A stretch of DNA of 22,816 nucleotides, from the IMG/VR virus record IMGVR_UViG_3300006076_000029, positions 1 to 22,816 of that record; one strand, given 5' to 3'. This stretch comes from a virus. Of the stretch, positions 1 through 22,816 are shown piece after piece; position 1 is the first letter of the stretch, and every line of letters begins with the position of its first letter. The notes beneath the pieces were generated by a model. The model was not told where the DNA came from. It saw only the letters and a list, made by a program, of their open reading frames with translations, and ran no database searches. The position numbers were made by a program, and so were the translations under genes.

Positions 1-1
1 A

Positions 2-181
2 GGACAAGAAGCATTTGAAGCAGGAATTGTAAAAGCTGAATGGATGCCATTGTTCTTAACTGAAACATTTGGTGGAACAGATCATAATCCTCTTAGAGCG
101 CAGAAAGCCGTAGCTACAGCATTTGGAATTGCAACTCCAATTCCAGGAATGATTACAAAAATCGTTCTTCAAAACCTTTAA
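2..181 (+). CDS. Probable major capsid protein, C-terminal 59 residues (5' end outside window)
   Basis: An open frame enters from the left edge and ends at TAA 179-181. The visible residues include EWMPLFLTETFGGTD, then the hydrophobic end FGIATPIPGMITKIVLQNL. I do not recognise a diagnostic motif. The call rests on position: it is the last gene before a strong-looking terminator and lies directly upstream of head and neck genes, where contractile-tailed phages usually keep the major capsid gene. A terminator right behind it also suits a highly expressed, separately controlled gene. It could instead be another abundant head protein. The start and most of the protein lie outside the window, so length cannot be compared with known capsid families. 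Confidence 0.5.
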   Translation, partial: GQEAFEAGIVKAEWMPLFLTETFGGTDHNPLRAQKAVATAFGIATPIPGMITKIVLQNL

Positions 182-188
182 TTAAATT

Positions 189-212
189 AGCCCCTTTTGG
201 GCTTTTATTTTT
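189..212 (+). terminator. Rho-independent terminator after the capsid-like gene
   Basis: The stem AGCCC (189-193) pairs with GGGCT (199-203) around a CTTTT loop and is followed by a T-rich tract to 212. It starts eight bases after the stop codon at 179-181. The five-pair stem is short, but it is one of the few GC-rich clusters in this AT-rich region, and stem plus T-tract is the classic intrinsic terminator layout. Confidence 0.65.
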
Positions 213-214
213 AA

Positions 215-236
215 ATAGATTTTGGCCAAAATCTAT
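215..236. promoter_or_regulatory. 22-base perfect palindrome, possible operator
   Basis: The half-site ATAGATTTTGG (215-225) is followed by its exact reverse complement CCAAAATCTAT (226-236) with no spacer. It lies between the terminator and the first head gene and abuts a TATAAATA octamer. A spacer-free palindrome with a GGCC centre is more like a dimeric protein-binding site than an RNA hairpin. It could alternatively extend termination. The sequence does not show which protein would bind. Confidence 0.5.
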
Positions 237-243
237 ATAAATA
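236..243 (+). promoter_or_regulatory. Possible T4-late-type promoter box TATAAATA
   Basis: TATAAATA matches the core of T4 late promoters and lies 25 bases before the next start codon, in a position suited to begin the head-neck operon. In DNA this AT-rich the octamer is expected several times per strand by chance, so position is the only real support. Confidence 0.3.
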
Positions 244-268
244 AGGTTAAAATAAATAAGGAGTTTAA

Positions 269-619
269 ATGAAATATCTTATTAAAAATAATTCAAATTT
301 TAAAGTAGAAGTTAATATTAAAGGAAAGAAAGAATTTTTAAAAGCTCAAGAAAGCAAAATTGTAGATTGTGATTTAAGTGATATTGAAATATTATTTAAA
401 GAATTTATTATTGTTTCACCTTATGAAGAACAACCTAAAAAAGTTGAAAAAGTAAAAGAAGAACAAAAACAAGAAGTTGAAGAAAAAACTGATAAAGAAT
501 TTAAAGAAAAATCTAATAAAGAATCTAATGAAGAATCTAAAGAAGAAAACAAAGAAGGTAAGAAAGATAATGAAAGTAAAAAGACTTCTAAAAGAAGAAA
601 AACCAGTAAAAAGGATTAA
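269..619 (+). CDS. Small protein with charged Lys/Glu tail, unknown function
   Basis: I do not recognise this 116-residue protein. Residues 1 to about 52 look folded, with short strand-like segments (KYLIKNN, FKVEVNIKG, FIIVSPYEE). Residues 55-116 are almost entirely K, E, N and S and should be disordered; the last dozen residues turn strongly basic (KKTSKRRKTSKKD). The ATG follows AATAAGGAG. It is the first gene after the terminator and palindrome and has a three-base gap to the next gene, so it probably opens the head-neck operon. A small folded head with a charged tail could suit a head-associated or DNA-contacting protein, but that is inference only. Confidence 0.75.
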   Translation: MKYLIKNNSNFKVEVNIKGKKEFLKAQESKIVDCDLSDIEILFKEFIIVSPYEEQPKKVEKVKEEQKQEVEEKTDKEFKEKSNKESNEESKEENKEGKKDNESKKTSKRRKTSKKD

Positions 620-622
620 GAT

Positions 623-1348
623 ATGAACTTATCAGATGTATTGAATCTTTATGTAGGACCTGATGATATTCAGCAAAATGGACAAGTTCTTACAATTACT
701 CCTAAAAATATATCATCAGTACAATTAGCAACAATTCTTACAAGTTTATTTCCAGAAAATACATATATAATTAAACCTTTTGAATTAATAATAGAATTAG
801 GTGCTAATAATCAAAGCGAATATGATTTAAGAATAGGTGAAAGTGCTTTAATGAAAGTGGCTCAAGAAATTGATGAAGCATTTCCTGAAGCAAAAATATA
901 TGTAAAAGAAGATCATCTTATTATTGAAAGTTCAGATTTAGATGATATTAAAGCAACTTTAAAATTAAATAAACTTGATATTAAAGAAGAAAATGAAAAA
1001 TTAATTGTATCTTTATCTAATGAAATCAAAGAAAGATTAGAACTTTCTATGGATGCTGACGCTTTTGGTATTTGTAATAAAGTTGCAGAAGCAATGGATG
1101 AATTAGAACCAGAGTGGACTTATAAAACAAATCCACAGGAACCAGCAATTTATATTGATGTGGATAAAGATAATGTTTTTGAATTTAGTGTAGTACTTGG
1201 TAGAGATAGTTTAAAATTATGGCATATTAAGCCAGGTAATGCACAAGATGTTATGTTAGCAACAGTTAAAGTTAATTTTGCTAATAAAGATAAAACAGCT
1301 AAATTAGCAGCAAAAACATTTGTTCCTATTATAAAAGAAAATATTTAA
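623..1348 (+). CDS. Unknown virion-region protein with three related modules
   Basis: This 241-residue protein is not recognised. Within it a strand-helix-strand pattern seems to recur three times. In copy 1 (about residues 22-59) the helix ends in LFPEN and is followed by TYIIKPFELIIEL. In copy 2 (about 66-103) the helix ends in AFPEA and is followed by KIYVKEDHLIIES. In copy 3 (about 127-182) the helix ends in LEPEW and is followed by the strand AIYIDVD. A short strand-like segment (VLTITPK, EYDLRIGE, KLIVSLSN) precedes each helix. The C-terminus (183-241) is a separate, hydrophobic part. The start follows AAGGAT three bases after the preceding stop. Its place between the capsid-like and neck genes suggests a head or assembly role. 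Confidence 0.75.
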   Translation: MNLSDVLNLYVGPDDIQQNGQVLTITPKNISSVQLATILTSLFPENTYIIKPFELIIELGANNQSEYDLRIGESALMKVAQEIDEAFPEAKIYVKEDHLIIESSDLDDIKATLKLNKLDIKEENEKLIVSLSNEIKERLELSMDADAFGICNKVAEAMDELEPEWTYKTNPQEPAIYIDVDKDNVFEFSVVLGRDSLKLWHIKPGNAQDVMLATVKVNFANKDKTAKLAAKTFVPIIKENI

Positions 1349-1371
1349 AAAATCTATAAAAGGAGATATTA

Positions 1372-2136
1372 ATGATTATTACAGAAAATAAACAAGTTTC
1401 TAGATTAGTTGAAGCTAAAAAAATGATTCAAGAAGCAAAAGAACTTCTTAAAGAAAGTGGATTTGCAGTTATTTCTGAAGGAGAATATAAAGATCTTAAA
1501 GAAAAAGCAGAATTATATAAAAAAATGGATAAAAATTTTGATAAAGTTGTAGAAACTTATTTAGAAGAAAAAGGTCTTAAAGCAGTAGAACAAGACTTTG
1601 AAGAAAAATTAATTGAAGAATATGATAAAAAAATTACTAAAGATATAGTTATTGAGACACTTGAAGAAGAAGGCTATATTGTACTTGATAATGAATTAAT
1701 AGAAAAAATAGATGAAACATTAAGAAAACTTGGTTTAACTGAAGAACAAATTAAAAGTCTTTTTGAAAAAGATGATGAAAAAGATAATGAAGAAGATTCA
1801 GAAGGAAATGCTATTGATATAGATAAAGAAATTGAAAACGGTGAAAAAGAAGCTGATGAAGTTGAAGAAGAATGCAAAAAAGATAAAAAAGAAAAAAATG
1901 AATCTATTGTAAATGAAGAAGATAACGATGACAATAAAGACAACGAAGATGAAGAAAAATCAGATGATAGTGATAAAGATAGTGACGATGACGAAGAAAA
2001 TGTAGATGAATCAATTAAAGAACAACTTGAATTAACTGAAAAAGTATTTAAAAATATTTTAACTGAACAAAAAATTGATGAAGAAATACATGATTTAAAA
2101 GAAAATACACATATTATTGATAAAATAATTCCTTAA
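1372..2136 (+). CDS. Highly acidic coiled-coil protein, unknown (scaffold-like composition)
   Basis: The 254-residue product begins with a likely helical region (residues 1 to about 130, rich in A, E, K and L, including EAKKMIQEAKELLKESGFAV). Residues about 135-215 are dominated by D and E, with runs such as DDNKDNEDEEKSDDSDKD, and a short helical end follows. The start codon has a good AGGAGA site. The composition recalls phage prohead core or scaffolding proteins, or a DNA-mimic or chaperone, but no family motif was seen. Scaffold genes usually lie before the capsid gene, while this one lies after it, which weakens that reading. The stop codon lies inside a hairpin that also holds the next gene's ribosome-binding site. 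Confidence 0.75.
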   Translation: MIITENKQVSRLVEAKKMIQEAKELLKESGFAVISEGEYKDLKEKAELYKKMDKNFDKVVETYLEEKGLKAVEQDFEEKLIEEYDKKITKDIVIETLEEEGYIVLDNELIEKIDETLRKLGLTEEQIKSLFEKDDEKDNEEDSEGNAIDIDKEIENGEKEADEVEEECKKDKKEKNESIVNEEDNDDNKDNEDEEKSDDSDKDSDDDEENVDESIKEQLELTEKVFKNILTEQKIDEEIHDLKENTHIIDKIIP

Positions 2137-2161
2137 TTTCTTAATAGGAGTTAATTAAGGA
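2130..2161 (+). promoter_or_regulatory. Hairpin over stop codon sequestering the next ribosome-binding site
   Basis: TCCTTAATT (2130-2138) pairs perfectly with AATTAAGGA (2153-2161) around a 14-base loop. The upstream stop TAA (2134-2136) is in the 5' arm and the AAGGA site used by the ATG at 2168 is in the 3' arm; a second AGGAG lies in the loop. A ribosome reaching the stop would open the stem, so the layout suits translational coupling. This is inferred from pairing only. Confidence 0.5.
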
Positions 2162-2167
2162 TTTAAA

Positions 2168-2779
2168 ATGACTTTTGAAGAATTAAAAGATTGGTTGCTT
2201 ATATTAAGTAACCAATATTATATAGGTCAAGACGCTTTAATGATGGACGATACAGTTTTACAAGGACTTATAGATAGAGCTATAAGTACATATAATAATT
2301 ATCGTCCACAAGAAAGAATAGAATTTATTGATACAAGTGATGCTCAATTAGTAAGTGGAAATCTATATGCAAAAAGATTAGATTATATTACAGATGAAAA
2401 TAATATACAAAGAGAAATACTTCAAATAAAACAAATATATGTTATTAACCCTTTGTTTAGTAAGCAGCCTATTCCATATCAATGGAAATATAATAGAAAT
2501 ACAAAATTGCTTTATATAGGATTACCAGGTACATATTATTTTGATTTATTAGTTGGTAATACATTAGATGATTTTACAAAAGAAAACAAAGAATTTATTG
2601 ATTTGATACTTGGGCTTTATTTAATGTATGTAGCAAGTCCAAGAAAAAATTTTACTTTATCAGAATTACCATTTGAAAATGACGCAAATGAATTATATCA
2701 AATAGGTGCTCAGTTATATGCAGATACTATAGAAAGATTAGGTGAGAGAGATGGAAGTTGGTTTCTTGCTATTGATTAA
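2168..2779 (+). CDS. Probable head-tail adaptor / neck protein
   Basis: The 203-residue protein starts with a helical part (FEELKDWLLILSNQYY and LQGLIDRAISTYNNYRP). A strand-rich middle (residues about 45-135) follows, with a hinge-like IKQIYVINPLFSKQP, then a helical C-terminus (FIDLILGLYLMYVASPR to ERLGERDGSWFLAID). This all-helical, beta insert, helical pattern and size resemble head-completion adaptors that sit under the portal. It lies between the capsid-like gene and a head-closure candidate, in the order usual for neck genes. No hallmark residue was identified, so the role is inferred from shape and position. Its ribosome-binding site lies in the stem of the hairpin at 2130-2161. Confidence 0.5.
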   Translation: MTFEELKDWLLILSNQYYIGQDALMMDDTVLQGLIDRAISTYNNYRPQERIEFIDTSDAQLVSGNLYAKRLDYITDENNIQREILQIKQIYVINPLFSKQPIPYQWKYNRNTKLLYIGLPGTYYFDLLVGNTLDDFTKENKEFIDLILGLYLMYVASPRKNFTLSELPFENDANELYQIGAQLYADTIERLGERDGSWFLAID

Positions 2780-2788
2780 AGGATAAAT

Positions 2789-2995
2789 ATGGGTGAAAAA
2801 ATTCTTTTAAGATGGAATATAGGAAAATTATTTATTGCTTTATGCAAGCAAAGAAATCAATATTATTTGAAATTACAAAATAAAAGATTTGAAAACATCT
2901 CTCTCATACCTATAATATCAGAAGATGAATTGAATTTATTACTTGAAAAAATTTTAGGTTTTAATCCTAAAATTTCATTAGATGATTTAAACTAA
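2789..2995 (+). CDS. Small unknown protein (68 residues)
   Basis: The product has a basic, strand-like first half (KILLRWNIGKLFIALCKQR) and an acidic helical second half (SEDELNLLLEKILGF). It is not recognised. Support for a real gene is its AAGGAT site six bases before the ATG, nine-base spacing after the neck gene, and the same codon use as its neighbours. It may be a minor neck or head component. Confidence 0.65.
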   Translation: MGEKILLRWNIGKLFIALCKQRNQYYLKLQNKRFENISLIPIISEDELNLLLEKILGFNPKISLDDLN

Positions 2996-3006
2996 AAGGA
3001 TTTAAT

Positions 3007-3144
3007 ATGGCAAGAAAAAAAGTTAAAAAAATTAAAGTAAAAGTAGTTAGGCCTGTCGTTTATAAAAATAAATTTTATAAAATAGATGAAGAGTTAGAAA
3101 TATCAGAAAAAGATTTCAATGAAAGAATTTTTAAGAAAATTTAA
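3007..3144 (+). CDS. Very small basic protein (45 residues), unknown
   Basis: The ATG at 3007 follows AAAAGGAT and the TAA is at 3142-3144. The protein opens with a lysine-rich strand (MARKKVKKIKVKVVRPVVY), then reads KNKFYKIDEELEISEKDF and ends in ERIFKKI. The second part looks like the short beta hairpin plus helix seen in small phage head and MuF-adjacent proteins, where a value like 'Y-x-G/N-K-x-Y-x-x-x-x-x-L-x-I' recurs; that resemblance is weak. It fills a gap that would otherwise be 176 bases without a gene inside a tightly packed operon, with correct spacing to its ribosome-binding site. Confidence 0.65.
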   Translation: MARKKVKKIKVKVVRPVVYKNKFYKIDEELEISEKDFNERIFKKI

Positions 3145-3171
3145 AGGATAGAATAAAATTAAGGCAATATA

Positions 3172-3744
3172 ATGAATTTATTAAATCCGATAAAAATAGG
3201 TGTCAATATATCTATTAATGTTTTAACTAATTTATATGGAATTTCGTCTGATGTTTATTTTCCTATTAAGTCAGATAGTTTACAATATGGATATTTTGAT
3301 GATAATATAGAATATCCATCAGAACCAAATTGGAGTGGAAAATTATTAATCCCTTCTATTTTTAAAGAAATACAAGCATCATTTTCAGGTGCTTTTGATA
3401 ATTTAACACCTGACGAGAAAATTTTATATTTACCTAATACAATAGAATTTCCTCGTTATTCAAAAATTATTATATGGTTACAAGATCAAGCAGTAGAATA
3501 TAGAATTAATGATATTCAAGAGTATAGAGATGATGAAGGACAAATATATAGAAAATATATATTAGTGCCTATTACAAATGAAGATATTGATAATGAAAAA
3601 GTCGAAGAATTAATTGAAAATAATATTGAGAATTTTGATGAAAATCCTTTAACACAAAATATTGATACTGAAAAAGATTATAGCATAGTTGAAGAAAGTC
3701 CTATTGAAATAAATAAACCTGGTTTTGATTATGATCCATTATAG
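3172..3744 (+). CDS. Probable head-closure (head-tail joining) protein
   Basis: The 190-residue product has a strand-rich core. Residues about 83-133 carry EKILYLPNTIEFPRYSKIII, WLQDQAVEYRINDIQEYRDD and YRKYILVPI. A pattern of a strand that sets a surface, then 'Y-R-I-x-D-I', then a final 'Y-x-L-V-P-I' is typical of small beta-barrel head-closure proteins that plug the connector. The last 50 residues are acidic and probably flexible. The start follows AAGG with seven-base spacing. Position between an adaptor candidate and a terminator candidate supports the call, but no invariant motif confirms it. Confidence 0.45.
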   Translation: MNLLNPIKIGVNISINVLTNLYGISSDVYFPIKSDSLQYGYFDDNIEYPSEPNWSGKLLIPSIFKEIQASFSGAFDNLTPDEKILYLPNTIEFPRYSKIIIWLQDQAVEYRINDIQEYRDDEGQIYRKYILVPITNEDIDNEKVEELIENNIENFDENPLTQNIDTEKDYSIVEESPIEINKPGFDYDPL

Positions 3745-3752
3745 GAGTTAAT

Positions 3753-4550
3753 ATGATAAGTAAAATACATAATTCATTAGTTTCTTTAATAACAAATACA
3801 TTCGAAAATTATGGAGTAAAATTACAGGCTCAATATAATTCAGATATTGATATGATAAAACAATATATAAATTCTTTAAATTTAAGATATATGTATAAAG
3901 ATAGCACATTACCAGGTTTAACTGATGATGATTTAATAAAACTTAATAAAAAATCATATAATTTATTGCTTTATAAATTTGGTCCTTTTAAAAAATCTGA
4001 AAGAGGGCAAAATTTTAAAAATCTTGCTTTACTTTTTGACCCAAATACAACTGGAACTGATTTTGTAAAGAATAATGTAACAGATCCAGATTTTTATCAA
4101 TTTATTTCTTTTATTAGAGAAGTTAATCAACAAGATTTTGTTGTAAGAGATGGATTTTTTGGTCAAGCAGAATATGAATTTACAATTATGTCGTCAAACA
4201 CAGAATTAATGAATCATATTCAATTTATTTATTTATCACAATTATCAAATATTAATAAATTGTCTCTTACATTAGAAACACCTATTGAACCACTTGAATT
4301 AGAATATTTTTTAGAATTTGATGAAATTTCAGAATTTGGACATATTGATTATGAAAGATATGGAAATTTACAACATTTATCATTTAGTTGTAGACTTGAG
4401 GGATTAGTATTAAGTAATTATAAATATATAGAACCTAAATTAAATAAAATAGATCTAGGTTTGGATGTAATTAATAAAAATGAAACAGATGCTAAATTTG
4501 TTCAAGATGGAATAGAAAAATTCCATAATGATAATGAAGAAACAATTTAA
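3753..4550 (+). CDS. Probable neck / tail terminator protein
   Basis: The protein has 265 residues with good AGGAG spacing to the ATG. A conserved-looking middle (residues about 125-210) carries REVNQQDFVVRDGFFGQAEY, EFTIMSSNTELMNHIQFIYL and LSLTLETPIEPLELEYFLEF. A strand-helix-strand order in which a helix near 'N-T-E-L-M' is followed by long strands is what I would expect of a terminator or sheath-capping protein of myophages. The neighbour after a 61-residue gene is the tail sheath, where terminators commonly lie. The specific role (neck versus terminator) cannot be settled from the sequence alone. Confidence 0.45.
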   Translation: MISKIHNSLVSLITNTFENYGVKLQAQYNSDIDMIKQYINSLNLRYMYKDSTLPGLTDDDLIKLNKKSYNLLLYKFGPFKKSERGQNFKNLALLFDPNTTGTDFVKNNVTDPDFYQFISFIREVNQQDFVVRDGFFGQAEYEFTIMSSNTELMNHIQFIYLSQLSNINKLSLTLETPIEPLELEYFLEFDEISEFGHIDYERYGNLQHLSFSCRLEGLVLSNYKYIEPKLNKIDLGLDVINKNETDAKFVQDGIEKFHNDNEETI

Positions 4551-4567
4551 GGAAGAAGGAGAAAATT

Positions 4568-4753
4568 ATGAAAGTTGAAGTTTTTAATAGAACTGAATTT
4601 CAGCAATTTATTGATTTAAAAGGTTTAGGTAATCCTAAAGATATTGTTTCAGTTGCACCTAAACATAAATTGATTGTTGAAATTCCTAATGAAAAAAGAT
4701 TTATTGATTTAGCAAAACAATTTAAAAATAAACTTCTATTTAGAAAAATATAA
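4568..4753 (+). CDS. Small protein before the sheath gene (61 residues), unknown
   Basis: The protein reads as a strand (MKVEVFNRTEF), a short loop with KGLGNPKDIVSV, a strand (HKLIVEIP) and a C-terminal helix with basic end (FIDLAKQFKNKLLFRKI). It follows a strong AAGGAAGAAGGAG site and ends nine bases before the sheath start. Its overall plan loosely resembles the folded head of the protein at 269-619, and the two could be distant relatives. No function can be assigned; it may be a minor neck or sheath-associated protein. Confidence 0.65.
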   Translation: MKVEVFNRTEFQQFIDLKGLGNPKDIVSVAPKHKLIVEIPNEKRFIDLAKQFKNKLLFRKI

Positions 4754-4762
4754 GGAGAACTT

Positions 4763-7339
4763 ATGGGATATGGTGAAGTAATTATAAAAGTACAAGACAG
4801 ATCAACAGTTATACCTTCATTACCTGGTATGTATGGAGGAATTGTTTTAAGAACTAAAAAAGGTAAAGTAAATCATCCAGTTTTAATTACAAGTGAAGAT
4901 GAATTAATTGACACATTTGGTGAACCTATTGTTAAGTATCCAGAAATTTATTCCGCTTTAACATTTTTATCAGAAAGTAATAAATTATGGGCTGTTAGAG
5001 CAGCAGCTGATGATATCAAATATAGTGCAGCGCTTGTTAGAGGGAAAATAAAACCTGTAGATACAAGTAATCCATTAGCTCAATTTGATGATGAAAGTTT
5101 AATTGTTAAACCATTAAAAGGTTTAACAGAAGAAGATCTTGAAAGTTATGTATTTCCAACATATATAGGAAATAGATTATATGAATACGAAAATATAAAT
5201 ATTGCTTATGATAGTACTGGAAATAAAATTCCTGTTGATAATTTTGGTGATTTAGCTGTTAATGATAAAATTAGTTTAATCAAAACAACAGACCCCAATG
5301 GAACATTAACTCAATTAAATGATGATACAACAACATATGGTGAAAGTCAAGCGTTATATACAGTAACAGATTTAGTAACAGAAAATAATACATATGAAAA
5401 AATTACATTAGCAGACGCTGTAACAGTTAGCAGAGGTGATGAAATTCTCAAAAAAGATTCATCTGGTAATTATGTTTCATATCCAACTCCAGTAATTGTT
5501 GCATTTAATGCAAGTAATAGTACAGAAGTAATTGTTTATAATGCAGATTATATGGAACCAGGTGATAGTGTTCAAGCCGGTGGAACTGATACAACATTCA
5601 ATAAAAAAGATACTATAACAATTAAAGAAAATTTTGTTGAAATTGATAAAGATGTTACTTATGGACCTGATTATAAAATTTTTAAAATGACACAAAGTGA
5701 ATATGAAGAAAGAGATAGTTTCTTAGTAATTGAAGAAAGTCCAGGAGCTTGGGGTAATAAAATTAGTATAGGAATTGCTCCAAGTAAAAATTATGAAAAT
5801 GCATTCAATATTTTAGTATATTATGATGGTGTTCTTGTTGAAACTTGGGAAGTAACAAAAGAAGACTTTGTTGATGGTTATGGTAATCAAATGTATCTAG
5901 AAGATAAAATTAATGGAAAATCTAAATATATTAGAGTAATTGACAATAAAGGATATGATGCTAATCCACTTTATACAGACCATAGCTATTGGCAAAGATT
6001 AAAAGAACCTGTATATAGAAGCACAGGACTTACATTAGCAGAAAATTTATTACAAGGAAATACACAAGTTTATTTAAGTGGTGTAACAGGATTGAATGTT
6101 GGAGATAGAATTAAATTTGCTTATGATGTTGATGCTGAAGGAAATGTAATTCTTTCTAAAGAATATAAAGTTCAAAGCATTAATACAACTAATAATTATA
6201 TTATTATTGATAGACCACTTGAAGAATATGAAATTCCTAAAACATATACTGACTTAAATGGTAATAGTGTAAATACAGAAGTTAGAAAATTTGATTCAAC
6301 ATATAATGATTCAACAGCAGGAATTTTAAATGGTTATCAATATTATCCTATAGTAGAACTTGATAAAGTATTTTATAATTATCCTTTAGGTAAAATTATT
6401 ACAATAGGTGATTATCAAGGTGTATTACTTGATGCTGGTGTAAATCTATTAGGTGGCGGAGATAATGGAAGTGAGCCAAGTCTTGCAGATATGATTGAAG
6501 CGCTTGATACATTGAAAAATAGAGATAATACACCTATTCAATTGTTAATGGATGGTGGATATACAAATCCAGCTTATGCACAAGAATTGTATGAAGTTGC
6601 AAAAGCTCAAGATTTATGTCATGTTTATTTATCAGTTGACCCTAATGCAGAAATGAGTGCTGATTATAAAAATGCAGTAGTTGATTATATAAATAAATTA
6701 AATCTTGATACTGAAAAAGCAAGCGTATATGTAAGTTGGCTTAAAGTATTTGATAAATATAATAAAAAATATGTATGGGTTGCTCCAAGTGCATTCGCAG
6801 CAGCAAGTCAATCATATACATTTAGAAATTATTATGTATGGTATCCAGCAGCAGGTCTTGCAAGAGGTAAAGTAGTTGCACTTGATAGTCATATTAAACC
6901 AGATCAAGGAACAATAGATTGGTTTATTGAAAATAGAATTAATAGTATTAAATATATTAAAGGAACAGGATTTGTAATTTGGGGTAATAGAACATTATAT
7001 AGTAAACCAAGTCCATTACAAAGTAGAAATGTTGCAATGTTGTTAATTTATATTAAATATGGACTTTATAATATGTTACCATATAAATTATTTGACTTAA
7101 ACACAGATTTTGTTTGGGAAGTTACTCAAAAAGCAATAGAAGATTTCTTAAAAGATATTCAAGCTAAAAATGGATTATATGACTTTAAAGTAGCAATTAA
7201 AGATATTATTACTGATGTAGATATTCAAAATAGAAGAATGCCTATTTATATAGGTATTATACCTGTTGAAGGAATTGAAGAAATTCCTGTTACATTAGCA
7301 GTATATGCTTATGGTAATGAAATTCAAGTAGCACTATAA
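4763..7339 (+). CDS. Contractile tail sheath protein (T4 gp18-like)
   Basis: This 858-residue protein is the outer contractile layer of the tail. The N-terminal domain shows SLPGMYGGIV (19-28), an 'F-G-E-P' segment near 52 and LWAVRAAADD (75-84), as in sheath subunits that report on neighbouring rings. The C-terminal domain carries GTGFVIWGNRTLYSKPSPLQ (about 735 on), then a 'SRNVAMLL' helix and the terminal strand block IGIIPVEGIEEIPVTLAV, the region that interlocks subunits in this family. It is longer than T4 gp18, and the extra length lies in the middle (about 100-560, rich in T, N, D and Y), which suggests surface-exposed inserted domains. It is followed after 11 bases by the tail tube gene, the canonical pair. 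Confidence 0.92.
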   Translation: MGYGEVIIKVQDRSTVIPSLPGMYGGIVLRTKKGKVNHPVLITSEDELIDTFGEPIVKYPEIYSALTFLSESNKLWAVRAAADDIKYSAALVRGKIKPVDTSNPLAQFDDESLIVKPLKGLTEEDLESYVFPTYIGNRLYEYENINIAYDSTGNKIPVDNFGDLAVNDKISLIKTTDPNGTLTQLNDDTTTYGESQALYTVTDLVTENNTYEKITLADAVTVSRGDEILKKDSSGNYVSYPTPVIVAFNASNSTEVIVYNADYMEPGDSVQAGGTDTTFNKKDTITIKENFVEIDKDVTYGPDYKIFKMTQSEYEERDSFLVIEESPGAWGNKISIGIAPSKNYENAFNILVYYDGVLVETWEVTKEDFVDGYGNQMYLEDKINGKSKYIRVIDNKGYDANPLYTDHSYWQRLKEPVYRSTGLTLAENLLQGNTQVYLSGVTGLNVGDRIKFAYDVDAEGNVILSKEYKVQSINTTNNYIIIDRPLEEYEIPKTYTDLNGNSVNTEVRKFDSTYNDSTAGILNGYQYYPIVELDKVFYNYPLGKIITIGDYQGVLLDAGVNLLGGGDNGSEPSLADMIEALDTLKNRDNTPIQLLMDGGYTNPAYAQELYEVAKAQDLCHVYLSVDPNAEMSADYKNAVVDYINKLNLDTEKASVYVSWLKVFDKYNKKYVWVAPSAFAAASQSYTFRNYYVWYPAAGLARGKVVALDSHIKPDQGTIDWFIENRINSIKYIKGTGFVIWGNRTLYSKPSPLQSRNVAMLLIYIKYGLYNMLPYKLFDLNTDFVWEVTQKAIEDFLKDIQAKNGLYDFKVAIKDIITDVDIQNRRMPIYIGIIPVEGIEEIPVTLAVYAYGNEIQVAL

Positions 7340-7350
7340 GGAGATGAGAT

Positions 7351-7896
7351 ATGAAATTTGGATACGATAAAGTAAAAGGAGCTGTTACAGCTCCTCAAAA
7401 TACATTACATTGGATGATGACATTTACAAGTCCACCAGCAGGATTGAATTTTGGTGAAAATATGAGTATTTTATGTGATACAGCAACAACTCCTAATCCA
7501 GAAGTTGAACATTTACAAATTCAATTGCAAGGTCAAACATTAAATTTTCCAGGGAGAATAAATAGAAGTGGAACTATAACATTAACATTTATTCAACCAG
7601 AGAAAGACCAAGAAGCTATTGATTTAATTTATCAGTGGTTGAATATTTATTGGGAAAATGCAGGTCAGATGCAAGGTAATACATTAAAAGCTCCAAAAGA
7701 ATTATATGCCACTGTAAAATTATCACTTTATGATGCAACAGGACAAGTAGAAACAAGAGCTTTTGAATTAATTGATTGTTTACCACAATTAGAAAATGGA
7801 GCTGAATTAGGACAAGAAGCAGCAGCAATGAAGCCTCAACTTACATTAACTTATAATAATTTCCATTATTATGTAAAAGGGAAAAAAGTCTTCTAA
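7351..7896 (+). CDS. Tail tube protein (T4 gp19-like)
   Basis: The 181-residue product forms the inner tube through which DNA leaves. Size and features fit the tube family: an N-terminal segment with WMMTFTSPPA, a strand block HLQIQLQGQTLNFPGRINRS followed by GTITLTF (about 54-80), a helix with EAIDLIYQWLNIYWEN and a final strand LTLTYNNFHYYVKG. The gene directly follows the sheath with an AAGGAG site. Codons 9-15 form a GC-rich hairpin, and the 3' end runs into a homopyrimidine mirror repeat; both are unusual for this AT-rich DNA and may relate to expression of an abundant protein. Confidence 0.9.
   Translation: MKFGYDKVKGAVTAPQNTLHWMMTFTSPPAGLNFGENMSILCDTATTPNPEVEHLQIQLQGQTLNFPGRINRSGTITLTFIQPEKDQEAIDLIYQWLNIYWENAGQMQGNTLKAPKELYATVKLSLYDATGQVETRAFELIDCLPQLENGAELGQEAAAMKPQLTLTYNNFHYYVKGKKVF
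7377..7395 (+). other. GC-rich hairpin inside the start of the tube gene
   Basis: AGGAGCTG (7377-7384) pairs perfectly with CAGCTCCT (7388-7395) around a TTA loop. It begins 27 bases after the start codon. The 3' arm CTCCT could alternatively pair with the real ribosome-binding site AGGAG at 7339-7343, while the 5' arm is itself an AGGAG decoy. Role unknown. Confidence 0.5.
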
Positions 7897-7898
7897 TT

Positions 7899-7919
7899 TT
7901 TTCTCCTTCTTCCTCTTTT
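7899..7919 (+). repeat. 21-base homopyrimidine perfect mirror repeat
   Basis: The sequence reads TTTTCTCCTT, a central C at 7909, then the exact mirror TTCCTCTTTT; with two more Ts before it, bases 7897-7919 are all pyrimidine. Homopurine-homopyrimidine mirror repeats can fold into intramolecular triplex (H-DNA). It starts two bases after the tube gene's last base. Just upstream, GGGAAAAAA (7879-7887) can also pair with TTTTTTCTCC (7897-7906). Confidence 0.6.
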
Positions 7920-8015
7920 AAAAATTCTCCTATAAAATCCTCTAAATTAATACTCCTAATTAAATAATTAAAAATCTATTGTTAAGTTAAAATGTAAAAT
8001 CATAAGCAAAATATG

Positions 8016-8044
8016 CCTCTAAAAACCTCTAAGAAGCTCTCTAA
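8016..8044 (+). repeat. 29-base inverted repeat, left copy (partner at 17912-17940)
   Basis: The copy begins CCTCTAAAAACCTCT and ends AAGCTCTCTAA. The segment at 17912-17940 is its reverse complement with one mismatch (A versus T at the 16th base). The two copies flank the tape-measure and hub gene blocks in opposite orientation. The last part of each copy doubles as one arm of the local dyad element. Confidence 0.75.
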
Positions 8045-8113
8045 TGAACGATTTTAATTTTTGATATATAAATATATTAGAATAAAAGATTGTTTAATAG
8101 AGAGCTTGTTAGA
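8028..8113 (+). promoter_or_regulatory. Intergenic dyad element 1
   Basis: The arms at 8028-8043 and 8098-8113 are reverse complements over 16 bases with one mismatch; the inner ten (AAGCTCTCTA and TAGAGAGCTT) are perfect. The 54-base interior holds an AT-rich core (8058-8085) that includes GATATATAAATATATT and thus a TATAAATA box at 8067-8074. The leader that follows (GATATTAAATAT, 8112-8123) recurs before the gene at 13231. Function is inferred to be a promoter, operator or RNA processing site between transcription units. Confidence 0.55.
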
Positions 8114-8134
8114 TATTAAATATAAAGGATTTTT

Positions 8135-8653
8135 ATGATAGGATATGAAAAAGTTTCTCCAAAAAGTTTTATAGCTGGAGATACAGCAAGATGGTATTCA
8201 AAATTTGACGATATAAAATTCAATATATTAGGAGGATATGCTCCTATAATCGATTGGAATTTTGAATATGGTATTATAAATAAACAATTTCAAATCTCTC
8301 CATTACAAAAAGAATTTAGTGTTCCTATAACAAAAAAGAATGTAACTCATCTTTCAGTGACCATTGTTGATAACGATAGTAAAGATTTTTTATATGCTTT
8401 ATTAAAATGGATACATGATTTACCTATAAGTAAAAATAAAGCAATTGACCTTAAAAATTTAGAAAAATATGCTAAAGAATTTTATATATTTGTAGAAAAT
8501 AAAAAAGGAATTGTTCAATATTATTATAGATTTAAACTATTACCAGGAGATAGTTTAACAGATAATGGGACATCTGATTTTCAAGCTAAAACATATCCTT
8601 ATACTTTCAATGTTATTGGTTTTGAAGTAATATTTCCACAAAAACAAGAATAA
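8135..8653 (+). CDS. Tube-like or baseplate protein, tentative
   Basis: The 172-residue product is strand-rich: GGYAPIIDWNFEYGII, FQISPLQKEFSVPITKK, THLSVTIVDN, then a helix DFLYALLKWIHDL, and a C-terminal strand TYPYTFNVIGFEVIFPQ. A first sheet of strands, one central helix and a closing strand is the layout of tube-fold proteins, and the gene lies between the tube and the tape measure. It might be a second tube-type protein acting at the tail end or baseplate. No family motif confirms this. It is the first gene after dyad element 1 and has the AAAGGAT leader shared with the gene at 13231, so it likely heads an operon. Confidence 0.45.
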   Translation: MIGYEKVSPKSFIAGDTARWYSKFDDIKFNILGGYAPIIDWNFEYGIINKQFQISPLQKEFSVPITKKNVTHLSVTIVDNDSKDFLYALLKWIHDLPISKNKAIDLKNLEKYAKEFYIFVENKKGIVQYYYRFKLLPGDSLTDNGTSDFQAKTYPYTFNVIGFEVIFPQKQE

Positions 8654-8662
8654 GGAGTTAAA

Positions 8663-9559
8663 ATGAAAAAATTTGTAATGTTAAGATCAGATATTCTTGA
8701 AGATGATATTAGATATTTAGAATTAGATGAATTACCAAGTGAATTTAGATTTTATGATAAAAATAGAGTATATGTTAGGGGACTTAATCTTTTAGAAATT
8801 GAAGCATTAAGTCAATATACAGATATTGATATTAATAAAGATATTAATCAATTAGTAACTATTTATAAAGATGTAATTAAAGGAATAGATATATATGATT
8901 TAGAATTTATTGATTTTTTAATGCTTGTTGCTATAAGTTCAGTTTTGACAACTAATTCAATGAATTGGGAAACAGAATTAACATGTATTAATTTGGTGCC
9001 TAATACAGAAAAAGATAAAATAGATAATGAAATTAAAGAATTAAAGAATAAATTAAGAGAACTTACAAAAGAAGAAGAAATTGAAGAAATTCAAAATAAA
9101 ATTATAGAATTAGAAGAAAAGAAAAAAGAATTAGATGATTATGTTGAATGTGGTAATATTTTACCACCTATAACATTAGAAGATTTTGAATTTAAAGAAC
9201 CAAAGCAAAAAGATTATATTATAAAAGATAATTATAAATTTGGTCCTGTATTTATAAAAGATTTAGTTGAATTTCAGCAATTTGATGTAAAAAAATATTT
9301 TCCAAATATTTTTAAATTAAAACCAGATTTTGATAAAGAGTATTTATTACCTATCCTTTATTTAAAAGAAGTTAATGGAAAAACAGATATTATTTCAAAA
9401 ATTAAAGAAGTTCTAATAAATCCTAATTTATTAATTGAATTAAAAAATATGGAAAATATATTTGAAATAGAGCAAGAACCTATTATTAAAATTTGTGATA
9501 AATGTGGATATGAAAATAAAATTTATATAGGTTTACAAAATATTAAGGTATATCCCTAG
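8663..9559 (+). CDS. gp26/gp51-like tail assembly (baseplate hub) chaperone, unshifted form
   Basis: The 298-residue protein opens with LPSEFRFYDKNRVYVRGLNL followed by EIEALSQY, the 'P-S-x-G/F...Y, I/V-Y-V-R-x-L/M-x-x-x-E...L-S' opening I associate with the T4 gp26/gp51 hub-assembly family. A coiled-coil insert of E, K and I lies at about 114-155. Near the end is a CxxC motif (C278, C281, in CDKCGYENK) followed by IYIGLQ, also typical of that family, where the cysteines may bind zinc. The stop TAG is preceded by CCC in a likely +1 frameshift site, giving a longer form to 9686. Such genes normally precede the tape measure gene, as here. Confidence 0.65.
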   Translation: MKKFVMLRSDILEDDIRYLELDELPSEFRFYDKNRVYVRGLNLLEIEALSQYTDIDINKDINQLVTIYKDVIKGIDIYDLEFIDFLMLVAISSVLTTNSMNWETELTCINLVPNTEKDKIDNEIKELKNKLRELTKEEEIEEIQNKIIELEEKKKELDDYVECGNILPPITLEDFEFKEPKQKDYIIKDNYKFGPVFIKDLVEFQQFDVKKYFPNIFKLKPDFDKEYLLPILYLKEVNGKTDIISKIKEVLINPNLLIELKNMENIFEIEQEPIIKICDKCGYENKIYIGLQNIKVYP

Positions 9560-9686
9560 TTTAACATTTGAAGAATATATAAAAATGAAAAGTATTTATT
9601 TAAAATTATATCATTCTTACCCACCTTATAATATGAGTTATAGAGAATTTATTGATTTATTAAAAGAGCTTGAAAAGGAAGATTAA
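8663..9686 (+). CDS. Frameshifted (+1) long form of the tail assembly chaperone
   Basis: After CCC (9554-9556) the zero frame stops at TAG. Reading CCT (9555-9557) in the +1 frame gives 42 more residues, SLTFEEYIKMKSIYLKLYHS and then YPPYNMSYREFIDLLKELEK with a final ED, ending at TAA 9684-9686. The extension has ordinary protein composition and the same codon use as neighbours. The +1 frame is closed just upstream (stop at 9528-9530) and its only internal ATG (9585) lacks a ribosome-binding site, so it is most simply reached by frameshifting. Tail chaperone genes commonly make a minor shifted product (lambda G and GT), usually by -1; a +1 shift at CCC-stop is known from Listeria phage PSA. 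Confidence 0.6.
9545..9559 (+). promoter_or_regulatory. Candidate +1 frameshift site (AAGG, CCC, TAG)
   Basis: A ribosome-binding-like AAGG (9545-9548) lies five bases before CCC (9554-9556), and UAG occupies the next codon. This is the same set of parts as the prfB frameshift: an internal Shine-Dalgarno sequence, a P-site codon that can re-pair one base downstream (CCC to CCU) and a slowly read stop codon. Confidence 0.6.
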
Positions 9687-9704
9687 TGATTTAAAGGATT
9701 TTAA

Positions 9705-12434
9705 ATGAATCAAAACGAAAAAAGTATTGAAAATATACAAATTAATAAAGAAGTTCTAGAGCAATTAGAAAAAATTCCTTTTGAAATTCATAATTTATAT
9801 AAAATAATTCAGAATAGAGATACTGATTTAGACTATGAGCTAAAAATAGTAAATAAAGTTCTAACATCAAAAAAAGATATAGGTCAATTAAAAGAATTTG
9901 ATTATTTATCAAAAAAATATAATATTAAGACGCTTAAAGAAATTCAAGAATTAAAAAATGAATTAAGCAAAATTAAATTTGAAAAACAAAGTTTATATAC
10001 AGAAATAAAAAATACAGAATTACAAAAAGGAACGAAAAAAGTTCTTTTAGATATAGCAGATAAAATTTCAACAAAATCAGACCTTGAATTAGTTAAGCCA
10101 TTATTAAAAGAATATCATGCTGATACTGAAGCTATGATTAAATTATATTCAGGTATTAAAAATGAAATTAAAAATTTAGATATGAATATTATTCAAAAAG
10201 GAAAATTATTTGCAAGATTAAATGAAGTGCTTGAAGAATTTAATAAAAAAGGACAACTTGATTTAGATTTAGTTACAAAAATAAATGAATTAGCAAGCAA
10301 ATTTAATAATAATGAAATTCAAAAAATTATAAATGAGTCATTTAAAGGTGAGTATAATAAAACTTTAATGGAAAATTTATCAAAAGTTATAACAGAAAAA
10401 TCAAGAGAATATAATTTTGAAAATACACAAGCATATCAAAAATTTTTATTAGGAAAAAGTGATTATAAAACATTTATTAATAATTTGAAAGACGAATTAA
10501 AAGATGTTTATGATTCAGAAAAGATAAATAAAATATTAACTGACATAGATGTTTCAATTAAAGAAGAATTAAATCAAGATAAAATAATTTCTAAATTAAT
10601 AAATGATTTAGTTAATATTTCAGATAGTTCTAAAAAAGATCTAGCGAACTTATTAGAAAGTTATAAACAAGGACAAATAACTCAAGGAGAATTTAATTTA
10701 CAACTTGAAAAAATAGCAAAAGATAATGATATAAAAACAGAGGAATTGCAAAAATCAATAGAGCCTTTATTAGAAAATATAGATGAATCAAATGCAGAAA
10801 AAATAAAAGAACAAAGAAGATTTGAATTAATAACAGAAGCAGCAAAAAAATTAACTGATATAACAGGAAAAGCAAAAATCGATATAGATAAAAAAGATAA
10901 GGAAAATATTTTAAAATCATCCCAAAATGTTGAAGATTTAACATATAATTTAACAAGCAAGTTTCTTGATAAGATATTTGGAAAAGGAACAATTGTAGAA
11001 AAAATATTTGATAAAATAACAGATAAAGTATTTAAAAAAGTTGGTGGAAAAATTTTTAGAAAATTAGAAGGTACAATTGTAGGAAAAATAGTTAGAAATC
11101 TTGAAGGAAGTATAGCTAAAAAAATTGGTGGAAGATTATTAGGTAGATTAGGAGCAACATTTTTAGGGGAAGAAGGCGGTTCATTATTAGGAGGTTTATT
11201 AGGCGGTGGAGCATTAACTGCAGAAACAGCAGCTGGTGCAACGGCCGCAGAAACAGCAGCAGCCGCAGGGGGATTGTCATCTTTAGGAAGTGGTCTTGCA
11301 GCAGCAGGTTCATTTTTAGTTACAAATCCTATTGGGTGGGCTATTTTAGGTGCAGCAGCAATAGGTGGAGCAAGTTATTATGCTTATAAAAAAATATACG
11401 GAAAAGATAAAGAGCTTATTAATAAACTTGAAAAAGAAGGCGCTTATGAATATCATTTTTTTGGAAAATCAAAAATCAAAGATTGGTCAAAAATACTTGA
11501 ATTAGATAATAAAGATTTAAAGCATTTAATTCATTTTGGCGATTTAGATGATAAACAATATAAAATGTTACAAAAATTAATAGAAATACCTGAAGACTTA
11601 AGAAAAGCTATTTCATATGAGATGATTTTAAATGAAGCACAAGTAACAGATAAAGGAATACATATTTCAAGTAAAGGACTACAAGACCTTGTTGGTAGAT
11701 TTGGAATTCCTAAAAAAGAATTAAAATCATTATTAGATGTAGTAGATCCATATACAAAGAAAAAATTACTTGAAAAAGCAAAATCAAATCCAGAACTTAA
11801 AAAAGCAATAGAAGAACAAGAAAAGAAAGATAAAAAATATAAAAAGTGGGATAAAGAATCAAAAAAAGAACATAGTGGTATCAGTGAATTTTTAAAAAGA
11901 ACATCAAATTCATTTATTACTCCATTAGGAACTATTGCTAATGCTATCAAAGTCGGTGAATCAATGTTCGGTGGAGATGAGTATCAATTAATAGATACAT
12001 TAGAAAAGATGGGAGCTGTTAAACATTATATTTTTGGAGATTCAGAAATAACTGACTGGAAAAAAATTGCAGCATTACCTGCTGAAGATATTAAAAAATT
12101 AATTGAATTTGATGATTGGGATAAAGATACATTAAAAAAATTAAAAGCATTATATCAAGAAAAAATAAATATTAAAAAGAAACATGAAAAAATTGAACTT
12201 GCTAAAAAATATTTAGCAAATAATATGAAACCTGAGCTTGTAGCACAAACAGTTCATTTACCATTGAGTGAAGTTAAAAAATTACAACAAACAAATAGTA
12301 TAGCATATATTCCTAAAGTTAAATCATCAAAAGATGAAAAAGAACAAAAACAAGAAATTAATTATCAAGATCATACCACTATTATTTATCAGCATACAGA
12401 AAATAAAACAACAAAAATAGCAAGTTTATATTAA
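9705..12434 (+). CDS. Tape measure protein
   Basis: This 909-residue protein should set tail length. Residues 1 to about 420 are charged, helical and coiled-coil-like, rich in K, E, L and N. Residues about 460-566 are Gly/Ala-rich and hydrophobic, with GGSLLGGLLGGGAL, TAAETAAAAGGLSSLGSGLA and the membrane-like NPIGWAILGAAAIGG; such segments are common in tape measures that cross the host envelope. A module of about 60 residues occurs twice (from 568 and from 758), each with a 'L-I-x-x-L-E-K-x-G-A-x-x-x-x-F-G-x-S-x-I-x-D-W-x-K-I' pattern. It is the longest gene here and follows the chaperone pair, as in other tailed phages. At about 1.5 angstrom per helical residue it would predict a tail of roughly 130-140 nm. 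Confidence 0.82.
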   Translation: MNQNEKSIENIQINKEVLEQLEKIPFEIHNLYKIIQNRDTDLDYELKIVNKVLTSKKDIGQLKEFDYLSKKYNIKTLKEIQELKNELSKIKFEKQSLYTEIKNTELQKGTKKVLLDIADKISTKSDLELVKPLLKEYHADTEAMIKLYSGIKNEIKNLDMNIIQKGKLFARLNEVLEEFNKKGQLDLDLVTKINELASKFNNNEIQKIINESFKGEYNKTLMENLSKVITEKSREYNFENTQAYQKFLLGKSDYKTFINNLKDELKDVYDSEKINKILTDIDVSIKEELNQDKIISKLINDLVNISDSSKKDLANLLESYKQGQITQGEFNLQLEKIAKDNDIKTEELQKSIEPLLENIDESNAEKIKEQRRFELITEAAKKLTDITGKAKIDIDKKDKENILKSSQNVEDLTYNLTSKFLDKIFGKGTIVEKIFDKITDKVFKKVGGKIFRKLEGTIVGKIVRNLEGSIAKKIGGRLLGRLGATFLGEEGGSLLGGLLGGGALTAETAAGATAAETAAAAGGLSSLGSGLAAAGSFLVTNPIGWAILGAAAIGGASYYAYKKIYGKDKELINKLEKEGAYEYHFFGKSKIKDWSKILELDNKDLKHLIHFGDLDDKQYKMLQKLIEIPEDLRKAISYEMILNEAQVTDKGIHISSKGLQDLVGRFGIPKKELKSLLDVVDPYTKKKLLEKAKSNPELKKAIEEQEKKDKKYKKWDKESKKEHSGISEFLKRTSNSFITPLGTIANAIKVGESMFGGDEYQLIDTLEKMGAVKHYIFGDSEITDWKKIAALPAEDIKKLIEFDDWDKDTLKKLKALYQEKINIKKKHEKIELAKKYLANNMKPELVAQTVHLPLSEVKKLQQTNSIAYIPKVKSSKDEKEQKQEINYQDHTTIIYQHTENKTTKIASLY

Positions 12435-12457
12435 AGTTATTTTCAAAGGAATAAAAT

Positions 12458-13108
12458 ATGAATTATTTTAATGATGCTTTAGAATTAAAAGATTTTACAG
12501 TTGTAATACAAGCTCATCATGCAGGAGTGAGTCTTTCAGGTATTATTGATCAAGAAACTATTAATATACCTTTTGGTGCTTCTTTATCTGGAAGTCTTGC
12601 AGCACAAGCTAAAGAAGGATTTTTAAGAGGAACTGGAAAAGCAATTATGAATAAATTATTTGGTAATTTAGGTAAAAATGCTGTTGATGTTGTTGAAACA
12701 ATGGGTAGTTCTATTAAGACATATCAAAATGGAGCAGATTTAGAATTATCTTTTAGTTGTAGTATATTTCCAGGAGAAAATGGAAATCCAAAAGATTATA
12801 AAGAAATAATACATCAATTATCTAAATTAACTCAACCATATGTAAAAAAGAATATATTATATTCATCATTATATGATCCTAAAGAAACATCATTATTTTT
12901 AAAAGATTATAAAGTTTTTGATAACGAATTAATCTGTATAAGAATAGGCGATTGGTTTAGTAAATGTGGATTATTTTGTACAAGTGCATCAACTGAATTA
13001 TCAACAATAAGAACTGAAGATAATCAACCTTTATATATAAAAGTAAATTTCAGATTTGTTCCATATAGAATGCAAACACCCGATGATGTTAAAAAAATGT
13101 TTAAATGA
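12458..13108 (+). CDS. Baseplate tube-cap / tube-initiator protein (gp48/gp54-like)
   Basis: The 216-residue product has a glycine- and serine-rich helical middle (LSGSLAAQAKEGFLRGTGKA, MNKLFGNLGK). Its C-terminal sheet carries ICIRIGDWFSKCGLFCTSAS (159-178), then a 'P-L-Y-I-K-V-N-F-R-F' strand (191-200) and RMQTPDDVKKMF. A G-D/N-W-F motif, a segment contacting the tube, and the closing 'T-P-D-D-V-K-K-M-F' agree with the gp48/gp54-like proteins that join baseplate hub to tube. It is the last gene of its block; its stop codon overlaps a hairpin and dyad element 2 follows. Confidence 0.6.
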   Translation: MNYFNDALELKDFTVVIQAHHAGVSLSGIIDQETINIPFGASLSGSLAAQAKEGFLRGTGKAIMNKLFGNLGKNAVDVVETMGSSIKTYQNGADLELSFSCSIFPGENGNPKDYKEIIHQLSKLTQPYVKKNILYSSLYDPKETSLFLKDYKVFDNELICIRIGDWFSKCGLFCTSASTELSTIRTEDNQPLYIKVNFRFVPYRMQTPDDVKKMFK

Positions 13109-13124
13109 CGCCTTTAAAGGTGTC
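13107..13124 (+). terminator. Hairpin overlapping the stop codon, possible terminator
   Basis: GACGCCTTT (13107-13115) folds onto AAAGGTGTC (13116-13124) with one G-U pair; as an RNA the middle bases would form the loop. It overlaps the TGA at 13106-13108. No clear T-tract follows, so termination would be weak or factor-dependent. A similar GGTGTCTA ending is seen after the PAAR gene. Confidence 0.4.
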
Positions 13125-13129
13125 TAAAA

Positions 13130-13201
13130 GAACATATAACACAAGATAAATTATTTCAAATATATTTATATATCTAAAAACAAATCTTGTGTTATTTGTT
13201 C
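13130..13201 (+). promoter_or_regulatory. Intergenic dyad element 2
   Basis: The arms GAACATATAACACAAGAT (13130-13147) and ATCTTGTGTTATTTGTTC (13184-13201) are reverse complements with one mismatch. The interior core (13151-13180), read on the minus strand, nearly equals the core of dyad element 1 (GATATATAAATATATT), while the arm sequences are unrelated. The leader GATATTAAATAT (13207-13218) and AAGGATTTT match those after element 1. Confidence 0.55.
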
Positions 13202-13230
13202 GCTTTGATATTAAATATGAAGGATTTTAA

Positions 13231-13539
13231 ATGGTCGATAAAAAATTATTTGAATTTGAAAATTATTTTCCGTATAAAGATGGTGTTTATGATATTTTAG
13301 GAAATGATTTTATAAAAAAATTGCAAGCACTTCCAGTTGATGATACATATAAATATAATAATGAAGATTTAGATTATGTTGCTTGGAAAGTATATGGAAT
13401 TGAAGACGCTTATTGGATTATAGGATTTTATAATAATATCATAGATCCATATAATATTTCTAATCAAACAGATATATTATATATTCCAGCTTTAGAAGAT
13501 GTTATTGATTTGCTTTTAGAGTATCAACAAGGAAATTAA
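13231..13539 (+). CDS. Baseplate wedge protein (gp53-like)
   Basis: The 102-residue protein has DLDYVAWKVYGIEDAYWIIG (47-66), FYNNIIDPYNISNQTDILYI (67-86) and a final helix. A 'L-A-x-K-x-Y-G, W-x-x-x-x-N-N-I-x-D-P, L-x-I-P' series is the LysM-like core of gp53-type wedge proteins and small tail proteins that grip the hub. Length agrees with a core-only version of that family, shorter than T4 gp53. The start has AAGGATTTT. It opens the hub operon after dyad element 2. Confidence 0.72.
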   Translation: MVDKKLFEFENYFPYKDGVYDILGNDFIKKLQALPVDDTYKYNNEDLDYVAWKVYGIEDAYWIIGFYNNIIDPYNISNQTDILYIPALEDVIDLLLEYQQGN

Positions 13540-13548
13540 GGATAATAA

Positions 13549-14568
13549 ATGAAAATAAATGACATTTATTTAAAAATAGAAGAAATTGAAATTAATCCTT
13601 TGACATTTAAAGAATTTACTATAACAGAAGAAACATTTTTTATTCCAACATTTGAATTAAAAATTTTACAAAAAGATTATAGTTTATTAGAAAAATTAAA
13701 ACCATTTTATGAATTAAATATAACTTTTGGAAAAAATTTGAATCTAAAAAAATATAAATTTATTGTTTTAGATTATAATTACTCGTCATTTAAAAAAGAA
13801 GGATTAGAATTAACAATATCAGGTTTATTAAAATTAAATGATTTTATGTTTAATCCTTATCAAAATGCAAAAGAATGTAATTTAAGCGAATTTATAAAAA
13901 ATTTTAAATATTATGATATATATTATATAGATGATTCAAATGATAAAATGAAATGGCTTCAACCAAATATAACAGAAAAACAATTTTTTGAAATTTCTAT
14001 ACCTTTTATAGGATATGATTCATTTCCCGTGCAAGCATATACATTAGATGGAATTATTGTAAAAGATTATTCAAAACATATAAATAATTATGATTATAAA
14101 TTTTCACCAACTAAAAAAGATGATACTTATTATTATGATTATTTTGAAATAAATTTTGATAATTCATTTATATTGAATGATAATTTAAAATTACCTATTC
14201 TTGATATAAAAAGTCAAAAATATAGTAATTATTATATTAATTATAAGAATAATTCGTTCTTAGAGAAAAATAGAAATTTAAGAAGCATTGTTAATATGAG
14301 AAATGTTTATGATAAATATTATAAAAATTATGTAAAAAATATAGCAGGTTGGAATGAGCTTTATAGAAATAATATAACTATTGCTTATAGTAATTATTAT
14401 TTGAATGATATACGATTATTAGATATTGTCCAACTTTTTACAACTGATAACAAATATCAAAATTTTTCTAAAAAGAATTATATTATAACTAGAAAAGAAC
14501 TTTATTTTAGTAATGAAGGATATAAAACAACATTAAGGTTAAACAGAAATTCTTTTGAACAAGGATAA
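13549..14568 (+). CDS. Baseplate hub protein (gp27 / gpD-like)
   Basis: The 339-residue product is strand-rich throughout. The first third has a tube-domain pattern (FIPTFELKILQKDYSLLEKL, YKFIVLDYNY, LELTISGLLKLNDF). The end carries LLDIVQLFTTDN, KKNYIITRKELYFSNEGYKT and TLRLNRNSF, the typical close of hub proteins in the VgrG/gp27/gpD group, where the last strand completes the second tube domain. A gp5-type OB-fold gene follows after three bases, matching the gp27-gp5 pairing that forms the central hub. The middle is rich in Y, N, D and K and has no recognisable motif. Confidence 0.7.
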   Translation: MKINDIYLKIEEIEINPLTFKEFTITEETFFIPTFELKILQKDYSLLEKLKPFYELNITFGKNLNLKKYKFIVLDYNYSSFKKEGLELTISGLLKLNDFMFNPYQNAKECNLSEFIKNFKYYDIYYIDDSNDKMKWLQPNITEKQFFEISIPFIGYDSFPVQAYTLDGIIVKDYSKHINNYDYKFSPTKKDDTYYYDYFEINFDNSFILNDNLKLPILDIKSQKYSNYYINYKNNSFLEKNRNLRSIVNMRNVYDKYYKNYVKNIAGWNELYRNNITIAYSNYYLNDIRLLDIVQLFTTDNKYQNFSKKNYIITRKELYFSNEGYKTTLRLNRNSFEQG

Positions 14569-14571
14569 TAT

Positions 14572-14868
14572 ATGCTTAAATTAGATGATTTGAAAGATTT
14601 TTTCGAAGGAGATTTTATAGGAGAAGTTGTTGATAATTCTGATCCAGAGAATCTTTTTAGAGTCAAAGTAAAAATTGATAATTTAACTGATAAAATACCA
14701 ACAGAATTATTACCATGGTATCTTGTTAGGCAACCCATAGAAAATACATACAATACACAAGGTAATGTACCAAATGTTGGTTCTAAGGTTTGGGTTAGGT
14801 TTCCTTATAAAGATATTTATAATGGTATAGTCGTTGGTGAAATTACTTGGCATCCACCTGAAATGTAA
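14572..14868 (+). CDS. gp5 N-terminal OB-fold protein (hub)
   Basis: The 98-residue product matches the OB-fold of gp5 and VgrG: FIGEVVDNSDPENLFRVKVK, then LPWYLVRQP, a central VGSKVWVRFPY and the closing GIVVGEITWHPPE. In T4 gp5 this domain is followed in the same chain by a lysozyme domain and a triple-stranded spike. Here the protein ends after the OB-fold; the spike is a separate gene 1.9 kb downstream and no lysozyme domain was seen in either. It follows the hub gene after three bases with AAGGAT. The OB-fold should bind the hub trimer and place the spike. Confidence 0.78.
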   Translation: MLKLDDLKDFFEGDFIGEVVDNSDPENLFRVKVKIDNLTDKIPTELLPWYLVRQPIENTYNTQGNVPNVGSKVWVRFPYKDIYNGIVVGEITWHPPEM

Positions 14869-14889
14869 AAATGCAAAAAAGGATAAATT

Positions 14890-16758
14890 ATGGCACTTTC
14901 TATATTGAATAATTATTTTTATTATGGAGATAATATTTATCATATAAATGAAAAAAATTTACCTCCATTAATTAAAGCATTAATTGATTATTATAATGAC
15001 CAAAGTTCTGATAATTATAATGAAATACTAAATAATTTAAGTGATTTTGAAAATTCTTACAATTTTGATAAAAATTTACTTTATCAATTAATCATTGAAG
15101 ATAAGGCTTATAATCCAAATCTTTCATTACTTGAAGAGTTCTATGAATATTATGAAAATATGTTATCATTGTATAATTTTCAACAAAAAATAGAAAATCT
15201 TGAAAAAATAGCAGAATTAGCACATGAAGGCCAAAATATAGAAAATTTGCAAACTTGTGAAGAATATGCGTTTGCTCAAAAAATTTGTAATTATACAGGT
15301 GATGATGAAACATTGAAAAAACTTTGGCAGAATGCTAAAGAAACAGGAGATTTTTCAATTCTTATACAATATTACATAAATCAAGAATTAATGCAATATA
15401 ATCAACTTCTTCAAAATTATTTCAATTCTAAATATACTTATGTATTAGACTTACTTTCTTATGTTGATGAAACAAATTATAAATTGAAGCCAGAATATAA
15501 AAGTTATCAAGTTCTTAAACAATTTGAAAAAAATATTGATTTTAATTATCTAACTAATATATTAATAAATTCTAAGCAAAATATAAAAACTAATTTAGTT
15601 GATTTAAATAATGAAACAATTCAAGAAACAGTTAATAATATAAATGAAAGTACAAGCGCTATAATTTTATTGAATAATTTATATAAACATGATATTTCAG
15701 GTTCTATTGAAGATTTAAACGAAATGGACGAAATCAATAATGATATTGAATATATTAATAGTATGAAAGCTAAATTAACTCCTATTCAAACAAAATTAGA
15801 AAACAATAAAGATTTGACAGATAGTGATATTAATACATTAAAAGAATTAAGCTCAGATAGTACTTTAACAAGTTTGTCAAATAAAATAATTTCATTACAA
15901 AATAATATAAAAACAAAAAATGAAAATATTTTATATTTACAAAGTTCATTTTATAATAAAATTGTTTTTGGCGGATTGTTTTTAACACAAGTAAAAAATT
16001 TATCTGAAAGATATAGTAATATTAGTTCATCAATAGAAAATAAATTAAATGATATTTATAATTATATTACTGATAATGATGTAATTCAACAGATAAAAGA
16101 TGTATTATTAGTAGCAGGTGGTATTTATACATTATTAAATGTTATCAATGACCCAAGGGGTGTTATTAAATCATTAATAAATTTATTAGTAACTCCACTT
16201 GAAGCAATTATGGGTGCATTAGATGTGTTAATTTGTTCAATAAAAGAATTATTATGTAAAGTTGTTTCTCTTGTAAAAACACTTGGCAATTTTGTAACTT
16301 TTATTGGAAATATTATAACAAAATTTAGTCAAACAGCAGCAGAAAAAATAGATAATTTTGTATCAAGTTGGAAATCAGATAAATCATCAGAAATGAATAC
16401 AAATTATTATAATTTAGTTACAGGATATCAGTCTGCTTTAACAAGAGAATTGAGTCAAAGTGTGGCAAATATACTTGGTAATGATAAAGCAAATGATTTT
16501 TATCAAGCAAGCATGTCTGTATTTGAAAATTGTTTCCAAGAAGATACATTATTAAATTATGTTACTGATTATATTGACCAAGTTGGTGATAATCTTAAAG
16601 AAAGTGCTGAAAATGTAATTAATAATATTTTAAGTTTAAGAAATACATTCAGTGAATGTAAAGGTAAAACATTTAATTTACCTAATATTAATTTTTCGAG
16701 TTCATCTCTTAAATTTAATATACCTTATATTAGTTCAGCACATATTAGATGTTATTAA
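14890..16758 (+). CDS. Large unknown protein between OB-fold and spike genes
   Basis: I do not recognise this 622-residue protein. Residues 1 to about 380 are helical, acidic and coiled-coil-like (for instance NFQQKIENLEKIAELAHEG). At about 396-487 is a long hydrophobic part, with IKDVLLVAGGIYTLLNVI, SLINLLVTPLEAIMGALDVL and LGNFVTFIGNIITKF, which could be two or three membrane or amphipathic helices. The last 130 residues are polar and end in SAHIRCY. No lysozyme or peptidase motif is visible. Being sandwiched between hub components suggests a hub or tail-tip protein; a pore-forming or ejected protein is possible but inferred. It could also be a chaperone or second tape-measure-like protein. 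Confidence 0.75.
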   Translation: MALSILNNYFYYGDNIYHINEKNLPPLIKALIDYYNDQSSDNYNEILNNLSDFENSYNFDKNLLYQLIIEDKAYNPNLSLLEEFYEYYENMLSLYNFQQKIENLEKIAELAHEGQNIENLQTCEEYAFAQKICNYTGDDETLKKLWQNAKETGDFSILIQYYINQELMQYNQLLQNYFNSKYTYVLDLLSYVDETNYKLKPEYKSYQVLKQFEKNIDFNYLTNILINSKQNIKTNLVDLNNETIQETVNNINESTSAIILLNNLYKHDISGSIEDLNEMDEINNDIEYINSMKAKLTPIQTKLENNKDLTDSDINTLKELSSDSTLTSLSNKIISLQNNIKTKNENILYLQSSFYNKIVFGGLFLTQVKNLSERYSNISSSIENKLNDIYNYITDNDVIQQIKDVLLVAGGIYTLLNVINDPRGVIKSLINLLVTPLEAIMGALDVLICSIKELLCKVVSLVKTLGNFVTFIGNIITKFSQTAAEKIDNFVSSWKSDKSSEMNTNYYNLVTGYQSALTRELSQSVANILGNDKANDFYQASMSVFENCFQEDTLLNYVTDYIDQVGDNLKESAENVINNILSLRNTFSECKGKTFNLPNINFSSSSLKFNIPYISSAHIRCY

Positions 16759-16785
16759 GTGATTAAATGTTATTAGGAGAATGAA

Positions 16786-17538
16786 ATGAATGTAAGTGAT
16801 TTAGCTCAAAATTTAACTTGTTCAAGCGATGATATCAAACAAGCAATAATAGATAAATTAAAAAATGATTATGGTTGGACAGATAGTGATCTTAACCAAG
16901 TAGATACTCAACTTAGTCAAGTAAGTGAAACTGTTTTAAATCCTGTAAGTGATATTCCTACAAAATATTCAAATGAATTACAATCACAACTTGATATTCA
17001 AAATAATATATTACAAACAACTGGTCAAAATGTAATACAAAATCAAGTCGAAAAAGCAAAACAAGAAGAATTAGAGCAAGACCAAATGAAAAACGAAGGA
17101 ATTACATTTTATGGTCCTAAAGAAGTTATGAAATATAATGAACCCGTTGTTTCTGGTCTTGTAACAAATCCAGTTGACCTTGAAGATGCTCATTATACAT
17201 TAAAAGAAGATTATCCGAACAGTTATGGATTTATAGATAAAGTTAAAAATTGGTATAGAATTAATATGGCAAAACAAAAAGCAGAATTTGTTCATAGCAG
17301 TGGAACTCAGATAAAAATTGATAAAAATGGAAATGTTACAATTTGGGTGACAGGTAATTTAAAACAAGTTATTGAAGGTGATTATACATTAAAAGTAAAA
17401 GGAAATGCAGACTTTATAATAAATGGATTAAGGACCGATAGTACTGGTGCTAATCATAATATTATTAGTGGTGGACCACAAATAAGAATGAGTGGAGTAT
17501 TAATAGATGATAAAGCTCCTAAAATTTCACATAACTAA
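16786..17538 (+). CDS. Central spike protein (gp5 C-terminal-like)
   Basis: The 250-residue product has an N-terminal helical part (1 to about 110, rich in Q, D and N, with repeated 'L-S-Q-V'). A beta-rich C-terminal part follows from about 165: HSSGTQIKIDKNGNVTIWVT, GNLKQVIEGDYTLKVKGNAD and then FIINGLRTD. This 'V-T/K-G-N...V-I-x-G-D-Y' rhythm is that of the gp5 C-terminal triple-stranded helix and VgrG tips. It precedes the PAAR gene, which should cap it. Two other nearby ATGs (16781, 16790) lead to immediate stops or the wrong frame; the one used has AGGAGA. Confidence 0.68.
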   Translation: MNVSDLAQNLTCSSDDIKQAIIDKLKNDYGWTDSDLNQVDTQLSQVSETVLNPVSDIPTKYSNELQSQLDIQNNILQTTGQNVIQNQVEKAKQEELEQDQMKNEGITFYGPKEVMKYNEPVVSGLVTNPVDLEDAHYTLKEDYPNSYGFIDKVKNWYRINMAKQKAEFVHSSGTQIKIDKNGNVTIWVTGNLKQVIEGDYTLKVKGNADFIINGLRTDSTGANHNIISGGPQIRMSGVLIDDKAPKISHN

Positions 17539-17547
17539 GGATTGATA

Positions 17548-17826
17548 ATGCTACCAGCTCATAGATTAGGAGATTGCGATAGTGGTCACGATTGCTTTCC
17601 TCCACAAGTTCTTGTTACAGCAAGCATAAATACAAAAGCTAATGGAAAAGGAATAGGAAGAATAGGAGATATTTATTCTTCACATTGTTGTAAATCTTGT
17701 CATTCTGGCAATGTTGCAACAGGATCAATTGGAGTTTTTATAAATGGAAGAAATGCAGCACATATAGGAAGTCTTGTAAGTTGCGGAGGTGTTGCTGTTT
17801 GTTGTAGTCCTAATGTAGATGTTTAA
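17548..17826 (+). CDS. PAAR-type spike tip protein (gp5.4-like)
   Basis: The 92-residue product begins MLPAHRLGDCDSGHD, a PAAR-like opening with His in place of the second Ala, then has glycine-rich turns (IGRIGDIYSSHCC, GSIGVFINGRNAAHIGSLVS) typical of the pointed PAAR cone. Eight cysteines and several histidines suit metal binding at the tip. I prefer the ATG at 17548: the AAGG at 17537-17540 is seven bases before it. The in-frame TTG at 17542 would add two residues but sits too close to the ribosome-binding site. It is the last gene of its block and a hairpin follows directly. Confidence 0.8.
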   Translation: MLPAHRLGDCDSGHDCFPPQVLVTASINTKANGKGIGRIGDIYSSHCCKSCHSGNVATGSIGVFINGRNAAHIGSLVSCGGVAVCCSPNVDV

Positions 17827-17828
17827 AT

Positions 17829-17844
17829 ACACCTTATTTGGTGT
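17829..17844 (+). terminator. Short hairpin after the PAAR gene, possible terminator
   Basis: ACACC (17829-17833) pairs with GGTGT (17840-17844) around TTATTT, two bases after the stop codon. No T-tract follows. It ends in GGTGTCTA like the hairpin at 13107-13124, suggesting a shared type of boundary signal. Confidence 0.4.
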
Positions 17845-17849
17845 CTATT

Positions 17850-17922
17850 AAGCTCTCTATTAAATGATATTTTTTTGATATATATTTCTATATTAAAAAT
17901 AAGATCTTTGTTTAGAGAGCTT
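17850..17922 (+). promoter_or_regulatory. Intergenic dyad element 3
   Basis: The arms AAGCTCTCTA (17850-17859) and TAGAGAGCTT (17913-17922) are perfect reverse complements and identical to the inner arms of element 1, nearly 10 kb away. The interior core (17872-17902, TTTTTGATATAT to TATATTAAAAATAA) resembles that of element 1 with a three-base insertion. The element lies between two operons in the same way as elements 1 and 2. Confidence 0.55.
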
Positions 17923-17940
17923 CTAAGAGGTTTTTAGAGG
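17912..17940 (-). repeat. 29-base inverted repeat, right copy (partner at 8016-8044)
   Basis: On the + strand it reads TTAGAGAGCTTCTAAGAGG and ends TTTTTAGAGG; its reverse complement matches the left copy at 28 of 29 bases. About five further bases beyond it show partial similarity to the flank of the left copy. Confidence 0.75.
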
Positions 17941-17978
17941 TAAATTTTAAATTTAATTAAATATAATAAAGGATAAAT

Positions 17979-18335
17979 ATGAAAGAAGTTATCTTTTATA
18001 AAGATATAAATAATGAAGGTCAAAGAATTTATAATGAACAAGCACTTTTAAATTATATTGATAATATTTTATTTACAAAAGTTGGAACAAGACCATTTAA
18101 TAGAGCTTTTGGAAGTTTTTTAGAAAAATATTTATTTGATGTACCTTCAGAAACAACGATTTTGCAAATTAAGTTAGAAATTGAAAGAGCTATTTATAGA
18201 TGGCTCGACGATGTTGAAATAAGTGAAATAGATATAAATTATGATAGTAGAAAACTTTATATATTTGTTGGTATTTATTCAAAAAAATTAAAAAATACTA
18301 TTATTTATGAAAAGGAAATTGATTTAGTAAAATAG
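17979..18335 (+). CDS. Baseplate wedge protein gp25-like
   Basis: The 118-residue product has the gp25 / GpW-gp25 hallmark at residues 35-53, VGTRPFNRAFGSFLEKYLF, followed by a helix ILQIKLEIERAIYRWLDDV and a strand pair ISEIDINYDSRKLYIFVGIY. In contractile tails this protein starts sheath assembly at the baseplate and forms the wedge core with the gp6-type protein, which is the next gene. Length is close to that of T4 gp25. It is the first gene after dyad element 3. Confidence 0.88.
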   Translation: MKEVIFYKDINNEGQRIYNEQALLNYIDNILFTKVGTRPFNRAFGSFLEKYLFDVPSETTILQIKLEIERAIYRWLDDVEISEIDINYDSRKLYIFVGIYSKKLKNTIIYEKEIDLVK

Positions 18336-18349
18336 AATAAAGGATAAAT

Positions 18350-19999
18350 ATGATTAATTATAGTTCTGAAAGTTATGAATTAGTCAAACAGGATATTGAT
18401 AATTATATAAAAAATAATGGATTTTATGATAATTTATTAGCTGAAATACCTGCGGCAACATATAATGAATTACTTGACATTCTTACTCAATATATCACAT
18501 ATAATAATTATAAATATAATATGTACAGAAAAGAGGGTTATATAAAAGAAGCAATTTTAGAAAGCTCAATTATTAATTTAGCATCAATGCTTGGTTATAG
18601 ACTTAATAGATATACTGCTCCAAGAGTTAAATTTAAAGTTGTTTCGGATAAAACTCTATTTTTAAAAGATGGATATATAATAGGTAATTTTACATATAAT
18701 AATATAGATTATAGTATTGTTTATTTCGGAGAAGCAAAAAAATATGAATACGGAGATGAATTAGATTTTTATATAGCAAAATATAATGAAATAGAAGAAG
18801 TTGTTCAGACAGATTTTATATTAAAAGAATTAAATCCTTTAAATTTAAAAAGTATTGATAATAATTCAATACATATTTATGTAAATGATATTTTGCAAAA
18901 AGTTTCTCATAATATTGAAGATTATGTAATTTTTAGAAGCGCTGTTGATTTTTCAAAAGATTTTTATAGTACATTGTTATATATTACAGATAAACAAAAT
19001 TATTTTGGATTGAATATATCTGTAAATGATACTTTAAAAATCTGTTGGCTTGAAACAGATGGTGAAATTGATTCATTAAATATACAGCAATTAAATATAA
19101 TAGATAAGAATTTTGTTCCTTTAGAAATTTCGAGTTATGGAACATTTGGTGATGATATAGAAAAAGTTAGATTTTTAGCTCCACTTTATTTTACAACTCT
19201 TAGAAGGATGGTAACAAAAGAAGATCATAAATATATTATAAAATCTCATGAACTTATTAAAGATTGTGCTGTTGAAAAAATTCTAACAAAACCATTTGAA
19301 GGTTATATTTATCCTATTGATAGCACAGAAAATCAAAATTATACAATAACTATTAATGATAAAACATATCAATTTAGTTCAGGAAGTAATGATACAGAAG
19401 ACGATGTTATACAAGAAATTTATAATAATATAAAAGATGATACAGATATTTATGCAAGCGTTGATAGTAATGGTGTTTATATTAAACAAGTAAATTTAGA
19501 TTTATGTGAATTTAATATTTCAGTCTCAAGCAATTTAGTTCTTTCTGAAGAACAAAAATTTGAAAAAGCTCCATGTTGTGCTTTAAATGTTTATTATATT
19601 AAATATAATGTAATAGATGATCCTATTATTTTGACAACATCTGAACAAAAAGAATTAAGTGATTTTATTAAAAATTATAAAATGGTAGGAACAACTATTT
19701 TGTTAAATCCTGCTAAAAAAGAAGAATATGATTTAAAAATCAAAGTGAGTTTAATAGATAATAAATACTCAGATATTATATATGATGAAATTAAAAAAAT
19801 AGTTGAAACATATGAATTAAAATTAGAACAAGAATTCAAATATGGTGAATTTCTTGCAAAAGTTGCAAATATAAAAGTTATCGATGGAGATAAAATTAAA
19901 AATATAATTGATTATGTTTTACCAAATCAAGAAACATTTGATTTAGACGCTAAAGTTGATACATACTATAAATTTAATCTTGATGTTGAAATTATATAA
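18350..19999 (+). CDS. Baseplate wedge protein gp6 / gpJ-like
   Basis: This 549-residue protein shows the baseplate-J signature near the N-terminus: YIKEAILESSIINLASMLGY (64-83) and RLNRYTAPRVKFKV (84-97), in which helices precede the first strands of the wedge. Later parts include RRMVTKEDHKYIIKSHELI, typical of the step to the dimerisation domain, and a C-terminal helix-strand section with LKIKVSLID and KYGEFLAKVANI. Residues about 322-394 form an apparent inserted beta domain (NYTITINDKTYQFSSGSND, helix, then IYASVDSNGVYIKQV). It follows the gp25-like gene by 15 bases, the usual order. Gp6-type dimers form the baseplate ring. Confidence 0.82.
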   Translation: MINYSSESYELVKQDIDNYIKNNGFYDNLLAEIPAATYNELLDILTQYITYNNYKYNMYRKEGYIKEAILESSIINLASMLGYRLNRYTAPRVKFKVVSDKTLFLKDGYIIGNFTYNNIDYSIVYFGEAKKYEYGDELDFYIAKYNEIEEVVQTDFILKELNPLNLKSIDNNSIHIYVNDILQKVSHNIEDYVIFRSAVDFSKDFYSTLLYITDKQNYFGLNISVNDTLKICWLETDGEIDSLNIQQLNIIDKNFVPLEISSYGTFGDDIEKVRFLAPLYFTTLRRMVTKEDHKYIIKSHELIKDCAVEKILTKPFEGYIYPIDSTENQNYTITINDKTYQFSSGSNDTEDDVIQEIYNNIKDDTDIYASVDSNGVYIKQVNLDLCEFNISVSSNLVLSEEQKFEKAPCCALNVYYIKYNVIDDPIILTTSEQKELSDFIKNYKMVGTTILLNPAKKEEYDLKIKVSLIDNKYSDIIYDEIKKIVETYELKLEQEFKYGEFLAKVANIKVIDGDKIKNIIDYVLPNQETFDLDAKVDTYYKFNLDVEII

Positions 20000-20009
20000 G
20001 GAATATTAA

Positions 20010-20807
20010 ATGACAAATCCAACAATAAAAGATTTAGTTGTTGATGTTGCAAGCAATTTTTTAATGAAAGATATTCAGCAAACTTATAATTTGAATGAGT
20101 TTGCTGAAAAAATGGATTTACAGCAAGTTTTCGATCAATTACCAAGTATTAATACTGAACATTTAGACGCTAATTTTTTAAAGTCGTTGTTTGCTTTTAA
20201 AGGAACATTTAAAGATTTAATGTATCTACTTAAATTATCTGGTATAGATTTGGAAATTGATGAACATGAAGAAATATTGCTTTCATATGGTGATAATTTA
20301 ACTTATTCTGATTCTACTAATAATATATATGGTCCTATTAGTAATGGAATTGATTTTTGTAATATAGGTGTTAATAGTTATGTAAATATAGATACATATC
20401 AAGATATTGTTGATATCGAATTAATAAAAGATGTTCTTAAAAAAATTATTGAAAATAGATTATATTTTTGTACAGTTGTTCAATATATAAAAATTCAGTT
20501 ACTTTATAAAGATAATTATAATTATCAAGTAAGTGAAAAATTAAATATTCAAAAAAATATAGATGATACTGATAATTTAATTTTTGTTTACGGTGAAAAT
20601 TTTGTTTATGGTAAAACTTATAATTATGGATATGGAATTATATCAAAAGATGATTCTTTAATATTTGAAATAACAAGAAATATACATTTTATTTATGGTA
20701 GAAATATTACTTATGGTGATCCTGTTATAGATCGTGATTATAATATATCATTCAATGCTAAATATGGAGATGAAATTTTAACATATACAGAAACAATAGA
20801 AGCATAA
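20010..20807 (+). CDS. Tail protein I-like baseplate wedge protein
   Basis: The 265-residue product follows the gpJ-like gene by ten bases, the place of P2 gpI. Residues 52-87 carry LDANFLKSLFAFKGTFKDLM and YLLKLSGIDLEIDE, a helix that ends in 'G-T-x-x-x-L-x-x-L-L' before the strand, as in tail protein I. Four YG motifs recur: YGDNLTY (93-99), YGENFVYG (194-201), YGRNITYG (229-236) and YGDEILTY (252-259), suggesting a repeated beta turn that may bind a fibre or wedge partner. In P2-like phages gpI links the wedge to the tail fibre, and connector and fibre genes do follow here. Confidence 0.62.
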   Translation: MTNPTIKDLVVDVASNFLMKDIQQTYNLNEFAEKMDLQQVFDQLPSINTEHLDANFLKSLFAFKGTFKDLMYLLKLSGIDLEIDEHEEILLSYGDNLTYSDSTNNIYGPISNGIDFCNIGVNSYVNIDTYQDIVDIELIKDVLKKIIENRLYFCTVVQYIKIQLLYKDNYNYQVSEKLNIQKNIDDTDNLIFVYGENFVYGKTYNYGYGIISKDDSLIFEITRNIHFIYGRNITYGDPVIDRDYNISFNAKYGDEILTYTETIEA

Positions 20808-20816
20808 GGAAGGAAA

Positions 20817-21341
20817 ATGCAAAATTCAAAAGCATTAATTAAAGATACTTATAATTCTCAATTAAAAGGACGATTAATATTTAAAATATATAAGAATGGA
20901 GAATTGATAGAAACAATAGATGAAAAAAATTTGGTAGTTAATCAATCAAGAGAATTTATGAGAAACCTTGTTTTTGGTAATACAGATAATGTAATAACTC
21001 AATTTAAAATAGGAGATATGAATAAAACATTGTCAGACGATTTATCAGATTTAGAACAACCATTAACAACAGATACAGATCTTGTAAATACATTTTTTAC
21101 AAAAACTTATGAAGATAAATCATTGTATACAGATTCAAATACAAATTCGCCTGGTATTCAATATCATTTTTTGATTCTTGAAGATGAAGCAAACGATCCA
21201 AATAATCAAGATTATGAAAGAAAATTGTGGTGTGAATATGCATTAGCAGATGGAAATGGAAATATTTGGACAAGAAAAGTAAAACCTATTATAAAAGATA
21301 ATGAAACTAGAATTGAAATATATTATATTTTAACATTTTAA
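20817..21341 (+). CDS. Probable baseplate or fibre-connector protein
   Basis: The 174-residue product starts near SQLKGRLIFKIYKNGELIET followed by KNLVVNQSREFMRNLVFG, an opening I have seen in tail-associated proteins next to fibre genes: a short sheet, then 'K-N-L-V-V-N-x-x-R' and a helix. The end has LWCEYALADGNGNIWTRKVK and a strand IEIYYILTF. The start has AAGGAAGG spaced four bases from the ATG. Position between the wedge and the fibre suggests a connector. It has no catalytic motif and the precise role is unknown. Confidence 0.5.
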   Translation: MQNSKALIKDTYNSQLKGRLIFKIYKNGELIETIDEKNLVVNQSREFMRNLVFGNTDNVITQFKIGDMNKTLSDDLSDLEQPLTTDTDLVNTFFTKTYEDKSLYTDSNTNSPGIQYHFLILEDEANDPNNQDYERKLWCEYALADGNGNIWTRKVKPIIKDNETRIEIYYILTF

Positions 21342-21354
21342 TTAAGGAGAAATA

Positions 21355-22809
21355 ATGGCTGAAATTAATATACCTTATAATGTCCCTGAATATATTCAAA
21401 ATGGTGAGCCTGTTGACGAAAGCGTAGCTAATAGACCAGCAAAACAAATACAAGAAAATGTTTTAGCTATAAAATATAGAGCCGAATTAGATATTGATAA
21501 TCTGAATGCTTTAATAGGATTTCCTGCTTTATATGATAGTTCAAAAACATATAATAAAAATGATATTGTAGCAGATAGTAGTGGAAATAGATATATATCA
21601 TTGCAAGATGATAATATAGGAAATGCTTTAACAGACACAACTTGGTGGAAACCGTTCAAATTATCTGTAGGTGGTCAATTAGTTGTAGCTGATTCAAAAC
21701 CAGATAGTACTAATAATGAGCCTTATAATACAGTTTGGATTAATGAATTAACAAAAGATATTTTTTATCAAATTAGTGAAGATGAAACAAATCCAGAGTG
21801 GATTAAAGTAGGTGGTTCTGGAAATTTAGATAATAAATCATTATTATATTATTTTCAATTATATTTATCAAGTTTTAATTATGTAACATTTGAAGCTTTT
21901 AAAGGTGAACCACTTACATTAACAACTACAACAGGGACATATAATTATGATACTCAAACATTAGATGTTAGTACTAATGATACAATTGTAACTGATAATA
22001 TATTATCAGCATCAGCAAGCACATTTAAAATAATTGTTGATACAACAGTAACAGATATAACTGTTGAATATAGTATAGACGGAGGAAATACATATACAAC
22101 AGTTAATGATCCTTATTATATAGAATTAGATAGCTCTGTTAATGATTTTAGAATTAAAATAACATTTAATGCCGATGGAACAGTTAATGGATGGGGAGTT
22201 CTTTGGGATGAAGCTGGATATCCTTCAAGTACTGCTTTTAAATTACTTGAAATTTATACAAGTCAGGGTGAACAAGCAGGAGATTATATAACAATACCAA
22301 ATGATAAAGTATATACACCAGATGGTAAATCACTTGAAGTTTATTTAAACGGTGTTTTACAAAATTTAGGTGATTTTTATGAAGAAGATAGTTCAGGTAG
22401 GCAAATTAAATTATTAAAAAATACCCAGTCAGGTGATATTATTGTATTTAGAGAATATATAGGAAGTTATACTAATAATGTATTAGAAGATATTACAGAT
22501 AAAGTTCTAAAAGGAATAGATACTTATAATGATTATGTAGTAACTTCAGATTATAATGCAAGAATAAGAGAATATATTTATGGCGATAGTACCAATGGTT
22601 CATTTACAATTACATTACCAGATAATCCTGCTAATGGGGATGTTATTAAAATTTTAGATGTTGCTGGTAGTTTTAATACTAATAATGTAACAGTTAATGG
22701 AAATGGAAAGAATATTATGGGAGATAGTACTGCTACATTAGATATTTCAAATGCTGAGTATGAGCTTATATTTGTAGGACCAAATAATGAATGGAGGTTG
22801 GTAGTATGA
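21355..22809 (+). CDS. Tail fibre / receptor-binding protein
   Basis: The 484-residue protein opens with IPYNVPEYIQNGEPVDESVA and ends that module NRPAKQIQENVLAI (about 6-39), an N-terminal anchor seen in many phage fibres. Residues 56-101 hold a carbohydrate-binding-module-like segment (PALYDSSKTYNKNDIVADSS, GNRYISL, then TDTTWWKPF). The middle is a T/S/D/N-rich beta region. From about 410 a C-terminal beta domain reads NGSFTITLPDNPANGDVIKI, LDVAGSFNTNNVTVNGNG and finally NNEWRLVV, a pattern common at the tips of fibres. It should attach the phage to the cell surface. The next gene's start overlaps its stop by the ATGA arrangement. Confidence 0.75.
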   Translation: MAEINIPYNVPEYIQNGEPVDESVANRPAKQIQENVLAIKYRAELDIDNLNALIGFPALYDSSKTYNKNDIVADSSGNRYISLQDDNIGNALTDTTWWKPFKLSVGGQLVVADSKPDSTNNEPYNTVWINELTKDIFYQISEDETNPEWIKVGGSGNLDNKSLLYYFQLYLSSFNYVTFEAFKGEPLTLTTTTGTYNYDTQTLDVSTNDTIVTDNILSASASTFKIIVDTTVTDITVEYSIDGGNTYTTVNDPYYIELDSSVNDFRIKITFNADGTVNGWGVLWDEAGYPSSTAFKLLEIYTSQGEQAGDYITIPNDKVYTPDGKSLEVYLNGVLQNLGDFYEEDSSGRQIKLLKNTQSGDIIVFREYIGSYTNNVLEDITDKVLKGIDTYNDYVVTSDYNARIREYIYGDSTNGSFTITLPDNPANGDVIKILDVAGSFNTNNVTVNGNGKNIMGDSTATLDISNAEYELIFVGPNNEWRLVV

Positions 22810-22816
22810 AAGCAAG
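22806..22816 (+). CDS. Start of a further gene (continues outside window)
   Basis: An ATG at 22806 overlaps the fibre gene's TGA (ATGA), and GGAGG (22793-22797) lies eight bases before it inside the fibre gene's last codons. Only the start of the reading frame (MKA) is visible. The overlap suggests translational coupling, as for a fibre chaperone or second fibre part, but the product cannot be told. Confidence 0.5.

Follow-up and report, generated by a model that had tools for sequence, protein, structure and literature searches.

Inverted copies of an intergenic stem-loop among the tail genes of a contractile-tail phage belong to a family dispersed in related phages

In T4-type phages, the PeSLs (promoter early stem-loops) combine a strong sigma-70-like promoter with a stem-loop that is an effective transcription terminator, and they occur in several near-identical copies that mediate the shuffling of neighbouring genes. 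The messages of phage T7 carry RNase III hairpins, and the REPIN and MITE elements are dispersed palindromic intergenic repeats, those of REPIN or IS200 type having a Y1 (TnpA-REP) transposase. PeSLs were reportedly described by Arbiol et al. in 2010 and Comeau et al. in 2014. They are cited in passages of PMC4503421 and PMC5931544. The literature surveyed says little on gene regulation in the group of YerA41 and its AT-rich relatives from metagenomes.

The window analyzed here, a stretch of 22,816 nt with 24.5% G+C, is a fragment of a contractile-tail phage. As the original prediction had proposed, three genuine dyads (E1, E2 and E3) lie in its three longest true intergenic gaps between tail genes, of 238, 122 and 152 nt, respectively, and their coordinates and arms were confirmed on re-reading the sequence. 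Two further apparent gaps, of 176 and 145 nt, are in fact occupied, one by a 45-codon ORF and the other by the end of a chaperone-like gene, shifted in frame. The features are as follows.

8008-8122, minus strand: full match of E1 to E3, inverted repeat, with half-repeats CCTCTAAAAACCTCTAAG on one side
8028-8113, minus strand: E1 dyad, between the tail-tube gene 7351-7896 and the tube-like gene 8135-8653, with its double-arm side upstream
8112-8130, plus strand: linker and ribosome site GATATTAAATATAAAGGAT after E1
13107-13124, plus strand: GACGCC-TTTAAA-GGTGTC, a small hairpin before E2 that overlaps the stop codon and matches the hairpin upstream of E3
13130-13201, no strand assigned: E2 dyad, flanked by genes 12458-13108 and 13231-13539, with unrelated arms (17 of 18 positions paired) and an AT-rich loop of 36 nt
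13207-13225, plus strand: linker and ribosome site GATATTAAATATGAAGGAT after E2
17829-17844, plus strand: ACACC-TTATTT-GGTGT, a small hairpin preceding E3, directly behind the stop codon
17835-17948, plus strand: full match of E3 to E1, inverted repeat
17850-17922, plus strand: E3 dyad, arms as in E1, between the PAAR gene 17542-17826 and the gp25-like gene 17979-18335
17957-17974, plus strand: linker and ribosome site TTAAATATAATAAAGGAT after E3

The folding z values of the whole gaps were -6.5 for E1, -4.3 for E2 and -3.3 for E3. The E2 stem was matched by none of 200 dinucleotide shuffles, and the E1 dyad score of 20 equals the top values among 200 such shuffles; Rfam gave no matches above the gathering score in the window. 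E1 is a copy of E3 in inverted orientation, with 81% identity over 115 bp (E=7e-24), and the two constitute the strongest non-coding repeat in the window. The inversion is new, having been overlooked in the original prediction, where the arms had been described as identical; indeed, AAGCTCTCTA and TAGAGAGCTT are exact in both copies, and the likeness of the two cores was reached by 3 of 2000 shuffles. Phased direct repeats adjoin one arm in E1 and E3 and in the relative G001 (see below), and the half-repeats CCTCTAA are spaced at steps of about 10-11 bp.

E2 appears to be tied loosely to this pair, through its AT-rich core and short flanks. The pairing of its arms and their lack of relation to those of E1 and E3 were confirmed, and its core corresponds to the E1 core reversed, over 30 nt at 87%, a score reached by 2 of 2000 loop shuffles. 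The common leader GATATTAAATAT-AAGGAT was also found before the start codons following E1 and E2, and among all gene pairs only 17979/18350 scores higher. E2 and E3 have in common an upstream block of about 28 nt (GTTTAAAT plus the small hairpin), which none of 2000 shuffles reproduced. Comparison of the arms established no homology between E2 and E1, and the family tie of E2 is uncertain: it depends on a core so rich in A and T that a resemblance can easily arise by chance. E2 may be a remote or a convergent member of the cassette family.

The nearest relatives found were G001, whose sheath protein is 61% identical, and the pair G010 and G011, all of them carrying homologous multi-copy families. 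A sequence model was built from the G001 and window copies, in such a way that the window copies and five G001-type copies match it by construction; further members were detected in G001, G010, G011, G012 and G013, so the family of intergenic dyads postulated for this phage group is real. Among themselves the G001 copies show 80-100% likeness across stretches of up to about 180 bp, promoter and ribosome site included, and those of the GAGCC type are all intergenic; the G001 stretch corresponding to the window is without a GAGCC-type copy. In G001 the hairpin mostly has a sigma-70-like promoter on one side and the ribosome site on the other, whereas in G010 and G011 it lies between the stop codon and the promoter, in the opposite orientation, and at corresponding places of G001 and G011 the element is found in opposite orientation and order. 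The spacing to promoter-like sites is narrow, with the hairpin 113-136 nt upstream in 7 of 13 sites in G010/G011, and 27-31 nt downstream in 4 of 14 sites (upstream in 1 of 14) in the G001 contig. For eight of the nine good copies in G010/G011 the start lies no more than about 15 nt past a stop codon, while the ninth overlaps an ORF end; a match inside an ORF, G010:31774 (E 4e-4), was excluded from these counts. As for the sites themselves, the gap after the tail-tube gene, occupied by E1 in the window, holds some hairpin in all ten relatives with a readable gap, mostly of unrelated sequence, and the fold z was -2.9 or lower in seven of the ten, two of these seven being near-identical. The E2 and E3 sites are not conserved, with almost no gap there in most relatives.

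Searches further afield gave little, and no kin of the window type came up in the collections searched. Comparison of E1 with the phage collection by blastn produced weak matches only (best E among those listed around 0.03, none over more than 80% of the query), and no related loci were found with the tube protein alone. Model matches in YerA41 and GN1 (E 0.01) were dropped as chance-level. The arm pattern gave one stretch in genome contigs, judged a chance match, with unlike, G+C-rich flanks, and a relation to cellular repeats was rejected. In viral contigs it gave two stretches, of which L009 looks coding by eye and L008, a siphovirus-like record, has arms, spacing and flank words in common with the dyads; its model E value of 3.8e-5 is biased because L008 was chosen by the arms themselves. 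A longer arm word gave 28 stretches, with TTAGAGAG within 120 nt downstream in L008 only; by eye, several of the remaining stretches appear to be coding.

The repeated intergenic cassette of G001, G010 and G011, in which a stem-loop accompanies a strong sigma-70-like promoter, resembles the PeSLs. By contrast, E1-E3 are without such a promoter and lie in a late structural region, and sister phages differ in which way round the stem-loop stands to the promoter and in which of the two comes first. Promoter-like matches in the window were not clearly above those in shuffled sequences (101 versus 87, sd 9.5) and none stands out near E1-E3; thus, of the promoter role originally proposed, what stands is that the dyads accompany sigma-70-like promoters in the relatives, and the operator role gained no support. 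There is no T-run (U-run in RNA) after any of the three dyads, and a pattern scan, whose loop limit of 3-8 nt excludes whole dyads, detected no intrinsic terminator at E1-E3. The three were rejected as intrinsic terminators, which have a G+C stem and a short loop and then a U-run. With neither a standout promoter nor a U-run, E1-E3 are therefore not identified as PeSLs, promoters or intrinsic terminators.

We consider with moderate confidence that this clade copies a dispersed stem-loop cassette between gene boundaries, that E1 and E3 are two copies of it, inverted relative to each other, and that it most likely marks message ends. The best reading of the sequences is that of mobile stem-loops which may act in RNA as message-end or processing signals at gene boundaries, a role compatible with the data and our preferred candidate. 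They have the look of portable message-end signals because relatives copy similar hairpins between genes, often beside a promoter. Once transcribed, the dyad would fold into a long hairpin between the stop codon and the next ribosome site, which would protect a 5' leader or a 3' end or else be cut as double-stranded RNA, in such a way that a single late transcript would be split into separately dosed blocks; the same cassette has a promoter in the sister phages and none in the late region of the window. We infer that it is the hairpin in the RNA that does the work, and likewise how it acts and how it spreads. A copy can be inverted and keep working, since the fold of a dyad forms whichever way round it lies. 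More tentatively, and with rather low probability, the cassette could be a portable, orientation-free module copied to either message end, with inversion turning a 3'-end signal into a 5' leader while the fold is kept, and with late-region copies having shed the promoter. With regard to such a module, the hairpins lie on the stop-codon side in some phages and on the promoter and leader side in others. Like the RNase III hairpins of T7, the dyads are long hairpins between genes and could by analogy divide a transcript; unlike them, they have a much more AT-rich core and belong to a family that would spread by copying.

The sense strand of E1 folds with 36 pairs, at -37.4 kcal/mol versus -18.6 for the antisense strand, and the sense strand folds better also for E3 and worse for E2, so strand preference is no clear pointer to RNA. 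Between E1 and E3, 26 of the 36 pairs are unchanged, one is changed on one side, none is compensated and nine are broken; comparison of G001 with the window copies yielded a single two-sided pair per structure in two structures, which is not clearly more than in the controls. Thus no covariation clearly above controls was detected between E1 and E3 or across phages, and the earlier claim that the arms had changed while pairing was kept is weakly supported. In sister phages a small hairpin adjoins one arm, and among 14 copies of it an A-T to T-A and a G-C to A-T change were seen by eye, with one broken copy.

Selfish miniature palindromic elements of the MITE or REPIN kind, inserting in gaps and functionless for the phage, are an unlikely alternative to message-end signals. 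The dyads are likewise dispersed intergenic palindromes in both orientations, G001 and G011 differ in orientation and order as described, and contig breaks fall at identical copies, possibly through assembly only; the relatives have several copies and the window two. However, the likeness of copies extends over promoter and ribosome site, unlike simple insertion, the spacing to promoters and stop codons is in a narrow range, and Y1 transposase (PF01797) was absent from all eight virus records searched, which may be fragments and leave room for a host copy. Somewhat less likely still are factor-dependent or non-canonical terminators: a stem followed by T is found after the tube gene in YerA41, GN1, Carin-5, L044 and L046, the first three having a strong hairpin at the genomic site of E1, but of unrelated sequence and with the T-run that E1 lacks. 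Terminator function of E1-E3 is doubtful because of the missing U-run, and in G001 an efficient terminator between promoter and gene would silence that gene. It is improbable that the dyads are DNA-level operators or late promoters, whose arms and phased half-repeats would bind a phage protein while the AT core melts; the phased repeats beside one arm and the TATAAATA-like words seen by eye in the core would suit this, but the repeats are missing from the E2 arms, AT-only words are expected often at this base composition, and promoter-like matches do not clearly exceed those in shuffles. Three unrelated ordinary hairpins, alike in the core through AT-richness, are a possible reading for E2 alone, with its unrelated arms and a similarity limited to core and flanks, but for the set are very improbable given the E1/E3 match and the core shuffles.

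As portable message-end signals, a stem-loop family with narrow spacing to promoters and stop codons offers a concrete, testable map of message boundaries in these phages, and its dispersal would extend promoter/stem-loop cassettes beyond the T4-like phages.

The window, a complete virus record of 22,816 bases (24.5% G+C, main genes all on the + strand), contains a contractile-tail block, with the gene order of the nearest named phages, Cobetia phage Carin-5 and Yersinia phages GN1 and YerA41, whose sheaths are 45-47% identical. Among the records searched, which may lack the closest kin of the window, metagenomic relatives were closer by sheath identity: G001 (locus L040) 61%, L042 56% and G006 (L045) 55%. 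The genes concerned are the following:

4763-7339, + strand, sheath gene
7351-7896, + strand, tube gene
9705-12434, + strand, 909-aa gene at the tape-measure position (named by position only)
17542-17826, + strand, PAAR tip gene
17979-18335, + strand, gp25-like wedge gene

The dyads E1 (8028-8113), E2 (13130-13201) and E3 (17850-17922) were found as originally predicted, and their stems and the folds of their gaps were tested against shuffles. These gaps are indeed the three longest, once a 45-codon ORF (3007-3144) and a frame-shifted gene end (9560-9687) are discounted. Stem strength was above the shuffles for E2 and at their extreme for E1, and fold z scores against shuffled gaps were -6.5, -4.3 and -3.3 for the E1, E2 and E3 gaps. 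E1 and E3 are related by an inverted match (115 bp, 81%, E 7e-24) that the original prediction had missed, in such a way that the double-arm side CCTCTAAAAACCTCT-AGAAGCTCTCTA is on the upstream side of E1 and on the downstream side of E3. As both stand among + strand genes, a signal that can be read in a single orientation only would be lost in either E1 or E3, and a hairpin survives inversion. The arms of E2 differ from those of E1/E3; its core is linked to that of E1 by likeness (2/2000 shuffles reach the score, in a test that leans to similarity of any two AT-rich dyads because shuffling destroys dyads). E2 also shares a linker preceding the start codon with E1 and a small stop-codon hairpin with E3.

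Other features were observed in the window. The 45-codon ORF, basic, with its own ribosome site and smaller than the usual size cut-off, lies inside the gap 2996-3171. The gene at 8663-9559 ends in CCC TAG, with the +1 frame open for about 42 codons further, ahead of the gene at the tape-measure position; CCC TAG, CCC TAA or CCT TGA (Carin-5) with an open +1 frame occurs at the same place in 9/9 relatives with a complete end (L044 is cut off). The pattern resembles that of a tail assembly chaperone made by a conserved programmed +1 frameshift. A near-perfect 32-nt palindrome (210-241, ATAGATTTTGGCCAAAATCTAT at its centre) follows a terminator-like hairpin that closes the gene truncated by the window start.

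G001 (109 kb) contains dyads that are nearly identical to one another, in which arms GAGCCTCTCTGG flank an AT-rich core; these align with E1 and E3 across the entire element and have a 3' block in common. A sequence-only model from this alignment (A4) was run on 38 sources and then on five whole records; in the latter, places matching at E 0.01 or better were found in G001 (8), G010 (6), G011 (4), G012 (2) and G013 (2), leaving out opposite-strand matches to the same dyad. The G010 copy at 31774, within an ORF, is probably due to chance, and G013 represents the same phage as G001, sampled elsewhere, with 100% identity over 2.2 and 9.1 kb. The eight places in G001 include the same 126-nt copy at both contig ends; this cassette, a dyad copied together with neighbouring signals, also stands at the start and end of the G012 contig (L084), indicating that assemblies of this phage break at repeats. 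Recombination between cassette copies is possible in both. A further G001 dyad (3871) has a loop of 36 like that of E2, a similar core and unrelated arms, a likeness that is not strong (20/500 shuffles reach it). In L008, a siphovirus-like record, a non-coding dyad (8338-8443) shows the window's arms, the 74-nt span of E1 and similar flank words. A distinct family of paired dyads, their arms similar to GTTAACTTGTTGATTTTA, occupies three places in G007 (L046), at 56431-56670, 97002-97236 and 153158-153396.

Selection on pairing, suggested originally from arms that changed while pairing was kept, is not demonstrated by the counts, which are compatible with it. The E1 fold has 36 pairs, of which 26 are the same in E3, 1 is changed on one side, 0 on both and 9 are broken. 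For A4, whose 7 rows include 6 distinct ones, counts were made on two structures: distal arm pairing, with 83% of cells paired, and proximal, with 80%. Each showed 1 two-sided pair, reached by 200/500 and 289/500 shuffles respectively, and the proximal covariation score was reached by 27/500. The half-repeats used for pairing differ between the window and G001.

Promoter-like sites (TTTAC[AT]-15..18-TATAAT) number 33 in four contigs (G001, G010, G011 and G013), as a raw pattern count. The hairpin lies 113-136 nt upstream of such a site in 7/13 cases in G010 and G011; in G001 it lies 27-31 nt downstream, ahead of the ribosome site, in 4/14 and upstream in 1/14, and in G013 downstream in 2/6. 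In G010/G011 the element begins almost at the preceding gene's stop codon in 8/9 good copies. G001 and G011 have it beside corresponding genes in opposite orientation, and the G010 twin of the G011 copy has the promoter on the side opposite to G001. The cassette thus changes place and orientation with respect to the promoter, and the dyad is kept. These cassettes of the relatives resemble in their working the promoter early stem-loops (PeSLs) of T4-type phages, to which PMC4503421 and PMC5931544 refer. No described stem-loop family was found for this phage group in the literature covered, which was partial.

The dyads could be passive mobile elements, but a Y1 transposase was found in 0/8 records searched, and the unit copied in G001 takes in promoter and ribosome site. 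The original suggestion of promoters was not borne out in the window, where promoter-like matches were 101 vs 87 in shuffles (sd 9.5); unlike the PeSLs, the window dyads thus lack promoter support, and they are not classed with them. Terminators are unlikely, since no T-run follows the dyads and the G001 hairpins sit in leaders of genes behind strong promoter-like sites. For these reasons we prefer to read E1-E3 as stem-loops marking message ends, with RNA as the probable working molecule, which would act by 3' shielding, as a 5' leader or through double-strand cutting. Sense folding is stronger than antisense for E1 (-37.4 vs -18.6) and E3 (-24.1 vs -19.7), and weaker for E2 (-19.2 vs -26.9).

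Among relatives, the E2 site has a strong hairpin only in L045 (z -5.9) and the E3 site a short one only in YerA41/GN1 (YerA41 z -0.9). At the site of E1, next to the end of the tube gene, a hairpin was detected in 10/10 relatives with a readable gap, with z -2.9 or lower in 7/10 (L040, L045, L043, L047, YerA41, GN1 and Carin-5, counting as two the nearly identical YerA41 and GN1). A stem followed by a T-run, of the classical kind, is present in L044 and L046 (z -1.9 and -1.2), and L042 has a short hairpin (z -0.8). In L047 a hairpin separates AAGGAG from an ATG. The next gene's ribosome site is buried by the hairpin in L040 and L045, and in the window fold around E1, AAAATCCT pairs with the ribosome site AGGATTTT. 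Translational dosing of a second tube-like protein is possible for the hairpins of L040, L045 and L047. As hairpins recur at this site, an expression step-down after an abundant tube protein may be a recurrent need there.

What the first reader, a model, noticed from the sequence alone, without database searches (positions are those of the whole stretch)
9545..9686. Likely programmed +1 frameshift at CCC-TAG in the tail chaperone gene
Seen: the chaperone frame ends CCC TAG (9554-9559). Slipping by +1 (CCC to CCT) opens 42 protein-like codons to 9686, which end just before the tape measure gene. The +1 frame has a stop at 9528-9530, so it opens just upstream of the slip point, and an AAGG lies five bases before CCC. 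Known: tail chaperones in this position make a minor shifted product, mostly by -1; +1 shifts at CCC-stop are reported for Listeria phage PSA, and RF2 (prfB) uses an internal Shine-Dalgarno sequence plus stop codon. Inference: this phage uses a prfB-like +1 design for its tail chaperone ratio. The slow stop is UAG, so shift efficiency could respond to RF1.
Basis: partly seen in the sequence, partly recalled or inferred. Interest (0 to 1): 0.78.

Follow-up and report, generated by a model that had tools for sequence, protein, structure and literature searches.

The report
Conserved +1 frameshift in tail chaperone
At the end of a phage tail-assembly chaperone gene some ribosomes very probably slip forward one base at CCC-stop and make a longer chaperone; ten lineages of related phages keep this arrangement although everything around it has changed, but nobody has yet measured it.

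Summary
All ten lineages of relatives with a readable site (Cobetia phage Carin-5, Yersinia phages YerA41/GN1, seven IMG/VR lineages including one found after the prediction was made, and the window) end the chaperone frame on the same proline codon directly followed by a stop. It is CCC in nine and CCU in one; the stop is UAG, UAA or UGA. In all ten the +1 frame stays open 42-49 codons to near the presumed tape measure gene and encodes one protein family. Nine of ten have an internal Shine-Dalgarno-like stretch; in Carin-5 (AGG GGG UAC CCU UGA C) and L029 it resembles prfB closely. A separate start, readthrough and sequencing error are excluded or very unlikely.

More distant phages carry CCN-UUU-CGU (12 of 13) at the homologous proline, again with an open +1 frame, so the position looks ancient. 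That distant group matches Pfam T4_baseplate, the T4 gp26/gp51 family, where a mechanism other than frameshifting has been proposed. I found no report of either site.

The parts
8663..9559 (+). Tail chaperone, frame-0 product (TAC-N like, 298 aa; cysteine pairs C108/C163 and C278/C281; coiled-coil insert)
   Evidence: AlphaFold model mean pLDDT 85.7; hhalign link to T4_baseplate-like chaperones; Foldseek match to Vibrio phage VH7D baseplate hub subunit E 8.5e-6
9545..9548 (+). Internal Shine-Dalgarno-like AAGG, 5 nt before CCC
   Evidence: the lysine/arginine codon AAG/AGG here is a rare synonymous choice in most relatives (product 1.4e-8, L012 left out); absent in L012
9554..9559 (+). +1 shift site CCC TAG (P-site proline codon, A-site stop)
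   Evidence: same junction in 10 of 10 lineages: CCC-TAG x5, CCC-TAA x4, CCT-TGA x1
9528..9530 (+). Upstream stop in the +1 frame; limits where the shift can occur
   Evidence: +1 open frame starts at 9531
9558..9686 (+). +1 frame extension (42 codons + TAA), C-terminal part of the long chaperone
   Evidence: leave-one-out profile finds it at E 4.8e-8 among all six-frame segments of the window; family alignment
9705..12434 (+). Presumed tape measure protein gene (909 aa), directly downstream
   Evidence: position and synteny with Carin-5/YerA41; weak PHROG tape-measure match E 0.004
4763..7339 (+). Tail sheath (858 aa), used as anchor for finding relatives
   Evidence: PHROG phrog_23 E 1.6e-47
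7351..7896 (+). Tail tube protein
   Evidence: PHROG phrog_45 E 7e-14
8135..8653 (+). Second tube-like gene immediately upstream of the chaperone
   Evidence: syntenic gene annotated 'baseplate tail-tube protein' in Carin-5

Best explanation
Programmed +1 ribosomal frameshift. The ribosome reaches CCC UAG with peptidyl-tRNA-Pro in the P site; termination at the stop is slow enough for the tRNA to slip from CCC to the overlapping CCU. The internal AAGG/AGGGGG just upstream pairs with 16S rRNA and adds forward tension, as in prfB. Slipped ribosomes read on from AGU and add 42-49 residues; the rest terminate. The gene thus gives a short major and a long minor chaperone (TAC-N and TAC-NC, like lambda gpG and gpGT) just ahead of the presumed tape measure gene. 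Shown: anatomy, conservation, coding nature of the extension, absence of an alternative start. Inferred: the slip itself, its efficiency, the SD role, and the chaperone function.
For: Ten of ten lineages share the Pro-stop junction and an open +1 frame. In nine lineages the +1 frame carries the protein signal: mean pairwise z 8.5, against 1.5 and 0.8 in the other frames. Leave-one-out profiles find each extension at E 5e-8 to 6e-17, and the later-found L029 at 5e-7. CCC at the site is the most conserved four-fold codon among invariant residues of the gene (9/10), while invariant Pro25 uses three codons. AAG/AGG is a rare synonymous choice that makes the SD-like stretch. The +1 frame opens only 4-9 codons upstream of the site in 8 of 9 lineages. 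CCCUAA +1 shifting in SPP1 gene 17.1 is documented at 3:1 (PMC6316719), and CCC_UGA in PSA tsh (PMC5009743). The 3-nt SD spacing for +1 shifts is stated in PMC5009743 and is met by Carin-5 and L029.
Against: No experimental evidence exists for the long product. The SD-like stretch is weak in the window (duplex -4.0 kcal/mol; 41 of 803 windows in the gene are as strong or stronger) and absent in L012. Carin-5 has CCU UGA, where re-pairing in the +1 frame (CUU) is poorer than CCC to CCU. The lineages share ancestry, so multiplied probabilities overstate significance. The chaperone role rests on gene order, remote profile matches and a predicted fold.
Confidence: 0.93

Rival explanations
1. The extension is a separate small gene, translated by its own start or by reinitiation after the chaperone stop.
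For: The window has an ATG at codon 9 of the extension, and several relatives have internal ATGs.
Against: L008 has no ATG/GTG/TTG in the +1 frame, and YerA41 has none until codon 36 of 45. Start positions are not conserved, and most lack an SD. Conservation begins at the codon after the proline, before any start.
Confidence: 0.03
2. The shift into the +1 frame happens at another point a few codons upstream, or by a -2 slip, not at CCC-stop.
For: The +1 frame is open 4-24 codons upstream of the site, so the position is not forced to the base.
Against: In L008, L009 and L013 only 4 codons are available, and the only invariant shift-prone element in them is Pro-stop. CCC is retained although it is a rare codon.
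Confidence: 0.04
3. Stop-codon readthrough, transcriptional slippage, a pseudogene or a sequencing error.
For: A single-base difference joins the two frames.
Against: Frame 0 closes within 1-9 codons after the stop in all nine lineages tabulated. There is no long homopolymer at the site. The arrangement recurs in ten lineages from independent assemblies, including two isolates of one genus (YerA41, GN1) with the identical site.
Confidence: 0.01

Closest known systems
Bacillus phage SPP1 gene 17.1/17.1* and Listeria phage PSA tsh (+1 at CCC-stop)
   Same: Same slip: CCC at the end of frame 0 followed by a stop, re-pairing to CCU, longer minor product; CCC is a rare codon (PMC6316719, PMC5009743).
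   Different: Those are major tail tube/tail shaft proteins, where the extended form is part of the virion; here it is a chaperone gene. SPP1's own chaperone (17.5/17.5*) is reported as a putative -1 shift.
prfB (release factor 2) +1 autoregulatory frameshift
   Same: Internal SD, P-site slip codon, stop in the A site; Carin-5 AGG GGG UAC CCU UGA C resembles AGG GGG UAU CUU UGA C (prfB sequence from my own knowledge).
   Different: Not a release factor gene; slip codon is Pro, not Leu; any of the three stops is used; SD weak or absent in some members; no feedback loop expected.
Lambda gpG/gpGT and other tail assembly chaperones
   Same: Gene position before the tape measure, short and extended forms from one gene.
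   Different: Those use mostly -1 slippage on heptamers; +1 was proposed for haloviruses HSTV-2 and the HF1 group (PMC5009743, PMC7230728).
T4 gp26/gp51 (Pfam PF12322 T4_baseplate)
   Same: Distant homologs of the window protein match PF12322 (best E 9e-7), linked to it by hhalign (prob 98); predicted fold matches a T4-like baseplate hub subunit.
   Different: In T4 the two proteins are separate genes, and a cited paper (Vladimirov 2022; only its title was seen, in PMC12846349) argues for a mechanism other than frameshifting. Direct comparison of the window family to T4 gp26/gp51 is not significant.

Membership tests
CCC-stop +1 frameshift sites (SPP1/PSA type) | CCC followed directly by a stop, with an open +1 frame beyond | tested here: met
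   9 of 10 lineages CCC, 1 CCU
CCC-stop +1 frameshift sites (SPP1/PSA type) | Both products detected | not testable with these tools
   needs mass spectrometry or a reporter
prfB-type +1 module | Internal SD about 3 nt before the slip codon | tested here: inconclusive
   exact in Carin-5 and L029; near in YerA41; AAGG only in six, window included; absent in L012
prfB-type +1 module | UGA stop and release factor 2 product | tested here: not met
   UGA only in Carin-5; gene is not a release factor, and no RF-1 domain gene in seven related records searched
Tail assembly chaperone (gpG/gpGT type) | Lies between tube and tape measure genes, frame-shifted extension ending just before the tape measure | tested here: met
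   tape measure identity itself rests on position and weak PHROG match
Tail assembly chaperone (gpG/gpGT type) | Binds tape measure/tube, absent from virion | not testable with these tools
   YerA41_187c is annotated hypothetical while some neighbours are 'structural', but tube genes are hypothetical too, so this is weak
Pfam PF12322 T4_baseplate | Match above the curated cut-off | tested here: not met
   no match for the window protein; three of six distant homologs match at E down to 9e-7, so a remote relative only
Independent small gene | Conserved start codon with ribosome-binding site | tested here: not met

The most novel reading that the evidence does not exclude
A +1 frameshift position conserved since the common ancestor of a wide set of large myophages sits at one homologous proline in a T4_baseplate-like chaperone. 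Evolution has swapped the slow A-site signal (a stop codon in the YerA41-like group, CGU after CCN-UUU in the others, the same UUU-CGN motif known from influenza A) while keeping direction and place. T4's two-gene arrangement would then be a split form of an ancestral frameshifted gene.
Probability: 0.55. Interest if true: 0.75.

Novelty: new variant of a known kind. Interest (0 to 1): 0.62.

Why it matters
Tail chaperones are a classic case of -1 frameshifting, and a review names T4 as the exception among long-tailed phages. A +1 design at a fixed place in remote T4_baseplate relatives gives the missing link something testable. It adds 40-90-codon reading frames that current annotation omits or lists as hypothetical genes, and it provides a natural series of +1 sites (CCC-UAG, CCC-UAA, CCU-UGA, CCN-UUU-CGU; SD strong, weak or absent) for studying how slow codons and SD pairing set frameshift efficiency.

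Tried and rejected
Searching viral contigs with the window chaperone alone found nothing, and with a four-protein alignment only a truncated contig; anchoring on the tail sheath worked. Bacterial genome contigs gave no relative. Single-protein searches with two distant chaperones found none. No solved structure matches by fold; by sequence the matches looked like chance or coiled-coil similarity. No conserved downstream RNA structure: z-scores range from -2.8 to +1.2 without a common fold. A role for phage-encoded tRNA-Pro or a release factor was looked for: the tRNAs in Carin-5, YerA41 and the L012 contig are not proline tRNAs, and no release-factor gene was found. Direct homology to T4 gp26/gp51 was tested and not significant. 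For the distant phages I first suspected the conserved TTT GGC near the gene end as the slip site; one search showed +1 frames opening 0-1 codons before CCN TTT CGT in three of them (and before CCC TAT in Va2), so that idea was dropped.

Full report
1. The observation. The chaperone ORF 8663-9559 ends AAG GTA TAT CCC TAG. The +1 frame is open from 9531 to a TAA at 9684-9686, the next gene starts at 9705, and AAGG lies at 9545-9548. Frame 0 after the stop and the -1 frame close within a few codons.

2. Relatives. tblastn against annotated phages gave Cobetia phage Carin-5 and Yersinia phages YerA41 and GN1, the last two being the genus Sepahanvirus (PMC12451628). In all three, 142-153 nt between the chaperone and the next gene are without an annotated gene. 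An alignment of the sheath proteins found seven further lineages in IMG/VR with a complete site. In the nine lineages first examined the chaperone ends on a proline codon followed by a stop: CCC TAG in the window, YerA41/GN1, L011, L012 and L013; CCC TAA in L006/L007, L008 and L009; CCT TGA in Carin-5; the +1 frame is open for 42-49 codons. L029, found afterwards, has ATT CGG GGG TAT CCC TAA and a 44-codon extension that the earlier profile recognises at E 5e-7.

3. The extension is a protein. Translated in +1, the extensions of the nine lineages align with mean pairwise z 8.5, against 1.5 and 0.8 for the other two frames. A profile built without a given member finds that member's extension as the best six-frame segment in its locus, at E 5e-8 to 6e-17. 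The shared pattern is roughly YK..L......W...FH..IP....Y.D....L. In L006 and L012 the frame of the next gene begins at a GTG overlapping the extension's TGA (GTGA), and in L011 an ATG follows its TAA closely (TAATATG), as expected for adjacent translated genes.

4. The site is selected at the nucleotide level. CCC makes up 0.6-8% of proline codons in these genomes but fills this position in 9 of 10. Among residues invariant or nearly so in the gene it is the most conserved four-fold codon; Pro25, also invariant, uses CCA, CCT and CCC. The codon giving the SD-like stretch (AAG or AGG) is a minority synonymous choice in the eight lineages that have it among the first nine (fractions 0.04-0.30; product 1.4e-8). 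The stretch is strong in Carin-5 (-10.7 kcal/mol, stronger than any other window of the gene), moderate in YerA41 and weak elsewhere. These products treat lineages as independent, which overstates them; the extensions have nevertheless diverged to 12-49% identity with the window's.

5. Mechanism. CCC-stop with a +1 slip to CCU is documented in SPP1 gene 17.1 (CCCUAA, 3:1 ratio, PMC6316719) and PSA tsh (CCC_UGA, PMC5009743). A 5' SD at 3 nt is the known stimulator of +1 shifts in prfB (PMC5009743). The window combines both. I therefore infer a prfB-like +1 shift. Its efficiency is unknown. The stop codon varies among UAG, UAA and UGA, so a specific response to RF1 is not a conserved property.

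6. Alternatives. An independent start is excluded in L008 (none) and practically in YerA41 (first at codon 36). Readthrough fails because frame 0 closes at once. Error or pseudogene fails because of recurrence. A shift a few codons upstream is not strictly excluded, but in L008, L009 and L013 only four codons are available.

7. What the gene is. AlphaFold of the frame-0 protein gave pLDDT 85.7. Foldseek found 11 viral models at E below 1e-3, including a T4-like baseplate hub subunit from Vibrio phage VH7D, and no significant match in the PDB. More distant phages have a homologous chaperone (hhalign probability 98), three of six of which match Pfam T4_baseplate, best E 9e-7.

8. A second site type. 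In those distant phages (Acinetobacter Ab1-TPeters, Escherichia EP_H11/IME392, Rhizobium RHph_TM39, Vibrio 150E35-1/1.031.O/GR7B/GR11A, Thermus phiLo, Pseudomonas Peetri/Voja-6/Amme-1) the sequence is CCN TTT CGT in 12 of 13; Va2 has CCC TAT TCA. The +1 frame opens 0-17 codons upstream of it (0 in phiLo, 1 in RHph_TM39, GR11A and Va2) and runs 26-62 codons past the gene's own stop. The profile alignment pairs window I289 with Ab1 V236, and the slip-site proline is nine residues further in both (P298, P245), so the sites are most likely homologous. UUU-CGN is the +1 motif of influenza A and amalgaviruses and was suggested for HF1 haloviruses' chaperones (PMC7230728). I found no report of either site type in these phages in the library searched, which lacks most subscription journals.

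9. Verdict. A well-supported programmed +1 frameshift, a new variant of a known kind; its ancestry across T4_baseplate-like chaperones is the most interesting open part.

Noticed in passing
L022:8521, L020:8598, L048:2182, L025:7706, L027:8065, L053:2272, L021:9554, L052:2290, L049:2188, L050:2278, L051:2236, L054:2236: Conserved CCN TTT CGT with an open +1 frame in the homologous chaperone of distant myophages; looks like a UUU-CGU (influenza A type) +1 frameshift in a bacterial virus.
   Followed up: partly
L025:7737-7886, L027:8084-8296, L051:2267-2437, L052:2321-2497, L053:2291-2503, L054:2267-2437: Annotated overlapping 'hypothetical protein' genes that are probably the +1 extensions of the chaperone rather than separate genes.
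   Followed up: partly
L049:1474-2220; L025:6986-7771: The chaperone gene is annotated as 'DNA methylase' in Thermus phage phiLo and 'peptidase domain-containing protein' in Rhizobium phages; both look wrong.
   Followed up: no
L006:12780-12790, L012:12740-12755, L011:12750-12765: The frame of the presumed tape measure gene begins at a GTG overlapping the stop of the chaperone extension (GTGA), or at an ATG just after it (TAATATG).
   Followed up: partly
window 4763-7339: Tail sheath of 858 aa, much longer than the roughly 590-600 aa sheaths of the Escherichia and Acinetobacter relatives, suggesting large inserted domains.
   Followed up: no
window 17542-17826: Small protein with repeated G, C and H residues that looks like a PAAR-type spike tip (my reading; no profile was run), listed with a TTG start.
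   Followed up: no
L012:11887-12612: This member lacks the SD-like stretch (CGA GCC TTT CCC TAG) although site and extension are kept, so the SD is dispensable or replaced.
   Followed up: no
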